Positions 1 through 64,000 of a DNA stretch of 64,000 bases are shown here, in pieces. The notes below the pieces were generated by a model. The model ran no database searches. It was not told where the DNA came from and saw nothing but the letters and a program-made list of their open reading frames with translations. The stretch covers positions 62,001 to 126,000 of the IMG/VR virus record IMGVR_UViG_3300000553_000005; one strand, 5' to 3'. This stretch comes from a virus. Within the stretch, counting starts at the first letter, position 1; every line of letters begins with the position of its first letter. The position numbers were made by a program, and so were the translations under genes.

Positions 1-495
1 GCTTATCAGCTTGCAGGAGGTTCTCATATTGATTCCCCTTTTATCGATTCAGCTACTTCAAAAATACCTGATCCGACCAAAATTGATGTGGTGACATTCC
101 GAAATCAATTCAAGGAAGCCGCCGCTGATCCTATTATGATGACTACCCAGAAAAATTTTTTCGCTTCTCAATTTCTTGATACAGCCAAAGGAAGAGCCGC
201 TCAGATGGGTATTACAGAACCTCTAGGAGTTCTCACAATCTTAGACTCAACGGTTCAAGGTGGATTGCATTCGGTGATTTCGTTTATGAAGGCCCAAGAT
301 CTTAATCAGTGGGAATGGGTCCGTCAATATGTAGCGGCTCGTAAGATTTGGCTTTCTTCCAGGACTACTACGGTTGGAACAGTATATAGAATGAATGTCA
401 TTCAAAGTTTCATTGACGCGAACAACTGGAAATTGGGTTTACCCTTGAATGTTTTCTCTCAGAGATATATAATTACTGAACAGGACGTTTTATGA
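1..495 (+). CDS. GH46/chitosanase-like endolysin, C-terminal part (5' truncated by window)
   Basis: The frame is open from base 1, so the N-terminus lies outside the window. The 164 visible residues resemble the C-terminal half of GH46 chitosanase-like, lysozyme-superfamily hydrolases: a GVLTILDSTVQGG helix, a WVRQYVAARKIWLSS helix, then a VYRMNVIQSFIDANNW segment. Such domains cleave beta-1,4-glycosidic bonds in amino-sugar polymers. In a phage the likely role is peptidoglycan degradation at lysis, or as a tail-associated lysin. The catalytic acidic residues of the family are mostly N-terminal and cannot be checked here. The stop overlaps the next start (ATGA), which links it to a small membrane protein as in lysis cassettes. 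The assignment rests on motif resemblance, so it is moderate. Confidence 0.55.
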   Translation, partial: AYQLAGGSHIDSPFIDSATSKIPDPTKIDVVTFRNQFKEAAADPIMMTTQKNFFASQFLDTAKGRAAQMGITEPLGVLTILDSTVQGGLHSVISFMKAQDLNQWEWVRQYVAARKIWLSSRTTTVGTVYRMNVIQSFIDANNWKLGLPLNVFSQRYIITEQDVL

Positions 496-665
496 TTTCT
501 TTTTATCAGAAGATGTTAGAGAACCCTTGGCAGACGATTGAGATTGCTTCTATCATTATTCTTCTTGTCAATGTTCATTTTCTTCAAAAAAGGCTTCTGT
601 TTATTGAGAGTTTGACCCATCAGCATCGTTCGGACCAACTCCTGATAGAAGAAAATCAAAAATAA
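492..665 (+). CDS. small single-TM protein coupled to the endolysin gene
   Basis: A 57-codon frame whose ATG overlaps the preceding stop (ATGA). It has a short polar N-terminus, one hydrophobic helix (about residues 16-33, IEIASIIILLVNVHF), then a charged tail with KR, E and Q residues. The size, single membrane segment and coupling to a lytic enzyme fit a holin- or spanin-type lysis accessory. That role is inferred from context, and no family signature is visible. Confidence 0.55.
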   Translation: MISFYQKMLENPWQTIEIASIIILLVNVHFLQKRLLFIESLTHQHRSDQLLIEENQK

Positions 666-666
666 A

Positions 667-697
667 CTGCCACAAATTTTCAGACTTTGAGTATAAT
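667..697 (+). promoter_or_regulatory. sigma70-like promoter for the RNA/tRNA cluster
   Basis: CTGCCA and TATAAT (692-697) are separated by 19 nt, matching the TTGCC(A/T)CA-N17-GG-TATAAT consensus repeated across the window. No protein gene follows for about 600 nt, so it probably drives the structured RNA and tRNA-like genes downstream. Confidence 0.6.
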
Positions 698-773
698 ACA
701 TACAGAGGGCAGCATCAGGGTGCAGCACTCATTCCTTGACAACATTATATGATAAGTGTAATAAATTTTGCTT

Positions 774-1040
774 GGTGCGCTAATTCGCACCTAAATCGCT
801 GATGTTTTGCGTCTAGCTAAAGAGAGTCGCGTTCTCTAGCATTCACTAATTAGTCCACCCAACCGTAACTCCAGACTGCTCGACCTTCCCGGTTGAAGTA
901 GGTGCATAAGTGGAGCTAGTGGATATCAGCACATGACGGTGAATTTTTAACTCTTACTGATTCCTGTAAGCAACAGGGTATGGTTCATTCGGTAGACCGG
1001 ATGCCAAAAGTTATGCAGACATAGGGCCTGTCCAGTAAGA
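774..1040 (+). ncRNA. structured noncoding segment upstream of the tRNA-like genes
   Basis: There is no credible reading frame, but several strong helices. GGTGCG/CGCACC pairs at 774-779 and 786-791. GCTA-AGAGA/TCTCT-AGC closes a hairpin at 816-840. Nested pairing runs 853-858 with 919-924, 869-873 with 911-915, and CGACC/GGTTG at 881-895. Smaller hairpins follow near 960-1000. With the promoter at 667-697 this looks like a transcribed RNA leading into two tRNA-like genes. It could be the 5' part of a larger RNA continued beyond the HNH gene. No known RNA family was recognised. Confidence 0.5.
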
Positions 1041-1046
1041 TTCCTC

Positions 1047-1132
1047 CCTCCCTTTGCCACACGGTGATGGCAGTGGCCTTTTAAGTCACCTTCCGTAAGG
1101 AATAGCGGGTTCAACTCCCGTGGGGAGGACCA
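1047..1132 (+). tRNA. tRNA-like gene, loop anticodon UUU (Lys), with extra variable-arm hairpin
   Basis: The cloverleaf is: acceptor CCTCCCT/GGGGAGG, D-stem GCCA/TGGC, anticodon stem GTGGC/GTCAC with loop CTTTTAA (UUU), T-arm GCGGG-TTCAACT-CCCGT, and encoded CCA. The variable region is about 15 nt and contains a TTCC-GTAA-GGAA hairpin, so it has class II size with a Lys-type anticodon. Lysine tRNAs are normally class I, so this may be a diverged or repurposed tRNA. Confidence 0.6.
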
Positions 1133-1138
1133 TTCAAT

Positions 1139-1241
1139 GCGCCTATAGTTTAATGGTAGAACAGTTGGCCTATACCCAACCACCGAAAGGTAGCCGCTAG
1201 ATGTGCGGAGTGTCTTGGTTCAAATCCAGGTGGGCGTACCA
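1139..1241 (+). tRNA. atypical tRNA-like gene with ~33-nt variable region
   Basis: Acceptor GCGCCTA/TGGGCGT, a D-arm of GTTTAATGGTAGAAC type, stem GTTGG/CCAAC, T-arm CTTGG-TTCAAAT-CCAGG and an encoded CCA are all visible. The anticodon loop CCTATAC lacks the usual U33, so identity is uncertain (UAU is possible). Between the anticodon arm and T-arm lie about 33 nt containing two small hairpins (ACC-GAAA-GGT and CCGC-TAGATGT-GCGG). It may be a degenerate tRNA or carry an insertion. Confidence 0.5.
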
Positions 1242-1293
1242 AAATAAGGAATCGAACTTCTAGACTTTCTGATTCATAATTAATGAGGTTCGT

Positions 1294-1866
1294 ATGCAAT
1301 GTAAAAAATGTGGGGCAGAGTTCACTCCAGGAAAAGGGCTAAAGAGCTTCTGTAGCTTAAAATGTAGAAATTCTCAAAATTTTAGTGAAGAGAGTAAAAA
1401 ACTCAAATCATTAAAAAATAAAGAGTTTCATGCTTCTTTAACTGAAGAGGAACTTGTAAGACTAAAAGATAAACTAGATAAAATGAGAGAAAAGAGAACC
1501 ACCAGATTTGATTACCTGTTTTCCAAAAAGTTTGAAGACTTGGCTTGGGATTCTAAAAGAGCCAGAGTTATTGTTGAACAAGAGTTGAAATGTAATAGAT
1601 GTAAGATTGATTCTTGGTTTGGCCTTCCAATTACTCTAGAAGTAGATCATAAAAATGGGAACAACAATGATGATTCAAGAGAAAATCTTGAGGGTCTGTG
1701 CCCAAACTGCCATAGTCAAACTCCAACTTGGAGAGGTAGGCATGAAAATAATAAACAAAAGAATCTTAAAATGATTAGAGTTCAGAAAGTTCTTGAAGAG
1801 ATCGTTGCTAGAGATAGTGACCCAGCAGCATTTTCCAGTACACAGCAGCACAAAAGCAAAAAGTGA
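1294..1866 (+). CDS. HNH homing endonuclease with N-terminal zinc finger
   Basis: A 190-aa protein. The N-terminus carries a CxxC...CxxxC zinc-finger-like segment (residues 3-24). A long charged helical region follows. The HNH core has a CNRC knuckle, the LEVDHKNGNNND motif with the catalytic His, the N of ENLEGLCPNCHSQT and a second CxxC. Free-standing HNH proteins of this kind are DNA nicking or cleaving mobile elements common in phages. It lies alone between a tRNA-like gene and gene-free structured sequence, the position expected for an intron-like or intergenic homing insertion. The last ~15 residues (from about SDPAAFSS) look unlike protein of this family and may be encoded by invaded flanking sequence. 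A GTATG start is used and no strong Shine-Dalgarno (SD) sequence is visible. Confidence 0.85.
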   Translation: MQCKKCGAEFTPGKGLKSFCSLKCRNSQNFSEESKKLKSLKNKEFHASLTEEELVRLKDKLDKMREKRTTRFDYLFSKKFEDLAWDSKRARVIVEQELKCNRCKIDSWFGLPITLEVDHKNGNNNDDSRENLEGLCPNCHSQTPTWRGRHENNKQKNLKMIRVQKVLEEIVARDSDPAAFSSTQQHKSKK

Positions 1867-2540
1867 AGGAGAAACAACAGACCTCCCTTTTGTCGGGAAT
1901 AACGCCATGTTGTAAAGGTCAATGGCTTGCTTTTGTGAAACTGGACGAGAACTAGCGCGATAGCAAATGAGCAGGTTTGCGACCTAGCCGCTAGCTAGTC
2001 AGGAGCCTTCGCAAAGCCACCTGGAGCAACTCGTAAAACTCCAAAAAGTATCTTGGTGCTACACTGAGGGAGGCACGTTGTAAGCTCCCGGTCACAGGAA
2101 CTACGCTGCAAAATCCAAGACTCACCCTGGACAGGCATGAAGACCAGGGATGTAAATCAGGGTGCCATAACTCGTAAGGGCTGGCGATGAGAAAGGAAGT
2201 TGATAGATCGGCAACCACCCAAAAAAATCTAAGGTCGGATGTTTCAGTTGAGAGGCTGAAATGAGCAAAATGACAGTGGGGGAGAGGTCAACAAGACTCA
2301 AACGAGAACTCACCATCCGACTAACACGTTTCTTACTGGTCCCATTCACGGTAAGCTGGAGAAAACGGCTACTTGTTCCTGAAACGATAGGGAACTAACA
2401 ATCCAGAACCAAGCTGATTGATGCAAAGAAGTTGAATGGGTAATCGTAACGGATACTTGGGACGGAGAAAATGGGGGACCGTGATTACATGAAGCCCATA
2501 ACAGAGAAACCCAAGACAAATCTTTCCGCTACGTTTATTT
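1867..2540 (+). ncRNA. large (~670 nt) structured noncoding RNA candidate
   Basis: No credible coding frame occurs over about 700 nt, and the sequence is GC-richer than nearby genes. Many local helices are present: GCAAA/TTTGC (1963-1980), TGGAG/CTCCA (2022-2043), GGGAG/CTCCC (about 2068-2089), CCCTGG/CCAGGG (2125-2149), TTTCAG/CTGAAA (about 2243-2260) and GTTCC/GGAAC (2375-2395). A perfect 8-bp long-range pair, GTCGGATG (2234-2241) with CATCCGAC (2314-2321), encloses the region between. It lies among tRNA genes in a phage, the setting described for the giant ornate RNAs GOLLD and ROOL. I see resemblance of context and size only, not a confirmed family match. Confidence 0.55.
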
Positions 2541-2553
2541 TTCTAAAAATTGG

Positions 2554-2561
2554 GTATTAAC
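2554..2561 (+). promoter_or_regulatory. GTATTAAC motif
   Basis: One copy of the recurrent (A/G)GTATTAACA element. It is followed by a TAGGAG ribosome site and a five-codon reading frame. Confidence 0.5.
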
Positions 2562-2578
2562 ACACATAGGAGCAATAC

Positions 2579-2596
2579 ATGAGTCGTTTCACCTGA
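2579..2596 (+). other. possible 5-codon leader peptide
   Basis: An ATG with a well-placed TAGGAG site encodes only MSRFT before TGA. It lies directly upstream of a hairpin that buries the next ribosome site, an arrangement that would suit translational attenuation or coupling. No peptide is proven. Confidence 0.3.
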
Positions 2597-2600
2597 ATAA

Positions 2601-2624
2601 CCTCCAACGCTTAACGTTTGGAGG
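2601..2624 (+). promoter_or_regulatory. hairpin sequestering a ribosome-binding site
   Basis: CCTCCAA-CG pairs with CG-T-TTGGAGG around a CTTAA loop (9 bp with one bulged T). The 3' arm is the GGAGG ribosome site of the gene starting at 2631. Confidence 0.6.
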
Positions 2625-2630
2625 TGCCTT

Positions 2631-2768
2631 ATGGCCCAATCAGCAAAGCACAGCAAGTCTGTGCAAAAGATGTCCGATGAGCAGTTGCAGTCGGTCATCA
2701 GTAGTGGCTCTCTTCTTCACGCTGCGGCTCGTTTTGAGTTGCAGAGAAGGGGGGCTAGCAGGAAGTAA
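2631..2768 (+). CDS. small basic protein (45 aa)
   Basis: The start is chosen because GGAGG lies 6-7 nt upstream, inside a hairpin. The product has a Lys/Ser/Gln-rich N-terminus and a helical C-terminal part (SSGSLLHAAARFELQRR). Composition suggests a small nucleic-acid or protein binder, but no family is recognisable. It lies 6 nt before tRNA-Gln and is probably cotranscribed. Confidence 0.5.
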   Translation: MAQSAKHSKSVQKMSDEQLQSVISSGSLLHAAARFELQRRGASRK

Positions 2769-2774
2769 CACAAG

Positions 2775-2848
2775 TGGGGTGTAGGCTAATGGTAAACCAG
2801 AACCCTTTGAAGGTTCCCTTACAGGTTCAAGTCCTGTCGCCCTAACCA
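2775..2848 (+). tRNA. tRNA-Gln (UUG)
   Basis: A 74-nt canonical cloverleaf: acceptor TGGGGTG/CGCCCTA, anticodon stem GAACC/GGTTC with loop CTTTGAA (anticodon TTG), T-arm ACAGG-TTCAAGT-CCTGT and encoded CCA. Confidence 0.9.
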
Positions 2849-2992
2849 TCAATGTCGCTGAGTTGTTGAATCCTGAAGGATTTGTATCTGCATCGCCTCA
2901 GTGGGATGAATGCTGTGAAAACATGATAAAAGGCATTGTGCATTCTCCCAATCGGTATATCCGATTCTCAGCAGCTCCATTTCTACCAAGAT

Positions 2993-3080
2993 ACCACCCC
3001 AAGTCTTACTAGACTGTTATAATGAAGGGGTTGGAACACGTTAATGGTGAACAGTTTCCAGCTTCCTGCTAAAAAGCTGG
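2993..3080 (+). promoter_or_regulatory. weak promoter and hairpin before tRNA-Leu
   Basis: TATAAT lies at 3018-3023 but its -35 box is poor. A CCAGCTT/AAGCTGG hairpin (3058-3080) sits 6 nt before tRNA-Leu and could be a processing signal. The rest of 2849-3086 holds no convincing gene. Confidence 0.3.
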
Positions 3081-3086
3081 CTTATG

Positions 3087-3176
3087 GCCCCATGGTGAAA
3101 TTGGTAGACACGTTGGCTTCAAATTCCAATGCGAAATAACAGTAGCGTCCCGGTTCGATTCCGGGTGGGGCTACCA
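3087..3176 (+). tRNA. tRNA-Leu (CAA)
   Basis: A class II tRNA of 90 nt: acceptor GCCCCAT/GTGGGGC, a leucine-type D-arm TGAAATTGGTAGACA, loop TTCAAAT (anticodon CAA), a long variable arm, T-arm CCCGG-TTCGATT-CCGGG and encoded CCA. One mismatch closes the anticodon stem. Confidence 0.85.
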
Positions 3177-3180
3177 ACAA

Positions 3181-3876
3181 TCATCTTTTCAAGTATTTTC
3201 TGATAGCATTATCAGACACCCCAAGCTCTTTGGCTAATGCTGTGAAGTTAGAAATTTTTAGTTTATTCAATATCTCTTCTTTTGAGGGCCATTGAATTTT
3301 TGGGGAAGTTGCTCTTGAACACAAAACGCAATTATTAGCTCTTGGGCTAATAATTTTTCCACAGACACACACTTTATGCACCTTTTGCTCTTTTGTCATT
3401 TTTATCATTTTTGGTGTCTTACGTTTATTTCTTCCAGCATGATTCACAGTTTGAGCATGACAGTTAGGGCAAATAATTCTGAGATTAGAAATAAGATTAT
3501 TCTGAGGGTTGCCATCTATATGATCTAATTCAAGGGGGGCCTCTTCTCCGTTCCATTCTGTAAGGTTACAAACAGAACACTCTCTTCTAAATATACCTTC
3601 CTGGAACAATCTATTTTTTAGTTTAAACGATTGAATGGTGAATTTATTAGATAAATAGTCTTGAATATCTCTTTTTGGTTCAAATTTTCTTCCCTTGCTC
3701 CAAAGTTGACCAGTGAAATGAGAGGTATCCACATTCCACTCTTCCACGGCTCTTTTGAATCCTAAGTAAGCTCCCCCGCTTCCTGCTAAATTTAAAGTTA
3801 GCAGCACTTGACGGATACTTAATGAGTTTGCTACAACTTCTTTAAATTGTTCTTCTGTATAGCTTCTTATTTTCAT
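3181..3876 (-). CDS. HNH homing endonuclease with flanking helix-turn-helix motifs
   Basis: 231 aa on the reverse strand, starting 4 nt after tRNA-Leu and ending before the next tRNA. The N-terminal region (YTEEQFKEVVANSLSIRQVLLTLN) resembles a helix-turn-helix. The central HNH core has a CSVCNLTEW knuckle, LELDHIDGNPQNN and NLRIICPNCHAQT. The C-terminus has a second zinc pair (CVCGKII...CVLCS) and a final HTH-like segment, WPSKEEILNKLKISNFTALA, typical of phage HNH proteins. It is a mobile nuclease inserted in the tRNA cluster opposite to its transcription. The SD is GGAGGG upstream on the minus strand. Confidence 0.9.
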   Translation of the reverse strand: MKIRSYTEEQFKEVVANSLSIRQVLLTLNLAGSGGAYLGFKRAVEEWNVDTSHFTGQLWSKGRKFEPKRDIQDYLSNKFTIQSFKLKNRLFQEGIFRRECSVCNLTEWNGEEAPLELDHIDGNPQNNLISNLRIICPNCHAQTVNHAGRNKRKTPKMIKMTKEQKVHKVCVCGKIISPRANNCVLCSRATSPKIQWPSKEEILNKLKISNFTALAKELGVSDNAIRKYLKR

Positions 3877-3928
3877 GGTAAACCCTCCATATTACATTGG
3901 AAAGTTTGTTTACCTTTTCTTTTACAAC

Positions 3929-4046
3929 GCCCGAATAGCAGAATTGGCATATGCAATGGACTTATCGACTCCTCTAATGTAGGTGGATGGAGGTAGTCAC
4001 ACCCAAAATCCATGGTTTGCGGGTTCGACTCCCGCTTCGGGCACCA
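3929..4046 (+). tRNA. tRNA-type gene with ~41-nt insertion in the anticodon loop
   Basis: Arms are canonical: acceptor GCCCGAA/TTCGGGC, D-arm GCA...TGC, anticodon stem ATGGA/TCCAT, a 5-nt variable loop GGTTT, T-arm GCGGG-TTCGACT-CCCGC and ACCA. Between the anticodon stem strands are 48 nt instead of 7. Inside them GACTCCTC pairs with GAGG-T-AGTC, forming an 8-bp hairpin. The insert is far too short for a group I intron. The identity cannot be fixed without knowing the mature loop. Confidence 0.65.
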
Positions 4047-4053
4047 ATTTCAA

Positions 4054-4138
4054 GGGTGAGTAGCTCAGAGAAAGAGCATCTAGTGGTGATTGAGTTCATC
4101 TTAGAAGGTCGGTGGTTCAAGTCCACCCTCATCCACCA
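4054..4138 (+). tRNA. tRNA-type gene with extended anticodon arm
   Basis: Acceptor GGGTGAG/CTCATCC, D-arm GCTC...GAGC, variable AGGTC, T-arm GGTGG-TTCAAGT-CCACC and ACCA are canonical. The anticodon stem TCTAG/TTAGA encloses 17 nt instead of 7. A further five base pairs (GGTGA/TCATC) can form, leaving a TTGAGT loop. Anticodon identity is uncertain. Confidence 0.6.
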
Positions 4139-4186
4139 ATTTTTGATATTTTCGACTTCTGATCTACTAGTAGAGGTCACTTTAAA

Positions 4187-4381
4187 ATGACTCAGATAAG
4201 AAGGTCAGTCGAAGAAAAAATGATAGCAAAAGCTCACTTAGAGTTTGAAAAAAGAATCACGTTTGCTGCTAAAGAAGCTATTCGTGTGCGTAGAGCTATG
4301 AAATTATGGGGAATCTTAACTACGATAGGTTCTCTTTGCAGCATTCTTCTTTTATTCTTGTATATTTTTAGTAAAAAATAA
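4187..4381 (+). CDS. small membrane protein with charged N-terminus
   Basis: 64 aa. A strongly charged N-terminal helix (RRSVEEKMIAKAHLEFEKRI) is followed by one transmembrane helix near the C-terminus (about residues 42-60, GILTTIGSLCSILLLFLYIF) and a KK end. This is the profile of a C-tail-anchored inner-membrane peptide. No SD is obvious, and no family or function was recognised. It follows the tRNA cluster. Confidence 0.5.
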   Translation: MTQIRRSVEEKMIAKAHLEFEKRITFAAKEAIRVRRAMKLWGILTTIGSLCSILLLFLYIFSKK

Positions 4382-4511
4382 ACAAATTTGCGGGTCTTAA
4401 CTCAGAAATGAACAGAGACAGTCGTAACGTGTGGGCCAAGAGGGAAGCACCCTCTCCATCCCGGCAAAATTAGAAAGTCTAGCTAGCTTATCTAAACCCG
4501 CAAACTTTTCA

Positions 4512-4519
4512 GTATTAAC
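4512..4519 (+). promoter_or_regulatory. GTATTAAC motif
   Basis: A TTTTCAGTATTAACG element lies 8 nt before the ATAGGAG ribosome site of the gene starting at 4536. The spacing is the same as at other copies. Confidence 0.5.
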
Positions 4520-4535
4520 GCTTATAGGAGAAGGA

Positions 4536-5051
4536 ATGCCAACCAAGGATTTCATTCAAGCAGTGAATACTGAATATGCTAAGAGACAATCTTTCTCTCG
4601 TAAAAAATTGGAGAAACCATACAGTTACAGATTCTGGTACCCAATTTTCCCATCTAGCTGGCGTTTGTTTTGCTCTCGCTGGTGGTTACATTGGTTCACT
4701 CTTCATAATTATACACAGTTCTTCTCTATCAAATGGCAGAGAATGACCAGAGGCTACGCCGATGTGGATCTCTGGAACATGAACGACACATTGGCCTATC
4801 TTCTTCATGAGATGGCTGCTGATTTTACGGAAACCCATCACGGTTGTCCTTTCGGAACTACTTCTGAAGAATACCAGGAGCAACTGATTGTTATGGTTAG
4901 TGGTTTTGAAGCCATGTATGAGATGCTTTCAGAAGAAGGGATGCCTGACTACAACACTCCTGAATACAAAGTATGGATAGCTGACAAAGAGACTCGTTGG
5001 GAAGTTGGGATGAAGATCTTCAAAGAAGAATTTTCAGGACTGTGGGACTGA
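4536..5051 (+). CDS. phage protein of unknown function (171 aa)
   Basis: The start is set at the ATG after TAGGAGAAGG. A longer in-frame GTG upstream would lie before the promoter-like motif. The product has an aromatic-rich basic N-terminal half (YSYRFWYPIFPSSWRLF...WWLHWF) and an acidic C-terminal half. The former may be membrane-associated, although no clean transmembrane segment is present. No family was recognised. Confidence 0.6.
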   Translation: MPTKDFIQAVNTEYAKRQSFSRKKLEKPYSYRFWYPIFPSSWRLFCSRWWLHWFTLHNYTQFFSIKWQRMTRGYADVDLWNMNDTLAYLLHEMAADFTETHHGCPFGTTSEEYQEQLIVMVSGFEAMYEMLSEEGMPDYNTPEYKVWIADKETRWEVGMKIFKEEFSGLWD

Positions 5052-5069
5052 AAAATTTCTGAAAATAAG

Positions 5070-5100
5070 TTGCCACAAAACTCTTAGAACACGGTATAAT
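5070..5100 (+). promoter_or_regulatory. sigma70-like promoter
   Basis: TTGCCA(CA)-N17-GG-TATAAT is a near-perfect copy of the window consensus, 45 nt before the HTH gene at 5147. Confidence 0.75.
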
Positions 5101-5146
5101 AAAGTATGACAACGAGGCCGATGCCTCTAACTTAAAGGAGCCAACA

Positions 5147-5527
5147 ATGGCGAAGCGTTTTCTTATCAACGGTGTGGAAGTCCTGGCTGAAGATCTTGGC
5201 AGTGGGAAGTGGTGTGCGGTCCCGGTGGATCTCCCTGGCACTATTCTCAAGGTGCTGAGTGGGAAGATCAACATCAATGATTTCCTCAACCCCAGCAATC
5301 TCAACATCCAGCCTCTTGGGGACAAGGAAGAGGCCCAGGATGAGTGTGAGGGTTGCGCGTGTGAACAGGAGGCCCCGGCTCGTAGCAAGTCTAGCAAGAC
5401 CGTGCGCGAGTATCGCAAGGCCGAAGGTATGAACAAGACCGAGATGGCTGATTATCTGGGTGTCAGTCGCCGCACTCTTGGCCGCTGGGAAGATGCTGGC
5501 AAGCTGGCCTCTGAGGTCGGTCTGTAA
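5147..5527 (+). CDS. putative DNA-binding protein with C-terminal helix-turn-helix
   Basis: 126 aa, preceded by a strong promoter and AAGGAG. The N-terminal 70 residues form a mixed alpha/beta segment of unknown type. A cysteine-rich linker (CEGCACEQE) follows. The C-terminal 40 residues form an HTH (MNKTEMADYLGVSRRTLGRWEDAGKL) of the Cro/MerR-like type. Presumably it is a transcriptional regulator acting on phage or host promoters. The gene is GC-richer than its neighbours, hinting at recent acquisition. A terminator at 5621 closes the unit. Confidence 0.6.
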   Translation: MAKRFLINGVEVLAEDLGSGKWCAVPVDLPGTILKVLSGKININDFLNPSNLNIQPLGDKEEAQDECEGCACEQEAPARSKSSKTVREYRKAEGMNKTEMADYLGVSRRTLGRWEDAGKLASEVGL

Positions 5528-5620
5528 GTAGAACTTCAGTGCTAGGGGCAAGAGGGACGCAAGAGTAGCGCTTGGCTGCGTCCTTCTGGAACGGCAAGTG
5601 CAAATCCGTCAACTGAACTT

Positions 5621-5648
5621 CAAGACCCCAGGAAACTGGGGTCTTTTT
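5621..5648 (+). terminator. intrinsic terminator
   Basis: ACCCCA-GGAAAC-TGGGGT followed by CTTTTT. It ends the HTH transcript. A second hairpin, GGACGCA/TGCGTCC, lies upstream in the 3' untranslated region (about 5550-5578). Confidence 0.85.
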
Positions 5649-5651
5649 GTA

Positions 5652-5659
5652 GTATTAAG
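5652..5659 (+). promoter_or_regulatory. GTATTAAG motif
   Basis: A TAGTATTAAGC element directly after the terminator and 14 nt before the next start. The position fits a promoter that restarts transcription. Confidence 0.4.
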
Positions 5660-5672
5660 CATAGAGGCTAAT

Positions 5673-5867
5673 ATGGAGGAGAGTATGGAGATTATTAAAA
5701 AAGGAAAATTGCCAGATGACATCGCCTATAAGGGTGAATGCCACTACTGCGGCACCATAGTTCGCTTCAAACGTTCTGAGGGTCATGTGGTATATGACCA
5801 AAGAGATGGTAACTCTGTCTCTGTCTGCTGCCCCCTCTGCCACAACAATATTTACGTAAGCCTTTAA
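5673..5867 (+). CDS. zinc-ribbon protein (64 aa)
   Basis: Two paired-cysteine knuckles, CHYC and CCPLC, about 30 residues apart define a small zinc ribbon with an N-terminal helix. The start was taken at the ATG following TAGAGG and the GTATTAAG motif. An in-frame ATG at 5685, with GGAGGA, is an alternative. Possible roles are RNAP or nucleic-acid binding. Unassigned. Confidence 0.6.
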   Translation: MEESMEIIKKGKLPDDIAYKGECHYCGTIVRFKRSEGHVVYDQRDGNSVSVCCPLCHNNIYVSL

Positions 5868-5877
5868 AGGAGAGAAA

Positions 5878-6108
5878 ATGTTAAGTCTTGAATCAGTCAT
5901 GAAACGAACCGAAATTGAGTATGAAAAGGTCACTGGGGTAAAAGGAGTTCATTCTGAGCAAATAAAGGCCCTTGCTGCCGCTCTGGTAGGTGAAATCAAC
6001 ATAGAGCTTCAAGGTATTCACGATAGTCTTACCGGGGCTTACAAGCTAGCCAGGAAGCTAGATGGTGAGATAGCTGGTTCTGTTAGAATCATAGGGGGAA
6101 GACATTAA
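5878..6108 (+). CDS. hypothetical helical protein (76 aa)
   Basis: GGAGAG SD. The product is predominantly alpha-helical and charged, with an EIEYEKVTGVKG N-terminus and a long amphipathic helix. Its last base overlaps the next gene. No family was recognised. Confidence 0.6.
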   Translation: MLSLESVMKRTEIEYEKVTGVKGVHSEQIKALAAALVGEINIELQGIHDSLTGAYKLARKLDGEIAGSVRIIGGRH

Positions 6109-6389
6109 TGTTAGATGGAACTGAATACTTTGAATGTGCTTGCGGGGGTGATGAACACACTCTCCGTTTCATTATTGATAAAGAAGATAAAAGACTATAC
6201 ACTTCTGTATTCCTTAATGATTACCAATCTATTTGGAAGCGTGTTTGGATCGCCATTAAATATATTTTTGGCTATAAGTGCCAGTATGGTCATTGGGATT
6301 ACTGGATCATGCGTTACGAAGATATTCCTAGAATGAGAGAGATGCTAGACAAAATGGATGGGGCAGACCCAACTAAGGAGAAATCGTGA
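6108..6389 (+). CDS. hypothetical protein (93 aa)
   Basis: It begins LDGTEYFECACGGDEHTL, a short ferredoxin- or zinc-like cysteine pair, followed by a beta-rich segment with a WKRVWIAIKYIFGYKCQYGHWDYW aromatic stretch. Similar small phage proteins with a cysteine pair followed by hydrophobic strands are common and uncharacterised. It overlaps both neighbours. Confidence 0.55.
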   Translation: MLDGTEYFECACGGDEHTLRFIIDKEDKRLYTSVFLNDYQSIWKRVWIAIKYIFGYKCQYGHWDYWIMRYEDIPRMREMLDKMDGADPTKEKS

Positions 6390-6751
6390 TAGGTTCAATC
6401 TTAGCTTTAATCTGGCTCCATTTCATTGCTGATTTTGTGCTTCAGACTGATAAGATGGCTATCAATAAGAGTTCCAACAATCTGTGGCTCGGTTTTCATG
6501 TTCTGGTTTACACAACGGTCCTTCTTCTTTTTGGTTGGCAGTTTGCCCTGTTGAATGGAGTTGCTCACTTCTTAACAGATTGGATAACTTCTAGGGTAAC
6601 TTCCTATCTTTGGAAAAAAGAAAAGCGTCATTGGTTTTTTACAGTTATAGGCTTGGATCAGGCCATTCACATGACCACTCTTATCCTTATATTTAACTAC
6701 TTTTTTAAGAATTTCATCCATATGCCTCTAGTCAGTTGGATAATGAAGTAA
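6386..6751 (+). CDS. DUF3307 integral membrane protein
   Basis: 121 aa with a GTG start overlapping the previous stop. The N-terminus LIWLHFIADFVLQTDKMAINKS and an internal HFLTDWITSR match the DUF3307 family, polytopic bacterial and phage membrane proteins of unknown function. There are about four transmembrane helices. Histidine and aspartate residues in the helices are typical of the family. Confidence 0.75.
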   Translation: MIGSILALIWLHFIADFVLQTDKMAINKSSNNLWLGFHVLVYTTVLLLFGWQFALLNGVAHFLTDWITSRVTSYLWKKEKRHWFFTVIGLDQAIHMTTLILIFNYFFKNFIHMPLVSWIMK

Positions 6752-6762
6752 GTATACAACTT

Positions 6763-6785
6763 TTCTCTCCTTTTATTGGAGGGAA
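6763..6785 (+). promoter_or_regulatory. hairpin sequestering the HNH ribosome site
   Basis: TTCTCTCC pairs with GGAGGGAA (8 bp, one G-T) around TTTTATT, burying the GGAGGG site of the HNH gene at 6788. T4-type homing endonuclease genes are known to be held silent early by such hairpins. Confidence 0.6.
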
Positions 6786-6787
6786 AA

Positions 6788-7180
6788 ATGTTGAGTCATA
6801 TAATTAATGTAGTTTATAGTGTTTTTAGGGAAAAATTAGTAAAAAAGGTAACAAGAAGTCCTGAATGGCCGAAAGTCGAGAAAGAACATCTTGAGTCTCA
6901 ACCATTTTGTGCAGCGTGTGGGGGAAAGGACCGACTTCAAGTTCATCATCAGCAGCCTTTCCACTCTGATCCAGCTTTGGAACTTGATCCTCATAATCTT
7001 ATAACTCTTTGTATGTCTACATTAGAGTGCCACCTCCGAATCGGCCACGGTGGCTCATTTAAGCAATATAACCCAAACGTTGTAGCTGATTGTATAACTC
7101 TCACCCTTCACCCCGATCAGAGATCTGTTATTGAAAAGAAAGCTTTTGACTCAAGAAAACCGAATGAACCTGGAGATTAA
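6788..7180 (+). CDS. HNH endonuclease
   Basis: 131 aa. The core is CAACGGKDRLQVHHQQPFH, then DPHNLITLC and ECHLRIGHGG. This gives the CxxC knuckle, the VHH motif with the catalytic His, and the downstream N and H ligands. It resembles small HNH proteins related to packaging-associated HNH nucleases as well as homing types. Its ribosome site is masked by a hairpin, which favours a homing gene. An upstream in-frame start is rejected because it precedes the SD. Confidence 0.8.
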   Translation: MLSHIINVVYSVFREKLVKKVTRSPEWPKVEKEHLESQPFCAACGGKDRLQVHHQQPFHSDPALELDPHNLITLCMSTLECHLRIGHGGSFKQYNPNVVADCITLTLHPDQRSVIEKKAFDSRKPNEPGD

Positions 7181-7221
7181 GGCTTAAAATTTGCGTATCG
7201 TTTTTTCTTCTCGGTAATTGA

Positions 7222-7229
7222 GTATTAAC
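7222..7229 (+). promoter_or_regulatory. GTATTAAC motif
   Basis: AATTGAGTATTAACACA lies 40 nt before the HTH gene at 7270 and is identical in its core to the copies at 10343 and 49243. Confidence 0.55.
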
Positions 7230-7269
7230 ACAAGAGGGACGAGTTCCCCCCATTTTAAAGGAGCATTAC

Positions 7270-7482
7270 ATGGCAAGACATACTGGTAACCGCTGGACTA
7301 ATTACAGCACTGCTACACTCGTTGATATGGCTGCGGCTGGCTACACTCGCTCTGAGATCGCCACCCGCCTTCAGCGCACTCCCATCGCTATCAAGCGTAA
7401 GATGCATTCCTTGAAGTATCATTTTGTTCGTAATTTGAATTTCGGTCAGTTTGCAAATATTGTCCTTAATTCTAATGAGTAA
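7270..7482 (+). CDS. SANT/Myb-like HTH protein (70 aa)
   Basis: The central segment, WTNYSTATLVDMAAAGYTRSEIATRLQRT followed by AIKRK, fits the SANT/Myb-like DNA-binding fold used by small phage regulators and resolvase-like HTH proteins. The SD is AAGGAG. It is probably a DNA-binding regulator, with target unknown. The transcript runs on into a structured RNA and tRNA-Lys. Confidence 0.55.
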   Translation: MARHTGNRWTNYSTATLVDMAAAGYTRSEIATRLQRTPIAIKRKMHSLKYHFVRNLNFGQFANIVLNSNE

Positions 7483-7490
7483 ATTTTTTG

Positions 7491-7587
7491 CCTTGGGCGG
7501 CGTGGACAGATCAGCCTTCAAGCACAGTAAGGCCAGCCTTGTGCTGGTTACGGACTAACGCTGGTGTAAACGAAACCCGCTCCAAGG
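7491..7587 (+). ncRNA. 97-nt structured RNA upstream of tRNA-Lys
   Basis: The ends pair perfectly: CCTTGG and GCGG (7491-7500) with CCGC and CCAAGG (7577-7587), giving a 10-bp terminal helix with one bulge. Inside are AGCAC/GTGCT (7521-7545) and GTTA/TAAC (7547-7559). The product resembles a discrete, end-closed RNA processed next to tRNA-Lys (7602). No known family was recognised. Confidence 0.5.
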
Positions 7588-7601
7588 TAAAAGACTACTA
7601 T

Positions 7602-7679
7602 GGTCCCATAACTCAGGCCGGATAGAGTACCGCCCTTTTAAGGCGAAAGTCACAGGTTCAAATCCTGTTGGGATCACCA
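7602..7679 (+). tRNA. tRNA-Lys (UUU)
   Basis: Acceptor GGTCCCA/TGGGATC, D-arm ACTC...GAGT, anticodon loop CTTTTAA (UUU), T-arm ACAGG-TTCAAAT-CCTGT and an encoded CCA. The outermost anticodon pair is mismatched. Confidence 0.85.
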
Positions 7680-7698
7680 TTTTTCTTATGGGGAAGTC

Positions 7699-9123
7699 AT
7701 GAAGCTGAATTTGGGTTGCGGATTTAACCATTTAGAAGGATTTGTCAATGTAGATCAGCACCCTTCAACCGGTGCTGATTTCATTTGGAATCTTGAAACT
7801 CTCCCTTGGCCGTGGGAGGATAGCTCTGTAGAAGAAATTCAATTAACTCATGTTCTTGAGCATATTGGACAGCAAACAAATAAATACTTGGCTATCATTA
7901 AAGAAATCTATAGAGTTTGTGCCCCGGATGCTAGGGTTACTATTGAAGTCCCTCATCCTTTGCACCCCGATTACTTAGGTGATCCTACTCATTGTAGACC
8001 AGTGACTTATGAAAGTCTTCGTCTGTTTGATTTAGATTTTGCTGATATGCTTATTGCTCATCATAGCCCTGGAACCCCCTTAGCTAGGTTTATGAAAGTT
8101 GATCTTCAAGTAGTAGACCATTTACAATTTTTTGATTCAGACAGAGGGATTCTTCAAGTAAGCAGAATGATTTTGAGAGTTAAGAAGCCATTTAGGGAAT
8201 TACCAGAAGAAATTTCTATCTGTGAAATGAGTATGGGCCTAGGGGATATTTGCATGGCTTTGTGTGTAGCTAAAGCTCTGGCTCATAAAAATTACAAGAT
8301 ACATTTTGTTACGATACCTAAATGGCACGATCTTATCAAGGCTTGCCCACACGTTAGTTCCGTTAGTTCTAAACAGACTGCTAAGGATATTTATCTTTCC
8401 CCTGCTTGGTTCCAACTTCAAGCTGCCCATCAGGTAGACACTTTATTAAAAGCTTGCGGAGTGACTGATGTTTCTAACCATTTTAAATCTTTAGATTTAA
8501 ATATTTCCCCTTCTGTTCTTGAAAATATTCAAACAAGATTTCCTGGAAATAAAAGAATAGCCATTAATCCTGCTTGTAATACAGAGAATCGTAGGTGGCC
8601 TATTGAATATTGGAAAGAATTAGTTCGTTTACTTCAAACTTCAGGAATAGAAGTATGTTCTTTAGGGATGACATCTTGGTATGGAGTTAATAATTCTCAT
8701 CAATTTGAAGGAGTCACTAATGTTTTTGATCTCTCTACTTTTGAAGCTATAGCTTTTTTACGACAATGTAAAGTATTAGTTTCGGGAGATTCAGGTCCAA
8801 TTCAACTGGCCGGGGCTACTGATTGCGGTATTGTAGGATTATACTCAGTTGTCTCGTCCCAATGGAGGCTACCTTTCCGTCATGGAGAATTAGGATGGAA
8901 CGCTATTGGATTAAATTCTACCTGTCCTCATGCTCCCTGCTTCCCTAAATTAGTGAAGGATACAAATTTTTTATGGTCCAATGAAGCTCAAGCTTCTCTC
9001 AATTCTGGGGTATCTATGGGTGATCTTGTTAGAAATTGGTGCCCCAACGGTGCTATCACTTGTATGCAAGAAATTCCGGTATCTATGGTATATGATTCGG
9101 TTATGAAATTATGGAATACTTAA
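7699..9123 (+). CDS. fused SAM methyltransferase and GT9 (heptosyltransferase-like) protein
   Basis: 474 aa with two domains. Residues 1-160 are a class I SAM methyltransferase of the phage/surface-polysaccharide type: NLGCGFNHLEGFVNVD motif I, LTHVLEHIG, and an HPDYLGDPTHCRPVT loop. Residues about 170-474 resemble GT-B glycosyltransferases of family GT9 (ADP-heptose:LPS heptosyltransferase): an SMGLGDICMALCVAKAL nucleotide-facing loop, INPACNTENRRWP, and VSGDSGPIQLAGATDCGIVGLY near the donor site. Such fusions may modify host or virion glycans, or hypermodified bases. The substrate is unknown. The GT9 relationship suggests an LPS-bearing host, which is an inference. Confidence 0.7.
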   Translation: MKLNLGCGFNHLEGFVNVDQHPSTGADFIWNLETLPWPWEDSSVEEIQLTHVLEHIGQQTNKYLAIIKEIYRVCAPDARVTIEVPHPLHPDYLGDPTHCRPVTYESLRLFDLDFADMLIAHHSPGTPLARFMKVDLQVVDHLQFFDSDRGILQVSRMILRVKKPFRELPEEISICEMSMGLGDICMALCVAKALAHKNYKIHFVTIPKWHDLIKACPHVSSVSSKQTAKDIYLSPAWFQLQAAHQVDTLLKACGVTDVSNHFKSLDLNISPSVLENIQTRFPGNKRIAINPACNTENRRWPIEYWKELVRLLQTSGIEVCSLGMTSWYGVNNSHQFEGVTNVFDLSTFEAIAFLRQCKVLVSGDSGPIQLAGATDCGIVGLYSVVSSQWRLPFRHGELGWNAIGLNSTCPHAPCFPKLVKDTNFLWSNEAQASLNSGVSMGDLVRNWCPNGAITCMQEIPVSMVYDSVMKLWNT

Positions 9124-9127
9124 TTTC

Positions 9128-9148
9128 CACCTCTTTATAAGAGAGGTG
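9128..9148 (+). promoter_or_regulatory. hairpin sequestering a ribosome-binding site
   Basis: CACCTCTT and AGAGAGGTG form about 9 bp around a 3-nt loop. The GAGAGGTG arm is the SD of the gene at 9153. It could also act as a weak terminator for the upstream gene, but no T-run follows. Confidence 0.55.
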
Positions 9149-9152
9149 AACT

Positions 9153-9425
9153 ATGACCGATCAAACTAAATTTACTTGGGTCTGTCAGAAGATTTTGGCT
9201 GATGACCCTGGATCTGTGGTTGTGGAGTGGGACACTTTTAACGTGGGTCTTCTAGAGGATGGCTCTTTTAGAACGGTTTATTCCTGTTGGTCCCAGGAAG
9301 ATGCAGATTTTCTTTTAGCTTCCCTCCGCTGGTACTCCGATTTTCAAGAACAGGGAATTATGTCTTCCTTGCCTAAAACTATTAGACCAAAAAGAGTAAT
9401 ATCTAAAAGAGTGAGGAAAACTTAA
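9153..9425 (+). CDS. hypothetical protein (90 aa)
   Basis: A compact alpha/beta protein with a basic tail (IRPKRVISKRVRKT) and a Trp-rich core. The SD lies in a hairpin. No family was recognised. Confidence 0.55.
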   Translation: MTDQTKFTWVCQKILADDPGSVVVEWDTFNVGLLEDGSFRTVYSCWSQEDADFLLASLRWYSDFQEQGIMSSLPKTIRPKRVISKRVRKT

Positions 9426-9435
9426 AGGAGTTTTT

Positions 9436-9657
9436 ATGCCAATGGAACACTATTATATTCAAGTAGACTCGGAAACTAAAGAAGGGAGACTTGAATTACG
9501 TTTTGGCACTAAAGTTGAATGTCAGCCAATTAGAAATTTCAAATTAATTGAAAGTCGGGAGATTACTTACCACACTACTGAAGGTGATGTGATCTGTACG
9601 GATTCCGGCCCCAAGAATATTAGTCTCTCAATGATGGGAGTAGACCTAGAGGAGTAA
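9436..9657 (+). CDS. hypothetical protein (73 aa)
   Basis: AAGGAG SD. Predicted mostly beta-strand with an acidic C-terminus (MMGVDLEE). It lies 2 nt from the next gene, so the two are one operon. No family was recognised. Confidence 0.55.
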   Translation: MPMEHYYIQVDSETKEGRLELRFGTKVECQPIRNFKLIESREITYHTTEGDVICTDSGPKNISLSMMGVDLEE

Positions 9658-9659
9658 CT

Positions 9660-10058
9660 ATGAAAGTAGCTATTATTGGTTCAAGGAATTTCATTGATAA
9701 AATGCTACTAGAACAAGCTATTCAAGAATCAGGTTTTAATATTACTGAAGAATGTTGTGGCGAAGCTCCAGGTGCAGATACTTTGGGTAGAGTATGGGCT
9801 GAAGAAAAAGGAATCCCAGTAGTCTCTTTCCCTGCTGATTGGGATAATCTAGATGTTCCAGGTGCAATAATTAGAGTTAACGCATGGGGTAAAAAATATA
9901 ATGTTAGAGCGGGAAAAGATCGAAATACTAAGATGATCACGTACGCCGATGCTATCATAGCCTTCTGGGATGGATCTTCTCCTGGGACACGCCATAGTAT
10001 TAGAGAGGCTGAACGTTTGAAGAAACCTATTTTTATAAAACAATTTCATACGGATTAA
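9660..10058 (+). CDS. SLOG / DUF2493 (YspA/cpYpsA-related) protein
   Basis: 132 aa with a Rossmann-like fold signature: KVAIIGSRNF at the start, CCGEAPGADTLGRVWAEEKGIPVVSFPADW, KDRNTKMITYADAIIAFWDG and SPGTRHSIREA. This is the DUF2493 pattern of the SLOG superfamily, which binds nucleotide or nucleotide-derived ligands. Members occur in phages and near conflict systems. The function here is unknown, and nucleotide sensing or hydrolysis is plausible. Confidence 0.75.
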   Translation: MKVAIIGSRNFIDKMLLEQAIQESGFNITEECCGEAPGADTLGRVWAEEKGIPVVSFPADWDNLDVPGAIIRVNAWGKKYNVRAGKDRNTKMITYADAIIAFWDGSSPGTRHSIREAERLKKPIFIKQFHTD

Positions 10059-10117
10059 TTTTCGATAAGAAATGGATTGAAACTAGTTTTTTATTATAAT
10101 AGAGAAGAGGAAATTAT

Positions 10118-10342
10118 ATGATTCATCAACATGAAAAACGCACTATCGAAATTCTAAGGATGATTCAAAGAGGAAATGGTCTGATTCGTGAGGCGGCTCT
10201 TCCCCATAAAGATGATTTAATTATGTTTCGTTTGACCAGTAAGGGGTTTATAAAAGCTATTGGATCTAACGTTGATACCGGAGAATCCCTTTTTAGCATT
10301 ACTAAAGAGGGTGAAAAAGAAGCCGGAAGAAACGAAAATTGA
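10118..10342 (+). CDS. winged-helix-like small protein (74 aa)
   Basis: The pattern HEKRTIEILRMIQRGNGLIREAAL...LTSKGFIKAIG...LFSITKEGEKEA resembles a winged-helix DNA-binding domain, with recognition helix and beta-wing. A TATAAT box lies at 10095-10100, but its -35 is poor. It is likely a regulator, with moderate confidence. Confidence 0.5.
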   Translation: MIHQHEKRTIEILRMIQRGNGLIREAALPHKDDLIMFRLTSKGFIKAIGSNVDTGESLFSITKEGEKEAGRNEN

Positions 10343-10350
10343 GTATTAAC
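10343..10350 (+). promoter_or_regulatory. GTATTAAC motif
   Basis: AATTGAGTATTAACTAGG overlaps the end of the upstream gene and precedes the AGAAGGAAG ribosome site of the helicase gene at 10368. Confidence 0.55.
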
Positions 10351-10367
10351 TAGGTAGAAGGAAGTCT

Positions 10368-12323
10368 ATGGACCCGCTTGAAGAAGAGGTATGCCCTCTG
10401 ATTACTCCCTATACTGAAAAATTAAATGTCCCCCATAAGACATTAGAACTTCTGTATAGTATCAGAACCCATGATCCTGAAACTGGTCCTATCCCCATTA
10501 CTTACCCTCCAACTGTTCGCACCATTATGAAGAATGGTAAAGAACTCAAAATTCGTAACTATCAAACTCAGTCCATTGCTCATTTCATCAAAATGCCTCG
10601 ACATATTGATGGTCACGGAGTCGGGCTAGGGAAGTCACTTATGGCGATTGTGGCATCAGCTTACAAAATATCTAAAAACCCTAATTTAAAAGTTATAGTT
10701 ATGGGAACCAAATCCACCACTTATCAGTGGAAGGGAGAATACGAAAATTTCACCACTTTAAACGTTGAAGTTCTTCAGGATACCTATAACAAAATGAAGG
10801 GGTCTGAAGCTCGACTGGCTCAGATAGAAAATTTTCTAAAATCTAAAACTCAGAACATTTTGATTTGCAAATACACCTCCTTAGTTGGTCGAAGGCGCAC
10901 TATTGAAGGGGAGTTTGATCAAGATGGCAATCCGCTTACTAAAGGTGCTAAAGAGGAGATTTCTCCAGAGGTCCAAGCTCTCATTGATCTCATGAAAAGT
11001 TATGGTGAGAATGTCATTTTAGTGTGTGATGAGGCCCAAAAATTTAAATCCACTACTTCTCAAATTAGGCGTATGATTCTTAAATTGCAGCCGCATATTG
11101 GCGTGATATGGGCCATGACCGCTACTATCATTCAAAATTCTCTTGAAGAAATGTATTCAATCGCCTGTGCCATAGGGATTCGTCCCTTTGGTGCCATGAC
11201 TCTATTTCGTGATCGTTTCTGTATATATAAGCAAGTTCATGTGGGTAGAGGGGTAATGAAGGATGTTTTGGTCGGTTATAAAAATGTAAAAGAATTTAAG
11301 ATTGGGATGAGGCCATTTTATTATGGACGTTCACAGGCACAAGTAAAAGAACCTTTACCGAAATTAACTACTATTTATCACCCTGTTGATTTGGATAAGA
11401 AGCAATCTAAATTGCTCCTTGAAGACATCCCTAATGGTAATTTTATTTTACCTCCATCCATTCGTAAAAAAGGGGGCGAACTCTACGAAAAAGAGCGTGA
11501 CCCCAATAATATGATGACTCAACTCTCTGTTTATCAGTTAGTTGCTAATCACCCTGCACTCCTTGATCCAGGTAACAAAGCTGAATTTTACACAAAGAAG
11601 TTATCTCCCAAGGAAGAAATGCTTCTGGACCTTCTGGACGGTGATCTTGAGGGAGAGAAGGTCATTGTCTTTACCAAAAGTAGATCCTGGATTGACCGTT
11701 TTGAAAAACTTTTTGAAATGGGTGAATTTGGAGATAGAAAATTTCTTCGCATTACCGGGGCTGAAAATGAAAAAGAACGAGATGTTGTTAAGAAACTATT
11801 CCAAGAAAATCCAAACCATACCCTTTTATTTATCAATAGCGCAGCCTCAGAGGGGGTCAATCTCCAACAGGCGGCTCATATGGTCATGCTGGACGCTCCC
11901 TGGTCCTGGGGTCAATTGCTGCAAACTGTGGGCCGTATGGTGAGAATGGCTAGTCCTCACTCAGCTTGCTCCCTTCATATTATCCCGGCCAGAGGTACTA
12001 TTGACGAATATGCCATTGAAGCTCTCAAAGGGAAGGGTCAGTTATTTGAAATTATCCTTGGGGAATCCTATTCGGCGGGAGTATTATCAGAAGATGGTAA
12101 TGATCTTGATCTTGCCTCCGGAATGGAAAAATTGAATGACGATGAAGAATTTAAAAAATTATTGAAGGTTCATGTTAAGACAACTAAAATGGGGGATTTC
12201 TTGAATGGCTCTATGTTAGAAGAAGCTCAAGATCAGGAAGGTTACAAAATGGCCTTTGAAAAGGGTAAGAAGAAGTCAGTAATAATAAAGGAAGAGCTAG
12301 ATTTCTCTAAATGGAACTTCTAA
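10368..12323 (+). CDS. SNF2/RapA-type superfamily 2 DNA helicase
   Basis: 651 aa. Motif I is HGVGLGKS (about residues 83-90), preceded by a Q-like RNYQTQSIAHF. Motif II is DEAQKFKS, motif III WAMTATIIQNSLEE. The C-terminal lobe has KVIVFTKSRSW, INSAASEGVNLQQAAHMVMLD and WGQLLQTVGRMVRMA (motifs V and VI). The layout is that of SNF2-type double-stranded DNA translocases. Phage members work in replication restart or recombination, like T4 UvsW. It ends in a charged tail, and its stop overlaps the loader-like gene. Confidence 0.85.
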   Translation: MDPLEEEVCPLITPYTEKLNVPHKTLELLYSIRTHDPETGPIPITYPPTVRTIMKNGKELKIRNYQTQSIAHFIKMPRHIDGHGVGLGKSLMAIVASAYKISKNPNLKVIVMGTKSTTYQWKGEYENFTTLNVEVLQDTYNKMKGSEARLAQIENFLKSKTQNILICKYTSLVGRRRTIEGEFDQDGNPLTKGAKEEISPEVQALIDLMKSYGENVILVCDEAQKFKSTTSQIRRMILKLQPHIGVIWAMTATIIQNSLEEMYSIACAIGIRPFGAMTLFRDRFCIYKQVHVGRGVMKDVLVGYKNVKEFKIGMRPFYYGRSQAQVKEPLPKLTTIYHPVDLDKKQSKLLLEDIPNGNFILPPSIRKKGGELYEKERDPNNMMTQLSVYQLVANHPALLDPGNKAEFYTKKLSPKEEMLLDLLDGDLEGEKVIVFTKSRSWIDRFEKLFEMGEFGDRKFLRITGAENEKERDVVKKLFQENPNHTLLFINSAASEGVNLQQAAHMVMLDAPWSWGQLLQTVGRMVRMASPHSACSLHIIPARGTIDEYAIEALKGKGQLFEIILGESYSAGVLSEDGNDLDLASGMEKLNDDEEFKKLLKVHVKTTKMGDFLNGSMLEEAQDQEGYKMAFEKGKKKSVIIKEELDFSKWNF

Positions 12324-13018
12324 TGGAAACAAAATTTGGTGTCTGCCCAATTTGTAATGGAACTGGGTTAAAAATTACCAACAAAGAATTTAGTATGGAA
12401 GAGTGCGAATGTATTCAAATTGAAAAAATTCGTAATCATGTAAAAGAATTAAAAGCATCTAAATTCTTAACTAGCACTCCTCTTTTACACTATTTGAATG
12501 AAGGAAGGGATATAATTATAGAGTCTGACGATTTTGAAGCAGTTCGATGTCATTTAAAAACCGCTTTAGTTCTAAATAGAGGATTTAAATCTTTTAAGAT
12601 TGTAAACCCCGGCCATTTGGTAGCTCTCTCTATTGAAAATCCTACTCTTATTGAAAATATCGACTTACTTGTTATTGAATGTTCTGTATTTCCTCATTAT
12701 GATAATGCCGCAAAACGACACGAATTTACTATGGCAACTAGAAATTCTCTTGGGAAGCCTACTTGGTTCGTCATTAAAGGAAATTTCCCTGCATTTAAAT
12801 GTGTAAAAAACAACATTTATACACCTGGATTTCTGGACGTTTTAAACAAATATGCTGTAGTGAGAATTAGCAGAGAAAAAACTAATAGCTTGATTAAATC
12901 TCCTAATGTAAAAGATGAAATTAAAACCAATAGGGGTGCAGGAATAATGGGAGTAACAAGTCGATTGTTAGACTTTAATCCTGAGATTGACAAACGATTA
13001 CATGATATCAAGGAGTAA
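12323..13018 (+). CDS. DnaC/DnaI-like protein with zinc knuckle and no P-loop
   Basis: The start is the ATG overlapping the previous stop (TAATG). The N-terminus CPICNGTGLK...ECECIQ is the zinc-binding signature seen in DnaI/DnaC helicase loaders. The following region has a loader-like strand pattern (LIENIDLLVIECSVFPHYDNAAKRHEF, then KPTWFVIKGNF). The Walker A GxxGxGKT motif is absent, so if homologous it is an ATPase-dead loader or adaptor. A partner could be the DnaB-type helicase at 49268. This is an inference from pattern, not a confirmed family. Confidence 0.45.
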   Translation: METKFGVCPICNGTGLKITNKEFSMEECECIQIEKIRNHVKELKASKFLTSTPLLHYLNEGRDIIIESDDFEAVRCHLKTALVLNRGFKSFKIVNPGHLVALSIENPTLIENIDLLVIECSVFPHYDNAAKRHEFTMATRNSLGKPTWFVIKGNFPAFKCVKNNIYTPGFLDVLNKYAVVRISREKTNSLIKSPNVKDEIKTNRGAGIMGVTSRLLDFNPEIDKRLHDIKE

Positions 13019-13020
13019 CA

Positions 13021-13368
13021 ATGCCAGAGAAACGTTTACTGGTGACAGGAATGACTCTTAGCCTAGATTTGAAAGACCTTAATTATGGCGCTGGGCAGAG
13101 TCGGTTTATAAACATTAAGAGTGAGGTTCCTGAAGGGGCAGAAGGTGTCCCCATTGAGGAAATGGACTATCTAGTTGATCAAAGTCTAGATATGCATTTG
13201 ATCATGTGGGAAAGCATTCAAATCGCCAAATATAGTGCAGGAGAACTAACTGGAAAAGATGCTTTGGCCTCTATTGACAAAGCTAAATCTAGAATTAGGA
13301 AAATCAGAGAATTTATGAAATCTGAATCCAAAGAAAAACAGAGTATTGATGAATCAGGGGAGAAATAA
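13021..13368 (+). CDS. hypothetical protein (115 aa)
   Basis: It lies 2 nt after the previous gene with a GGAG SD. The N-terminus is beta-rich, with KRLLVTGMTLSLDLKDLN. The C-terminus is a charged coiled-coil-like helix ending in Lys/Glu. It is in the replication gene block. No family was recognised. Confidence 0.6.
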   Translation: MPEKRLLVTGMTLSLDLKDLNYGAGQSRFINIKSEVPEGAEGVPIEEMDYLVDQSLDMHLIMWESIQIAKYSAGELTGKDALASIDKAKSRIRKIREFMKSESKEKQSIDESGEK

Positions 13369-14670
13369 ATGAGTACGGAAATTTTAAATGCACTTAAAGC
13401 TGAAACCATTCTAAATGGAACTACTATCTTAGGTCAAACTCAGAATTTGAATAGCACTCTAAAGTATAAGACTGACAAAAATTCTTATAGTTTTGAGGAT
13501 TACTTCCATATCTTAAACGCTGAATTACAGGGGATAGAGCGAATCGAACTCTCTCCCGTAATCCCTCCAGGGGGCGCACAGTCTTATCTCGCAGAGCTTT
13601 CCACCGCTCTCCAACTTATAACAGACAAAATCGAATCTGCTCATACTAAGGCTATTTATTTTGAGGGGAAATTAAAATCTGCGGCTCATTTACGTGATAA
13701 TCTTCAAGCTACTTTCTCCGCTTGGTACCTTATTGCTATCTCTGAAAGACTAAAATTTTATGATATAAAACTCCCAGCCTCTACTCAAAGGGCTTTAGCT
13801 GAATCCGAATTTTCAAGGTTGGTGGGAGATGAAGATTTAAATATAGACGGTCTTATTTCGGCAGTTGAAGTTATGATTGTTCACCTAAAAGAAATGAAGA
13901 AGATCGCTAACGAAAAATATAAGCTTGGGGCGGATCAAGCTAATGCCTCTATTACTAATCTTCCGTTTAATGGGGTATCCGAAGGTAGTCAATTCTCCCT
14001 TCTTAAGCAACGTTGGGATATGAAATCAGAAATTAAATCAGATCCGGAATATGATGATATTATAACCGAAGAAGAACCAGCATATATTCAAAAACAGGAA
14101 CGCCAACATACGGAAATTCCAGAAGGTATTCACAAGATTATCAGTTCTCCTTCAGTGTTATTTGATGATGAAGTAACTGCTGAAGACCTAGAAACCAAAG
14201 CTCAAGAATGGCGCGAACAAGTAGAAAGAACTGCTGAAGGTGCCTATAGTAAGGCTGAGGATATGTTTCGTAGTTTATCCGAAGAAGAGTTAGCTAAGGT
14301 TAAGCCTATCACAGAGGAACAAGTTCATCAAGCTTTAGAAGAAGGAGCTAGGGATGTTGCTATAGCGACAGGAAAGACAGTGATTATAGAAGATTCTTTT
14401 GCAGGAACTGTCAAAATTACTGATACTAAAGCTGAATTAGTCCCATTAAAGAAGCGCACCATTAGTTTTGATGATGAAGATGACATGGAAGTTATTTCTG
14501 AATCAAAGCCAGCGAAAAAACCAGTAATAGAAGAAGTAATCTCTCCCAAAAAGAAGAAAGTAATTTCTTTTGATGATGAGGATATAGATTTTGGAATGGC
14601 TATTCCTGAACCAAAGTCGCCAGTAAGTAGGAAGAAAATTGATTTTGATGCGGAAGAATCCCCTTTTTAA
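13369..14670 (+). CDS. replication-block protein with repeated acidic FDDED motifs and SSB-like tail
   Basis: 433 aa. The N-terminal two-thirds are helical and of unknown fold. The C-terminal ~75 residues carry three copies of a Lys-rich/acidic unit: RTISFDDEDDM (near residue 363), KVISFDDEDIDF (near 396) and KKIDFDAEESPF at the very end. Acidic tails ending in a hydrophobic-Pro-Phe pattern recall the SSB C-terminal peptide that docks replication proteins. Repeating the motif would allow multivalent docking; that is an inference. It is encoded just upstream of the candidate SSB. Confidence 0.6.
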   Translation: MSTEILNALKAETILNGTTILGQTQNLNSTLKYKTDKNSYSFEDYFHILNAELQGIERIELSPVIPPGGAQSYLAELSTALQLITDKIESAHTKAIYFEGKLKSAAHLRDNLQATFSAWYLIAISERLKFYDIKLPASTQRALAESEFSRLVGDEDLNIDGLISAVEVMIVHLKEMKKIANEKYKLGADQANASITNLPFNGVSEGSQFSLLKQRWDMKSEIKSDPEYDDIITEEEPAYIQKQERQHTEIPEGIHKIISSPSVLFDDEVTAEDLETKAQEWREQVERTAEGAYSKAEDMFRSLSEEELAKVKPITEEQVHQALEEGARDVAIATGKTVIIEDSFAGTVKITDTKAELVPLKKRTISFDDEDDMEVISESKPAKKPVIEEVISPKKKKVISFDDEDIDFGMAIPEPKSPVSRKKIDFDAEESPF

Positions 14671-14673
14671 TTA

Positions 14674-14681
14674 GTAATAAC
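14674..14681 (+). promoter_or_regulatory. GTAATAAC motif
   Basis: A TTAGTAATAACC element followed by AGGAGG for the gene at 14699. It closely resembles the motif-to-start layout at 26340 and 52633. Confidence 0.5.
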
Positions 14682-14698
14682 CTAACAGGAGGCCACTA

Positions 14699-15460
14699 AT
14701 GGCAAAGCATTTTGAAGATGAGGATGAACTACCTAAGAAGTCCAGCAAGAAGGCGGCTGTGATGGATGATGAGGATGAAGTTACAGATAAGAAGACATCG
14801 ACTCCTGCTATTGTAGTTTCAGAAGACGATGATTGCGAGTTCGGTGATCAGAAGTTGATGCGCCGTGGGGACGGTCTTGATCGTGTTCGTCCTGCTAAGG
14901 GAGATGCGGTTCGTTTCGCCATCTATCCTGGAATCAAACCTAAGAAGGCCATGAACCATTACATTGACAAGAAGGGCACCTATCGTTGCCTCACTACTGA
15001 AGAAGCAGAGGGTATTTGTTGTAAACAACTTGGTCAACCCAACCTTCAAATCGTGGCTATCGTGGTGCATTATACTAATGCTAATACCAAGACCGGAAAG
15101 TACGCTCCAGACAATCACGATACAGAGTTTGAAATCAAATATGTGAACCTTTCCAGAACCAACTTTGCAGACATTTCTGCTTTGGTTCAGGAAGATGAGA
15201 AAGCCGATGATTTTGATATCGTCATGACTCATCGTGAGAACGGTATTGGTTATAAGATGGCGAGAGTAAGTAAGGAAGCTCGTTGGAAGAAAGATAAGAC
15301 CGTGACTAAAGCGGTTATTGAAGCTGTGGCTAAGTTTGAAGATGGGGCCTTGCTCACTAAGAAGCTTGGTAAGTACCTTAATCCTATTGAATGGAAGCAA
15401 TTCCTCTCTACTCTGGATACCACCTCTGAAGATGAGGATGGTGATAACAGCGATCTGTAA
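14699..15460 (+). CDS. putative single-stranded DNA-binding protein (gp32-like)
   Basis: 253 aa. Acidic flexible N-terminus, a central beta-rich domain (KGDAVRFAIYPG, THRENGIGYKMARVSKEARW) and an acidic C-terminal tail ending SEDEDGDNSDL. Aromatic and basic residues in the central strands and the acidic tail are typical of phage SSBs. Strong AGGAGG SD and promoter-like motif suggest high expression, as expected for an SSB. The position between the helicase and RuvC/RecA genes fits T4 gp32-type function. Without a search the OB-fold is unproven. Confidence 0.5.
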   Translation: MAKHFEDEDELPKKSSKKAAVMDDEDEVTDKKTSTPAIVVSEDDDCEFGDQKLMRRGDGLDRVRPAKGDAVRFAIYPGIKPKKAMNHYIDKKGTYRCLTTEEAEGICCKQLGQPNLQIVAIVVHYTNANTKTGKYAPDNHDTEFEIKYVNLSRTNFADISALVQEDEKADDFDIVMTHRENGIGYKMARVSKEARWKKDKTVTKAVIEAVAKFEDGALLTKKLGKYLNPIEWKQFLSTLDTTSEDEDGDNSDL

Positions 15461-15469
15461 AAATTTAAA

Positions 15470-15516
15470 AAGACGCAATCAGCAATCTACCTCCTTAATA
15501 ATGGTAAAAGCGTCTT
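15470..15516 (+). promoter_or_regulatory. hairpin with anti-Shine-Dalgarno sequence in its loop
   Basis: AAGACGC pairs with GCGTCTT across a 33-nt loop containing ACCTCCTTA, the 9-nt complement of the SD consensus and identical to the 16S rRNA 3' end. It lies between the SSB and methylase genes and lacks a T-run, so it is not an ordinary terminator. Confidence 0.35.
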
Positions 15517-15575
15517 GAATTATCTAAACCGTGTCATCTGAGAAGGCCAGCCCGGTTTCTTCATTTGGAGTCAAA

Positions 15576-16148
15576 GTGGATTGGCAAGATCGAATTGAAA
15601 ATTATAAGAAGGAAACTGGTTTTCCTGAAGCTCTTTTTATTGGAGCAGATGGCCGTGTTGTTGGAACGTGGATAATGGGCAATAATTACGCTGTTAAATC
15701 CACTTTTTATGGTGGATATCCCCACGGTTATTTAAAACGTATTAAGTCCTTATTTCCTGATAAACAAAATGTTCTCCATCTGTTTTCAGGTAAAGTGGAC
15801 ACTGTTCTTTTCCCAGGTAAAACTGTGGACATAAACGCTGAAAATAAACCTGACTATGTGGATGACGCTCAAACTTTAGTTAATGTTCCATTGGAGGAAT
15901 TTGATTTAGTTCTGGCTGATCCTCCTTATAGTATAGAAGACTGTGACCACTACCAGACTTCCATGGTAAAAAGAACAGTAGTTATGAGAACTCTTGGAAA
16001 AAGATTGACTTCAGGAACTCATGTAATTTGGCTCGACCAAGTACTTCCTCAATATCGTAAAGACCAATTTTCTATGGAAGCGGTTATTGGTATGGTTAAA
16101 TCGACTAATCATCGTTTTAGAGTTATTACCATTTTTAGAAAGTTATAA
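15576..16148 (+). CDS. DNA methyltransferase-like protein (DPPY motif)
   Basis: The start is chosen at GTG 15576, which has GGAG five nt upstream; the in-frame GTG at 15531 has no SD. About 190 aa. LHLFSGKVD resembles a SAM-binding motif I, and LVLADPPYS is the catalytic DPPY motif of N6-adenine/N4-cytosine methylases. It lacks an obvious target-recognition domain, as do many phage solitary methylases that may protect the genome from restriction. The N-terminal half has an unusual GTWIMGNNYAVKSTFYGGYPHGYLKR stretch. Confidence 0.65.
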   Translation: MDWQDRIENYKKETGFPEALFIGADGRVVGTWIMGNNYAVKSTFYGGYPHGYLKRIKSLFPDKQNVLHLFSGKVDTVLFPGKTVDINAENKPDYVDDAQTLVNVPLEEFDLVLADPPYSIEDCDHYQTSMVKRTVVMRTLGKRLTSGTHVIWLDQVLPQYRKDQFSMEAVIGMVKSTNHRFRVITIFRKL

Positions 16149-16149
16149 T

Positions 16150-16977
16150 ATGGTTAGAGCAAAGAAAATTAAACCAACTTTGGCAGAATTAATTAAAATC
16201 CCCCCTATTCATGATATAGAGGAATGGGTAGTGGTGGGGATTGATCCTTCATTATCCCGCACTGGCCTTTGTCTTCTTAATAATTTAGGGGATCATTGGC
16301 GTTGGAGCCACATTGCATCTCTGAAACCTTTTGATGCCTCCTATCCGACTTGGGTTCGTGCAATCATGATGGCAGAGTATATTCTTGCTTCAGTAAATAA
16401 ACTAGATGGCTGTATTCCTGATATTCTTGGGGATTTTACTCCAACTAAAGGTTTAATTATAACTCTGGAAGCTCCAACCCCCATGAATGACCATCTCAAT
16501 ATTGTGAATAAAATCCTTCATACTATTATTGTTCCTGGTTTGAATATACATTTTAAAGAGGTGTATATTCAACACGTTAATGCCATGACTATGAGATCTT
16601 GTTTTGGCCTTAAAGCTACCGGCAATAACAAATATGAGAACATTCAGAAGGCTCAAGAATTTGCCCCTGCTGCTATCTATCCTGGCATTGATTCTGATTC
16701 CTGTGATGCTATTCTTTTATCTCAGTTTGGGCGTTATACGGCTGACTTCTTTTTGGGTAAAGAGTTATCAGAAATCCCCGATAGGATAGCCTTAGCCCTT
16801 TGCGACTTCACTGATGTAGAGAAAGGTAAGGGGAGAAATGCTTATGTAGTCAAAAAAGGAATTCTTTATAACCCTGCTTACTGGTTTAAATATGAACCCA
16901 CAGAATACAGTATTAGTATAAAGGACGCACGAATCCCGCCTAAGAAAAGGCTGGAAGTTATCAAGACCATCATATAG
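16150..16977 (+). CDS. RuvC-like Holliday junction resolvase
   Basis: 275 aa; the ATG lies just after the methylase stop and follows only a weak SD. The RNase H-like fold is marked by GIDPSLSRTG (first catalytic Asp, about residue 32), the second-strand acidic residue in ITLEAPTP, a lysine-rich ATGNNKYENIQKAQ helix and a late DSDSCDAILL with the C-terminal acidic pair. This arrangement fits RuvC-type resolvases of phages, which cut four-way junctions during recombination-dependent replication and before packaging. The next gene is the recombinase. Confidence 0.75.
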   Translation: MVRAKKIKPTLAELIKIPPIHDIEEWVVVGIDPSLSRTGLCLLNNLGDHWRWSHIASLKPFDASYPTWVRAIMMAEYILASVNKLDGCIPDILGDFTPTKGLIITLEAPTPMNDHLNIVNKILHTIIVPGLNIHFKEVYIQHVNAMTMRSCFGLKATGNNKYENIQKAQEFAPAAIYPGIDSDSCDAILLSQFGRYTADFFLGKELSEIPDRIALALCDFTDVEKGKGRNAYVVKKGILYNPAYWFKYEPTEYSISIKDARIPPKKRLEVIKTII

Positions 16978-16985
16978 GAGAAAAA

Positions 16986-18233
16986 ATGGCAAGGAAGACA
17001 CTAAAGACAGCGACATTCAGTTCTGGGGATAAAAAGGCCGCATTTCTTGAAGCTATGGGAATGATGGATGATTCTGATGCGACTACCTTAAAGATGGATA
17101 TTGAAGAGAAATTCACCCCCACTCGTTCCATTGTCCTGGATAACGTCTTACGCCTTAGAGGACTTCCTCGCGGTGGAAGAATGATTCATATTCATGGTAA
17201 AGAGCATGGTGGTAAGTCCACCCTCTGCTACTCTATGGTCAAGGCTTATCAGCAACAAGAAGACGAGCCTGTTGTTATCTTTGATTTTGAAGGTACTGCA
17301 ACTCCCGGCTATCTCCGTGGTCTAGGTGTAGATTGTTCCCGCGATGCTTTGGCTGTCATGAAGCCAACTTGCGTAGAAGATGCTATCAAGCAGACCATTA
17401 CTTTCATGAAGGCAGGAGTTAAACTGTTTATTTATGACTCTATTCCTCGTATGAAATCCATGGTTGACGAAAAAGAAATTTTCAATGGTGGAGCCTTCAA
17501 GCAATCTATTGGTGATCATCCTAAGGTCATGCAAAAATTTTTTGATATCTTACTTCCTTACGCCATTAAGTACGATTGCTTATTTATTATGGTTAATCAG
17601 ATTCGTGCAAGAATTGAAATGACCCAAGAGGCATTACAGGCTCAAAAATATGCTTCAATCACCAATGTGAATTACTCCCTTCCTGGTGGTTACTCAGTTC
17701 GTTTCACTTCTTCGCTTTCTATTGAAGTTAACGTAGCTAAAGCTTTTCGTGCGGGAGGTTACGCTAATGACCCATTTGTTCTTGAACCAGGAGATAACAA
17801 GGGGGACTATGTAGCCACCAAAATTAAAATTCGTATCATCAAGAACAAAGCCACCACCGGAGGTTATCGTGAATTCCATCTCTGGCTTCGTCCTGGTTTG
17901 GGTCTTGATGATTGGATTTCAGTCCGTGAGTTGGCCCGTAATTATGGCCTTATCACCAATAAGGGGAAGAAATATATTGTTGGGAACGAAGATAATCCAA
18001 TCAAGGTATACGATTCAAAAGACGATGCTATTGAAGGTCTAGTTGTTAACCCTGATTATGAAGTTCTAAGCCGTTTGAAAGTAATTGTCGCTGCCGCGAT
18101 TGAAAGCGACCATGGCGCGTATACTACTGAACTTACTGATGGAGATAAATATGCCGCTGGTGAGAAGGATATTGAAACTTCTACAGTTACAGTAGCCTCT
18201 TTTGAAGAGGATGATGATGACTCATTTAGCTAA
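16986..18233 (+). CDS. RecA/UvsX-like recombinase
   Basis: 415 aa. Walker A is GKEHGGKST at about residues 71-79, Walker B KLFIYDSIPR near 145, followed by a FIMVNQIRARIEM strand corresponding to the L1/L2 side and a GGYSVRFTSSLSIEV segment. The C-terminus is strongly acidic (FEEDDDDSFS), as in phage recombinases. It would form filaments on single-stranded DNA and promote strand exchange. It is flanked by RuvC-like and SbcCD-like genes. SD AGGAG. Confidence 0.9.
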   Translation: MARKTLKTATFSSGDKKAAFLEAMGMMDDSDATTLKMDIEEKFTPTRSIVLDNVLRLRGLPRGGRMIHIHGKEHGGKSTLCYSMVKAYQQQEDEPVVIFDFEGTATPGYLRGLGVDCSRDALAVMKPTCVEDAIKQTITFMKAGVKLFIYDSIPRMKSMVDEKEIFNGGAFKQSIGDHPKVMQKFFDILLPYAIKYDCLFIMVNQIRARIEMTQEALQAQKYASITNVNYSLPGGYSVRFTSSLSIEVNVAKAFRAGGYANDPFVLEPGDNKGDYVATKIKIRIIKNKATTGGYREFHLWLRPGLGLDDWISVRELARNYGLITNKGKKYIVGNEDNPIKVYDSKDDAIEGLVVNPDYEVLSRLKVIVAAAIESDHGAYTTELTDGDKYAAGEKDIETSTVTVASFEEDDDDSFS

Positions 18234-18396
18234 TAGCACTCATATTTATTACGATCCAAAGTTCAAGCCCCAAGATGATCAAGGCTGTATGCACAAGGCT
18301 TGTCCTGAGTGTCATGGAACAGGTAGAAAAACGGACGGTTCTATGTGTATCCACTTTATCTCTTGTCCGTGTCCCAAATGCACCCCATATTGTTAA
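18217..18396 (+). CDS. small DnaJ-type zinc-knuckle protein
   Basis: It overlaps the end of the recombinase gene; three tandem ATGs follow GAAGAGG and the last is chosen for spacing. About 60 aa, with CPECHGTG and CPCPKC knuckles, the spacing of the DnaJ cysteine-rich centre. No J domain is present. Probably a zinc-stabilised adaptor peptide; function unknown. Confidence 0.55.
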   Translation: MTHLANSTHIYYDPKFKPQDDQGCMHKACPECHGTGRKTDGSMCIHFISCPCPKCTPYC

Positions 18397-18405
18397 GGAG
18401 AACAG

Positions 18406-19041
18406 ATGAAAGATGCAACTGATATCGCAGTAGTACTAGACCGTTCCGGCTCCATGCAAAATATTCAACATGATACGGAAGGGGGATTTAACACTTTTGT
18501 TAAAGAACAGAAGGAGCAACCGGGTGAGGCTAAATTAAGTCTTTACCAATTTGATGATAAGTATGAGGTAGTTTACGAGAATATGGATCTGAATAATGTT
18601 CCTGCTCTTTCTCTTATTCCTCGCGGCTACACCGCCCTTCTGGATGCTGTTGGTAAAACCATTCAGAGCCGTGGAGAGTATTATGCTTCTCTGGCTGAAG
18701 AAGATCGCCCTGAACGAATTGTTTTCGTTATCATCACTGATGGAGAAGAGAATCATTCAACTGAGTATACTCTGGATGCCGTTAAGAGCCTGATTACACT
18801 CCAGAAAGAGACTTACAAATGGCAATTTGTGTTCCTTGGGGCCGATATCAATTCTGTCGCTGTCGGAAGCTCCATGGGTATTTCCAAAGGATCTACAATG
18901 GATTTTGCTAAATCTCCTGTTGGAGTGGCTAACACTTACTCCAATCTATCGAAGAATATTTCCAGCTATCGTTCTTGTGCTAGTAGAGAGGTGTCCTTCT
19001 CTGATGCTGATCGTATTGATTCCATGAAGACTGATAATTAA
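18406..19041 (+). CDS. VWA-domain protein
   Basis: 211 aa comprising one von Willebrand factor A domain. The MIDAS motif DRSGS (Asp12) is at the start. It continues with the Thr in RGYTALLDAV and the Asp in FVIITDGEENHSTEY, so the metal site is intact. VWA proteins mediate metal-dependent protein interactions, often with AAA+ partners. Lying between recombinase and SbcCD genes, it may be a scaffold for DNA metabolism, but the partner is unknown. AAGGAG SD. Confidence 0.8.
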   Translation: MKDATDIAVVLDRSGSMQNIQHDTEGGFNTFVKEQKEQPGEAKLSLYQFDDKYEVVYENMDLNNVPALSLIPRGYTALLDAVGKTIQSRGEYYASLAEEDRPERIVFVIITDGEENHSTEYTLDAVKSLITLQKETYKWQFVFLGADINSVAVGSSMGISKGSTMDFAKSPVGVANTYSNLSKNISSYRSCASREVSFSDADRIDSMKTDN

Positions 19042-19052
19042 GGTGCCTTTGA

Positions 19053-20204
19053 ATGGCTAAGATTTACACGTTGTCAGCAAGAAATTTCCAGTCATGGCGA
19101 GAATTTAATCTCCCCATGACTGGATTTACGGTTATTATTGGTCCCTCTGATCGGGGTAAATCAGCTATCATTCGTTCCTTGCGTGGAATTTTACGTAATC
19201 AAGTAGGGGCCAACCATATTACCTACGGAGAAAAAGAAGTATCTGTAAAGTTGTCTTCGATTGATGGAGATGTAAAACTTTCTCGTAATGCTAAAACCAC
19301 TGCTTATACTGTAAACGATGAAGAATATAGTAAGCTAGCGGGTGCGGTCCCCCCTATTGTAGAGGCAATGAAGTTTAATGAGGTAGAAGTTAATGGAGTT
19401 AAGCTTGATCCTATTTTTGCTGGGCAGTTTGATTCTCAATTTATGCTTGATCTTAGTCCAGCCGAGTTAAACTCCATTTTTGGGTTATTTTCTTCTACAG
19501 AGAAATTGAATTCCGGAAAGAAAAATGCCGCTTCTAAGAATCTAGAATTTAATGCTACGGCTAAATTTCTAGCTTCTGAAATCCAAGAAGCTGAAGCTAA
19601 GAGTGGCCTACTAGAAACCTTAAATGATGAAATGGAACAGCAGAGCCAAGAAATTTTTAAATTAGAAGATTCTTACAACTCTGCATTGACCTCTCTAAAT
19701 CTTTTAGATCTGTTAAACGCTGGTCAAAAGAGAAAAAGACTCTTGAAAAAGGCAGTCGGCTTTCCCCTACCATTTACTGAAGTATTAGTTAACACTTTAA
19801 ATTCTGGTAGAAAATTGGTTCAATATACTAGAAGGAAGCAAAATCTCGAAACGATCAAAAAAGCTGCTTTAATAGACATTCCTTTTGGAAAAATTTTAGA
19901 ACAGCAGTTTTTGATCATCACTAAATTAATAAAAACTAAAAAACTTATCCAAAGAGTAGCGGCTTACAAACAGCTACCTATGGATCCAATTCAGAACGAA
20001 CTTAATCCTCTTTTCTCTCTTGTCAGCAAATTGACTACTTTTTCCAAATTGAATAAAAGTGTCATCAATAGGAAATTGGAATTGGATCTAAGTATTAAAC
20101 AAATAACCGAAATCACCAAACAGCTTGATGATTTACAAGGTAAGAGTATTCAGTGTCCTAAGTGTGGGCACTTTTTCACTGGAGTCACCCATGGGCATGA
20201 ATGA
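19053..20204 (+). CDS. SbcC/Rad50-like ATPase, N-lobe plus coil and zinc hook only
   Basis: 383 aa. Walker A is GPSDRGKS (residues 30-37), with the N-lobe strands ARNFQSWREFNL and VSVKLSS typical of Rad50/SbcC/RecN ATPases. A coiled coil (about residues 150-365) ends at IQCPKCGHFF, which looks like a zinc hook or zinc knuckle. The protein then stops, so the return coil, the ABC signature and Walker B of a full Rad50 are missing. The SbcD-like nuclease gene follows. Either this is a one-lobed family or a complementary C-lobe lies elsewhere; none was found in the window. Confidence 0.75.
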   Translation: MAKIYTLSARNFQSWREFNLPMTGFTVIIGPSDRGKSAIIRSLRGILRNQVGANHITYGEKEVSVKLSSIDGDVKLSRNAKTTAYTVNDEEYSKLAGAVPPIVEAMKFNEVEVNGVKLDPIFAGQFDSQFMLDLSPAELNSIFGLFSSTEKLNSGKKNAASKNLEFNATAKFLASEIQEAEAKSGLLETLNDEMEQQSQEIFKLEDSYNSALTSLNLLDLLNAGQKRKRLLKKAVGFPLPFTEVLVNTLNSGRKLVQYTRRKQNLETIKKAALIDIPFGKILEQQFLIITKLIKTKKLIQRVAAYKQLPMDPIQNELNPLFSLVSKLTTFSKLNKSVINRKLELDLSIKQITEITKQLDDLQGKSIQCPKCGHFFTGVTHGHE

Positions 20205-20481
20205 AGATATTGCTGAATTGAATAAGAGGCTTTCCTCCTTGGCTAAGACCCAAGATGAAGCTAAGAAAATGTTAGCCGTAGAGGAACACAAGCTTGGAGA
20301 GCTTACTACCTCTTTGGAAGCTGAGGGTTATGATGTGGCAAATATGACAGAGGAACAGATCGCTGCCTTGGTTGTAGAATTAACTGATAAGTTTCATTCA
20401 ACTAAGGAAACGATTGAAGATAAACTTTCTGAAGTGGAAAAGCTATTCGCCAAGTTAGAAGAAATTAATCAGAAATCCTAA
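20191..20481 (+). CDS. small coiled-coil protein between sbcC-like and sbcD-like genes
   Basis: The start at 20191 has GGAG six nt upstream and overlaps the end of the SbcC-like gene. The ~96 residues are nearly all heptad-type helix rich in Lys, Glu and Leu. It could pair with the truncated coil of the neighbour, which would be a split Rad50 arm. That is speculative. Confidence 0.55.
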   Translation: MGMNEDIAELNKRLSSLAKTQDEAKKMLAVEEHKLGELTTSLEAEGYDVANMTEEQIAALVVELTDKFHSTKETIEDKLSEVEKLFAKLEEINQKS

Positions 20482-21491
20482 TGAAACCGAAAATTGTCAA
20501 ACTACCTTGGGAGAAAGTGACCTTTACTTGGATCACTGATATCCATCTATCTGCCATTCCTCCTGGTAAGCGTTCCCCTGATTACGAAGATCAGATGTTC
20601 AGCAAACTAGAATTTGTTAAAAATTTAACCACCAGTAGAGAAGCGGTGTGTTTGTGCGGTGGAGATATTTTTCATGTAAAGGGACCAAAAAGTTCTGCGA
20701 ATCCTCTTCGTATGATCAATCGACTCATTGGCTTAATTAAAACTTATCCTCTAGGCAAATGGTTTTCTTGTATTGGTAACCACGATATTCAATATGATCG
20801 AATGGACACAGTGACAAATCAACCTATCGGAGTGCTAATTGAATCTAATGTTCTCCATCCGATTAATTGGGAGCCTGTAATTTTTACCAATAAAAATGAA
20901 TCAGTTAAAGTTCTAGTGGAATCTTTTGACTATGCGGAGGGAGCAGAAACTTGTGCCGCTATTAAGGCGGCTGGGATGCGCCCAGAGGGTATCGATTATC
21001 GTATTGCTATAGTTCATGCCAGTGGAAGTCCAGGCGACTCTAGGGACAGTTTTGGTTCATGGATGATCGGCTACAATCAATTGAAGAACGAGGATTTTGA
21101 TCTCATCCTGTGGGGTCATGACCATTCTAGATTGGAAACTATGAGAGTCGGCAACGTCACCCATATTCATCTAGGAGCTTTGTCTAGAGCCGCTCTGACT
21201 GAAACTGAAATTACTCGTAAGATCACCGTCCCGATCTTAACCTTTACTCCAGAAAAAGCCAGTATCAAAGAGATAGATGTTCCTGTTCTCCCTGCTGAAC
21301 AAATTTTTAGGAAAGAGGATAAAGTCATTGAGAAAATTGATGAAGATAATGCCGAAGTTAAGAAATTTTTCAACGCTATGAACGATTCTGTGGATGGCAT
21401 TACCAGCGAGAATCCGATTGAAATCATTGAAGTTTTGTGTGAAAAAGACAGTAAGCTGTCTTCTCTTATAAAGGATTTGTGTGAATACTGA
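20481..21491 (+). CDS. SbcD/Mre11-like nuclease (gp47 type)
   Basis: 336 aa calcineurin-like phosphoesterase with the Mre11/SbcD order of metal motifs: WITDIHLS, CGGDIFH, IGNHDI, IAIVHASG and LILWGHDHSR. A C-terminal segment of about 80 residues would be the capping and ATPase-binding part. With the SbcC-like protein it should form an end-processing nuclease used in recombination and host DNA breakdown. The start overlaps the upstream stop (TAATGA). Confidence 0.85.
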   Translation: MKPKIVKLPWEKVTFTWITDIHLSAIPPGKRSPDYEDQMFSKLEFVKNLTTSREAVCLCGGDIFHVKGPKSSANPLRMINRLIGLIKTYPLGKWFSCIGNHDIQYDRMDTVTNQPIGVLIESNVLHPINWEPVIFTNKNESVKVLVESFDYAEGAETCAAIKAAGMRPEGIDYRIAIVHASGSPGDSRDSFGSWMIGYNQLKNEDFDLILWGHDHSRLETMRVGNVTHIHLGALSRAALTETEITRKITVPILTFTPEKASIKEIDVPVLPAEQIFRKEDKVIEKIDEDNAEVKKFFNAMNDSVDGITSENPIEIIEVLCEKDSKLSSLIKDLCEY

Positions 21492-22365
21492 TTCCGTTTA
21501 TTCCAGGGCGAGTAGCAATCTATTGACTTTGATCAATCATGTATGGATTTCTGAAGAAGCTATGGTAGATTGGACTAAATCTCATATTTTTATTGAGTTG
21601 GATCGAACTACTAGAGCTTTTCTTATGGTTGGTAAATTGATAGATACTTCTCTTGTTGACTCAGGAATGAATAGTGGGTCAATTATGCCTCACGATAGAC
21701 TTATGACAGTTCTGGCTCTTGCTCCCAAGCTTAATGATTTTAATATTATAACTCAATTGCTTTTAAATTTAAAGACAGGAACTCCAGGAGTTGATGATGC
21801 TAAAATGTATTCGGATTTAACAGCGGCGGAAGAAAAATATAAAGATTCTGAGGATTCTCCATTTTCTAAAAAAGCAAAATTCAAAACTGGAGAGAATGTA
21901 ACTGATTACAATAACACTCTTGCTCTCGCCAAGAACTACAAAATTCTTTCAAATATACAAAAAGGAGTTAATTCGTACCGCATAACCCCTATTGGAAAAA
22001 CTCCAGCTTTAGCCGACCTCAATAATTTATCCAACTTATCTATTAATTCTCTTCTCCCTTACTTGAAAGGTTCTGAGCTTTATTTATTTGATACAACGGC
22101 TGTGTTGTTACATATTAGAGCAAAAGAGACAACCGATGGGATAATCGCTGATGGTCTTCAGTATTATATTAAGAGTGAGAGTGGAGGGGATATTGTAAAA
22201 AAGGCAATTGCCTCTAGATATTTAACTTGGGAGATTTTAAAGGAAAAAGGTGTTATGAATATTGTTCCTCGTTATGAATCATTATTAGTAACTGGAATGT
22301 CAGATGGGCTAAAAAATCTTTTGGATATCGGATTATTGGTGAAACTAAATGGACCTGAAAAATGA
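21481..22365 (+). CDS. hypothetical protein (294 aa)
   Basis: GTG start overlapping the SbcD-like stop. The product is mostly alpha-helical with Asn/Leu-rich segments and no motif I recognise. It is coupled to recombination genes and the stop overlaps the next gene. Confidence 0.6.
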   Translation: MNTDSVYSRASSNLLTLINHVWISEEAMVDWTKSHIFIELDRTTRAFLMVGKLIDTSLVDSGMNSGSIMPHDRLMTVLALAPKLNDFNIITQLLLNLKTGTPGVDDAKMYSDLTAAEEKYKDSEDSPFSKKAKFKTGENVTDYNNTLALAKNYKILSNIQKGVNSYRITPIGKTPALADLNNLSNLSINSLLPYLKGSELYLFDTTAVLLHIRAKETTDGIIADGLQYYIKSESGGDIVKKAIASRYLTWEILKEKGVMNIVPRYESLLVTGMSDGLKNLLDIGLLVKLNGPEK

Positions 22366-22573
22366 AGTTAAGGCTAAAATTCTTGCCAGAGATAACTCCT
22401 GGAAAGAATTTGTCAAAGAAAATGGCTCTGAGAAAATTAAAGACGCTTTCGTTGAATTAGTCGTTTCCTCCTTGAGAGAGGGTAAGTCCCCTATTTCTAA
22501 AGAAGTTCTAAAATCCATTATATTCGATGGAGCGACTATTACGGAAGCTGATATATTTATGAGATTAAAATAA
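22349..22573 (+). CDS. hypothetical helical protein (74 aa)
   Basis: It overlaps the previous gene by 17 nt. A charged helical protein (KAKILARDNSWKEFVKENG...). No family was recognised. Confidence 0.55.
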   Translation: MDLKNEVKAKILARDNSWKEFVKENGSEKIKDAFVELVVSSLREGKSPISKEVLKSIIFDGATITEADIFMRLK

Positions 22574-22574
22574 T

Positions 22575-22605
22575 TCACCTCACTTCTGCCAATATCCGGT
22601 ATAAT
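22575..22605 (+). promoter_or_regulatory. sigma70-like promoter
   Basis: TCACCTCA-N17-GG-TATAAT. The TATAAT (22600-22605) is 11 nt before the AGAGG site of the gene at 22622. Confidence 0.6.
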
Positions 22606-22621
22606 ATAGACAGAGGTGTAT

Positions 22622-23341
22622 ATGAACGAACTGATCAAACTCGCCAACGCCAAGCTTGATTCTGAAGAGAAGGCTTGTGCTAGGGAGCGAGAAGAAGTGC
22701 TTAAGGAACAAAGTATTATGGCCGAAGCCATGTATACAGATTACCAATCTACCTTAAGTTCTATTCTGACTGCTACTTTGAAAAATGAGCTTCAGTTAAA
22801 CAGAGTGTATCGTTCTGACCAAGCTCCAGATGAATGTCCTTATATGGATTGGAGATTGAAAAATGAAATTATCCCAGGTTCTTTAGTTTGTTTTGGAGAA
22901 TTTAAGTATGAAAGAGAAGCCGATGGGAAGATTTATGTATTTCCAGTGAGGCTTATTCTGACTAAAGAATATGGGGACTTTAAAATTCTTTTCTGGCTCT
23001 ACAATTCCTATACAGGTGTGCGAAGAGAAGAATTAAATATAAAAAATAATTTGGAAGAGCAAATCGGTCTGATTCTTTTGGAACGGGCGGGGTGTGTTAA
23101 TAATCAATTTATTAAAAATCCTGGAACTCCTTTTAGAACAACTGTTGAGTTCCTTGCTTGGGCTTGTTGGACCGCTATGTTGGTTGGTGCAAGCATGGCT
23201 TTCTACGCTGTTTGGGGAAGGAATATAATAGAGAATACGTTGAATACCGGGAAGATTATCGCTGAGTACGGATTTTTTGGGAATTTGGTAGTCCTCCCTC
23301 TCAGTGTCATTGCATCTCTCATTGAACGAAAAAAGGAGTAA
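22622..23341 (+). CDS. membrane-anchored protein with cytoplasmic N-terminal domain
   Basis: 239 aa. The N-terminal 175 residues are soluble and charged with an initial helix. They are followed by two transmembrane helices (FLAWACWTAMLVGASMAFYAV and FFGNLVVLPLSVIASLI). No family was recognised. It is followed by another two-helix membrane protein, so the pair may act together at the membrane. Confidence 0.6.
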   Translation: MNELIKLANAKLDSEEKACAREREEVLKEQSIMAEAMYTDYQSTLSSILTATLKNELQLNRVYRSDQAPDECPYMDWRLKNEIIPGSLVCFGEFKYEREADGKIYVFPVRLILTKEYGDFKILFWLYNSYTGVRREELNIKNNLEEQIGLILLERAGCVNNQFIKNPGTPFRTTVEFLAWACWTAMLVGASMAFYAVWGRNIIENTLNTGKIIAEYGFFGNLVVLPLSVIASLIERKKE

Positions 23342-23345
23342 ATAT

Positions 23346-23591
23346 ATGAAAAGCTGCCTGTTGTCTATCCTTTATACTTTTCTAGCTATGTTCCTGCTAG
23401 TTGATTTGGCCCTAGCTATTAAGATAGGTCTGACTGAAGGATGGAAGGCTGGTATTCTAATCGGTATACCAGCCTATATTGGACTCAGCCTCACTGCCCC
23501 TTTTATTCTTTTGTTTGCCATTCTTATTCCATTGATGCTTTTAAACAAAATAGAAGAAAAGATCAAACGAAGTAAGAAATATCAATACTAG
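23346..23591 (+). CDS. two-TM membrane protein (81 aa)
   Basis: GGAG SD. Helices at about residues 4-24 and 35-65, then a basic tail (EEKIKRSKKYQY) placing the C-terminus in the cytoplasm. Function unknown. Confidence 0.6.
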   Translation: MKSCLLSILYTFLAMFLLVDLALAIKIGLTEGWKAGILIGIPAYIGLSLTAPFILLFAILIPLMLLNKIEEKIKRSKKYQY

Positions 23592-23598
23592 GAGTCTC

Positions 23599-24030
23599 AT
23601 GAAAAAATTTAAGAAGCCTAAGCCAGTAAAGAAAATCCGTAGGTCAGGACGTTGGATCAAGTGGAATAATAAACTTGATCAGTATGGCATTTTGATTGAA
23701 TTGGCTGATGTGTCTCACCTCAGTAAGAGAGCTTTTTCCACAGGCTATCTCTCTCCAAAAGTCCTTAAAAAATGGCGGAATAAGAGCAAGAAAAGGCTGG
23801 ATTCTGGCTATTGTAAACGTCCCAATAAATGTGTTTGGTTACCCGCGACTATTTTTAAGAAAGAGATTTTTAGTAAATATTCCCCTCCTAAATTTTGGTG
23901 GAGATGTCTGAAATGTGGTTGTGTTACTAATTATGTATGGGAACACGAACTATCTGAGCCTATGCTCAATGCTTATCGAAAACACACTAGAGTTTTTGGT
24001 GAAGAGGCAGAGGAACTCATTGAGGAATGA
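23599..24030 (+). CDS. basic protein with one CxxC pair (143 aa)
   Basis: The Lys/Arg-rich N-terminus (KKFKKPKPVKKIRRSGRW) and a WRCLKCGCV knuckle suggest nucleic-acid or ribosome binding. It has an acidic C-terminus (GEEAEELIEE). No family was recognised. Confidence 0.6.
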   Translation: MKKFKKPKPVKKIRRSGRWIKWNNKLDQYGILIELADVSHLSKRAFSTGYLSPKVLKKWRNKSKKRLDSGYCKRPNKCVWLPATIFKKEIFSKYSPPKFWWRCLKCGCVTNYVWEHELSEPMLNAYRKHTRVFGEEAEELIEE

Positions 24031-24038
24031 GTATTAGA
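24031..24038 (+). promoter_or_regulatory. GTATTAGA motif
   Basis: A degenerate copy of the GTATTAAC element, overlapping the upstream stop and followed by AAGGAG and the small gene at 24062. Confidence 0.3.
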
Positions 24039-24061
24039 TATATAGGTTCTAAGGAGATTAC

Positions 24062-24181
24062 ATGAAGGCGATTTGGGAGTTTGTTATCAGTGGGTTGACT
24101 CTCATTGGGGGCGCAATCTTAGCTGGTGCTATTGTTCATACAGTAGTTAAATGTTTTATGCTCGGATGGGGTATTTTATGA
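24062..24181 (+). CDS. 39-aa single-TM peptide upstream of ligase
   Basis: AAGGAG SD. It has one hydrophobic helix (FVISGLTLIGGAILAGAIVHTVV). Its stop overlaps the ligase start (ATGA), so ligase translation is probably coupled to it. Confidence 0.55.
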   Translation: MKAIWEFVISGLTLIGGAILAGAIVHTVVKCFMLGWGIL

Positions 24182-26331
24182 AAACTACAGAGAAAGTTGG
24201 AAAAGAATTAATCATTCAAATTAATAATGAGTTAATTGCAGCAAGACATAGCTATTATGCTGACGCTAACCCGATCATGGCCGATGTGGAATATGATTCT
24301 TTAGAGAAGCAGCTTCGCGGGATGGTTACTGCTATGCCTGAGTTTGTCACTCTAGCTACAGTGCTGACCTCTGTAGGATCTGATTTAACTAATGAGTCCG
24401 GTCGCATGAAGCACATCTCCCCAATGCTATCTTTGGAAAATCTTTACTCATTTGATGATGTTAAACTATGGTGCGCTCAGTTTCCAGAAGGGACAGCTTT
24501 TGTTGTAGAGCCAAAGATTGATGGTGCCTCCCTGTCTTGCCATTACATTAATCGCCAATTGGTTAAGGCAGTTACTCGCGGTGATGGTCAATATGGAGAA
24601 GATGTTACTAAAGTTATGTTGGCCTCTGGAGCCATCCCCGCTACCCTCCCCCAAGAATTCTATCCTGAATCTTTAGTGGAAGTTAGAGGGGAGGTCTTTA
24701 TGTCTCAAGCTCAATTTGAAAAGATTAATGCTTCGTCAGAAAAGAAATTTGCCTCCCCTCGTAATTTGGCCGCTGGTACTATGAAACTCCAAGATCTTGA
24801 ACTAGTTAAGTCTAGAGGGTTACAATTTTATCCTTGGCAAGTGGAGGGTATTTCCGATGAATTTTTGACCAAGAAAAATTTATCGGGAGATTTTGCACAC
24901 CATTCTATTGAGTATTTTTGTCTAACTTCAGGGACTTTCCCTAAACCTTTTGACGCTACTTTCTATACTGCTGACACTTTGATTACAGCGATTGATGGCT
25001 ATCTTAAAACTTATCGGGATACAGTTCTTCACAAAGGTTGCGGAATTGGGACAGATGGTTATGTGATTAAGCTAGCTTCCGTAAAACTTCGTAAGGAAGC
25101 TGGTCTAAAGACAACTACCCCTCGTTGGGCCTTTGCTTGGAAATATCCTTCTCAATTAGTGGAAACTACTTTGGAGGCGGTGACTTGGTATGTTGGTCGC
25201 TCTGGAGGGTTAACCCCTGTTGCTTCGGTAACTCCCGTTAATGTTTCGGGAGCTACGGTTAGTAAGATTAATTTGAATAATTTTTCATGGATTACTCAAA
25301 AGGGGGTAAAGATTGGAGATAAGGTTGCCATCTCGCGTGGTGGTGAGGTTATTCCTTATCTTAATGAAGTTGTAGCTACTTATCAAACTTCAATTCCTAT
25401 TTTAGAGCCGACTTCTTGCCCTGCTTGTGGGGAAAACATTACAGTGGAAGCAGATGTTAAATCGGGTATTCTAACTCATTCTTGCACTAATGATAAATGT
25501 CCAGGTCGCCTCGCTGCTTACTTAGAATATGTAGCGGGTAGAGATATGTTGGAGATAGACGAACTTGGTCCTGAAACTATCACCCAATTGATTAAAGATG
25601 GTTACATTACCAGTCTTCCTGATTTATTCGATTTTTCTAATAGGACTTTAGAAGGAATTCAAGCTAAGGGCGAAGAAATAATTTTGAATAGACTTACAAG
25701 AATGGGTTACTCAGGAGTCCTACTTATTAAAATGTGCAAATCTCTAGAAAAAGTTAAGACTAGAGATTGGGATCGTTGGCTAGCTGCATTAGGTATTCCA
25801 GGAATTGCTAAATCTCTCTCTAAGTTGCTCTCTACCCACTTCAGACTCGGAGAGAAGGACATGGATATTCTTCCTTCCATTCTTTCAAAAGGAGATTACT
25901 CTTTGATTGAAGGAATTGGAGATAAGAAAGAAGCTGAGATTCGTAAAGCACTTCCTCGTATTACAGAAACTTGCAAAGCTCTTTATGAATATGGAGTTCG
26001 TCCTAAATCTATTTTAGCACCACAGGCTGATCCATCTAAGTTGCTCCCTCTTGCTGGCTATGCTATATGCATTACAGGAGAGTTCCCTACTGAACGAGAT
26101 CCTCTTTCCAAGATGCTCACTTCTTTAGGCGCACAGATGAAGAGTGGGGTTAGTAAAAAACTTACTCATTTGTTAGTTGGAGAGGGAGCGGGGCAATCAA
26201 AATTAGCTAAGGCCAGAGAGTTGAATATACCACTTCTTCATCAAGATTGGCTGGAAAAAATATTGACTGCTAATGGTATGGTTATGGAAAAAACCGAAGG
26301 GAAGTTTGAAACAGAATGGGATGATTTATAA
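24178..26331 (+). CDS. ligA: NAD+-dependent DNA ligase
   Basis: 717 aa, full LigA length. Ia domain (SYYADANPIMADVEYDSL, LSLENLYSF), adenylation domain with the nucleophilic lysine in EPKIDGASL (Lys113) and EVRGEVFM, an OB-fold, a four-cysteine zinc finger (CPACGEN...CTNDKCPGR), helix-hairpin-helix repeats (about 500-600) and a C-terminal BRCT domain (GYAICITGEFP...). It seals nicks with NAD+ in replication and recombination. All catalytic elements are visible. The ATG at 24178 is chosen over upstream in-frame starts by comparison with LigA. Confidence 0.95.
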   Translation: MKTTEKVGKELIIQINNELIAARHSYYADANPIMADVEYDSLEKQLRGMVTAMPEFVTLATVLTSVGSDLTNESGRMKHISPMLSLENLYSFDDVKLWCAQFPEGTAFVVEPKIDGASLSCHYINRQLVKAVTRGDGQYGEDVTKVMLASGAIPATLPQEFYPESLVEVRGEVFMSQAQFEKINASSEKKFASPRNLAAGTMKLQDLELVKSRGLQFYPWQVEGISDEFLTKKNLSGDFAHHSIEYFCLTSGTFPKPFDATFYTADTLITAIDGYLKTYRDTVLHKGCGIGTDGYVIKLASVKLRKEAGLKTTTPRWAFAWKYPSQLVETTLEAVTWYVGRSGGLTPVASVTPVNVSGATVSKINLNNFSWITQKGVKIGDKVAISRGGEVIPYLNEVVATYQTSIPILEPTSCPACGENITVEADVKSGILTHSCTNDKCPGRLAAYLEYVAGRDMLEIDELGPETITQLIKDGYITSLPDLFDFSNRTLEGIQAKGEEIILNRLTRMGYSGVLLIKMCKSLEKVKTRDWDRWLAALGIPGIAKSLSKLLSTHFRLGEKDMDILPSILSKGDYSLIEGIGDKKEAEIRKALPRITETCKALYEYGVRPKSILAPQADPSKLLPLAGYAICITGEFPTERDPLSKMLTSLGAQMKSGVSKKLTHLLVGEGAGQSKLAKARELNIPLLHQDWLEKILTANGMVMEKTEGKFETEWDDL

Positions 26332-26339
26332 TTTTAACA

Positions 26340-26347
26340 GTAATAAC
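26340..26347 (+). promoter_or_regulatory. GTAATAAC motif
   Basis: CAGTAATAACATTTATAGGAGG before ATGATGGCACT. The same arrangement, almost identical in sequence, recurs at 52633. Confidence 0.55.
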
Positions 26348-26362
26348 ATTTATAGGAGGCCA

Positions 26363-26530
26363 ATGATGGCACTTACGGAAGAAATGAAGCAACGCCTTAA
26401 AAATAACATTCTTTTTAGGGATGACAAGGAAGCGGTGGGGGCCATTACGCTACTTGTCAAAAATGAGCCAAATAAAGAAGCCGCAGAGGAATTAGTTTTG
26501 GCTCTTGAAGATTTACTTAAGGAATTATAA
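26363..26530 (+). CDS. small acidic helical protein (55 aa)
   Basis: AGGAGG SD. Two helices rich in Glu and Leu (AAEELVLALEDLLKEL). The start region is shared with the gene at 52656, but the rest of the protein is different. Function unknown. Confidence 0.6.
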   Translation: MMALTEEMKQRLKNNILFRDDKEAVGAITLLVKNEPNKEAAEELVLALEDLLKEL

Positions 26531-26531
26531 T

Positions 26532-26771
26532 ATGGCGACATTACATTTAGCTCAATCTGCCTCGACTTCTCTCAGAGGATGGTTCTGCCCAAAAGGCACT
26601 GTGGGTGTTAGAGCCGAACATATTACTTCTGTAAAGGTTGCTCCAACTTCTGCTCATTTTATTCTTACGGTTGAATCATTAGGAGGAAAACAAGAATTTC
26701 GTTTTACGACTTTAGAACTCTTGAATGAAGCCCTTTCCCTTCTTCACCTAGAAATGACGGATTTGGATTAA
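26532..26771 (+). CDS. hypothetical protein (79 aa)
   Basis: AAGGA SD. Predicted beta-rich (VRAEHITSVKVAPTSAHFILTVES) with a terminal helix. No family was recognised. Confidence 0.55.
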   Translation: MATLHLAQSASTSLRGWFCPKGTVGVRAEHITSVKVAPTSAHFILTVESLGGKQEFRFTTLELLNEALSLLHLEMTDLD

Positions 26772-26792
26772 GGATAACTCAGGAGTCTACAA

Positions 26793-27323
26793 ATGGCTGT
26801 TACTATTACGTCTTTTACTGCTGGCTCATCTAGCATATCTATTGGTTCTTCTACCACTATTACTCCAGTTTTTTCAGGCGGTGTTGGTTGTATTTTGATT
26901 GGAGTCACTGGATCTCGTCAAGTTCAGCAAACTCTACCTGTTTCCAGCGGGGAAGTTATCTCTATTACTCCAACAATTTCAACCACTTATGTCTTGACTG
27001 TCACAGATCCTGATGGGTCAGGAACTCTAACTGCTTCCCTTCCTATAACTGTAGTGATCCCAACTGCTAGGAAATTAAGTGTAACTACTGGCTCTGGCGT
27101 TGTTGATTCAGGCTCCAGCACTTATTTCTGTAATGGCCCTGTTTTCTCAATTAATGTTTCAGTTGATCCAGCGTCCTTAGCTAATAATATTGCTCAAGTT
27201 AATGAGAGTACAATTAGATACCAAATAATTTTTAACAATAATTTAGCCGATGGCCCTATATACATTGTAGGTATAACTAATTTGAACTTGGTTCTCGCTA
27301 CTTTTGGGTTAACTTGGTCCTAA
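26793..27323 (+). CDS. beta-sandwich (Ig-like) protein, possible virion or surface protein
   Basis: 176 aa rich in Ser, Thr, Val, Ile and Gly with few charged residues. The first ~90 residues (SSISIGSSTTITPVFSGG...TYVLTVTDPDGSG) follow the alternating pattern of Ig-like/BIG-type domains used in phage decorations and adhesins. No signal peptide is visible. It is the only structural-looking gene in this block. A hairpin follows it. Confidence 0.5.
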   Translation: MAVTITSFTAGSSSISIGSSTTITPVFSGGVGCILIGVTGSRQVQQTLPVSSGEVISITPTISTTYVLTVTDPDGSGTLTASLPITVVIPTARKLSVTTGSGVVDSGSSTYFCNGPVFSINVSVDPASLANNIAQVNESTIRYQIIFNNNLADGPIYIVGITNLNLVLATFGLTWS

Positions 27324-27339
27324 GTTCTTTCTTTTCATA

Positions 27340-27374
27340 CTCCTTAAAATTAATAAATTTAAGGTAGGAGTAAT
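27340..27374 (+). terminator. long hairpin, probable transcription terminator
   Basis: ACTCCTTAAA and TTTAAGG-T-AGGAGT pair around an AT-rich loop just after the Ig-like gene. No clear T-run follows, so terminator efficiency is uncertain. Confidence 0.4.
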
Positions 27375-27430
27375 TCTAGTTTAAATTTGTCCATTTTACG
27401 AGTAATAAAGATTAAAGGAGTTAAATTAAG

Positions 27431-28657
27431 ATGAGTTCTATCGAAATTAGAAATTTTTTAGGCTTACACGATAGCGAAAAACGTATTTATTATATTGATA
27501 GCACCCACGTTTCTCAAGAAGAATTTGAGTTTTGTGTGGTGCTTCATAATATTCTATGGGGTGATAAGGGAATGGTTCAAACTCTTGGTCCCACATGGAA
27601 TATGATTATGGACCCACGTTTTGAAACTCTTGAAAATTATTTTATTGAAAATAGGCAAGCAGTTTTTGGAGGGGATGCCAGATTAGGCAAACAATACATT
27701 GACGGATCTTCTATTCTTAGTTCCTCTATGTCAGAACTAGAGACTTATTCTGAAATTTTAGGGGAAGGTCGCTATTTTCATGGAATTGTCTCTGATGCTG
27801 GATTAGACCCAAAAAGCTTTAAAGACCAATCGGAAGAAGTTATTTGGAAGTTCATTCGTCAAGAATGTCCTAATTATTTTGATAATAAAGAAGGGCTACC
27901 TAATAAGAGAGCGCAACGACTGTTTTATCTTTTCAAAGCAGATCTTCTTGGATTAATCGATGATTTTGCCGAAATAGCTTTGGTTCAAGAGTGGATACAC
28001 CTTGAAACAGGGGAAAAAGCCGATCCTACTAATATGACAAATATTGAAACTGCCCCTATTGTTTATGCTGAAGTTGATATGCTAGAAAGAGCCTTAACTT
28101 TCCGCTCTTCATTGAAAGTGACTGCGGCTAAAATTTTAGAAAAGACTGGATTAAAAGATCAATTAGAAAGAAATTATCAATTGACTGATTGGGAGGTTGA
28201 CCATATCCTTAAACTCCTTTATTCAACACCTTTTGATAAACTCTATACCGCAACAACAAGTATAATGAATTATGCGAGACAGCAATGTCAGATTCCTTTT
28301 GAAAAGAGATTAGAGAAAGAGCTTAATATTCTCTCTACAGCATCTAAGGCTACTATTTCACTTTTAAAAGATGGCTCTCTATTACCCTTAACAGTAACAG
28401 AAGAAGAAGAAGTTGACAGAGAACTCACCATAGAAGAAAAACAAATTGTAGCTTTAAAGCGCAACCCATTTCGTCTAGAATTATTTACTATCTATGTGGA
28501 AGCTGAACAGCATAACGATCAAGCCACCATGGAACTTATCCAACCTTATTTGGATGATCTTGACAATGAAATAACCGAAGAAATAGTAGTTCGTATAAAA
28601 AATGCTACTCGTTTTAATCGCACCGGCTCTATTGCTAGAGATATCCTGAATACCTGA
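27431..28657 (+). CDS. hypothetical protein (408 aa)
   Basis: AAAGGAG SD. A large acidic, mostly helical protein; the C-terminal part has long charged helices. No motif was recognised. A short leader with the hairpin above separates it from the Ig-like gene. Confidence 0.6.
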   Translation: MSSIEIRNFLGLHDSEKRIYYIDSTHVSQEEFEFCVVLHNILWGDKGMVQTLGPTWNMIMDPRFETLENYFIENRQAVFGGDARLGKQYIDGSSILSSSMSELETYSEILGEGRYFHGIVSDAGLDPKSFKDQSEEVIWKFIRQECPNYFDNKEGLPNKRAQRLFYLFKADLLGLIDDFAEIALVQEWIHLETGEKADPTNMTNIETAPIVYAEVDMLERALTFRSSLKVTAAKILEKTGLKDQLERNYQLTDWEVDHILKLLYSTPFDKLYTATTSIMNYARQQCQIPFEKRLEKELNILSTASKATISLLKDGSLLPLTVTEEEEVDRELTIEEKQIVALKRNPFRLELFTIYVEAEQHNDQATMELIQPYLDDLDNEITEEIVVRIKNATRFNRTGSIARDILNT

Positions 28658-28687
28658 AATTTTTTTTAAAAAAGGAAGGAATGCCTT

Positions 28688-29071
28688 ATGACAAATATAT
28701 TTACTTTTGGATCTAACGAGATAGGACGCCACGGAGCGGGTGCCGCTAAGTATGCTGTGGACCATCATGGTGCTATTTTTGGGAAGGGAAACGGGATGCA
28801 AGGCTCTAGTTATGGTATCCCAACTAAAGATGGGAATCTAAAACCCCTTCCTCTCAATTCTATTAAAGAGTATGTTAGGCAGTTTATTCAATTTGCCCGA
28901 AGAAGTCAAAATCTTACATTTGATGTAACTAGAATCGGGTGTGGACTTGCGGGTTACACTGATGAACAAATAGCCCCGATGTTCCTCAATGCACCTAAAA
29001 ATTGCCACTTTCCCCTGGAGTGGAAGTCAATTTTGGGTGAGGATTTTCAGTATCATGAATTAAGAGGGTAA
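28688..29071 (+). CDS. conserved phage protein of the A1S_2505 type
   Basis: 128 aa with TFGSNEIGRHGAGAAKYAV at the N-terminus, FGKGNGMQGSSYGIPTKD, then VTRIGCGLAGYTDEQIAPMF. The FGSN-x-x-GxHGxGAA and GCGLAG signatures are shared by a widespread phage/prophage family, described as A1S_2505-like non-structural protein. The glycine-rich loops resemble macrodomain-like ADP-ribose binding folds. Activity is not established. Confidence 0.6.
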   Translation: MTNIFTFGSNEIGRHGAGAAKYAVDHHGAIFGKGNGMQGSSYGIPTKDGNLKPLPLNSIKEYVRQFIQFARRSQNLTFDVTRIGCGLAGYTDEQIAPMFLNAPKNCHFPLEWKSILGEDFQYHELRG

Positions 29072-29107
29072 AGTCATATCTTCACTTTTTGACTTTTAAG
29101 TTCTTAT

Positions 29108-29127
29108 GTGGGCGTAGGTGTGCCCAC
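29108..29127 (+). promoter_or_regulatory. leader hairpin
   Basis: GTGGGC pairs with GCCCAC around an 8-nt loop, 18 nt before the start at 29145. It leaves the GGGAG site free. It may stabilise the transcript or end the previous one. Confidence 0.35.
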
Positions 29128-29144
29128 TTTCACCGGGAGTGTAG

Positions 29145-30290
29145 ATGACAGATCCTAAGGAAAAGAAGTTAGCCATGAGCGAAGTGGCGTTATTATCAGA
29201 AAAAGCCAAGAAGTATGACCCCTTGGCTACGGAAGCAGAGGTAGTAGCAGATATTCGCAGAGTGCAGGAAGATTACCCGACTAAGCATATTACTCGTAAT
29301 TTCTATCGTATTTATGGTAAGTACTCTGATGGCACTTGGAACAAATATTTTGGTACATGGTTAGAGGCGAGAAGGCAAGCAGGGCTGGAACTCAATCGCT
29401 TCCAGCATGGAGTTGAACGTGATGTGGCTAAACATGCCCATCTAGATTTATATCGTCAATTTCAAAAAGATGAAATTGATCCTTGGGTTGGTAACTATAC
29501 GCTTCCCCCCGAAAACGGGGAGCGTTTTAAGAAAATCTTAATTTGCTCAGACCTTCATGATAAGCAGCTAGATCCCTTCTGTTGGTCAGTTTTTCTTGAT
29601 ACCGCCGCCAGAGTCCAGCCAGATGTTATTGTTTTAGCAGGGGATGTTTATGATGAGGCAGAGTTCTCCAGATTTGATCAAGATCCTCGTCAATATAGCA
29701 TCAAGGAAGCCTCTGATTTTGTTAAAGAAAAGATTTTTAAGCCCTTGAGAGAAGTTTGCCCAACTACTCAAATTGACTTTATTATTGGCAACCATGATCT
29801 CCGCATCCTTAAATATCTAGCTAATAAATGTGCTAATATGAGGGTATTGCTATCTGATGTTATGGATCTTACTCTAGAAGATCTCCTTGGGTTGAAGGAA
29901 TTCAACATCAAGCTAGTTTCTAGATTTGATCTAAGTGCCTTTACCCCTGCTGAAAAGAGGTCTGAGATCAAGACCAACTATAAAATTTACTACAATTCAC
30001 TAGTAGTAGACCACCATGGCCTCCAAACTTTTGGCCTCTCAGTTTGCTACGGGCATACTCACAGGACTAAGATGGACTCCAGTGCCAATCTAATCGTTGG
30101 CCCCATTCATGCGGTGAATATGGGTTGCATGGCAAAGATTGACTTTGAGTATCAAGAACGTATGAACAAGTCTCACCAATCTTTCTGTCTTTGGCATATT
30201 GATACTAAAACCAAACAATGCCAACCCGAACATTTCATTTTCACTGATGAAATGATCTGTGTGGCAGGTAAATTCTATACTAGAGGCTGA
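29145..30290 (+). CDS. metallophosphoesterase with N-terminal homing-endonuclease-associated repeat
   Basis: 381 aa. Residues ~25-85 (ITRNFYRIYGKYSDGTWNKY then FGTWLEARRQAGLE) match the 'homing endonuclease associated repeat', a DNA-binding helical unit normally attached to HNH nucleases. Residues ~125-380 form a calcineurin-like phosphoesterase: ICSDLHDKQ, LAGDVYDEAEF, IIGNHDLR, HHG, YGHTHR. The combination suggests a DNA-targeted phosphoesterase or nuclease. The catalytic domain is intact. No substrate can be assigned. Confidence 0.75.
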   Translation: MTDPKEKKLAMSEVALLSEKAKKYDPLATEAEVVADIRRVQEDYPTKHITRNFYRIYGKYSDGTWNKYFGTWLEARRQAGLELNRFQHGVERDVAKHAHLDLYRQFQKDEIDPWVGNYTLPPENGERFKKILICSDLHDKQLDPFCWSVFLDTAARVQPDVIVLAGDVYDEAEFSRFDQDPRQYSIKEASDFVKEKIFKPLREVCPTTQIDFIIGNHDLRILKYLANKCANMRVLLSDVMDLTLEDLLGLKEFNIKLVSRFDLSAFTPAEKRSEIKTNYKIYYNSLVVDHHGLQTFGLSVCYGHTHRTKMDSSANLIVGPIHAVNMGCMAKIDFEYQERMNKSHQSFCLWHIDTKTKQCQPEHFIFTDEMICVAGKFYTRG

Positions 30291-30291
30291 C

Positions 30292-30840
30292 ATGACTTGC
30301 GTTGTAGGAATAGCTCTTAATGGTAAAATATATATGGGGGCAGATTCTTGCTCCTCTGATGTGTCTGAAAAATATGGAAGAAAAGATGCTAAAGTGTTTG
30401 AATCCCATGATATGCTTTTAGGGTATAGCGGCTCATGGAGATTTGGTAACCTTTTTCGTTTTAAATTTGATCCTCCCGCTCAAAGATCTGACAAAGAAGA
30501 TTTTGAGTTTTTAGTCACAGATTGGGTGGATGCTCTCAGAACTGTATGTAAGAGTGAGGGGTACACTAAAATAGAAGATAATGAAGAATCTTTCGATGGA
30601 AGTGCTTTAATCGGCTATAAAGGTAAGCTGTACGTTTTAGAGGGCGATTGGAATATTGGAGAACCCAATATGGACTACGCTGCTATTGGTTCCGGTTCCG
30701 CTGTGGCATTAGGGGCCTTATATGCTTCTGTTAAAGCATCAAAGTCTATGACTCCCAAGGCTAGAATCGAAGCCGCTCTTGAAGCCGCCTCAGAATATGC
30801 TGTAGGAGTAGCCCCTCCTTTTGTTTTTTTAAGCAAGTGA
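30292..30840 (+). CDS. HslV/proteasome-like Ntn hydrolase
   Basis: 183 aa beginning M-T-C-V-V-G, so Met removal would expose Thr1. Counting from that Thr, Asp17 (GADSCSS) and Lys33 (DAKVFE) fall at the positions of the 20S proteasome/HslV catalytic residues. The rest fits the Ntn fold: LLGYSGSWRFGNL and AAIGSGSAVALGALYA resemble the HslV strand-turn-helix. A threonine protease or related Ntn amidase in a phage could act on host or viral proteins. No HslU-like ATPase is adjacent. The start is chosen for the terminal Thr, though the SD is weak (AGAGG). Confidence 0.75.
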   Translation: MTCVVGIALNGKIYMGADSCSSDVSEKYGRKDAKVFESHDMLLGYSGSWRFGNLFRFKFDPPAQRSDKEDFEFLVTDWVDALRTVCKSEGYTKIEDNEESFDGSALIGYKGKLYVLEGDWNIGEPNMDYAAIGSGSAVALGALYASVKASKSMTPKARIEAALEAASEYAVGVAPPFVFLSK

Positions 30841-30847
30841 AAATAGT

Positions 30848-30878
30848 TTACTACAAACTCCTTCATTTTCGGTATAAT
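30848..30878 (+). promoter_or_regulatory. sigma70-like promoter
   Basis: TTACTACA-N17-GG-TATAAT, 10 nt before the GAGGGAG site of the gene at 30899. Confidence 0.7.
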
Positions 30879-30898
30879 ACCTATGAGGGAGTTTATAT

Positions 30899-31522
30899 AT
30901 GAGTGTTTTTCTAACATCAGATCTCCATTTCGGCCATGAACGCATAATTGAGATGTGTGATCGTCCTTTTGGCTCCGTGGATGAAATGAACGAAGCTCTG
31001 ATTGCCAATCATAATAATCTCGTTAATCCTATGGATACCGTATATTTCCTGGGTGATGTAGCTATGGGTAAGATTGCTGATTCCCTTCCTTTAGTTGATA
31101 GGATGAATGGGGTTAAGATCCTTATCGCTGGTAATCATGATCGCTGCTCTCCTTACTATAAGCATAAGCGAGAGGATATTCGGGAGACTTGGTATCAAGA
31201 GTACCGTAAGTATTTCTCTCTAATTATACCTAGTATTGAGCTTATGCTTGGTCCTCATGGGCAATCGATTCTTTTACACCATTTCCCTTATGCCGATCCT
31301 TCCTACAAAGATCATTCTTATGAAGGGCGTTATCAAGAGTTTCAGCCTGAGAACAATAATCTTTGGTTACTTCATGGTCATGTTCATACTGGTTGGAAGA
31401 TTAAGGGAAAACAAATCAATTGTGGAGTTGATGTTTGGAACTTCTGTCCGGTAGAGATTGCAGCCGTTCAGCAGCTTATGCTAGAGCAATCACAGGAGGT
31501 TCAAAATGAGCAAGAAAGCTAA
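30899..31522 (+). CDS. phage-type calcineurin-like phosphoesterase
   Basis: 207 aa with all five metal motifs: TSDLHFGH, FLGDVAMG, IAGNHDR, LLHHFPY and LHGHVHTGW. Proteins of this compact type are common in phages; substrates are usually unknown, possibly cyclic or terminal nucleotide phosphates. It has its own promoter and overlaps the next start. Confidence 0.85.
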   Translation: MSVFLTSDLHFGHERIIEMCDRPFGSVDEMNEALIANHNNLVNPMDTVYFLGDVAMGKIADSLPLVDRMNGVKILIAGNHDRCSPYYKHKREDIRETWYQEYRKYFSLIIPSIELMLGPHGQSILLHHFPYADPSYKDHSYEGRYQEFQPENNNLWLLHGHVHTGWKIKGKQINCGVDVWNFCPVEIAAVQQLMLEQSQEVQNEQES

Positions 31523-32153
31523 GAAGGAAGTCAAACCAGTTGAAACATTTGTTAAGCCAGATGCGCGAGATGAGTATGATGATTCTGGCAGTAAGCGAAA
31601 GAAGTCAGAGTATCGTTCAGGTTGCGTGAATTTCCCAGTAGAAGGTGAAGTCTTTCTTGGTGGGATTGATTACAAGAATGAAGCCACAGGTGGAATGTAT
31701 GTCCAGCTTGTAGCGATTGAGAAACGTTCTTCCATTGAAAATTGGTGGGAAGACATGTTTGTAGTTTGTTTTGGTGGTGGTAATACTTCTCTTGAATATC
31801 AGGAGGGAATGGCTGGAACAGATACTTTGAAGGATGAATGGGTTCCCTATTACCCCCAACTTGATGCTGAATGGGAAGAGATGACCGCTGATAAGGCTTT
31901 TGCCACCAAGTATTTTTTCCCAAATTTTTATGACAAGGGGAAGCCTCGTAATGTGCGAGAACGTAGCGTTCCTCTGCTGGCTTCTGTGATTTTAGGCTCA
32001 TCTGGTGGGACATGGTGTAAGGGTGAACGAGATTACTTCCGTTGCACTTATGATGACCTCACAGATGAAGGTAAGGCCATTTATGACTCTTTCAAAAAGT
32101 TATATGGTGAGAAGGCTGAACTTCATCTAATTACTTGGATCGATGAGGGTTAA
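31506..32153 (+). CDS. hypothetical protein (215 aa)
   Basis: AGGAGG SD. A Lys/Asp-rich flexible N-terminus, then a beta-rich domain with a CFGGGN turn and WVPYYPQLDAEW. No family was recognised. It overlaps both neighbours and so belongs to the operon of the promoter at 30848. Confidence 0.6.
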   Translation: MSKKAKKEVKPVETFVKPDARDEYDDSGSKRKKSEYRSGCVNFPVEGEVFLGGIDYKNEATGGMYVQLVAIEKRSSIENWWEDMFVVCFGGGNTSLEYQEGMAGTDTLKDEWVPYYPQLDAEWEEMTADKAFATKYFFPNFYDKGKPRNVRERSVPLLASVILGSSGGTWCKGERDYFRCTYDDLTDEGKAIYDSFKKLYGEKAELHLITWIDEG

Positions 32154-32794
32154 TGATGAATGTCTGTTTTAAGCTTATTGAAGTTGGGGGTTTCATTGCC
32201 TCTATTGAAGGAATGAGATTTCCCACTAAATCTATTGGTGATTCTCAACTTTCGCATGAACGACTTCCTAAAGAGCCGGGTATTTTTCTTGGACCTAAGG
32301 ATATTAAGCTGGCTACTAGTCTGATTAAGCAAGGACCAGTTCATGCCAAGTTTCAACGTGGTATTACAGCTTGGTTCAACATCAATATGCCAAGAAGTAT
32401 ATGGTCTGAATTAGACACTTATTCAGTGGGTGTTGATATGATTTCATCCGAATCCACTATGTATACTTTAGTTAAAGAATGCAAACAAATTAAGTCCACT
32501 ATGTTCGTGGACTATACTCCTAGTTTTGTGGTGGATCAGTTTGAGGATGCTGTGAATTCTTTAACGACTGAGTATGGTTCTCGACAGGCCATTCCAATTG
32601 AAGTTCTTAAATCTTGCCTTCCTGAAGGTTGGCTCCAGGCTCGTAATCGCGGATTCAGCTATCAAGCTTTAGCCTCAATGTACAATTATCGAAAAGATCA
32701 TAGAATGCCTGAGTGGCGAGAAGTCATTTGCCCCGCCATTGAAAAACTTCCTTATTTTAAAGAATTAATTCTTGGTATTTATCCAGAAAATTAG
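32153..32794 (+). CDS. degenerate ThyX-like protein
   Basis: 213 aa. The middle region (AWFNINMPRSIWSELDTYSV then DMISSESTMYT) aligns in pattern with the ThyX flavin/dUMP motif, but the RHRxxSxxxxSxR residues are replaced (DTYSVGVDMISSES). The end (LPEGWLQARNRGFSYQALA...YNYRKDHRMPEWREVICPAIEKL) matches the ThyX C-terminal helix pattern with its LP and N/R positions. It is therefore probably a ThyX-fold protein without classical thymidylate synthase activity, or acting on a modified substrate. Inferred from residue pattern only. Confidence 0.45.
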   Translation: MMNVCFKLIEVGGFIASIEGMRFPTKSIGDSQLSHERLPKEPGIFLGPKDIKLATSLIKQGPVHAKFQRGITAWFNINMPRSIWSELDTYSVGVDMISSESTMYTLVKECKQIKSTMFVDYTPSFVVDQFEDAVNSLTTEYGSRQAIPIEVLKSCLPEGWLQARNRGFSYQALASMYNYRKDHRMPEWREVICPAIEKLPYFKELILGIYPEN

Positions 32795-32800
32795 TATAAT
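32770..32800 (+). promoter_or_regulatory. TATAAT-type promoter
   Basis: TATAAT at 32795-32800 overlaps the end of the ThyX-like gene; the -35 (TCTTGG) is weak. It precedes AAAGGAG and the gene at 32843. Confidence 0.45.
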
Positions 32801-32842
32801 ATGAATAGAGTGATACTCTCATCTGCTAAAGGAGCAACAACG

Positions 32843-33121
32843 ATGTCACACCCCTTTCTGGTTTCTTCTCAATCATGGGGGACCAGATACCAAACCGCCC
32901 TTAATAATTTACTGGCAACCTGGGCCGAAGCTTTAAAGTCTTTTGAGGGGAATAGAATTGATATGGATCTATTCACTCAGGAGTTCATGAAGAAACCGTG
33001 TAACCGTCCCCTCATTAGAACCTTCATCTATAACATCAAAAATGATATGGAAGAGGTGGATGTGGAGGATATGCTAATTGAAATTGGCAAAAAGGAAAAG
33101 GGAGTGAAGGATCATGACTAA
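32843..33121 (+). CDS. hypothetical protein (92 aa)
   Basis: Start chosen after AAAGGAG. An upstream in-frame ATG would coincide with the promoter. A helical acidic protein with a Lys-rich C-terminus. Its stop overlaps the kinase start. Confidence 0.6.
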   Translation: MSHPFLVSSQSWGTRYQTALNNLLATWAEALKSFEGNRIDMDLFTQEFMKKPCNRPLIRTFIYNIKNDMEEVDVEDMLIEIGKKEKGVKDHD

Positions 33122-33623
33122 AACCGTAGTCATCTCTGCCTTCCCCGGCATTGGAAAAACTTATTACCAGCAACATTCTGATTTAAAAGTCCTGGATTCT
33201 GACTCAAGTGGCTATTCTTGGGCTATTATTGATGGAGTAAAATCTAGGAACCCCGATTTTCCAATGAATTATGTTGAACATATCAAGGAAAATATCGGGA
33301 AAGTAGATGTGATTTTGGTGTCTTCTCACAAGGAAGTCCGTAAGGCTCTGGTGAAAGCCAATATTCCTTATGTTATAGTATATCCAGCATCCTCATTAAA
33401 AAATGAATATCTCAATCGCTATAAGAAACGTGGTAATGACGAAGGCTTCATTGATATGATGAAGAAAAATTACAGTTCCTTTATCTCTGAAATTGAAAAA
33501 GAAAATGGATATAGCAAGGTCAGGCTTCATGATGATGAAGCTTATCTTACGGATATTATTGATACTATCTTCGCTAAAGAAACAGAGGCGACTAAACCTT
33601 ACTCTCTTGCTATTTTAGCTTAA
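33114..33623 (+). CDS. P-loop nucleotide kinase-like protein
   Basis: 169 aa. Walker A is SAFPGIGKTYY near residues 8-18, then LDSDSSGYSW, VDVILVSSHKEVRKAL and VIVYPASSLKNEYLNRY. The DSDSS and YP-L-YLNRY patterns are characteristic of phage small-kinase proteins related to adenylate kinase. The substrate is unknown. It overlaps the previous gene, and the stop overlaps the convergent NFACT-R gene. Confidence 0.65.
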   Translation: MTKTVVISAFPGIGKTYYQQHSDLKVLDSDSSGYSWAIIDGVKSRNPDFPMNYVEHIKENIGKVDVILVSSHKEVRKALVKANIPYVIVYPASSLKNEYLNRYKKRGNDEGFIDMMKKNYSSFISEIEKENGYSKVRLHDDEAYLTDIIDTIFAKETEATKPYSLAILA

Positions 33624-33994
33624 GCTTTGATGATTCTGTATTTGGAAATGTGGATTTCCCCAACGGCTGACCCTTTGGGTTTAGACAGATCCCCAGCCTT
33701 TCCTAAGACAACTTTAACTCCTGCCTGTCCCTTTGCCTTGGAGTTTTCTACAGCGGCTCTTACGGCCTCCTGTAGCACTTCAGAGGGTATTTCAGATAAG
33801 TTCTCAGGGTTCCTAATGACAATATGGCTACCTGGGCAATCTGCGGTATGAAGCCACCAATCATTTGGTTGTGCAATCTCCATAGACAAAATATCATTAT
33901 CAGCGGCTGATCTTCCAATTAGGATAGTGAAGCCGTTGAATTCTTTAGTTTTGTATGGGGCTTTAGCTGTGAGAAAGTGGGAATGAAAATTCAT
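33620..33994 (-). CDS. standalone NFACT-R (DUF814-like) domain protein
   Basis: 124 aa on the reverse strand among forward genes. The motifs TILIGRSAADNDILSMEIAQ, DWWLHTADCPGSHIVIRN and GKAGDLSKPKGSAVGEIHIS match the NFACT-R domain of RqcH/Tae2, where it lies beside the ribosome and C-terminal tailing machinery. Small standalone NFACT-R proteins exist in bacteria and phages without the NFACT-N and coiled-coil parts. A translation or ribosome-quality-control role is possible, but not shown. No SD is obvious. Confidence 0.7.
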   Translation of the reverse strand: MNFHSHFLTAKAPYKTKEFNGFTILIGRSAADNDILSMEIAQPNDWWLHTADCPGSHIVIRNPENLSEIPSEVLQEAVRAAVENSKAKGQAGVKVVLGKAGDLSKPKGSAVGEIHISKYRIIKA

Positions 33995-34032
33995 ATAACC
34001 CTCAATAGAATAGTTAGAAAGTCAAAATAAAG

Positions 34033-34063
34033 TTGCCTCAAATTGTGACCATATTGGTATAAT
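34033..34063 (+). promoter_or_regulatory. sigma70-like promoter
   Basis: TTGCCTCA-N17-GG-TATAAT, followed after four nt by TAGGAGG and the ATG at 34081. A model copy of the consensus. Confidence 0.75.
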
Positions 34064-34080
34064 AGTATAGGAGGTTAGAA

Positions 34081-35103
34081 ATGAACAAGACAATTTCTAT
34101 CCATCCGGTGCCAGAGCTTATTTCTCAACCCGATGGATATTCGTGCGGAGCAACAGCCGCTAAGATGATGCTTAATGTATATGCTCCAGCTAATGACCTT
34201 ACGTTAGAAGAGGTCAAGCAGCTTTTCCTTACTAATCCTGCCACTGGGACAACCCATGAGGGTATGATTAACGGTTTGACTGCTTTGGAGATTCCTTACA
34301 CCCGTACCTTCCAGGCTGAAAAGCCGTTTGAACTGGTGGATGAAGCCCTTAAGCAAAACAAGCTCTTTCTCATGAGAACAGCTATTCATGGATGTAAGCA
34401 TTGGCTCCTAGTCTATGGTAAGGACAAGGAGAACTATCTTATTGCTGACCCCATGGGCCGCTATTGGGTTTGTTCCAAAGCTTTCATGGATGAGATTTGG
34501 GGCTGTCGAGAATATGATGGTTTCATCATTGAAAAGTCTTTTAACGATGAAACCGTTGAAATTCGCAAGATTGAACCCCATGAAGTTGATGAAGCTCTCC
34601 TTGATGCTGGTTTTGGTAGTTTCAAGGACAAGATTGGTGGCACTGCAAATGGGTTTTATAACTCTGTTATGTGGGCCATGGAAAGCCTTGATAATGCTTA
34701 TGTGGCTGTTTACAGGAACAGAATCATCGGTGGCTACTTCCTTGAATTCAACAAGATTGGTAGTTTCTATTTGAATGATTCAGGAGAAAACTACAAGGAT
34801 AAGGTTGGCATTCAAGGTGTCGCTCTTTTCCTTCTTCCAGAGTTTAGGGGCCAGGGAATCGGGGCGGCTCTAAGAGCTATTCCGGTTGAAATGGAGGGGG
34901 TGGATTATGTTTGGGGTATGCATCTCGCCAGTCTCAAGAATGTCAAGAATTGGGTCAAGTATGGCCGAAAGGTAATTTCCGGTAGTGAAGATGGGTTTGC
35001 TGTTACCCTGATGGACTTGAATGAACAAAGGAGAAAGAATGGCACCAAGACTGAAGAAAAATTGGAAAATAGTTTGCATAGCGGATACTCACACACAGCA
35101 TAA
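34081..35103 (+). CDS. C39-like cysteine peptidase fused to a GNAT acetyltransferase
   Basis: 340 aa. Residues 1-150: a papain-like peptidase of the C39/BtrH type, with the active Cys22 in DGYSCGATAAKMML, the His in CKHWLLVYG and an Asp in LIADPMGRYW. Residues ~200-330: a GNAT domain with YVAVYRNRIIGGYFLEF, GIQGVALFLLPEFRGQGIGAAL (acetyl-CoA loop) and a terminal aromatic strand. The fusion suggests a proteolytic or transglutaminase-like step coupled to acetylation, possibly of a peptide. This is an unusual pairing. It is the first gene after a strong promoter. Confidence 0.7.
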   Translation: MNKTISIHPVPELISQPDGYSCGATAAKMMLNVYAPANDLTLEEVKQLFLTNPATGTTHEGMINGLTALEIPYTRTFQAEKPFELVDEALKQNKLFLMRTAIHGCKHWLLVYGKDKENYLIADPMGRYWVCSKAFMDEIWGCREYDGFIIEKSFNDETVEIRKIEPHEVDEALLDAGFGSFKDKIGGTANGFYNSVMWAMESLDNAYVAVYRNRIIGGYFLEFNKIGSFYLNDSGENYKDKVGIQGVALFLLPEFRGQGIGAALRAIPVEMEGVDYVWGMHLASLKNVKNWVKYGRKVISGSEDGFAVTLMDLNEQRRKNGTKTEEKLENSLHSGYSHTA

Positions 35104-35713
35104 TACCATTAAGCTTCCCAAGGGAGATATGATTATCCATGCAGGGGATGCCACCTATCGTGGAAGCATTGTAGAAATTGAAAATTTTGCTAAGTGGTTT
35201 GGTAAAACCCCATATCGTCATAGGATTTTTTGCGCCGGAAACCACGATTTTCTATTCCAAGATCAACCACATTTGGCTAGAACCATCATGCAAGATAACG
35301 GAATCATCTATCTTCAAGATGAGGCTAGAATTTTTTATGATCCTAAAATTGCCAAAACTATCACTATCTATGCGACACCCCACACTCCGTTTTTTCATGC
35401 GTGGGCGTTCAACGAATACGAGGACAAGCTCAAAGATATTTATGGCATGATTCCTGAGGGTCTGGATGTCTTGGTTACTCATGGCCCTCCACTTGGTATT
35501 CTGGATGAAGTCTGTCAAGATTTTAAGCAGAAGTGGCTGGGGAGCGCAGCACTGAGAGACAGGATTCACGAAGTCAAACCCCGCTTCCATGTCTTCGGTC
35601 ATATTCATGAAGGCTACGGTCAGAAGTTTCAGGGAGAGACTCAATTTGTGAACGCTGCTACTTGCAATCGGCAGTATCGTCCTGTGAATCCCCCGATTGT
35701 AATCAAAGTTTAA
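35039..35713 (+). CDS. metallophosphoesterase of the MPPED/239FB type
   Basis: 225 aa, starting after AAAGGAG within the end of the GNAT gene in another frame. Motifs: CIADTHTQH, IIHAGDATYRG, FCAGNHDF, VTHGPPLGI, FGHIHEGYG. The THGPP and GHIHEGYG motifs define MPPED1/2-like phosphoesterases (cyclic nucleotide or phosphodiester hydrolysis). It is translationally coupled to the C39-GNAT gene by a 65-nt overlap. Confidence 0.8.
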   Translation: MAPRLKKNWKIVCIADTHTQHNTIKLPKGDMIIHAGDATYRGSIVEIENFAKWFGKTPYRHRIFCAGNHDFLFQDQPHLARTIMQDNGIIYLQDEARIFYDPKIAKTITIYATPHTPFFHAWAFNEYEDKLKDIYGMIPEGLDVLVTHGPPLGILDEVCQDFKQKWLGSAALRDRIHEVKPRFHVFGHIHEGYGQKFQGETQFVNAATCNRQYRPVNPPIVIKV

Positions 35714-35755
35714 AAAACTTGACTTAACGCTTCTTCTATTAGGAGCCTTCGTAAC

Positions 35756-36337
35756 ATGTGTTATCCCGTAAGGAAGTATAAGAAGAAAGTAAAATTTCTC
35801 AGAAAGACTTTCTATAGCTGTGTTCAGAAATGGTTAGAAGACCATGACCCCATACAATTTGTGGTTAATCATGACCCCAAATCGTGTGGGGTCAACCCTG
35901 TTTGGAGAGAGAACGGAGGTATTATTAATGTCTCTAAATTTAAGGCTAGATTTACCGAAGAACAAATAGCTAAAAATGGACGATACTCATATTTTTATGC
36001 TCGTTTAACAGGTAGACACTTTGAGCTTGGGGAACCTATGATAGCCACAGACGTAGAGAGTTCCTATCTTTATGCTCGTTATATCCTACGTCACCCCTTT
36101 CCTCAGGCTGAAGAAAGAATCTCTCGTTTTGCAGATTGGAGCTACTATTACGCTAGAGATGTCATTAGAGGTCCATTTGAATTAGGAGAGTATGCGATAG
36201 CTAAAGAGCATCGTTGGGCTTTCTTATATGCTTTAAATGTCCTTTTATTATCATATGCTGAAGCATTGGTATGGGGCAAAGAGCATTTAAAGAAGTATGG
36301 TATTGAACTTGATGAAGATAATGAAGTTATTTTATGA
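35756..36337 (+). CDS. YAR-repeat protein (193 aa)
   Basis: AGGAGCC SD. The C-terminal two-thirds hold tandem units of about 30-35 residues of the pattern YxYAR-x6-F-x-GE-x2-IA (YSYFYAR, SSYLYARYIL, WSYYYARDVI, FELGEYAIAKEHRW). The same unit recurs in the next gene and is widespread in phage proteins of unknown function. Its N-terminus is basic (KYKKKVKFLRK). The repeats may form an alpha-helical solenoid. The stop overlaps the next ATG. Confidence 0.65.
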   Translation: MCYPVRKYKKKVKFLRKTFYSCVQKWLEDHDPIQFVVNHDPKSCGVNPVWRENGGIINVSKFKARFTEEQIAKNGRYSYFYARLTGRHFELGEPMIATDVESSYLYARYILRHPFPQAEERISRFADWSYYYARDVIRGPFELGEYAIAKEHRWAFLYALNVLLLSYAEALVWGKEHLKKYGIELDEDNEVIL

Positions 36338-37470
36338 AAATTGTAGATAGGAACATATTTCGCTCCTTACAGCAATATAAATTCCTAAAAGGGGAATTCA
36401 AGAAGCGTTTATCTGAAAAGAACCCTATTGGCTTCATTGGTTACACCGTTCCTTATGAAGAATTGGCAGAATACGGGATGCAGAATTATAGTTTTGCTGA
36501 GTATGACCCTGTTACAAGACAAAGGATTATGCCAGTCATTCTCACTCCTTCTGGACCCTTGAAAAAATTTTTAGAACATTTCTCTGAGGAGGACATTATT
36601 AAATCTCCTCAATGGGCTTATTCCTACGCTTATAATAGACCTGAACGTTGTTACACCCCAGGAAAAGGGTTTGATAGAGATGCTTGTGGCTGGCCCCCTG
36701 GTGAACCTATCATAGCTAGTGACCCTAGAATTGCTTACGCTTACGCATTTAATTGTTTAGGAGGAAGACCGTTTCCACTAGGGGAACCCGCTATAGCAAA
36801 AGCAGGGGGAGAGCTAGCTGAAAGATATGCCTCAAAGATACTAAAACTTCCTCATCCTCTTTGTGATGAATGGGCTGAAAAATACCTTAAAGGAGATTTC
36901 ATGGAGAAACAAGCATCAGGGGAAATGAGCCGTGGTAAGCTCATGGAAGCCCTTCAAGCTTTGAATGATGCCTTAGGTGAATGTGATATGAAGGCGCAGG
37001 TAACGGCTCTTGGTGGGGCCGCTATTCTTTTATCTTATGACGATTTCTCCCGCCCTGTAAAGGATGTGGATGTGTTCTATGATTATAAATCTTCAAGTCC
37101 AGATTTGGATGAGGAGATTATGAATGAGTTGATTAAGGAAGTTGGAGATAGAGTTCATGTTCATCACGAATGGATGAATAATGGAGTTCAACCTTACATC
37201 TGGCTTCCTAGCAATGTGACATATGATACCCCTGTAACCCTTCCAAATTTAACAGTTAGAGTTCCAAATCCTGAATATTTATTTGCTAATAAGTTAGATT
37301 CAGGTCGGAAAGAGGAGAAGGGAAACGACACTAAGGATGTTCGGTTCTTAATGTCTAAGCTAGGCTTTAAATCTCCAAAAGAAATTTTAGCAATGTATAA
37401 ACAATACTACCCGGATAAAAATCCTGGAACTTTTACCTTTGAAGAAGCGTGTCAGGCTATCCGTCAGTAA
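36334..37470 (+). CDS. YAR-repeat protein fused to a nucleotidyltransferase-like domain
   Basis: 378 aa. Residues ~60-185 carry YAR units (AYSYAYN, AYAYAFN, FPLGEPAIA). A linker follows, then residues ~200-370 form a nucleotidyltransferase-like domain: ALGGAAILLSYDDFSRPVKDVDVFY (GG and DxD), then FANKLDSGRKEEKGNDTKDVRFL. That pattern resembles AbiEii/DUF6036-type nucleotidyltransferases, several of which are toxin components. Here it is fused to repeats and encoded in a phage, so a tRNA/nucleotide or protein modification role is possible. Activity is inferred. Confidence 0.65.
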   Translation: MKIVDRNIFRSLQQYKFLKGEFKKRLSEKNPIGFIGYTVPYEELAEYGMQNYSFAEYDPVTRQRIMPVILTPSGPLKKFLEHFSEEDIIKSPQWAYSYAYNRPERCYTPGKGFDRDACGWPPGEPIIASDPRIAYAYAFNCLGGRPFPLGEPAIAKAGGELAERYASKILKLPHPLCDEWAEKYLKGDFMEKQASGEMSRGKLMEALQALNDALGECDMKAQVTALGGAAILLSYDDFSRPVKDVDVFYDYKSSSPDLDEEIMNELIKEVGDRVHVHHEWMNNGVQPYIWLPSNVTYDTPVTLPNLTVRVPNPEYLFANKLDSGRKEEKGNDTKDVRFLMSKLGFKSPKEILAMYKQYYPDKNPGTFTFEEACQAIRQ

Positions 37471-37491
37471 TATAGTGGTATGGAGCCTAAA

Positions 37492-37659
37492 ATGAACAAT
37501 ATTGAAGAAGAACGTGATCGCTATAAACTAGCTCTGGAATATATCATTAGACATATGAATATGACTCAGCCAGGGGCCAGTGCTTTCTCCACCGTTTGTC
37601 ATATTGCTCACAAAGCATTAGAACCAGATTGGGATCCTTCTAAACCGGTTCGACTCTGA
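37492..37659 (+). CDS. hypothetical protein (55 aa)
   Basis: ATG with GGAG at suitable distance. A helical, charged N-terminus and a Pro/Asp-rich end (LEPDWDPSKPVRL). Its 3' end overlaps the convergent YkgJ gene by about 50 nt, so one of the two ends may be wrong. Confidence 0.45.
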   Translation: MNNIEEERDRYKLALEYIIRHMNMTQPGASAFSTVCHIAHKALEPDWDPSKPVRL

Positions 37660-37916
37660 TTACAAATATGATCACCAATTTGAACCACTCTACAAATTGT
37701 GGGGCGATTAGGATAAATAGAGCATCTCACTTCGGCTCCAAGAATTCCTTCAAGAGCGCAACAAATTCCATCAGTCATCTTCATAGCATAAGGAAGAATA
37801 TCTCCTTGTTGAAGCATATCTGGAGATATATGTTCGGCATCACTATTGGTAACTTCTACCCATTTAGGGTCAGGATTGGTGCAGCAAGCTCCACAGGAAG
37901 TACATGATAATGACAT
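37608..37916 (-). CDS. YkgJ-type cysteine cluster protein
   Basis: 102 aa. Cysteine signature CTSCGACCTNPD...DGICCALEG...CSIYPNRPTICRVVQ matches the YkgJ/PF03692 family of predicted zinc- or iron-chelating proteins. Usual family length is about 100-150 aa. It is the last gene of the reverse-strand operon that starts at 42646. Function unknown; metal binding is likely. Confidence 0.8.
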   Translation of the reverse strand: MSLSCTSCGACCTNPDPKWVEVTNSDAEHISPDMLQQGDILPYAMKMTDGICCALEGILGAEVRCSIYPNRPTICRVVQIGDHICNQSRTGLEGSQSGSNAL

Positions 37917-37919
37917 TTC

Positions 37920-38933
37920 TTATCCTAAAATAACGGTTTTATATGATACCCCGGCATTCATACACATTATGAGTCCCGCAGCTTCTAAATAATTTTCTAC
38001 AAAGACGACTTTCTTGTTCCCTCTGATCCCTTCAGGATAAGAGAAATTACTCTGACAAGTAGTGTTCTCCATTACGACTATGATAGGGATACCGTGATTT
38101 AGACAAGAGATATGAGGACTTCCCCAACAGTTATGGGGGGTTAGGAGGAAATCTATATCTTCATTAGATATATTCTTGGGATTTTTAATCAGATCAATCA
38201 GAGGACTTTGATGTAATCCCTTTAAAACACAAAAAAGATAAGTATTGGATATAATCTCTGGAGATTGAGAGGGTTTAACCACTACCTTGTTATAAAGATT
38301 ATCTTGAAGAAAATCCATTGGAGCATGAGCGACTGGTTTATCAATGGCTGAAGCAATATATTTACTAATTTGAGCTTCAATCGCTCCCCAAGGATTAACT
38401 GTAATATCTCCCTCCCAATAACTATTAGCAAGTTCTTCGTCACAATCAATAGTGGTGTGAATAGCCAAAGCATCAAAATCTTTATCTTTAATTTGTTCAA
38501 TAAGGGCTATTAAACCACTGGCAGATCCCCCCGCAGTTCCATCGTCATTTAGATGAGCTTTCATGATCAGGGGGGTAGTTAGTTCTAAAAGTTCAATCTC
38601 AGCCCCAAGGCCCCATATACCGGCATTAACCGCATTGATGCTACCTGGAGTAATAGGGGAATTTACTACACAGAGAATTTTGTTATGAGTTTTTACTGGT
38701 TTCAGATTGATTGAACCAGCTAAGAACCTATCAATGATGGAACCTTCGACATAAAGGCAATTGGGAGTTTGTTCGTTAATGTCCGAAGCATTACATAAAT
38801 TTGGATTCACCACTAATTTTTTACAGCATCCAGCTATAAGTTTCAATCCTGGATTAAAGGCTGCGTCACCACCTAAAGAACAGCCAAGGCCAGTGGGGAT
38901 AATCATCACACCGTTGATACTAGGTATAGGCAT
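37920..38933 (-). CDS. DUF3326 family protein
   Basis: 337 aa. The N-terminus MIIPTGLGCSLGGDAAFNPG, LVVNPNLCNASDINEQ, CLYVEGSIIDRFLAGS, the internal DITVNPWGAIEAQISKYIA, DKPVAHAPMDF and IIVVMEN match the DUF3326 family, best known from cyanobacteria and plant plastids and never functionally defined. The conserved Gly, Asp, Asn and His positions are kept, so the protein is probably active. It begins 2 nt after the 1236-aa gene stop and is followed by YkgJ, giving one operon. Confidence 0.75.
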   Translation of the reverse strand: MPIPSINGVMIIPTGLGCSLGGDAAFNPGLKLIAGCCKKLVVNPNLCNASDINEQTPNCLYVEGSIIDRFLAGSINLKPVKTHNKILCVVNSPITPGSINAVNAGIWGLGAEIELLELTTPLIMKAHLNDDGTAGGSASGLIALIEQIKDKDFDALAIHTTIDCDEELANSYWEGDITVNPWGAIEAQISKYIASAIDKPVAHAPMDFLQDNLYNKVVVKPSQSPEIISNTYLFCVLKGLHQSPLIDLIKNPKNISNEDIDFLLTPHNCWGSPHISCLNHGIPIIVVMENTTCQSNFSYPEGIRGNKKVVFVENYLEAAGLIMCMNAGVSYKTVILG

Positions 38934-38935
38934 TG

Positions 38936-41900
38936 TTAATTTCTCACTATGTTATGTTCTGTTACTAAATTTCCACCCAAAGTTTTCAAAGCAAATGCCT
39001 TGGCTTTTTCTGGATCAAAATCCTTGCAAGAGAAGACGTTAATGAAAATTTTCTGAAGTTCATCCAAGGCATGAATAGTTATAGAAGATTCGTAAAGGAA
39101 CTGAACTACGCTGATTCCATCTTTCTTGGGATGGGTTTTGTAAGTTCCTTCAAACTTATCCTGGCCCCAACTGTAAATTGGTCCTCGCTGCATATCAATT
39201 TCATCACAGAGGTCTTCGGCAAACTTTTTCAAGATGTGGGTCTGGAATTTATCTGGGTCAACATCATGAAGATCCATAATAACCTCTTGGCCGTAATGCT
39301 CTTTCTTAGTTTCTTCAATAATTTCATCGCTATCATCGGCTACCTTTTTAATATAAGTAATGTAGCCCTGCTTGACACTGGCGGCTTTTGAATAGGGAGT
39401 GATGGCCGTAACCACTTCTACTTGCTTCTTACTACGAAGGCCCTGCATAGCCTTATCCCACAAATCTTTGTCCAGTTTGAAAGTTGTGCCTAAGTGGTAA
39501 ACTTGACCAAATTGGTCTTCTATATGTTTCTTAAAGCTTCTTAGTGGAGTCATCCCTGAGAGATTTTCTAAGATAAACTCTTGAAGTTCTTCGATGAACT
39601 GCTCTCTCGGATAGTATTTTTCCATGCCACCATAGGCTTGTTTGATTAGCAGACTCGCTTTTTTAACTGATAATTCTCTCAATTGTTGCTCCGTAATTTG
39701 CCTCGTGTCTAAAAGAACTTGAAGTGTTGCCTGATAGAATCCAGAGTCAATTCCCATAGTTTCATTTCTTATGGCTCTCTCGGCTATCTTTTCATCGTAC
39801 ATCTGGAAATGAGAATCTTCATCCATTCCTAATTTTTTCTGAATATAAGCCATGGTATCATCCATATCCTGCATATAGTAGGAAATGAAGCAGGATACAG
39901 CACAAAAAGAGCCTTTTTTATAATTAATTTCATTTCCCGCTGGTATAGCTTCATGGCAATCTTCACATTTTTGACAGAACCCACCCCTTACCAAAATTTT
40001 CTCACGTTCTGCCTCAAGATCATCATAACCATTGATGTTTAGTTGTTCCTCAATATAGGTTCTAGCTCTCCTCTTTTTATTTTCATCAGCATTCGGCAGA
40101 AACTTATCTATTAAACGATTTATCGCTGGTCGGAAATACTCCCTTACACAATAACTGCAACAATAGGGATTGCCAGATAAATAGATGGCATCTTCTTCTG
40201 CCACAGGCTCATCACAATTAGCACAATTGGTTAGCTCCTGATCTTCATGATCTTCATAGAGATCATTATCATTGTTAATATCCCAAGCACCAGGGAAGAT
40301 AATTTTTTGCTCCATCGATTCTTTAATCTTCGGATCAAATTCTGCAAGTGTTTCAAAAATCCACCAGTAATTTGAATCTACATCATATTTTTGCCCAACA
40401 TCAGCACTATCACTAAACGGATCCCTACTAAATATCTGATCTCCAATATTTCTACCATCTACATCTTGGCATTCAATAGCACCAACTCCTTGACCTTGAA
40501 TATTTTTGGTCGGGACTCGGATGAGTGCATAGCGATCAGAACCATAATGCTCATTGGTGCCACTGTCCTGAGTAATAACATAGAGAGGACCACGTTCCAG
40601 ATAGGCTTCAGCGGTCCCCTCCCCCTGTGTACACCAATGGGAACCTGTTGACATAAGCACCAAGGCTTCTGGAGTGGTACAACGATAGAAGGAGTAACCT
40701 CTGGTCTTAGCTAAAGGCTCACAACCATCTCTGAGATACTTATCCTTCTCTCTAATTAATTCTCTACCCTGCTCATTTTTGGATAGGTCGGCTCTAGTAG
40801 CCGTGTCATATATTTCTTTAAGATCTGAAAGACCTAACTTCATGATATCTTTTTCACCAGTAAAATTAGCACTACGTTTTAGCATAGCATAACGTTCAAG
40901 CATAATTTTAATATCATCTCGTTTCATTGTTCCGGCTAGCGAAGATCTACCTTCTGGATCATCCATAGCTTTTCTAGTCTCTCTACATAACCATTCTAAA
41001 TATTCTCCATTTTGAGAAGGGTCAACTAAAGATAGAGTATCTACCCCATGAGGAGGGAGATGATATTTAGAAGCAAGAGCTTTTTTCTTAGCTTCCGAAG
41101 CGGCGGCAAATTTCAATAGAGCAGATTTAAAGTTAGAAAGTGAAGATTTCTTCAGTTTTTCAGAAGGTTCAGAGGTAGGTTCCAGTTCATCTGTTGCTAT
41201 TTCACCCTCTATTTCTGGTGCTGATTCCTCTTGCACTTTGCCCATTCCACTATTTTCAATAATATCATCAATATCTGTACTCGTAGGGGTGAATTGGTCC
41301 TTAACATATTCTAGTATGTCATCGTAAAGCGTATCATAAGTCATCAGTTCATCATAAACCGGCTGAAGGACTTTCAAGGCCCATTTATAATCCCCTAGAG
41401 TTAATCCGGGGGTCACTTTTTCTACTCTGTCACTCTGCCCATTTTCAAAAGCTCTAATACCTGATGTCAGATTAGCTAAATACCAATCAAGAGCATAGTG
41501 ATGGTTAACAGTATTGGGGAGACCCATTCGGATAGCTGCTTCATGCATTGCTCTAAATACTTTGGTGGCCTTTGGATCCCAGCCTGTCCCATAAATGAGT
41601 TCCTCGGCATCATCCATAGCTTTTTGATTTCTTTCTTCTTTTCCTGGAATAGTTGCAACAAATGCCTTTACTTTTTTCTCAATTATATCATTATAAAACT
41701 CTTTAAAACATCCCTCGCAACAAAAATTATGGCTTTCTTTATCAGGGGAGTCATCATTATTCACATAAATAGTATCGTAGCTGTCTGTTTCCATATATGC
41801 ATCACATTGATCACATTTTTCAAAATGAGCCATATCATTAATATCATTAAAAATAAATCCTTCTCGGATATATCTTTCCAAATCCCTATCATAATTAGAC

Positions 41901-42646
41901 AACCATTGAACTATTCCCCACCATTCATCATTGACTTGATAACATTTATCTTCAATTTCCCAGTTTCCTATATCCTCACCATCTGCATCTTGAGCTTCAA
42001 ATCCTGTGACAGAATCATCCGGAACATGAATCTGAAGATAGCGATCTGATTCATAAGAACTTTCTTTTTCTTCTGTAGTAAAGACATAAATGGCTCCCCT
42101 ACTTAAATAACGTTGGGCATAGCCTGGGTTCTTAGTACACCAATGAGAACCTTCCCCCATCAATTGCACGGCTCTTACAGTAGTCGGCTCATAACATACG
42201 ACACCTTCACCTGGACTGCCGATCTCTTCACAGCCTTCTGCTAAATATTGTTTCCTTCTTCTCTGTAAATCTCTCTCTCGCTCTTTCTTAGAATAGTCAT
42301 CAGGAGAAGATTCTTGTATAACACTGATAAGATCGTTAAAATTGGCATAGGAAAGAATATTATTTTTGGGTTTACCATTAATCAAACCTGTAGCCCAGGC
42401 AGCACTATTTTTTAAACGTCCAAACTCCTCCAGAGCATCTTTTAATTCATCTTGAAGTGCTGGCCCCACATTTTCGTCATGTCTCAAGACTTTTACTAGC
42501 CATTCGGTATATTGACCGTTTGGAGTTGGATCTATATTCGCACAGATCTCTACGAATCCTTGGGAAACCAAATATTTTTTCTCCAGTGCCTCCTTCTTTG
42601 CCTGTGAAGCTGCGGCTAGAAGACTCAATAAAGTTGACTTGAACAT
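38936..42646 (-). CDS. 1236-aa internally duplicated WCT-motif / zinc-finger protein
   Basis: The largest gene in the window. It contains two homologous halves. Each begins with a helical FKSALL..AAAS.AKK segment, then a helix-rich part, then GSHWCT...A..YLxRGxxYVxT...SDRY domains near residues 170-220 and 660-710. At least three CxxC...CCxxC zinc modules follow (CDQCDAYM...FCCEGC, CANCDEPV...CCSYC, CEDCHEAI...FCAVSC). The GxHWCT element is found in uncharacterised phage proteins. The repeat suggests a tandem duplication and fusion. AGAGG SD on the minus strand. Function unknown. It heads the DUF3326/YkgJ operon. Confidence 0.7.
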   Translation of the reverse strand: MFKSTLLSLLAAASQAKKEALEKKYLVSQGFVEICANIDPTPNGQYTEWLVKVLRHDENVGPALQDELKDALEEFGRLKNSAAWATGLINGKPKNNILSYANFNDLISVIQESSPDDYSKKERERDLQRRRKQYLAEGCEEIGSPGEGVVCYEPTTVRAVQLMGEGSHWCTKNPGYAQRYLSRGAIYVFTTEEKESSYESDRYLQIHVPDDSVTGFEAQDADGEDIGNWEIEDKCYQVNDEWWGIVQWLSNYDRDLERYIREGFIFNDINDMAHFEKCDQCDAYMETDSYDTIYVNNDDSPDKESHNFCCEGCFKEFYNDIIEKKVKAFVATIPGKEERNQKAMDDAEELIYGTGWDPKATKVFRAMHEAAIRMGLPNTVNHHYALDWYLANLTSGIRAFENGQSDRVEKVTPGLTLGDYKWALKVLQPVYDELMTYDTLYDDILEYVKDQFTPTSTDIDDIIENSGMGKVQEESAPEIEGEIATDELEPTSEPSEKLKKSSLSNFKSALLKFAAASEAKKKALASKYHLPPHGVDTLSLVDPSQNGEYLEWLCRETRKAMDDPEGRSSLAGTMKRDDIKIMLERYAMLKRSANFTGEKDIMKLGLSDLKEIYDTATRADLSKNEQGRELIREKDKYLRDGCEPLAKTRGYSFYRCTTPEALVLMSTGSHWCTQGEGTAEAYLERGPLYVITQDSGTNEHYGSDRYALIRVPTKNIQGQGVGAIECQDVDGRNIGDQIFSRDPFSDSADVGQKYDVDSNYWWIFETLAEFDPKIKESMEQKIIFPGAWDINNDNDLYEDHEDQELTNCANCDEPVAEEDAIYLSGNPYCCSYCVREYFRPAINRLIDKFLPNADENKKRRARTYIEEQLNINGYDDLEAEREKILVRGGFCQKCEDCHEAIPAGNEINYKKGSFCAVSCFISYYMQDMDDTMAYIQKKLGMDEDSHFQMYDEKIAERAIRNETMGIDSGFYQATLQVLLDTRQITEQQLRELSVKKASLLIKQAYGGMEKYYPREQFIEELQEFILENLSGMTPLRSFKKHIEDQFGQVYHLGTTFKLDKDLWDKAMQGLRSKKQVEVVTAITPYSKAASVKQGYITYIKKVADDSDEIIEETKKEHYGQEVIMDLHDVDPDKFQTHILKKFAEDLCDEIDMQRGPIYSWGQDKFEGTYKTHPKKDGISVVQFLYESSITIHALDELQKIFINVFSCKDFDPEKAKAFALKTLGGNLVTEHNIVRN

Positions 42647-42681
42647 GGCTACCTCTACTCAAGGATCAGAAAATTAAAAAG

Positions 42682-42712
42682 TTGCCATACTTTTGTCCTT
42701 TTTAGGTATAAT
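42682..42712 (+). promoter_or_regulatory. sigma70-like promoter
   Basis: TTGCCA-TA-N17-GG-TATAAT, divergent from the reverse operon. A GTATTAGT motif follows at 42723-42730 and then AGGGAG for the gene at 42750. Confidence 0.75.
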
Positions 42713-42749
42713 AGGATTGTGAGTATTAGTCATACAAGGGAGTAACTGA

Positions 42750-42983
42750 ATGTCATCTATCAATTCATTGCTGTACACCTATGGAGTCATTTCATTAGCC
42801 ACTACTTTATTTTTTTGGGGATTTACTATTTTAGGATTTCTTTCCCAGGATTTACGAGAAGAGGCTAGAAAACAAGGTTTAGGCTTGATCCCAGCCTTGT
42901 TCATGGGGATTCTTCTTGGTGTAACATGGCCCAAATCAATGTTTAATCTATTTAAATTTATCCACAATGGAGGAAAAGTATGA
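42750..42983 (+). CDS. two-TM membrane protein (77 aa)
   Basis: Hydrophobic helices at about residues 10-32 and 48-62 separated by a charged loop (DLREEARKQG). Function unknown. It is the first gene of the forward unit, and its stop overlaps the kinase fragment start. Confidence 0.6.
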   Translation: MSSINSLLYTYGVISLATTLFFWGFTILGFLSQDLREEARKQGLGLIPALFMGILLGVTWPKSMFNLFKFIHNGGKV

Positions 42984-43030
42984 CCGATACTAAGAAAGTT
43001 ATTCTCATGGTGGGGCCTTCGGGCTGTGGT
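42980..43030 (+). pseudogene. truncated P-loop kinase, N-terminal 17 codons
   Basis: It starts MTDTKKVILMVGPSGCG, the first strand and P-loop of a small kinase, with a GGAGG SD. The frame then leaves the family exactly at the last glycine of the P-loop and enters unrelated GC-rich sequence, with no GKS. A similar P-loop (VGPSGCGKSHFF) begins the intact kinase at 44464. A recombination junction is inferred at about 43025-43030. Confidence 0.6.
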
Positions 43031-43303
43031 GATCCTGCTCCCACTCAGCATCTACGTCTACGGGTTCACCTGTGTGACCCTGATGCGGTGGTTCCTGCTC
43101 CCCGTCTTCCCCGCCTTTCACATCCCCTCCTATCCGGTGGTCGTTGGCCTGGGGCTGCTGATCCGCTACGCCACCTACTCCCCCACCGACTGTGAACCGG
43201 CTGTGGAGTCGAAGATAAAGAAGGCGGTTATGGGCCTCCTCAATCCGTTCTTTATTTCCGAGCGGCCCTGCTGTTCGGCTGGATCCTTCTGAAGTTCATG
43301 TAA
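43026..43303 (+). pseudogene. GC-rich fragment of a membrane protein with a frameshift
   Basis: From the junction, one frame reads a membrane protein (VILLPLSIYVYGFTCVTLM, then PSYPVVVGLGLLIRYATYS) through KKAVMGLLNPFFIS. It then loses register; the frame one base back continues as ALLFGWILLKFM to TAA at 43301. No own start or SD is visible. I read it as a fragment captured by recombination with a -1 frameshift, or a sequence error. No classic slippery heptamer is present. Confidence 0.5.
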
Positions 43304-43312
43304 GGAGTTCCG

Positions 43313-43501
43313 ATGTCTCGTCTGATCAATGATGGCCCCGACCCTAGTGTGGTAAAGCGGGTAATCTGTAAGAACTGTGGGGCCACAATGGAGTACGTCC
43401 CCGCTGATGTGATGTCCAAGACAGTTCACGATTACGGTGGGGGCTCTGATGACTACCGCTACATCATCTGTCTGAAGTGCCTCGACCCAATTTACCTATA
43501 A
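43313..43501 (+). CDS. zinc-ribbon protein (62 aa)
   Basis: AAGGAG SD. CKNCG and CLKC pairs about 35 residues apart. GC-rich like the preceding fragment. Its 3' end overlaps the convergent EDxHD endonuclease gene by 38 nt. Confidence 0.6.
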   Translation: MSRLINDGPDPSVVKRVICKNCGATMEYVPADVMSKTVHDYGGGSDDYRYIICLKCLDPIYL

Positions 43502-44441
43502 TTTTCTGAAGCTGGAGTTCTAAAAACTCTTCAGCATTTTTTTCATCAAATTTCACTTCTATCACAGAATAGTTTGATCGTAACCAAATGTCCCTCGCTA
43601 TTTGGGATTCAAAATGCTTTTTTGTCTTATGGAAATAGTTTGGAAATATATAGTGCTGCACTCCATTATACTCAACAACCACCCTTAATTCCGGCAACCA
43701 ATAGTCAACCCTCACCCTCCCACTCTTACTTACGTCTTTTGGGCATACTAGAGGAAACTGAGGGATAGCTTCAATCCCCAGTTCACTAATTACCTTTCCT
43801 AGGCGTTTCTCATTCTTCCCCTTCGCACACTCTGGACAGCCCTTACCTCTAGAAAAATTTGCCCAAGAAATCCTCCACAAAAACCCGCAAGAAACACACT
43901 TTACCCTAAGCAATGAATGAGCAGTTTGATAATCGTCAACACATCTTATTTCAATCCCCATCTCCCTCATTTTGTCGGCAACACTGATTTTCGTTTTCCA
44001 TGACTTCTCCTCATTCCTTTTTCGCAACCTCTCTGCTAGTAGTAGTTGATTGCATTTTGGACATGTTTTAGCACGAAATAGGGTTTCATACCTTGCTTGA
44101 AAGATATGTCCACACCCCAGTCCTAACCAGTTATGTTTGTATTTTTGCCCAAGAAATTGTGAATCAAGAAGTTTGTATTTCGATTCGTTGCACACTCGTT
44201 TACCTTTATTATATCTAACTAGTCTCGTCGTGTGCCCATTTCTACTACAAATAGGGCAGGGATTCCCAGGGCTATCCATTACGAATCCCCAAGCCGTGGT
44301 CCAGATATGTCCGCACTCCCCCATCCAGGTCAGATTTTTGTCTCTGATGCCAGAATATACCCCATCAACCAGCTTAACATTTTTCTTGTTTTCTTCCAGC
44401 CAATCGAGTATCATTTCATTAGTCCATTTTGTTCCTTTCAC
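43464..44441 (-). CDS. homing endonuclease with zinc-ribbon repeats and EDxHD/Vsr-like nuclease domain
   Basis: 325 aa. N-terminal two-thirds: several short zinc knuckles alternating with W-rich turns (GECGHIWTTAWGF, CPICSRNGH, CGHIFQARYETLF, CPKC, CVSCGFLWRISW, GCPECAKG), probable DNA recognition. The C-terminal ~100 residues are a restriction-fold nuclease: RVDYWLPELRVVVEYNGVQHY, then KHFESQIARDIWLRSNYSVIEVKF, typical of Vsr-like/EDxHD phage homing enzymes. It is inserted head-to-head against the kinase gene at 44464, on the opposite strand, consistent with mobility. Confidence 0.75.
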   Translation of the reverse strand: MKGTKWTNEMILDWLEENKKNVKLVDGVYSGIRDKNLTWMGECGHIWTTAWGFVMDSPGNPCPICSRNGHTTRLVRYNKGKRVCNESKYKLLDSQFLGQKYKHNWLGLGCGHIFQARYETLFRAKTCPKCNQLLLAERLRKRNEEKSWKTKISVADKMREMGIEIRCVDDYQTAHSLLRVKCVSCGFLWRISWANFSRGKGCPECAKGKNEKRLGKVISELGIEAIPQFPLVCPKDVSKSGRVRVDYWLPELRVVVEYNGVQHYIFPNYFHKTKKHFESQIARDIWLRSNYSVIEVKFDEKNAEEFLELQLQKIIGKLGRGTSDR

Positions 44442-44463
44442 TCTTCACCCCCTAGGAGTAGCC

Positions 44464-44877
44464 ATGCAGATGATAATTGCCGTTGGACCATCAGGCTGTG
44501 GGAAATCTCACTTCTTTATTAATTACTTGAAGCCCCAAGGATTTATAGAGGCCAGTGCGGATCATTTCTTTGAAAAATCTGGAGCTTACCAATTTAATCC
44601 TCGTGAACTTGACAAAGCCCATGAATTTTCTCAGGAAGAAGCCCGAGAGGCCATATCTAAGGGTTTGAAAGTTTATATTTCAAACACCAACACCCGCGAA
44701 TGGGAACGCAAGCCATATGTAGATTTGGCGAATAAGGTAGGTTACGAGGTTTGGTTGAAGGTGTTTGATGTGGATGCTGAAACTTGTGCCGCTCGTAATA
44801 CCCATGGTGTTCCTCTGGAAGCCGTGAAGAAGATGAAGGAAAGGATTGACGTTCCGGCAGGTTTTTTCAAGGTGTAG
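44464..44877 (+). CDS. P-loop nucleotide/polynucleotide kinase-like protein
   Basis: 137 aa, start after TAGGAG. Walker A is AVGPSGCGKSHFF at the N-terminus. Further motifs, EASADHFFEKSGAYQFNPRELDKAH and VYISNTNTREWERKPYVDLA, match the phage zeta/PNK-like small kinase family, which phosphorylates nucleotides or RNA ends. C-terminal HGVPLEAVKKMKERID is typical. A related N-terminal fragment lies at 42980. Confidence 0.75.
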   Translation: MQMIIAVGPSGCGKSHFFINYLKPQGFIEASADHFFEKSGAYQFNPRELDKAHEFSQEEAREAISKGLKVYISNTNTREWERKPYVDLANKVGYEVWLKVFDVDAETCAARNTHGVPLEAVKKMKERIDVPAGFFKV

Positions 44878-44879
44878 TA

Positions 44880-45242
44880 ATGACCAGAATTTTATTTGTA
44901 GATGATGAGGAAGTGCGTTTCACCCTCCTCAAAATGAGGGATTTCTTCCCCGAAGAGGCAGAAGTCTGTTCTGTCAATAATGCCATAGATGCCATCACGG
45001 CTGTCAGAGATGAGCTTTGGGACACCATTTTTCTGGACCATGACCTCAATACTTTTGTTGATGGTCAGGAGATTACCGGATTGGATGTCGCTAAATCCAT
45101 TATTCAATTTGCCGTTGGTGCCCCCGATTGTATTATCCATAGTATGAATCAGTCGGCGGCGTGGCGAATGGAGAAAACTCTCCAAGAAGAAGGGTTTTTC
45201 ACTCAAGTCATTCCTTTCCACAAACTTCCGGAAAGGATGTAA
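44880..45242 (+). CDS. cyclic-phosphate processing receiver (cREC) domain protein
   Basis: 120 aa, a receiver-like fold: ILFVDDEEVRF (acidic pair), DTIFLDHDLNTF and GLDVAKSIIQFAVGAPDCIIHSMNQSAAWRME. The LDHDL motif and the H-S-x-N-x-x-G/A pattern match the cREC family, proposed to process nucleotide cyclic phosphates in RNA repair systems. It directly follows the P-loop kinase; together with the RNA ligase gene at 63845 it would fit an RNA end-healing pathway. Confidence 0.75.
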   Translation: MTRILFVDDEEVRFTLLKMRDFFPEEAEVCSVNNAIDAITAVRDELWDTIFLDHDLNTFVDGQEITGLDVAKSIIQFAVGAPDCIIHSMNQSAAWRMEKTLQEEGFFTQVIPFHKLPERM

Positions 45243-45270
45243 CCGGGTGTAGAAATGGGTAGGATTAATA

Positions 45271-45317
45271 GTATTAATTATAGGAGCCGTGTCTCTTTCA
45301 GGGATGTGGCTCCTTTT
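45271..45317 (+). promoter_or_regulatory. GTATTAAT motif and leader hairpin with T-run (possible attenuator)
   Basis: A GTATTAAT element (45271-45278) is followed by GGAGCC...GGCTCC (45283-45313) and TTTT. This is an intrinsic-terminator-like hairpin in the leader of the gene at 45342. The GGAGCC arm could also bind ribosomes. Confidence 0.45.
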
Positions 45318-45341
45318 AAAAGACGAAAAAGGAGTCTAAAT

Positions 45342-45722
45342 ATGCCACTTGTTCTTAGCTATACGGATACCAGGGAGACAGATAATGAGATCCTATGTGA
45401 AATAACGACAATCGGGAATACTTCTGGATTACAATTTACATTTCCCGATAGAACTCAATTTTATCCTTATCCTTTATCTACTACATATCCAAGTGGGATT
45501 TTAAGTTTTGCTGTGAATAAAATGGGGCAATTGAAAATGGATACGGTTTCTTTGGTCATTCCTCCCGAATGGTGCAACGATCATCTAACTGACGTTCTAG
45601 GCCATCTTTTTAGAGAAACTCATTGGGATTCTCATCCAACTCATGTAATCACACTTGTATGTGAACCTCCTGAATTATTTGATCTCATTAATAAATATTT
45701 TCAGGGAACTTGGCATTTATAG
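45342..45722 (+). CDS. hypothetical protein (126 aa)
   Basis: Starts after AAGGAG. A compact mixed alpha/beta protein with several Pro/Tyr segments (YPYPLSTTYPSG). No family was recognised. Confidence 0.6.
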   Translation: MPLVLSYTDTRETDNEILCEITTIGNTSGLQFTFPDRTQFYPYPLSTTYPSGILSFAVNKMGQLKMDTVSLVIPPEWCNDHLTDVLGHLFRETHWDSHPTHVITLVCEPPELFDLINKYFQGTWHL

Positions 45723-45732
45723 GAGTTTATTA

Positions 45733-46365
45733 ATGAACTACTCCCCCTTTTACTCCCTTCTTCGTCAATTAAAGGAGGGAGATAAAAAATTTGATTCTAA
45801 GCAACTTAAGAAATTGGAATATGGTGATTTAGATTTAGCTGCGATGGGGAATGCCGGATCTTGCCGCTGTCCAGTCGAAATGGTCATTGAAGAGAAAAGA
45901 AAACGAAGAGTTAAATATGTTTCATCCAAATCGTTAAACCGAGAACTTCTGAATGAATTGGGTATGTTGGACGATGTGTTAGCTGATCGTATAAAACTTA
46001 GTGAATTTCCAACATGGGACAGTCTCTCTATTGTTGCAAAACTCTGGTTTAAACTTTCCTGCCTGGAAATGCACACAGATTATCCAGGCCCCCGTATTGA
46101 AGAAGTCATTTTTCTTTTCCAGGAATGTTTAAAAGAAGTTCATCCTCCATTACCTTTTCAGATCGCCAAAAATTTTCAAACTGAATTTCAATCCATTTAT
46201 CTTCGATTAGGAAAGTTACCGGATGAAGTGATCAGAGATTGTTGTACCCAATGTGCCAATGTCATTTACGGTTTTATTGACGGTGACGAACTAGAAATTT
46301 GTGATAATATGGCATTGAAAGATTATTCTTGTAGTGGTGGGTGTTTCTTTCCGATTGGAGCTTAA
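45733..46365 (+). CDS. hypothetical protein (210 aa)
   Basis: TAGGAG SD. The N-terminal half is charged and helical, followed by several cysteines: CRC, DCCTQC and SCSGGC near the end. It could be metal-binding. The stop abuts the GTG start of the helicase gene. Confidence 0.6.
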   Translation: MNYSPFYSLLRQLKEGDKKFDSKQLKKLEYGDLDLAAMGNAGSCRCPVEMVIEEKRKRRVKYVSSKSLNRELLNELGMLDDVLADRIKLSEFPTWDSLSIVAKLWFKLSCLEMHTDYPGPRIEEVIFLFQECLKEVHPPLPFQIAKNFQTEFQSIYLRLGKLPDEVIRDCCTQCANVIYGFIDGDELEICDNMALKDYSCSGGCFFPIGA

Positions 46366-48957
46366 GTGGATTTGGCACAGTTGAAATCACATTTCCCTTT
46401 TCCTGAGATTCGACCATCTCAGGAAAAAGCTCTGGAAAAATTTGTAGTGGATGAAGAGAAGGGTAAGAAGTTTTCTATTTTTGAACTACCTACTGGTATT
46501 GGAAAGTGTTTCGCAAAAGGCACTCCCATCCTTATGTTTGATGGGGTAATCAAACCTGTAGAAGAAATTAAGGAAGGAGAGCTTGTAATGGGGCCTGACT
46601 CCACTCCTCGTAAGGTGATCAGTTTATCTCAAGGCAGAGATGAATTATTTAGGGTGACTCCAGTGAAAGGCGACTCTTTTGTAGTCAATTCCTCCCACAT
46701 TCTTTCTGTAAAAATGACCGAAAACCATAAACAAATTATTAACCTAACTTTGTCGGATTATTTGGCTAGAAGCAACAATTTTAAGCATCATGCTAAACTT
46801 TATCGAACTGGCGTAGATTTTGAGAGTGTATTAACACACGATTTAAAAGAACTTGCTTATTATATTGGATTATGGTTGGGGGATGGTTCTTCAAAAAGGT
46901 TGACTGAAGTTACTACTGCGGATAAAGAAATTCAAACCTATTTAAGCAATCTAGCTTCAAATTTTGGCCTTAGTTTGACTGCATATAACAATGGATCTAA
47001 GGCTACTTCTTGGAATATAACTACACAGGCTATGGGAGGTAGAAAAGATAGAAATATTTTATTAAACGAATTAAAGAAACTAGATATTTCTTCTAACAAG
47101 TCCATCCCTTTGTCTTTCAAAACCGCATCTAGAATTTCCAGACTTAAGTTACTCGCAGGTTATTTAGATGCTGATGGGAGTTTAGCCTCTAATACATTTG
47201 AATTTTCATCAGTTAATAAAAATTTAGCAGATGATATTTCATTTATAGCCCGTTCTCTTGGGTTCAGTGTGTATGTTAAACCTTGCCATAAAACTTGTCA
47301 AACAGGAAATGGGGGGGTTTACTATCGCGGGAATATAAGTGGGGATATCCATTTGATCCCAACTCTCCTCCCAAGAAAACAAGCAAAAATGAGACAGCAA
47401 AAAAAGAGTGTGCTTGTTACTGGTTTTAAAGTGGAACCTGTTGGACTAGGGGATTATTATGGTTTTGGTGTTGATGGGGACCACTTATTTCTTTTGGGGG
47501 ATTTTACAGTAGTTCACAATTCCGGTCTTTCTATTGCAGCTTTAGGGTGGGCTGCGGATTGTCCTGTTGAACCCCCCTTGAAACCTGGAGGAACGATCCT
47601 CACTTCTCAAAAGATTCTACAGGATCAATATGCGTCTGAATTTGGAAGTATTGGTCTAGCTGATCTTCGTGGTGCCTCTAACTACCGATGTGGGGAGCAG
47701 GAATCTAACTGTGAAATCGGCAGTGTTATGAATAAACTGGCTGGAACTATCTGTGAACATTGCCCTTACAGAAGTGCCAAGGCAGCTTTTATGGCTTCTC
47801 CCAGGGGTATTACTAATTTTGCCTATTATCTTACAGACTCAATGTTCAAGCGGCAACTACCGAAGCGTAAGCTCATAATTATTGATGAAGCGCATAATAC
47901 TGAAAATGTTTTGATCGCTTTTTCTGAAATTGGTATTTCAGCTAATCGTCTAGAAGAATTTGATATTAAACTTCCCACTAAACCACTTACTACTATTCCT
48001 GAAACTAAATATTGGGTAGAGCATACAGTTATTCAAGCCGCTGACATTTATGGAATTAAGTTAAAGGAAGAAATCGCTGCGGCTCTACAAGGACATGGAA
48101 GTTTGATGGCTTTGCTTAAGAAGGAAATGAATCTCTCCTCTTTCAAGAGTAACCTTGGTAAATTTCTAGAATCAGAGTCAGAGATGTGGTTTATTCATCA
48201 GACTGACGGTTTGGGTATCAAGCCGCTTCGTGGGGATGTTTTCTCTGAGGAACTTCTTTTTAGTCGGGCTGAAAAAATCATGTTCATGTCTGCTACCATT
48301 CTGGACCCTCGCACTTTTGTTCGCAATCTAGGAATTTCAGTCAAGGATTGTGGCTACATGAGTCTGCCTTCAGAATTTGCTCAAGATAACAGGAAAATCA
48401 TTTTCACCCCCGCTGGCTCTATGTCTTACAAAAATTATGACACCACTCTACCCAAGCTCCTCAACAAGATTGAGCGTATTTTGGAGAAGCATAAGAATGA
48501 AAAGGGAATTATTCATTGCCAATCGTTCAAGTTGATGAATCATATTCAACAGGGTTTAAGGAGAAGTCCTCATTACTCCAGATTGGTCGCACATGACTCC
48601 CAATCTCGCGCCTATGCAGTGGATAGGCACTTGACCTCAACAGAGCCTACGGTGCTTCTCAGCCCCTCTATGACCGAAGGTTTGGACCTTCGTGGGGATC
48701 TATCCAGGTTTCAGGTGGTAGCGAAAATGCCTTTCAATAACTTGGCAGACCCTTATGTAAAAAGAAGAATGGAGTTAGATAAAGCGTGGTATTCTTGGAC
48801 AACAGCCCTTACTCTCATTCAGGGTTTAGGTCGTTCCATCCGTTCTAAGGAAGACTATGCCAGGAGCTATATTATAGATCAGGATTTTAATATGTTTTTG
48901 AAAACCTGTAATGATATACTACCTGAATGGTGGCTAGAGTCAATTGAATTTCGCTAA
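46366..48957 (+). CDS. DinG/XPD-type iron-sulfur DNA helicase interrupted by an intein
   Basis: 863 aa precursor; GTG start. Q-like RPSQEKALEKF and Walker A ELPTGIGK-S (split between Lys47 and Ser386 by the intein). After splicing: a four-cysteine FeS region (NYRCGEQESNC... CEHCPYRSAK), DEAH (IIDEAHNTEN), MSATILD, EGLDLRGD and QGLGRSIRS. This is the XPD/DinG family: FeS-dependent 5'-3' helicases used in DNA repair or R-loop removal. The spliced helicase is about 525 aa, short for DinG but typical for phage members. Confidence 0.9.
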   Translation: MDLAQLKSHFPFPEIRPSQEKALEKFVVDEEKGKKFSIFELPTGIGKCFAKGTPILMFDGVIKPVEEIKEGELVMGPDSTPRKVISLSQGRDELFRVTPVKGDSFVVNSSHILSVKMTENHKQIINLTLSDYLARSNNFKHHAKLYRTGVDFESVLTHDLKELAYYIGLWLGDGSSKRLTEVTTADKEIQTYLSNLASNFGLSLTAYNNGSKATSWNITTQAMGGRKDRNILLNELKKLDISSNKSIPLSFKTASRISRLKLLAGYLDADGSLASNTFEFSSVNKNLADDISFIARSLGFSVYVKPCHKTCQTGNGGVYYRGNISGDIHLIPTLLPRKQAKMRQQKKSVLVTGFKVEPVGLGDYYGFGVDGDHLFLLGDFTVVHNSGLSIAALGWAADCPVEPPLKPGGTILTSQKILQDQYASEFGSIGLADLRGASNYRCGEQESNCEIGSVMNKLAGTICEHCPYRSAKAAFMASPRGITNFAYYLTDSMFKRQLPKRKLIIIDEAHNTENVLIAFSEIGISANRLEEFDIKLPTKPLTTIPETKYWVEHTVIQAADIYGIKLKEEIAAALQGHGSLMALLKKEMNLSSFKSNLGKFLESESEMWFIHQTDGLGIKPLRGDVFSEELLFSRAEKIMFMSATILDPRTFVRNLGISVKDCGYMSLPSEFAQDNRKIIFTPAGSMSYKNYDTTLPKLLNKIERILEKHKNEKGIIHCQSFKLMNHIQQGLRRSPHYSRLVAHDSQSRAYAVDRHLTSTEPTVLLSPSMTEGLDLRGDLSRFQVVAKMPFNNLADPYVKRRMELDKAWYSWTTALTLIQGLGRSIRSKEDYARSYIIDQDFNMFLKTCNDILPEWWLESIEFR
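46507..47520 (+). mobile_element. intein with LAGLIDADG homing endonuclease
   Basis: 338 residues from Cys48 (CFAKGTPILMFDG) to Asn385 in VVHN, followed by Ser at +1. Blocks: N-terminal CFAKGTPI, PVKGDSFVVNSSHILSVKM (block B with His), LAYYIGLWLGDGS and LAGYLDADGS (two LAGLIDADG motifs), GDYYGFGVDGDHLFLLGDFTVVHN (blocks F/G). The insertion site is the P-loop GIGK|S, a commonly invaded position. No recoding or stop is present, so the intein should be functional. Confidence 0.93.
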
Positions 48958-48969
48958 AGGAGTAATATA

Positions 48970-49236
48970 ATGGATGTAATTTTAATTGAAGATTATAAAT
49001 TGGATAATATTCCAGAAAATTCTGTTATCCTGGATGTAATTCAAGATGGACGATTTTATATCGGAATGTGGTGTAAGGGGAACGGTTCTTATAAGGTTGC
49101 AGTTCCAGTTAGTCTATGTCAAGAAATCATTGTTCCTCGACTCTCCTTCTCCCTTGAGAAATTTCTAGAATCCTATACCTCTGATGCTTTTGCGGATATG
49201 GATAAGATTTCAAAAAGAATGGACGAAGGGGAGTAA
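48970..49236 (+). CDS. hypothetical protein (88 aa)
   Basis: AAAGGAG SD. Small mixed alpha/beta protein with strands (VILIEDYKLDNIP) and an acidic tail. No family was recognised. Confidence 0.6.
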   Translation: MDVILIEDYKLDNIPENSVILDVIQDGRFYIGMWCKGNGSYKVAVPVSLCQEIIVPRLSFSLEKFLESYTSDAFADMDKISKRMDEGE

Positions 49237-49242
49237 ACTCAA

Positions 49243-49250
49243 GTATTAAC
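49243..49250 (+). promoter_or_regulatory. GTATTAAC motif
   Basis: TCAAGTATTAACATCTAAGAGG, 18 nt before the GTG start of the replicative helicase gene. Confidence 0.55.
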
Positions 49251-49267
49251 ATCTAAGAGGACTTGTA

Positions 49268-50725
49268 GTGAGCAATTTCGATAGACTGTTTTTCAATCTT
49301 ATTCGACAGGGAGACACACCGGGAGAGATCAAACGCTCCACCGATGCTTGTACTTGGTTTGTCGAAAATATGACAACAGTACGTAGAGTGAGTTCTCCCA
49401 CCGATCTTGAGCTTTATGGTTATATTTATACCTATTGGTCGGATCACCGTAAGGCTCCGAGTCTCACTATTCTCAAAGAAATTATTGAAAAGAAAGCTAC
49501 TTCTCCAGGGGTTTCTGAGCAATTTACTCAATTTGAAGAAAATGAAGATCTAACAATTTACAGTGTGGAGGATCTTCCCCAAGTTTTAGCTGATTTGGTA
49601 AAAGAGTTTGAAACAGAACGTCTAAATGACATTCTGAAGGTAGCGAGAGGTATCAATACTACCCAATTTACAGATCCAAAAACCAAAGAAATATTAAGTG
49701 GCCCAACCGATGCCATTAAATATTTCTTTAGAACTATGGAGCATGGAGGGATTCAAACCAATCGTCTGAATTCCTCAGGGTCATTGAATGAAGATGCTGG
49801 TGATATTGAAGAAATTTATTTGAAATCAAAGGCTGATCACTTAGCGGGAAGACTTCGGTTCTTTACAAAAATTAAAGGCATTGATGACAATCTAACCATT
49901 AAGAGGGGGGATTTCGTTGGTATTTTAGGCTACACTGGCAATTGTAAATCCACCCTCTGCCGCTCTATTTGTTATAATGCTGCACTCCAGGGGTTCAACG
50001 TTCTTCATGTGACTCTGGAACAAACGTATGATGAGGAAATGACTATTTATGCTCTCATGCATTCGGCTCATCCCAAATTTGGTAGGACTACTGCCATTTG
50101 TAAAAAAGAATTTGATGAGGGTCGATTGACAGAAGAAGATGAGCATTTTCTTTTTAAGGTGGTTCTTCCTGATCTTAATAAACTCCCCGGTAAACTCATT
50201 ATTCGTCAGCCGCAAGAAAGTTCAAGTTGGGGAGCTATCAAGACGATTGCAGAAATTACGCATCAAGTCACTCCTGGGGGATTAGATTTGTTCTTTCTAG
50301 ATTATCTGGCTCTTTGCCAAACCTCTTCTAAAAATGTTAAAGAAGAGATCGAAGCCAACATTAAAGATATGAAACAATTCGCCCTTCACTTTAATGATAA
50401 TAAGGGAATTGTGGCGATGACCCCAGTACAAGGTAAGCGAGAGGGGTGGACCGATGCTGGAGAAAACGATGGAAAATGGGAAGCTACAGGGGTCTACATG
50501 TATTCGGAATTTGAACGTTCTTTAGATAGTTTGATTTCAGTCTATTTGGGTGAGATTGTCCCTAAGAATCAGCTTATTATTTCTTCAGCCAAGCTCAGAC
50601 GTTCCGGCGGTATTCCCCCATTTTTTGCCGGGGTTAATTTCGATGTCGGATTGGTGACCAATCTAGTTAATATTAATGTAAAGGATGAGGAAGTATTCAA
50701 GAAACTTGTGGAAGATGCATTCTGA
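49268..50725 (+). CDS. DnaB-type replicative helicase
   Basis: 485 aa, GTG start with AGAGGA. The N-terminal ~190 residues are a helical domain. The RecA-like core contains Walker A VGILGYTGNCKSTL (an unusual C before the Lys), FLDYLALCQ (Walker B type), VAMTPVQGKREGW and an arginine-rich SSAKLRRSGG near the C-terminus, as in T4 gp41/DnaB. It would unwind at the fork. The loader-like protein at 12323 is a possible partner. Confidence 0.8.
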   Translation: MSNFDRLFFNLIRQGDTPGEIKRSTDACTWFVENMTTVRRVSSPTDLELYGYIYTYWSDHRKAPSLTILKEIIEKKATSPGVSEQFTQFEENEDLTIYSVEDLPQVLADLVKEFETERLNDILKVARGINTTQFTDPKTKEILSGPTDAIKYFFRTMEHGGIQTNRLNSSGSLNEDAGDIEEIYLKSKADHLAGRLRFFTKIKGIDDNLTIKRGDFVGILGYTGNCKSTLCRSICYNAALQGFNVLHVTLEQTYDEEMTIYALMHSAHPKFGRTTAICKKEFDEGRLTEEDEHFLFKVVLPDLNKLPGKLIIRQPQESSSWGAIKTIAEITHQVTPGGLDLFFLDYLALCQTSSKNVKEEIEANIKDMKQFALHFNDNKGIVAMTPVQGKREGWTDAGENDGKWEATGVYMYSEFERSLDSLISVYLGEIVPKNQLIISSAKLRRSGGIPPFFAGVNFDVGLVTNLVNINVKDEEVFKKLVEDAF

Positions 50726-51021
50726 TGTTGAATGAACGTGATGCCTTCTACCTATTTTCCACACTGGAGCTTTTTATCCCATTAGATGCTCCAGCAAAGG
50801 TTTCTCTTCGTAGCAATATGAGAGGTAAAAAATGTTTTAGATATGAGGCATATACTAATGGAAGACAATGGACAGTGGACTTTTATAATTTAACATTTTT
50901 ATACTGTCTGGTTCCACCATATTCACATCAAGTAAATAATTCAGTATTATCACTTATATCGTATCTCTATAAGAGTCTGGGGTTAAATTATGAGCAACTT
51001 GCTAAAACTAAACGCATTTGA
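50725..51021 (+). CDS. hypothetical protein (98 aa)
   Basis: Overlaps the helicase stop by one base. Mixed protein, aromatic-rich (YFLFSTLELF, FLYCLVPPYS). It overlaps the start of the next gene by 32 nt. No family was recognised. Confidence 0.5.
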   Translation: MLNERDAFYLFSTLELFIPLDAPAKVSLRSNMRGKKCFRYEAYTNGRQWTVDFYNLTFLYCLVPPYSHQVNNSVLSLISYLYKSLGLNYEQLAKTKRI

Positions 51022-51730
51022 AGATTTGCAGAAAATTCTCATTCGTCAACGAGAATGCTCTGATAAGGCGCGAAGAGAATTAAACCGTGTAACTGATTCA
51101 ACTATTATATTGTATGCTCCGGATGGGTCATTTGCTGAAACTACCACAAAAGAAATTACTAGAAAAGTGGTTAATCTTCTCACAGCCTATGCAACCCTAC
51201 CGACCCTATCCGAATTTTCAGAAAAACCTTCTCTTTTAAAATCTGCGGCCTGGGGTGGTTCATTTGGAGTCGCCACTGTAGTAGGGACAGTAATTCTGAA
51301 AAGTCTTGCCGAATTTTCTCAATTTCCCCCCAGCGTGGTTAAGCCCGTATTCATTAAAGTTCTTGGAGAATTACATGATGTGGCGAATGGGGCTGGTAAT
51401 GAAATATCAATTATGGAACGAGTTATGGAGAATCTAAATTTCTCTATTAAAGATGCTCAAGGTAACGAGATTCTAGGAGACAAACGAGAGAGGATAATTA
51501 GAGGAAAGGTTTCGCTTCTCTTAGAATTAATGGCAAAATTGATGAGCGATTATCAGATGATTGAAACAGAGATTGATAATGGAGAGGATGCTAGTGCTAT
51601 CACAAATCTTGGGAGTCGCGTTTATTTTCATCTGAGGGATATTGAACTATATATATTAGAGATTGAAGTTTCCTATAAAGAATTATCCGAGAAGAAAAAA
51701 GCAGAACCTCTAATTACCAGTATTAAGTAA
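50990..51730 (+). CDS. hypothetical protein (246 aa)
   Basis: Helical protein with two hydrophobic segments (AAWGGSFGVATVVGTVILKS and KPVFIKVLGELH) that may pack rather than cross a membrane. The final helices are acidic. No family was recognised. Confidence 0.6.
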   Translation: MSNLLKLNAFEDLQKILIRQRECSDKARRELNRVTDSTIILYAPDGSFAETTTKEITRKVVNLLTAYATLPTLSEFSEKPSLLKSAAWGGSFGVATVVGTVILKSLAEFSQFPPSVVKPVFIKVLGELHDVANGAGNEISIMERVMENLNFSIKDAQGNEILGDKRERIIRGKVSLLLELMAKLMSDYQMIETEIDNGEDASAITNLGSRVYFHLRDIELYILEIEVSYKELSEKKKAEPLITSIK

Positions 51731-51750
51731 TAGAGAGTAAAGGAGATTGA

Positions 51751-52632
51751 ATGTTTCGATCAACAAAGGTAGCGGCAATTTTTGATTTTGATAAAACCCT
51801 ATCACCTCAATATATGCAGAAAGTTATCTTTGATGCCTATCAAGTAGATGAAGATTCATTCTGGGTTGATTGCCGTAAACGCTCAAAAGAAAATGAAATG
51901 TTATTTGGTGGCACTCACCATGAAGTAGATTATATGGCTACTATGCTTTCCTATGTTAAAAATGGCAAATTTTTGGGTTTGACTAATGAGAAGTTAAAAA
52001 GTTTGGGAGAAACCATTCCACTCTATCCAGGTGTAGCTTGGATGTTTAATGAGATTTGGAAAACCGGAGCAGAAATTTATATTATCTCTTCTGGTATTAA
52101 AACTATGTTGGGAACTCTGGAAGGGCGTATTCAAAGGGAAATAAATAATGCAGATTTCCGCATTTCTGGAATTTATGGTGGAGATTTCAGAGAAGATGAG
52201 AATGGCCTCTGTAGTATTGCCAACTGTATTAGTGCTATGGATAAGACTCGCTTCATTTACGAGATCAGTAAAGGCTGCAATATTTATAATTTTGATGTAA
52301 CCACTTCTGTCCCTATCGGTGGAAGGCGTGTTCCCTTAGAAAACATTATCTATGTCGGAGATGGTCCCTCAGACGTTTGGGTATGGAACCTTATTAAAGA
52401 CTCTGGAGGATATACTATGGGAGTTTTTAATCCAGAATTCCCCTCTCAATTTGAATTGGTAGAAAATATCCGCAAGGGTAACAGGCTAGATACAGTAGCC
52501 GTAGCCGATTATCGTGAAGGATCGACAGCCGCTTCCTGGATTCTTGGTAAAATCAAAGAAATGATAAAATTAAGTTCAGAAGAATATATGATTAAACAAA
52601 GGGTTACAACCATTAAACGCCCTGGATACTGA
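51751..52632 (+). CDS. HAD-superfamily phosphatase
   Basis: 293 aa. Motif I IFDFDKTLS with the nucleophilic Asp; motif II IISSGI; a late VGDGPSDVWVWN (motif IV, GDGPSD). A ~110-residue cap lies between motifs I and II. The family dephosphorylates small phosphometabolites; substrate unknown. AAAGGAG SD. Confidence 0.85.
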   Translation: MFRSTKVAAIFDFDKTLSPQYMQKVIFDAYQVDEDSFWVDCRKRSKENEMLFGGTHHEVDYMATMLSYVKNGKFLGLTNEKLKSLGETIPLYPGVAWMFNEIWKTGAEIYIISSGIKTMLGTLEGRIQREINNADFRISGIYGGDFREDENGLCSIANCISAMDKTRFIYEISKGCNIYNFDVTTSVPIGGRRVPLENIIYVGDGPSDVWVWNLIKDSGGYTMGVFNPEFPSQFELVENIRKGNRLDTVAVADYREGSTAASWILGKIKEMIKLSSEEYMIKQRVTTIKRPGY

Positions 52633-52640
52633 GTAATAAC
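52633..52640 (+). promoter_or_regulatory. GTAATAAC motif
   Basis: GAGTAATAACATTCATAGGAGG before ATGATGGCACT. It is nearly identical to the region at 26340. Confidence 0.55.
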
Positions 52641-52655
52641 ATTCATAGGAGGCCA

Positions 52656-52889
52656 ATGATGGCACTTTCAAAGCACCGTAAGACCCACTCTGCAAAGGTG
52701 GCTGAACGTTACAAGGAACTGGTGGAGATGCGCCTAGCCGCTGGAATGACCAGTAATGGGAACAGTCCTAAATCTAAGAACAAGGTTAAGAATACCCCTA
52801 TCCGAAATCCCAATCGTGTGAATATGACTAAAGGACAGAAGAGAGTAGCTAAGGCTATTCGCCATATGGCTAAGGCCAACGAGATTTAA
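52656..52889 (+). CDS. small basic protein (77 aa)
   Basis: AGGAGG SD. Very Lys/Arg/Asn-rich (SKHRKTHSAKVAERYKEL, NPNRVNMTKGQKRVAKAIRH), hence likely nucleic-acid-binding. No family was recognised. Confidence 0.6.
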   Translation: MMALSKHRKTHSAKVAERYKELVEMRLAAGMTSNGNSPKSKNKVKNTPIRNPNRVNMTKGQKRVAKAIRHMAKANEI

Positions 52890-52891
52890 TA

Positions 52892-53584
52892 GTGAAACGA
52901 ATTCCCTTCGCCGTTGCTCTTCTCTTAGAAAAGAGAAAGCCTAAAGGCACCAATATTGTTATTGGGAGCGATAGCGTAGTTATTAAGGCTTTGGAGAAGA
53001 AATTTCAGACTGCTATAGCACCTTTTGACAAAGACAATCCAACTTTGTTTTCTTATTTGGAATCTGAGTTGGATGTCCCTGCTGCATTAAGGGACAGTGT
53101 TTCCATTTGGTTGAATCCACCATTATCTAAAAATCCAGATGTTCTACGTTACTTAGTATCCTCTCTTCATCCAGAATTTAAAAAAGAACAATGTGATAGT
53201 TTTGTTAAATGTTTAAGCTATGATTCTAATGGGTTTCGTAATTTTAATACCTTATATTGGGTAATTCTTTCAGGTAGATATGAAGAAATTCCTTGGGTAA
53301 AAGATCCTTGGGAAAATCCTAATAACTGGCTTGGGCAAATGAACATAGGTTTAAGACTGAATTGGTTGCATACTAATGTTGTTGGTTACGTTTATGCCAA
53401 GGATGATAACAAGCAGGGATTAGAGAAATTAGGTATATCTTTTAAAAAGGCTAATCACTTAAAAGGTCTAAATCTCAGTAATAATAAAATGTTCCGTACT
53501 TTATTGGAATTGTCCAAATGGCGCAGCAACCGTCAAAATGAGTTGCAAACAGCATTGCTTATTACAAACATATGGGAGTCATAA
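52892..53584 (+). CDS. hypothetical protein (230 aa)
   Basis: GTG start 3 nt after the preceding stop. Mixed alpha/beta with conserved-looking WLNPPLSK and KDPWENPNNWLG segments and a basic C-terminus. Not recognised. Small phage clamp-loader or accessory subunits have a similar length, but no motif supports this. Confidence 0.55.
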   Translation: MKRIPFAVALLLEKRKPKGTNIVIGSDSVVIKALEKKFQTAIAPFDKDNPTLFSYLESELDVPAALRDSVSIWLNPPLSKNPDVLRYLVSSLHPEFKKEQCDSFVKCLSYDSNGFRNFNTLYWVILSGRYEEIPWVKDPWENPNNWLGQMNIGLRLNWLHTNVVGYVYAKDDNKQGLEKLGISFKKANHLKGLNLSNNKMFRTLLELSKWRSNRQNELQTALLITNIWES

Positions 53585-54307
53585 ATGGTAAAAACTAATA
53601 TTAAACGTCTAACAGATGGAGCAGAGCCTACAATTAAGACCAGTCCTTTTGTAGAAAATATTTTGGGAGATGTCCAGGAAGAGCCAGCGGCCATCCCTTC
53701 TGGTATAGGAAAAGGTCGAGGGGGAAAGATGCCAGTCAGAAATAAGAAGGTTAAGGTGGTTGAAACTCCTATTGAGATTCAAGGTTCTCATGGAGAACCT
53801 TTTGGAGAACCCATCCTACCTGCAACAGTACAAGGTCCACCACCCCCTCAAACTATAGTCGGAGGTAACGGTCCTTCTGCTCCTCCGATGACTACTCCCC
53901 CTACTTTAGTCACTCCTTCCTCCTCCTCTGTCTCTAAAGTAACAATTCCCAAGATTGATGTATCTTCTAAAGTCTATCCCTGCCCTCTTTTTGCTTCCAG
54001 TAGAATTTCAAAGATGCAGACTATTAAGTTAGGAAATGCTGTAGGAGATGTTAGTGCTGCGTGGGGTTCTCGTTTTGACCCTAAACAGTGTAGCATTTTC
54101 CTTCACAGAGTATCTGTTACTAGTAATCCTACAGGTCATCTTTCCGCTCCAATTTTTGAGAGTTCTGGACCTCAAAATGTGAAATTTCGTATCATTCGTG
54201 ATAATAATTTAACTCCTCTTCCGGAAGGGAGTATTTATCTTGGATCATACTCTGATGTTCATGTGGGGCCAGCCATGCAAACCCTTCATGTATTTTTACT
54301 TCCATGA
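53585..54307 (+). CDS. Pro/Ser/Thr-rich linker protein with C-terminal globular domain
   Basis: 240 aa. The N-terminal 120 residues are low-complexity (PPPPQTIVGGNGPSAPPMTTPP, then SSSSVSK), and the last ~110 residues look globular and beta-rich (LASSRISKMQTIKLGNA...). This could be a virion or scaffold protein. Function unknown. Confidence 0.5.
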   Translation: MVKTNIKRLTDGAEPTIKTSPFVENILGDVQEEPAAIPSGIGKGRGGKMPVRNKKVKVVETPIEIQGSHGEPFGEPILPATVQGPPPPQTIVGGNGPSAPPMTTPPTLVTPSSSSVSKVTIPKIDVSSKVYPCPLFASSRISKMQTIKLGNAVGDVSAAWGSRFDPKQCSIFLHRVSVTSNPTGHLSAPIFESSGPQNVKFRIIRDNNLTPLPEGSIYLGSYSDVHVGPAMQTLHVFLLP

Positions 54308-54516
54308 AAGGGCACAACATGCAGCAAGAACGACCCGTAGACATCACCAAGATCCTTCAAGAAATTCAAGGACCAAGCAACGAAGAAAAAACTTTCCGTA
54401 AAGAAAATTTAGAAAAAGCTGATGAAAAATATTTTGACGAGCAGAATAAAAAGAAATACCCAGCTATTTCCTCTTTAACTGAAGGAGTAGTCAGTAAGAA
54501 GAAAAAGAAGAAGTAA
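54304..54516 (+). CDS. small charged protein (70 aa)
   Basis: ATG overlaps the upstream stop; a second in-frame ATG lies at 54319. Highly charged, ending in a run of Lys. No family was recognised. Confidence 0.5.
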   Translation: MKGHNMQQERPVDITKILQEIQGPSNEEKTFRKENLEKADEKYFDEQNKKKYPAISSLTEGVVSKKKKKK

Positions 54517-54517
54517 A

Positions 54518-54664
54518 ATGTGGCGATTCTGCTTAAAGGTGTTGAACCCATTCATCTTCATTTTTAATATTGCTAGGTATCTAGGTTATGTTCAACAATA
54601 TAGATATCGTGATCCAGAAGATTGGCCTCCTTATTATACTAAGGATGATGTGAAATATTTTTAA
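54518..54664 (+). CDS. 48-aa aromatic-rich peptide
   Basis: Begins 1 nt after the previous stop. One short hydrophobic segment (LNPFIFIFNIARYLGYV), then YQQYRYRDPEDWPPYYTKDD. Possibly membrane-associated. No family was recognised. Confidence 0.45.
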   Translation: MWRFCLKVLNPFIFIFNIARYLGYVQQYRYRDPEDWPPYYTKDDVKYF

Positions 54665-54675
54665 AGGAGTGAAGT

Positions 54676-54873
54676 GTGAATAGAGCGGAGACAATTGCTA
54701 ATTTGACCGTTGCTAAGAAGAGATTTGTAAAACTTCAAGAAGAGCAAGAGGATATTTATCAAACCCTATTGAAGAATCTGAACAGAACTGATGAACCTCA
54801 TATGTGGATATGGGATTTTATTGCTAATGATGGTTCTAGTATAGAAAATGTTATGAGACATTTAGATGGATGA
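54676..54873 (+). CDS. hypothetical helical protein (65 aa)
   Basis: AAGGAG SD, GTG start. Helical with KKRFVKLQEEQEDIYQTLL. Overlaps the next start. Confidence 0.5.
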   Translation: MNRAETIANLTVAKKRFVKLQEEQEDIYQTLLKNLNRTDEPHMWIWDFIANDGSSIENVMRHLDG

Positions 54874-55057
54874 ATTTATAAATCCTCAAATGTTAATAGC
54901 CAGAGCCATCAGAGACAAAGATATTCCCATGTTGGGTATAATAGAGCAGTATCTAAAGAATGCTGTGTTCCATGATTCTTTTGATGAAGAAGCTGAACGT
55001 GTTCAAAAAATTTTATTGGAAGTTATTGACGATTTCAGAAATGCTATGGAGAAATGA
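54866..55057 (+). CDS. hypothetical helical protein (63 aa)
   Basis: Overlaps the preceding gene by 8 nt. Acidic helical protein (FDEEAERVQKILLEVIDDF). No family was recognised. Confidence 0.5.
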   Translation: MDEFINPQMLIARAIRDKDIPMLGIIEQYLKNAVFHDSFDEEAERVQKILLEVIDDFRNAMEK

Positions 55058-55058
55058 A

Positions 55059-55247
55059 ATGGTTGCAAATATCATAACAGAGACAGTTACTAATAAAGAT
55101 GGGGACGTTCTTTGGTTCTCTAATTATCCGTTTACTCGTTTAAATAAAAAAGGAGAGTGCTTTATTCACGATAGCCATCGCTATGAAGTGATTTCATCCA
55201 TTCTTGATGGAAGAAATATCAGAACTGTGGTTATTAAACTCTCATAA
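55059..55247 (+). CDS. hypothetical protein (62 aa)
   Basis: Starts 1 nt after the previous stop. Beta-rich with a basic end. No family was recognised. Confidence 0.45.
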   Translation: MVANIITETVTNKDGDVLWFSNYPFTRLNKKGECFIHDSHRYEVISSILDGRNIRTVVIKLS

Positions 55248-55268
55248 CTGTAGTGACCTAAAATAAAT

Positions 55269-55299
55269 TTACCAGAATTCTTCTCATCCCTGGTATAAT
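55269..55299 (+). promoter_or_regulatory. sigma70-like promoter
   Basis: TTACCA-N19-TATAAT; the -10 is 16 nt before the deaminase start. Confidence 0.65.
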
Positions 55300-55315
55300 A
55301 TGAAGAGGGGTTCTT

Positions 55316-55714
55316 ATGGTTCACAGAGGAAAGCGTTGGATTCGTGGTTTTGAAGCTGCTCAAGCTGCCTCTGCTCATTCTGATGGTAAAATTATCGGCT
55401 CTCGTCTGGGGGCCGCTCTCTATTCTGGAAATAATCTCCTTGCTGTGGGGTTCAGTATCTATACAAAAACCCATCCTGAAGGTAAGCAGAGAACTTATGA
55501 TATTACTATTCACGCAGAACAAATGGCCTTGCTGCGTAGAAGGCATTACGAAAACGATTCCAATCTCATAATGTATGTATGGAGAGAGACTGTAGGAGGA
55601 ATTCCTGCATTGAGTAAACCATGTGTCAATTGCCAGGAGAGAATGCGCTTGGCTGGAGTTCGCAAGGTTCGCTATATTAACGTCAAGGGGGAGACAGAAG
55701 AGATGCGTTTCTGA
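55316..55714 (+). CDS. cytidine/deoxycytidylate deaminase-like protein
   Basis: 132 aa. The zinc-site motifs are HAEQMALL (HAE: His ligand and catalytic Glu) and KPCVNCQERM (PCxxC: the two Cys ligands). This is the CDA/dCMP deaminase fold, which makes dUMP for thymidylate synthesis or edits nucleosides. It has its own promoter. The N-terminus has a short basic segment. Confidence 0.85.
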   Translation: MVHRGKRWIRGFEAAQAASAHSDGKIIGSRLGAALYSGNNLLAVGFSIYTKTHPEGKQRTYDITIHAEQMALLRRRHYENDSNLIMYVWRETVGGIPALSKPCVNCQERMRLAGVRKVRYINVKGETEEMRF

Positions 55715-55784
55715 AACGTTAAAAAATCAGAATTTCTATTCCTTTGTTAGAGGTGGCTATGCTTCCAATGATGAAGTCTTTGAA

Positions 55785-55937
55785 ATGAACTGTTTAATTT
55801 GTGATCAAAAAATAGAATGCCAATCTACTTTTGCTAAATCCTTATGTAGTAAATGTCAAGGAAAAATAACTGAAGAAGGGATGCTGAGTTACCGATTACT
55901 TTTACAAATTGAACGAGAATCCCTTCTTTCCGAGTAA
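55785..55937 (+). CDS. small zinc-finger-like protein (50 aa), coupled to a leader peptide
   Basis: CLICDQ and CSKCQG pairs define a zinc knuckle. Its ATG overlaps the stop of a 9-codon frame (ATG 55759 to TGA 55788, MLPMMKSLK). The overlap suggests translational coupling. Confidence 0.5.
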   Translation: MNCLICDQKIECQSTFAKSLCSKCQGKITEEGMLSYRLLLQIERESLLSE

Positions 55938-55958
55938 TTAATTAATAAGGAGGGGATC

Positions 55959-56324
55959 TTGCTAGCATGGATTAAAGGAATTTTTAAGGGTAAACTTGTC
56001 TTAGATGAGAATGACATAGTAATCTCCCCATCTTTAGCGAGGGCTATCCTTTTAAATAGAACTGTTTTAAATAGTGAATTGGATGTGTGGGGGAAAAAGA
56101 ACTTCCCTCGTTGGGCTGACTTCTTTGATCCTAACAACAAGAACTATTCTGTGCCACTATACAGAACAGAAACTAGTGTTTGGCAAGCTAAAGAAGAAAC
56201 TCTAAAAATTCTTATGGGGTATTTAATTAGATATTCGGATCATGATGTATGGGTAATCCGATCAAGAACTCGCAATGCCCAACCCATATGGGACACATTT
56301 CAGAAATTAGGAATGACATGGTAG
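55959..56324 (+). CDS. hypothetical protein (121 aa, TTG start)
   Basis: TTG start with a strong AAGGAGG five nt upstream; the nearby ATG is out of frame. It contains WGKKNFPRWADFF and TLKILMGYLIRYS. No family was recognised. Overlaps the next gene. Confidence 0.5.
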   Translation: MLAWIKGIFKGKLVLDENDIVISPSLARAILLNRTVLNSELDVWGKKNFPRWADFFDPNNKNYSVPLYRTETSVWQAKEETLKILMGYLIRYSDHDVWVIRSRTRNAQPIWDTFQKLGMTW

Positions 56325-56791
56325 ATAAAATATACATAGATCTGGATGGAGTACTTGCCGATTTTGACAAGTGGAAGAACGAAGCAGCGAAATATCACCC
56401 CCAAATTTTAACTGATAAAAGTGAACTATGGATAGATGCCGCTGCGACCGACAGACTCTATTACCATTTAGATTTGATGCCGGATGCTGCCACTCTCATG
56501 CTCTACTTGGAATCATTGGGAATACCTTTAGCCATCCTGACTGCTATTCCTCGCCGCAAAACCGTCCCAACGGCTGAAGCGGATAAAAGAGAATGGGTAA
56601 AAGAGAATATAGGGGATATTGAATTCCATATCGGCCCCTTCTCTCAAGATAAGCAACGATTCTCTGGTCCTGGAAAAGTTCTGATTGATGATAAAAAGTT
56701 GAACATAGATCAATGGAATGCCAAGGGTGGTGATGGTATTTTGTTTACCAGCGCAAATCAGGCTATTCGGGCCGTTGAGAGGTTATTGTGA
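56318..56791 (+). CDS. 5'(3')-deoxyribonucleotidase-like HAD protein
   Basis: 157 aa. Motif I IYIDLDGVLADFD, PLAILTAIPRR (motif II Thr) and VLIDDKKLNIDQW (motif IV) match the cytosolic 5'-nucleotidase C family that dephosphorylates dNMPs. It would shape the nucleotide pool or salvage alongside the deaminase. The start follows AGGA. Confidence 0.8.
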   Translation: MVDKIYIDLDGVLADFDKWKNEAAKYHPQILTDKSELWIDAAATDRLYYHLDLMPDAATLMLYLESLGIPLAILTAIPRRKTVPTAEADKREWVKENIGDIEFHIGPFSQDKQRFSGPGKVLIDDKKLNIDQWNAKGGDGILFTSANQAIRAVERLL

Positions 56792-56946
56792 AAGATGAAG
56801 ATAAGTGTTGGAAACCTAAGATCTTATGCTCTAAATGTAATTCCGAAAAAATAGTAGTCATGAAGCACAATTTAAAATTTATAGAAAAATGTGCCAATTG
56901 TGGGCATACTTTCATCCTGGATTTTTTGGACCGTGAAATAAAATAA
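56788..56946 (+). CDS. zinc-ribbon protein (52 aa)
   Basis: GTG start overlapping the previous stop (GTGA). CSKCN...CANCGH pairs 20 residues apart. Function unknown. Confidence 0.5.
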   Translation: MKDEDKCWKPKILCSKCNSEKIVVMKHNLKFIEKCANCGHTFILDFLDREIK

Positions 56947-56947
56947 T

Positions 56948-56978
56948 CTACTTCATTTTTTAGATTTTCCAGTATAAT
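56948..56978 (+). promoter_or_regulatory. sigma70-like promoter
   Basis: CTACTTCA-N17-AG-TATAAT, with the -10 before GTATGGAGA and the gene at 56996. Confidence 0.55.
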
Positions 56979-56995
56979 GAGGTATGGAGAATCTT

Positions 56996-57136
56996 ATGGA
57001 ACGGCTACAGGTCAAAGCTATCAAGAAGGCTGGTCGAGAACTGACCCGAAGCTTTGCTATGGCTCCAAAGGTCATTCAGCATAAGCATAGGATTGAGGTT
57101 AAGAAGACCACGAAACAGTGGTTAAAGGAGATTTAA
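56996..57136 (+). CDS. 46-aa strongly basic protein
   Basis: GGAG SD. Rich in Lys, Arg and His with helical character (IKKAGRELTRSFAMAPKVIQ). Possible nucleic-acid binder. Stop overlaps the next ATG. Confidence 0.5.
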   Translation: MERLQVKAIKKAGRELTRSFAMAPKVIQHKHRIEVKKTTKQWLKEI

Positions 57137-57294
57137 TGATGAATTTTGGATGGTTCAACCCTAATTCAGATGGACTTCCAGGTTTGGGAATTACTAATGA
57201 AGGAGAGAATATCTTCAATGATATCCCCGACCAGATTGTATTTCTAGAGCATGAGGATCTTGAATTCCTCGCCACCGTAGGGATGAAGTGGTGA
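57136..57294 (+). CDS. hypothetical protein (52 aa)
   Basis: AAAGGAG SD. Acidic, Asn/Gly-rich (NFGWFNPNSDGLPGLGI). Stop overlaps the GTG start of the nucleotidyltransferase gene. Confidence 0.5.
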   Translation: MMNFGWFNPNSDGLPGLGITNEGENIFNDIPDQIVFLEHEDLEFLATVGMKW

Positions 57295-58208
57295 AAAACA
57301 TCTTCACAACTTTGTATGGGAGTCATTTGTTCGGCTGTAATGTGGCCGGTTCAGATGAGGACTATAAATCGGTTCATCTGGAAGATCTATCTGATCTTCT
57401 CTTTAAGGACACCCACGCACTCAATAGCAAGGATGAAACTGGCCCAACCAAAATTGAAACCGAAACCTTCAGTCTTCGCTTCTACCTGAAGATGCTTGCT
57501 GGGGGACAGGTTATTGCCACTGATATGTTCTTTGCTCCCCCACAGTTCTGGAGGGGAGAAGTGTCTCCTCTCTGGAAGGAGATTCAAGCACTAAAGCCTT
57601 ACGCTATTACTAGAAGGCTTCATGCCTTCGCTTCCTATGCCAAGAATCAAGCATTTAAGTATGGGAACAAAGGGCTTAAGATCCTGACTGTGCAGAAGGC
57701 TATCAAACTTTTGGAGTCTAACACTAGCTTTGAGAAACTGTGTGAAGAGCTAAAGGGTATGGAAGGTATCAAGTACACCACTGAACATGCGGCTGTGCAG
57801 GATATCCGTCACATTGAAATTTGTGGTAAGGATTGGGGTGAGACTACGGCTTATCATCTGTGGCTCCCGGTTCTCAAAGACCTAGAGGCCCAGTATGGTG
57901 AAAGGGCACGTTTGAGTACCAGGGGTGTTGACCTCAAGGCCCAGTATCAGACCGTCCGTATCACTTCTGAAGCCATTGAGCTACTCTCTACTGGTCATCT
58001 GACTTTCCCCAGGGGCGAGGCCCCTTTGCTGCTCTCTATCCGCAATAATGAGCTTGGGGAAGAGGCTTTGCGTGATTTGGTGGAAAACAAGCTGGCTGAA
58101 CTTAAGGAGACTGTTCCCACTGATTCCCTCCCTGAAAAGGCTGATTGGGACAAGCTAAACGATTTTATTTTGTCTGCTGAAAAAGATTTTCTGAAGAAAA
58201 CTCTGTAA
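57291..58208 (+). CDS. COG3541-type nucleotidyltransferase (RlaP/YcgL-like)
   Basis: 305 aa. N-terminal TLYGSHLFGCNVAGSDEDYKSVHLE is the GSxxxG...DxD nucleotidyltransferase active site, followed by EIQALKPYAITRRLHAFASYAKNQ and a C-terminal helical domain. Predicted to transfer nucleotides to RNA or protein. The COG3541 family is common in phages and of unknown target. The GTG start overlaps the previous stop (GTGA). Confidence 0.75.
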   Translation: MKNIFTTLYGSHLFGCNVAGSDEDYKSVHLEDLSDLLFKDTHALNSKDETGPTKIETETFSLRFYLKMLAGGQVIATDMFFAPPQFWRGEVSPLWKEIQALKPYAITRRLHAFASYAKNQAFKYGNKGLKILTVQKAIKLLESNTSFEKLCEELKGMEGIKYTTEHAAVQDIRHIEICGKDWGETTAYHLWLPVLKDLEAQYGERARLSTRGVDLKAQYQTVRITSEAIELLSTGHLTFPRGEAPLLLSIRNNELGEEALRDLVENKLAELKETVPTDSLPEKADWDKLNDFILSAEKDFLKKTL

Positions 58209-58220
58209 ATTAGGTATAAT
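58190..58220 (+). promoter_or_regulatory. TATAAT-type promoter
   Basis: GG-TATAAT at 58215-58220, but the -35 (TCTGAA) is weak. Precedes AAAGGAG and the gene at 58257. Confidence 0.45.
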
Positions 58221-58256
58221 ACCACTAGGGCCACACGGATAAAAGGAGAATTACTG

Positions 58257-58919
58257 ATGGCGAGAACTACTGTAGAGAAGCGTACAGCGGAGCGAATGTC
58301 CACAGAGAAGCAGTTCAAGAAGGTGAAGATCCGTCTTACAGAAAGGCGCAAGCGAGAACGAGAGGCTATTAAGAACCAGGACAACGCTTTGTCATGGCTA
58401 CCTGCGTTTACTCAAGCTACTTTTCCAGATGGGATTCTCCCTCGTATTCGTGCCTTTGAACATATTTGTCGCTCTGCTAAATACCTCTCTTCCGATTTTT
58501 CTCAGACAGATGTGAAGCAGTGGCTCAAAATGAGTGGCTATGTCCCTGATGGCCCTGGGTTTATTCTGAAGAGTGTAAAGTCTGCTGGAATTAGTAAGAT
58601 TAACCCCAGCAAACCTAAAAAGGATGTTGCCAGTTCTCGCAAAAAGAAGGAAACAATCGCCAAAATTAATTATGATGAGCATGAATTGATGTTCAGCTAT
58701 GATTGCATTGCCAATCTCAATTTGGGGAAAAAGATTACTAGGCGAAAAAGTACCATGGTAGAAGGACGAGCCATTTTTGGTAAAGCTGATGACGAAAGGA
58801 CCACTCCCACTTTTGGAGGTAATGGTAACCAGTATCATCATACCTACAGCAACCATCTTCAGCCCTTTATCATCACTTACAATAATGATGGTATCTATAT
58901 TAGTCACCGATTGCTTTAA
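58257..58919 (+). CDS. hypothetical basic protein (220 aa)
   Basis: Strong AAAGGAG SD. N-terminal strongly basic coiled segment (KVKIRLTERRKREREAIKN), a middle region with several aromatic residues, then Lys-rich KPKKDVASSRKKKET. No family was recognised. Confidence 0.6.
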   Translation: MARTTVEKRTAERMSTEKQFKKVKIRLTERRKREREAIKNQDNALSWLPAFTQATFPDGILPRIRAFEHICRSAKYLSSDFSQTDVKQWLKMSGYVPDGPGFILKSVKSAGISKINPSKPKKDVASSRKKKETIAKINYDEHELMFSYDCIANLNLGKKITRRKSTMVEGRAIFGKADDERTTPTFGGNGNQYHHTYSNHLQPFIITYNNDGIYISHRLL

Positions 58920-58930
58920 AGGAGAACCAA

Positions 58931-59098
58931 ATGAGTAGTTTTGAAACCAAGATTGTCATGACCCTGAAGAAGTCCACTAAGGGGACTCATGTGTATGCTA
59001 ACGAGGACAAGGGGGTTAGTGGAGTTTACATCCCTAAGGAATTTCTTCCCGATGAAGCCCCTAAGACTATTCTCCTCACTCTTTCGGAGGACAAATGA
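58931..59098 (+). CDS. hypothetical protein (55 aa)
   Basis: AAAGGAG SD. Beta-strand-rich with a V-Y-I-P-K-E motif, resembling small phage proteins that accompany nucleotidyltransferases. The final ATG overlap (ATGA) joins it to the next gene. Confidence 0.5.
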   Translation: MSSFETKIVMTLKKSTKGTHVYANEDKGVSGVYIPKEFLPDEAPKTILLTLSEDK

Positions 59099-59304
59099 GC
59101 AGCAAAGGTGTTTGTATAAATTGTAGATTCTGTTATGTATTAGATAGTACCCCCTACTCTTCAACTGCTGTTTGCCATAGGTTACATGAGTCTACTGGTC
59201 TTCCCCTTAACCGAAAATGTGAGGAAGAACGTCTAATTTCAATTCTTGGTAGCCCTTCTTGTGGGCCTGATGGGTACTTCTTTGAATCTAAGAGTTTTAA
59301 ATAA
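59095..59304 (+). CDS. cysteine-rich protein (69 aa)
   Basis: CINCRFC at the start, then VCHRLHES and CEEERL. Probably zinc- or FeS-binding. Unassigned. Confidence 0.55.
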   Translation: MSSKGVCINCRFCYVLDSTPYSSTAVCHRLHESTGLPLNRKCEEERLISILGSPSCGPDGYFFESKSFK

Positions 59305-59305
59305 T

Positions 59306-59336
59306 ACACCAAAAATAGTCTAGAATTAGGTATAAT
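59306..59336 (+). promoter_or_regulatory. sigma70-like promoter
   Basis: GG-TATAAT at 59331-59336 with ACACCA at the -35 distance. Followed by AAGGAGG. No good start follows that SD within 20 nt, so the first translated gene may be at 59369 or 59408. Confidence 0.5.
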
Positions 59337-59407
59337 AGGGTAAGGAGGACTACAGCTAGCGCAATCGGATGTTTTATGGTTTACAAAGGAATTTTCGGGA
59401 GGTAAAC

Positions 59408-59557
59408 ATGCTAGATCAAGAATGGCTGGTAATCCCCTGTATGATGGTGTCGTTTCTTATTCGCGTTCCAATCTTTATCATAACCTTTATGATTGGGAGT
59501 GTGGTGGATGCGGTTCGCTACGGTTGGGATTTGTCGAACTTTCATCAATGTGAATAG
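59408..59557 (+). CDS. single-TM membrane protein (49 aa)
   Basis: Starts after GGGAGG. One or two close hydrophobic helices (WLVIPCMMVSFLIRVPIFIITFMIGSV). An in-frame ATG at 59369 would add 13 residues. Function unknown. Confidence 0.5.
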   Translation: MLDQEWLVIPCMMVSFLIRVPIFIITFMIGSVVDAVRYGWDLSNFHQCE

Positions 59558-59566
59558 AGGTTAAAA

Positions 59567-60148
59567 ATGGAGCAAGGGAGTATCTTGAGAAAAATTAAAA
59601 GTCTAGCTGTTTCCAAGTTCTTCAGGGAGAGTCGTAAACCTGTGGGCTATGATGAGAGCTACAATGAAAAGACCCTTATTGAGATGGTTAGCAATAACTC
59701 CATCCTCTCCACTCCTGGGTATCGGGATGGCGTGGTTCTGGTTCCTGTGCTGCCCCGTTTCATGCGTTGCCCCGTTGTTCCTCTGACCCCTAATCTAGAG
59801 TTCAAGACCACCTACGAGAGCCGTATTCCGGGTGAAACGCCTCGTAAGCGCACGGTGGCTGTCGTTGATCAACTTCCCATCGCTGGTTATGTCTCTGCTG
59901 TTCTCTACCGCCATGATGTGCTGGTAGAGGATGGGGATGCCTCTGGTGATTCGGAATGGGAAGTGGTGGCTCTCCTGGCGCATCCTGAGTCCAAACCGGA
60001 ACCTATGAATGTGGGTACGTTAATGGCTAACCACTTCAAGGCAGCAGGGGGAACCGCTACCAACATGACCCCTGAGGAGTTTGAAAAGGCTCTGCGTGAA
60101 AGCTACAATTTCTGGAAGAATCATACCATGGCAGAGGTACGTTCATGA
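59567..60148 (+). CDS. conserved phage protein, possibly DUF3228
   Basis: 193 aa, GC-richer than its neighbours. The C-terminus has the pattern GTLMANHFKAAGGTATNMTPEEFEKALRESYNFWKNH, typical of a family I associate with DUF3228. Central strands hold VPVLPRFMRCPVVPLTPN. Role unknown. Confidence 0.5.
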   Translation: MEQGSILRKIKSLAVSKFFRESRKPVGYDESYNEKTLIEMVSNNSILSTPGYRDGVVLVPVLPRFMRCPVVPLTPNLEFKTTYESRIPGETPRKRTVAVVDQLPIAGYVSAVLYRHDVLVEDGDASGDSEWEVVALLAHPESKPEPMNVGTLMANHFKAAGGTATNMTPEEFEKALRESYNFWKNHTMAEVRS

Positions 60149-60276
60149 AATATATTAAATTCACCATCCTATATCCTATCCTAGCTATTTCTTACTGCTT
60201 AGGATGTCCTGGTATTTTCCTGGCTACTTCTGAAACTCTCAATCGTATTAAGGGAATTCACAATGAACAACGATGA
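60145..60276 (+). CDS. 43-aa signal-anchor peptide
   Basis: ATGA overlap with the previous gene. N-terminal hydrophobic helix (FTILYPILAISYCLGCPGIFLA) with a cysteine pair, perhaps a lipoprotein-like lysis or membrane peptide. Weak support. Confidence 0.4.
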   Translation: MKYIKFTILYPILAISYCLGCPGIFLATSETLNRIKGIHNEQR

Positions 60277-60451
60277 ACTAGGTAAATATCTTCAAGCTTA
60301 CAGGGCGGGGCATAGTTGGGAAGACCGTTTCCTAGCCCAGCAGATTGAGTTATTTCAAAAAGATCTCAAACATGGAGTTGGAGTTCTTGGCTTGGAATCC
60401 TCCACTTCTGAGGATGTTTACTTCGCTTCTCTTATGGGAATTAAACTCTAA
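60263..60451 (+). CDS. hypothetical protein (62 aa)
   Basis: Overlaps the previous frame by 14 nt; a GGGA SD lies 8-9 nt upstream. Helical. No family was recognised. Confidence 0.5.
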   Translation: MNNDELGKYLQAYRAGHSWEDRFLAQQIELFQKDLKHGVGVLGLESSTSEDVYFASLMGIKL

Positions 60452-60672
60452 TGGATAATCGTATTATGGATATCAAACAATCCAGACCTTACGAACACTC
60501 TATTCTTAGTATTTCACTAGATACTTCAGGCTTTGACAATGAAGAGGTCGAAGCCGTTCTTTTTTATAAAGAGTATGAGGATCATCCAGATCATCATCAT
60601 ATTTGCCTAAACCGTGTCGAGGCTTACAAACTATTTGTATGGTTAGAGGATAATATGGATAAATTGACATAA
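60451..60672 (+). CDS. hypothetical acidic protein (73 aa)
   Basis: Overlaps the preceding stop by one base. Glu/Asp/His-rich middle (EYEDHPDHHHICLN). No family was recognised. Confidence 0.5.
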   Translation: MDNRIMDIKQSRPYEHSILSISLDTSGFDNEEVEAVLFYKEYEDHPDHHHICLNRVEAYKLFVWLEDNMDKLT

Positions 60673-60696
60673 AATAAACTAACAAAATGTTATAAT
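60664..60696 (+). promoter_or_regulatory. TTGACA/TATAAT promoter
   Basis: TTGACA (60664-60669) and TATAAT (60691-60696) with a 21-nt spacer, then GGAGG and the ATG at 60708. The hexamers are perfect but the spacing is long. Confidence 0.5.
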
Positions 60697-60707
60697 GGAG
60701 GAACGTT

Positions 60708-60950
60708 ATGCGTAAATTCATTATAACTTGCTTGGCAGTTCCATTTATTATATTTAAAGTAGCTTTTTTATATAAAGATGACTCTCATATTAAACATACT
60801 ATTGCTATATCACAGGCAGTTGAACCTACCTATCGAATTTCAGCGCAACTTAATCCTGATTTACGAATTAAAATTTCCGCTGCTCTTTCAGAAATAAACA
60901 GAGATGGAACTGTCACTCCCATATTTATTTTAAAGACCCCAACTTTTTGA
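60708..60950 (+). CDS. small protein with N-terminal membrane or signal segment (80 aa)
   Basis: The first 22 residues (RKFIITCLAVPFIIFKVAFLY) form a hydrophobic segment after a basic start, so an exported or anchored protein is likely. The remainder is a soluble domain. Unassigned. Confidence 0.5.
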   Translation: MRKFIITCLAVPFIIFKVAFLYKDDSHIKHTIAISQAVEPTYRISAQLNPDLRIKISAALSEINRDGTVTPIFILKTPTF

Positions 60951-60979
60951 GTATTGATTGTTTTAAAGGAGGGTATCAA

Positions 60980-61285
60980 ATGACTGTCTGGAAATATTGT
61001 GAATGTGGTTGTCATGGCTACGAATGCGGCAAGTATTGGGCCTTTCATGATCTAAGAGGAGATAATCTTTTTCATCTCCATAGAGGACACGGCTGGATTA
61101 GTCCAAAATTGGGGGTTTTTCAAACTGTGGAAGATTGCACAAGACAAATCAGGATTATGGAAGGTCATGATGAAATTGATTTTGAATTGGCAACGATTGA
61201 ATATGACTATGCAATCCATCCCGAGGCCATGAAACGTATTCGCTTAATTGTCGATCAACTTAAGGAGAGGTCTATTGCATCCTGA
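60980..61285 (+). CDS. hypothetical protein (101 aa) with CxCxC motif
   Basis: AAAGGAGGG SD. N-terminal YCECGCHGYECG cysteine cluster resembles a zinc or metal site. Unassigned. Confidence 0.55.
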   Translation: MTVWKYCECGCHGYECGKYWAFHDLRGDNLFHLHRGHGWISPKLGVFQTVEDCTRQIRIMEGHDEIDFELATIEYDYAIHPEAMKRIRLIVDQLKERSIAS

Positions 61286-61451
61286 AACCACTCATATCCA
61301 GCAAAATCTGAACTTAGAAGTGGCTCATGGGACTCTCACTAAGACTTATAATCTATGGATCAAGAATCGTTTTTTTCAACTAACTCAACGTGAACTTGAC
61401 ACGTTACACGATGTTCTTGATAAACATCGAACAAATGAGTCAATTGGCTAA
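61275..61451 (+). CDS. hypothetical protein (58 aa, TTG start)
   Basis: AAGGAG upstream of TTG 61275. Overlaps the previous gene by 11 nt. Helical (RELDTLHDVLDKHR). The TTG start is an inference. Confidence 0.4.
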   Translation: MHPETTHIQQNLNLEVAHGTLTKTYNLWIKNRFFQLTQRELDTLHDVLDKHRTNESIG

Positions 61452-61472
61452 ATAAAACGCCTCAAAAATAAT

Positions 61473-61503
61473 TTGCCCAACTTTTGAAAAAGTCCGGTAT
61501 ACT
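61473..61503 (+). promoter_or_regulatory. sigma70-like promoter
   Basis: TTGCCC-AA-N17-GG-TATACT followed by CGGAGG and the gene at 61525. A strong consensus match. Confidence 0.7.
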
Positions 61504-61524
61504 ACAGTATCGGAGGCGTCACCC

Positions 61525-61749
61525 ATGCTTTTCACCTATTCAAGCGTTGAACGGATGAATGAACTGGTCGAGAAGGCCAATAAATCGCTTCGCAAGATTG
61601 GAATTTCTGAAATCGTGATTGATAGTGTAAAGACTCGTAAGGTGCAGGTTGGCGAGAACGCTTTTCTGGAACCCATCTACAAGGGTGAAGGCTTCAGTGA
61701 GGCTGAACTTCGTGATCTTAGAAATTATTTTGATTTAGTCATCCAATGA
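61525..61749 (+). CDS. hypothetical protein (74 aa)
   Basis: GGAGG SD, own promoter. Mixed alpha/beta. It is the last gene before the structured RNA. Unassigned. Confidence 0.55.
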   Translation: MLFTYSSVERMNELVEKANKSLRKIGISEIVIDSVKTRKVQVGENAFLEPIYKGEGFSEAELRDLRNYFDLVIQ

Positions 61750-61776
61750 ATCAGTATTATCCAAAGAAGGCGGTTC

Positions 61777-62052
61777 TTAAGTCCTGAGAACCTGGAATCG
61801 CCAGTTGTGTGTGGGCCTCAGGAGTCCTATCACGAAAGAGCTTGGACAGGCAATGCTCTTGCACTACTGGCCCCGAAAGGGGCCTTTGGTGGTGATGACA
61901 GGTAGGCCAACAACTTCGGTTGTGAAATCCTGACAGTGGCGAAGAATTGACTGTCCAGAGCCAGTTCAGTCTTCCGGTGGTGGGAGGGTGCGCAACCGAC
62001 TGCCATTTACGAGCCGGGAGGGGGAAGGCGAAAGCTCTCCCCCTTCTTTTTT
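61777..62052 (+). ncRNA. ~275-nt structured noncoding RNA with terminator
   Basis: No frame covers this GC-rich segment. Helices: GGTTCT/AGAACC inside GGCG/CGCC near the 5' end, AAGAGC/GCTCTT, a long hairpin containing GGCCCC-GAAA-GGGGCC flanked by CACTACT/GGTGGTG, ACAACTTCGGTTGT with a TTCG loop, GACTG/CAGTC, and a final terminator. Stable GNRA/UUCG loops indicate selection for RNA structure. It has no resemblance I could identify to tmRNA, RNase P, 6S or known riboswitches. It may end the upstream transcript or be an independent RNA; a promoter of its own is not obvious. Confidence 0.6.
62017..62052 (+). terminator. strong intrinsic terminator
   Basis: GGGGGA pairs with TCCCCC, capped by a C-GAAA-G tetraloop; TTTTTT follows (62047-62052). 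Confidence 0.9.
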
Positions 62053-62082
62053 AACTTTCTAACCCTATCTTTGAGGGATGCT

Positions 62083-62778
62083 ATGTTTGAATTTGAGGCT
62101 GGGTTATTAAAACAAGGCTACACCATTTGGGGTAAGAGAATATCTCAAAATATTCATTTTCTTCAGCCTGTAATCGACAAGATTGAAGGAAGATTAATTA
62201 AACATGGAGTCCCTTATCATCATAGTCACGGAGATCTCCCTATAAGTGTAGTAACAGGAAGTTTAGATGGAACCATAACTATCATCCCGTCTGAGGCAAC
62301 GTCAGATATTAATATTCTTTCCATTGGAAAGGCTATACCAGGAATGAAAGATGGCCCTCCCAATGACCCGAAAGCTAGATCTATACCGGAAGGGAGTGAC
62401 GTATATATTCTTACGGGGGTTAAAATGCTCACGGCCAAAGAATTTGTTGCCACTACTTCCTACGCTATTCTTTGGGGTAAATATAATGATTTGAAGCTTG
62501 GAGAACTATCTTTAGAGGATTGGTCAAAATTGTACAAGACCAAAACTAAGCTTGATTGGGAATTGAGTGAGAAGGAACTAAAAAAACAAACAAAATCTAA
62601 AAATTCTTGCTTCAAAAATTCAAAAATTGGGTATAATAGTGTATCGGAGGAAGACATGGAATGCATTCTTGGTGGGACTTACGAGGATTTGGCCGAAAAG
62701 CTTCGGGAAGATGGAATGGAAGAAGTTGAAATCAGCAAGCTCATCGCTGAATTGGAAATGGCTGTTGAAGCTGCATAA
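62083..62778 (+). CDS. hypothetical protein (231 aa) with in-frame internal promoter and start
   Basis: Start at ATG 62083 after GAGGGA. The first ~175 residues are an independent mixed domain; then comes a Lys-rich linker (KELKKQTKSKNSCFKN). The last 40 residues (MECILGGTYEDLAEK...) form a separate helical module beginning at an internal ATG with its own SD and promoter. The two parts may have been separate genes that became fused in frame. Function unknown. Confidence 0.55.
   Translation: MFEFEAGLLKQGYTIWGKRISQNIHFLQPVIDKIEGRLIKHGVPYHHSHGDLPISVVTGSLDGTITIIPSEATSDINILSIGKAIPGMKDGPPNDPKARSIPEGSDVYILTGVKMLTAKEFVATTSYAILWGKYNDLKLGELSLEDWSKLYKTKTKLDWELSEKELKKQTKSKNSCFKNSKIGYNSVSEEDMECILGGTYEDLAEKLREDGMEEVEISKLIAELEMAVEAA
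62607..62637 (+). promoter_or_regulatory. sigma70-like promoter inside an open reading frame
   Basis: TTGCTTCA-N17-GG-TATAAT, then CGGAGG and ATG 62656. Near-perfect match to the window promoter consensus although located inside the gene at 62083. Confidence 0.65.
62656..62778 (+). CDS. 40-aa acidic helical protein from internal start
   Basis: In frame with the gene at 62083. Rich in Glu and Leu (EISKLIAELEMAVEAA) and expressed from its own promoter and GGAGG. It may be an independent product or an isoform. Confidence 0.45.
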   Translation: MECILGGTYEDLAEKLREDGMEEVEISKLIAELEMAVEAA

Positions 62779-62805
62779 CAAGAATTAATTTTAAAGGAAT
62801 TAGAC

Positions 62806-63018
62806 ATGATGGATAAGGCTCTAAAGACGTTTTTCGTTGCGGCTACGCTTCCTGGGGCCTTGCTGCTCCCCTATATGAATGGTCTGGTGAATGGGATAGC
62901 TGCTGCGGCTGGCTTCATCCTGTATCATCATGGTCATCCTGCTATTGGTATAGGTTTGATGGTATACGCTGCTGTCTCCAGTACCTTTACAGTGGCTTTG
63001 GCTAACCGAAGAGGATGA
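62806..63018 (+). CDS. two-TM membrane protein (70 aa)
   Basis: AAAGGA SD. Two hydrophobic helices separated by GHPAIG. Ends in NRRG. Function unknown. Confidence 0.55.
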   Translation: MMDKALKTFFVAATLPGALLLPYMNGLVNGIAAAAGFILYHHGHPAIGIGLMVYAAVSSTFTVALANRRG

Positions 63019-63026
63019 TATTTAAA

Positions 63027-63179
63027 ATGAGTCTTTTTGATAAGAAATCCTGCTTGGCTATTGGCGGTGGGGCTTTCCTTCTAGGTTATTTAGGATTGGG
63101 GTTATTTCAGTGTGGCATCTTACTCATCCCTGGCCTTGCTATTCTGGCAGTCATTAAGGACTATTCAGAAAAAAATTAA
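63027..63179 (+). CDS. 50-aa two-TM membrane peptide
   Basis: Hydrophobic helices (CLAIGGGAFLLGYLGLGLFQ and GILLIPGLAILAVI). No clear SD. Follows the two-TM gene at 62806 and may act with it. Confidence 0.45.
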   Translation: MSLFDKKSCLAIGGGAFLLGYLGLGLFQCGILLIPGLAILAVIKDYSEKN

Positions 63180-63180
63180 A

Positions 63181-63231
63181 GGAGTTAGTTGTGTTTCTCG
63201 CAGTGAGAAGCCCATAGAAGAGGAGGAGTGA
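63181..63231 (+). pseudogene. residual gene tail duplicated from the next gene
   Basis: The frame reads SRSEKPIEEEE before TGA and is closely similar to the end of the following gene (SHSVKPIEEEK), with matching DNA. It has AAAGGAG upstream but no start. It looks like the remnant of a tandem duplicate whose body was deleted. Confidence 0.5.
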
Positions 63232-63232
63232 G

Positions 63233-63382
63233 ATGAGCCTGGAAAAAGACTTGAAGAGTGTTAAGCAGATATGGTGGGAAGGTGAGGATCTATTTATTTC
63301 TACTGAAGATGGAGCCACTATTCGTCTAGAGAAAGCCTACTTTATGTCTCACAGTGTTAAGCCCATAGAAGAAGAGAAGTAA
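63233..63382 (+). CDS. hypothetical protein (49 aa)
   Basis: AGGAGG SD. A small beta-rich protein ending in KPIEEEK. Its last codons are duplicated upstream at 63181-63231. Unassigned. Confidence 0.5.
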   Translation: MSLEKDLKSVKQIWWEGEDLFISTEDGATIRLEKAYFMSHSVKPIEEEK

Positions 63383-63383
63383 C

Positions 63384-63590
63384 ATGCCTTGCCCTTGCCT
63401 CCTTGCTGATGAACCTTGCAGACCTGACTGCTCTTGTGTTAACCCTCTTATGTCTTGCGGCTGTCTTTGTTGCTGCACTTATGGTAGTCCTGAACAACAG
63501 AAACGTCAGGCTAATAGACTGGTCACTAACCAAAAAAGAACTCATGTCTTATGTGTGGGAAAACATGGAGAAGATAATTACTGGGGTTGA
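63384..63590 (+). CDS. cysteine-rich protein (68 aa)
   Basis: Starts right after the previous stop. Contains PCPCLLADEPCRPDCSCVNP, then MSCGCLCCCTYGSPEQQKRQANRLV. The repeated Cys pattern followed by YGSxEQ resembles a recurrent small phage protein. Another frame in the same interval reads as a membrane segment, but the cysteine-rich frame has the better start and pattern. Confidence 0.45.
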   Translation: MPCPCLLADEPCRPDCSCVNPLMSCGCLCCCTYGSPEQQKRQANRLVTNQKRTHVLCVGKHGEDNYWG

Positions 63591-63830
63591 GATTTAGCCT
63601 TTTTAGTTTCAGATATTTTCTTCTTGGTTTCTTCAGAACAACTTACCCCTTTATTCCAAGATGGTTTACCCATTTTAGCCTCAGATATTTTCCTTTTGGT
63701 TTCTTCAGTCATTACATGCCCTTGAAGACTGTCACTGATATGTTTCTTTTGCTCATCAGTTCTTTTCTTTCCTGTGTTAGCTTTTCCAACTTTCTCTGCA
63801 TGTTCTTTGGTAATTATTTGTTTACTCCTG
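63578..63830 (-). pseudogene. remnant of a NUMOD3 homing endonuclease
   Basis: On the reverse strand the frame reads tandem NUMOD3 units: GKKRTDEQKKHISDSLQGH, EETKRKISEAKMGKPSWN and EETKKKISETKKAK. An in-frame TAG lies directly upstream of the repeats and there is no start or nuclease domain within the window, so only the DNA-binding C-terminus survives. NUMOD3 repeats are found in GIY-YIG and HNH homing enzymes. Confidence 0.65.
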
Positions 63831-63844
63831 AAAGGTAGGTTGCT

Positions 63845-64000
63845 ATGCTAGAGGTACAGAAATTTCTTTTGTCCAATACTTTATCGGACCTTAAGGAAAA
63901 GTATGCCATCAATTATAGGGTGGGTGATATAGAAAGTTTGGTTAGTTTAAATTACAACCAGATTGAGTCTCCTATGGGAGAGAAGATTGTGCAGGAATGC
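63845..64000 (+). CDS. RNA ligase (T4 Rnl1-like), N-terminal part (3' truncated by window)
   Basis: The visible 52 residues (KYAINYRVGDIESLVSLNYN, then QIESPMGEKIVQEC) match the segment before the adenylation motif of T4 RnlA-type RNA ligases, where E-C-R-G-x-I/L follows the 'YNQIESP' region. The catalytic KxDG lies beyond the window. RNA ligases repair nicked tRNA with the help of an end-healing kinase/phosphatase; the kinase and cREC genes at 44.5-45.2 kb are plausible partners. Confidence 0.65.
   Translation, partial: MLEVQKFLLSNTLSDLKEKYAINYRVGDIESLVSLNYNQIESPMGEKIVQEC

What the first reader, a model, noticed from the sequence alone, without database searches (positions are those of the whole stretch)
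61777..62052. Unassigned ~275-nt structured RNA with a strong terminator
GNRA and UUCG loops, several long helices, GC-rich content and a terminator with a GAAA loop lie in a 320-nt gap without coding potential. None of the familiar RNA families came to mind on inspection.
Basis: seen in the sequence. Interest (0 to 1): 0.75.

Follow-up and report, generated by a model that had tools for sequence, protein, structure and literature searches.

The report
Orphan structured RNA in a phage
An uncultured phage, distantly related to a soil-bacterium giant phage, carries what looks like a small gene for a tightly folded, non-protein-coding RNA with its own stop signal; it matches no catalogued RNA, no relative could be found, and what it does is unknown.

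Summary
On the + strand, about 61766-62052 is non-coding and folds more stably than all 200 dinucleotide shuffles (z -3.85 with the terminator, -3.35 without it; the reverse strand, tested on 61777-62052, gives -1.23). It has the largest excess stability of 222 non-overlapping windows. The predicted fold is a three-way junction closed by GGCGGU (61769-61774) and ACUGCC (61999-62004), followed by an intrinsic terminator that is the second strongest found in the 139.8-kb record. A diverged copy of this phage's own promoter (TTGATT-N19-TATTAT) ends 5 nt upstream and scores just below 15 strong sites out of 279,538 positions.

Nothing in Rfam, ARAGORN, 50,697 phage records or IMG/VR pattern scans is related, and two single-sequence covariance models hit only the window, so there is no covariation evidence. 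Best reading: a discrete structured phage RNA, function unassigned. A cis-acting attenuator for the downstream gene is the main rival. It is not one of the Y-like RNAs next to this phage's Ro/DUF2828 gene. Those RNAs, sharing an (A)CAGCAA motif in 8 of 10 phages checked, may be the better find.

The parts
61766..62052 (+). Candidate ~285-nt structured RNA, 5' end to terminator
   Evidence: z -3.85, 0 of 200 shuffles as stable; top of 222 windows; no coding potential
61730..61760 (+). Candidate promoter TTGATT (61730-61735) - N19 - TATTAT (61755-61760), a diverged copy of the phage's own promoter (consensus about TTGCCA-N19-TATAAT)
   Evidence: PWM from 15 sites; rank 18 of 279,538 positions, best + strand site outside the training set, but not clearly separated from the background tail
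61769..61774 (+). P1 5' strand GGCGGU, pairs with 61999-62004
   Evidence: pair probability 0.87
61775..61789 (+). P2 hairpin UCUUA/UGAGA
   Evidence: p 0.88
61790..61903 (+). P3 domain closed by ACCUG/CAGGU, with inner helix AUCGCC/GGUGAU and three hairpins
   Evidence: p 0.86 for both closing helices
61836..61860 (+). Hairpin AAGAGC/GCUCUU within P3
   Evidence: p 0.97
61869..61884 (+). Hairpin GGCCCC-GAAA-GGGGCC (GNRA loop)
   Evidence: p 1.00
61904..61916 (+). 13-nt single-stranded linker between P3 and P4; ends within the UUCG (61915-61918)
   Evidence: unpaired in MFE and centroid
61917..61998 (+). P4, long imperfect rod closed by CGGUUGUG/CGCAACCG
   Evidence: outer helix p 0.99, next helix 0.94
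61999..62004 (+). P1 3' strand ACUGCC
   Evidence: p 0.87
61782..61823 (+). Possible pseudoknot UCCUGAG (61782-61788) / CUCAGGA (61817-61823), in an alternative fold with GGCGGUUCU/GGAAUCGCC
   Evidence: complementarity only; not separable from the nested fold by energy
62016..62052 (+). Intrinsic terminator: GGGAGGGGGA-A-GGC-GAAA-GCU-C-UCCCCCUUCU then UUUUU
   Evidence: -23 kcal/mol; second strongest in the record
61473..61749 (+). Upstream unit: strong phage promoter (61473-61503) and 74-aa ORF (61525-61749), whose transcript would run into the RNA
   Evidence: promoter score 41.7; ORF, coding score +0.36; no Pfam match
62083..62778 (+). Downstream ORF (orphan), no phage-type promoter listed between the terminator and its ATG

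Best explanation
A phage-encoded, discrete, structured non-coding RNA of about 285 nt. Transcription starts at about 61766-61768 from a weak copy of the phage promoter, and/or the RNA is the 3' part of the transcript from the strong promoter at 61473 that also carries the 74-aa ORF. It ends at the intrinsic terminator. It folds into a compact three-way junction (P1/P2, P2/P3 and P4/P1 directly adjacent) closed by a 5'-3' helix, which should make it a stable RNA. It most likely works in trans as a folded, protein-binding RNA rather than as an antisense RNA. Shown by computation: fold, strand, terminator, lack of coding. Inferred: start site, stability, protein binding, acting in trans.
For: Stability on the + strand only, also without the terminator, and top of 222 windows. 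High pair probabilities for the main helices; the closing helix starts 9 nt after the -10 element and ends 11 nt before the terminator stem. Promoter-like site at the right distance, rank 18 of 279,538. Terminator. No coding signal. Longest complementarity to other phage transcripts is 12 nt, as in shuffled sequence (10-14), so no antisense target stands out.
Against: No homologue found, so no covariation. The promoter candidate differs from the consensus at several positions and the PWM separates it only narrowly from background. The RNA is preceded by a strongly promoted gene without a detected terminator between them, so it may be only a 3' UTR. The downstream ORF has no phage-type promoter of its own, which would fit an attenuator.
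Confidence: 0.55

Rival explanations
1. Cis-acting leader or attenuator: the structured part senses something and switches the terminator off, controlling the downstream ORF at 62083.
For: The terminator ends about 30 nt before the ATG of 62083; none of the strong phage promoters, nor any of the next-best listed + strand sites, lies between them. Alternative pairings that would disrupt the terminator exist: 61970 UCUUCCGGU with 62013 GCCGGGAGG (-12.3) and 61982 GGGAGGGU with 62034 GCUCUCCC (-12.1).
Against: No riboswitch, T-box or leader family matches. The terminator hairpin (-23 kcal/mol) is much stronger than either alternative alone, and such pairings are easy to find in G-rich sequence. 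The downstream ORF has no recognisable function.
Confidence: 0.2
2. A 3' UTR of the 74-aa gene: the structure only protects and terminates that mRNA.
For: Strong phage promoter at 61473 and no terminator listed between the ORF and the RNA. The same layout occurs at 5070-5652: strong promoter, small ORF, structured stretch, terminator.
Against: A simple stabiliser would not need 240 nt of multi-domain fold before the terminator; a separate promoter-like site sits just before its 5' end.
Confidence: 0.15
3. Chance structure in a GC-rich intergenic remnant plus an ordinary terminator.
For: No conservation could be shown.
Against: 0 of 200 shuffles as stable with or without the terminator; top of 222 windows; the other strand is ordinary; GC stays at 55% where the window averages 40%.
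Confidence: 0.08
4. A Y RNA, the partner of the Ro/TROVE-like (DUF2828) protein encoded about 4.5 kb downstream.
For: The phage has an RNA-repair set: RlaP (window 57288), T4-type RNA ligase, DUF2828 and a CCA-adding-type polymerase.
Against: The partner candidates lie next to the DUF2828 gene, as in seven other phages, with a closing stem and (A)CAGCAA motif. This RNA lacks that motif after its closing stem and is more than twice as long as any of those units.
Confidence: 0.02

Closest known systems
Phage-encoded structured non-coding RNAs of unknown function such as GOLLD and ROOL (PMC12286853)
   Same: Structured, non-coding, several helical domains, found in phage genomes
   Different: Those are larger and widely conserved (own knowledge); this one is about 285 nt, a single copy with no homologue found and no Rfam match
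Intrinsic-terminator-bounded bacterial or phage sRNA genes
   Same: Intergenic, non-coding, promoter-like site upstream, intrinsic terminator at the 3' end
   Different: Closed three-way-junction fold rather than a mostly open antisense RNA; no antisense target stands out; not an Rfam sRNA family
Ro-associated Y / Y-like RNAs of phages (suggested for Listeria phage CKA15 in PMC12282133)
   Same: Same genomic neighbourhood of RNA-repair genes; ends joined by a helix
   Different: No CAGCAA after the closing stem, much longer, not adjacent to the Ro/DUF2828 gene
Riboswitch or attenuator leaders
   Same: Folded domain directly upstream of a terminator and a gene
   Different: No family match; no downstream gene of known function; expression platform not demonstrated

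Membership tests
Any Rfam 15 family | Covariance-model match at or above gathering score | tested here: not met
   Only five tRNAs in the window; permissive search of the region gave only below-threshold matches: Histone3 stem-loop (- strand), mir-207, mir-1249
tRNA / tmRNA | ARAGORN call | tested here: not met
   None at 61766-62052
GOLLD / ROOL | Match to the family models; large size | tested here: not met
   No Rfam match; 287 nt (that these families are in the Rfam copy is from memory, not checked by name)
Phage Ro/DUF2828-associated Y-like RNA (as seen here) | Closing stem followed within about 3 nt by CAGCAA, next to a DUF2828 gene | tested here: not met
   Motif absent from 61766-62052 by reading the sequence; those units lie at L013:4210-4570, next to the DUF2828 gene
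Intrinsically terminated sRNA gene | Promoter at the 5' end | tested here: inconclusive
   TTGATT-N19-TATTAT ranks 18 of 279,538 but is a weak match
Intrinsically terminated sRNA gene | Intrinsic terminator at the 3' end | tested here: met
   -23 kcal/mol hairpin and U-run
Intrinsically terminated sRNA gene | Discrete transcript | not testable with these tools
   No RNA data for this uncultured phage
Riboswitch / attenuator | Mutually exclusive terminator and antiterminator controlling the downstream gene | tested here: inconclusive
   Alternative pairings exist but are weaker than the terminator
Conserved structured RNA (any) | Covariation across homologues | tested here: inconclusive
   No homologues found

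The most novel reading that the evidence does not exclude
A new family of multi-domain, trans-acting phage RNA, limited to a poorly sampled phage lineage (nearest isolate: acidobacterial phage Tunturi_5), which serves as the RNA part of a phage ribonucleoprotein.
Probability: 0.25. Interest if true: 0.6.

Novelty: new member of a known kind. Interest (0 to 1): 0.36.

Why it matters
If real, it adds an unclassified structured RNA to a phage that already devotes several genes to RNA repair and management, and it gives a clear target for end mapping and probing. On its own, with one sequence and no transcript data, it stays a good candidate rather than a discovery. The by-product, a shared (A)CAGCAA motif in RNAs beside Ro-like genes of unrelated phages, would make the partner RNAs of phage Ro proteins recognisable by sequence.

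Tried and rejected
blastn of the region against 50,697 phage records: only chance fragments. The downstream flanking protein, RlaP and the DUF2828 protein as bait in IMG/VR: no relatives. UvsX as bait: two IMG/VR contigs identical in UvsX, which show no copy of the RNA region, and two 73% relatives on 22-30 kb contigs. One gapped pattern of the RNA in IMG/VR: no match. Two 16-mer patterns of the RNA: 12 and 16 stretches, none of which extends into a match by BLAST or nhmmer, so chance. GTDB genomes by UvsX and by the peptide RIEMTQEA: nothing related. Single-sequence covariance models of the 5' domain (R1) and 3' domain (R2): only the window itself in Tunturi_5, Tunturi_4, four IMG/VR contigs and the fetched loci, apart from matches at E>2. 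Antisense targets: at chance level. A second promoter class (GTATTAAG): not supported. Y RNA: rejected on the motif test.

Full report
Context. The window is part of a 139,816-base virus record. The nearest isolate by UvsX (45%) and DnaB-like helicase (30%) is Tunturiibacter phage Tunturi_5, a 309-kb acidobacterial phage (PMC11924767), so the lineage is poorly sampled. The phage has an RNA-repair gene set: RlaP (57288-58208), and beyond the window a T4-type RNA ligase, a DUF2828/DUF7788 protein and a CCA-adding-type polymerase. Some other DUF2828 phage proteins are annotated as Ro-like or RNA-binding proteins.

Observation. The 333-nt gap 61750-62082 has no coding signal in any frame. The + strand folds much better than shuffles, with or without the terminator; the - strand does not. 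Of 222 non-overlapping + strand windows of the same length, none has so large an excess stability.

Anatomy. Without the terminator, the predicted fold is a three-way junction. P1 GGCGGU/ACUGCC (61769-61774/61999-62004) closes the molecule. P2 is a hairpin (61775-61789). P3 (61790-61903) carries an inner helix and hairpins, most with high probability, one with a GAAA loop. A 13-nt linker follows, then P4, a long imperfect rod (61917-61998). P1/P2, P2/P3 and P4/P1 are directly adjacent. The terminator stem begins 11 nt after P1. An alternative fold with a 9-bp 5' helix and a 7-bp pseudoknot cannot be excluded.

Transcription signals. An iterated weight matrix found 15 strong sites of a phage promoter, all on the + strand, of the form TTGCCA-N19-TATAAT; the fixed 19-nt spacer is built into the matrix, but 19 was also the commonest + strand spacer (17 sites against 1-10 for other lengths) in a separate count. 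One (61473) drives the 74-aa ORF just upstream. The best + strand site outside those 15 is TTGATT-N19-TATTAT at 61730-61760, ending 5 nt before the proposed start of the RNA. Its score is far below the strong sites and only just above the background tail, so it is suggestive, not proof. The terminator is the second strongest found in the record by a custom scan.

Relatives. None was found with any tool available (see Tried and rejected). In particular, the two IMG/VR contigs with identical UvsX show no copy of the region; both are partial, so this does not show that those phages lack it. The absence therefore limits the claim: no covariation evidence exists, and the RNA may be restricted to this lineage.

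Interpretation. The coincidence of three things, a phage-type promoter-like site, a fold whose closing helix begins 9 nt after that site's -10 element, and a terminator just after the closing helix, favours a discrete RNA of about 285 nt. The strong upstream promoter means that it may also, or only, be made as the 3' part of a longer transcript. The lack of a phage-type promoter between the terminator and the downstream ORF leaves an attenuator possible. With no notable complementarity to other phage transcripts, a folded, protein-binding role is more likely than antisense action, but this is inference; host transcripts were not tested because the host is unknown.

Y RNA test and a by-product. 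Because of the Ro-like gene I asked whether the RNA could be its partner. The sequence directly upstream of that gene (L013:3887-4578) contains several helix-closed units, three of them with the repeated motif ACACCAGCAACCCAA. Looking beside DUF2828 genes in Synechococcus, Listeria and Mycobacterium phages gave similar units: closing stem, 0-3 nt, (A)CAGCAA, insert, stem'. Six further phages fetched after the motif was recognised were an independent test: four had 2-3 such units each (Enterococcus, Campylobacter, Staphylococcus, E. coli), while Vibrio VH1_2019 and Xanthomonas XbC2 had none within 1.5 kb; the rate in the window is 0.03 per kb. No Rfam family other than tRNA reached its gathering score in the seven of these other phages' loci that were scanned, nor did anything at E<2 in this phage's array. 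A transcriptomic paper on the P100-like Listeria phage CKA15 reports three highly transcribed non-coding regions within 2 kb upstream of its Ro-like gene and suggests Y RNAs (PMC12282133); I saw no mention of this motif in the passages read, and the 2014 paper on bacterial and mycobacteriophage Y RNAs that it cites could not be read here, so the motif may already be known. The RNA of the finding lacks the motif and is a different thing.

Verdict. Real, strand-specific, probably a discrete structured phage RNA; unassigned; function unknown beyond inference. Interest is moderate because one sequence without relatives or transcripts cannot go further here.

Noticed in passing
L013:3887-4578 (G000:127887-128578, 1.9 kb past the window), and beside DUF2828 genes in L061, L062, L063, L065, L066, L067, L068: Tandem RNA units next to the Ro/TROVE-like DUF2828 gene: a 7-10 bp closing stem that differs between nearly all units, then 0-3 nt, (A)CAGCAA, insert and the stem's partner strand, about 50-130 nt. 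Found in 8 of 10 phages from unrelated hosts, 4 of them in an independent test; no Rfam family other than tRNA matches there. Likely the Y-like partner RNAs of phage Ro proteins.
   Followed up: partly
window 5529-5652: A second structured, terminator-ended RNA directly after a small HTH-like ORF (5148-5528) with a strong phage promoter (5070): cloverleaf-like fold, z -3.97, no Rfam match at threshold.
   Followed up: partly
window 667, 5070, 22575, 30848, 34033, 42682, 55269, 56948, 59306, 61473, 62607 (and four outside the window): Phage-specific promoter AAAATAAT-TTGCCA-N19-TATAAT, 15 sites, all + strand, 19-nt spacer.
   Followed up: yes
window 62607-62778: A strong phage promoter with ribosome-binding site and in-frame ATG (62656) lies inside ORF 62083-62778, so its last 40 residues may be made separately.
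   Followed up: no
window 46366-48957: DEAD_2/Helicase_C_2 helicase ORF carrying a Hint domain and LAGLIDADG homing-endonuclease domain (intein).
   Followed up: no
window 63578-63712 (- strand): 44-aa ORF with a NUMOD3 motif, probably a homing-endonuclease remnant.
   Followed up: no
window 38936-42646 (- strand): 1,235-aa ORF on the minority strand whose C-terminus matches an S-adenosylmethionine decarboxylase PHROG.
   Followed up: no
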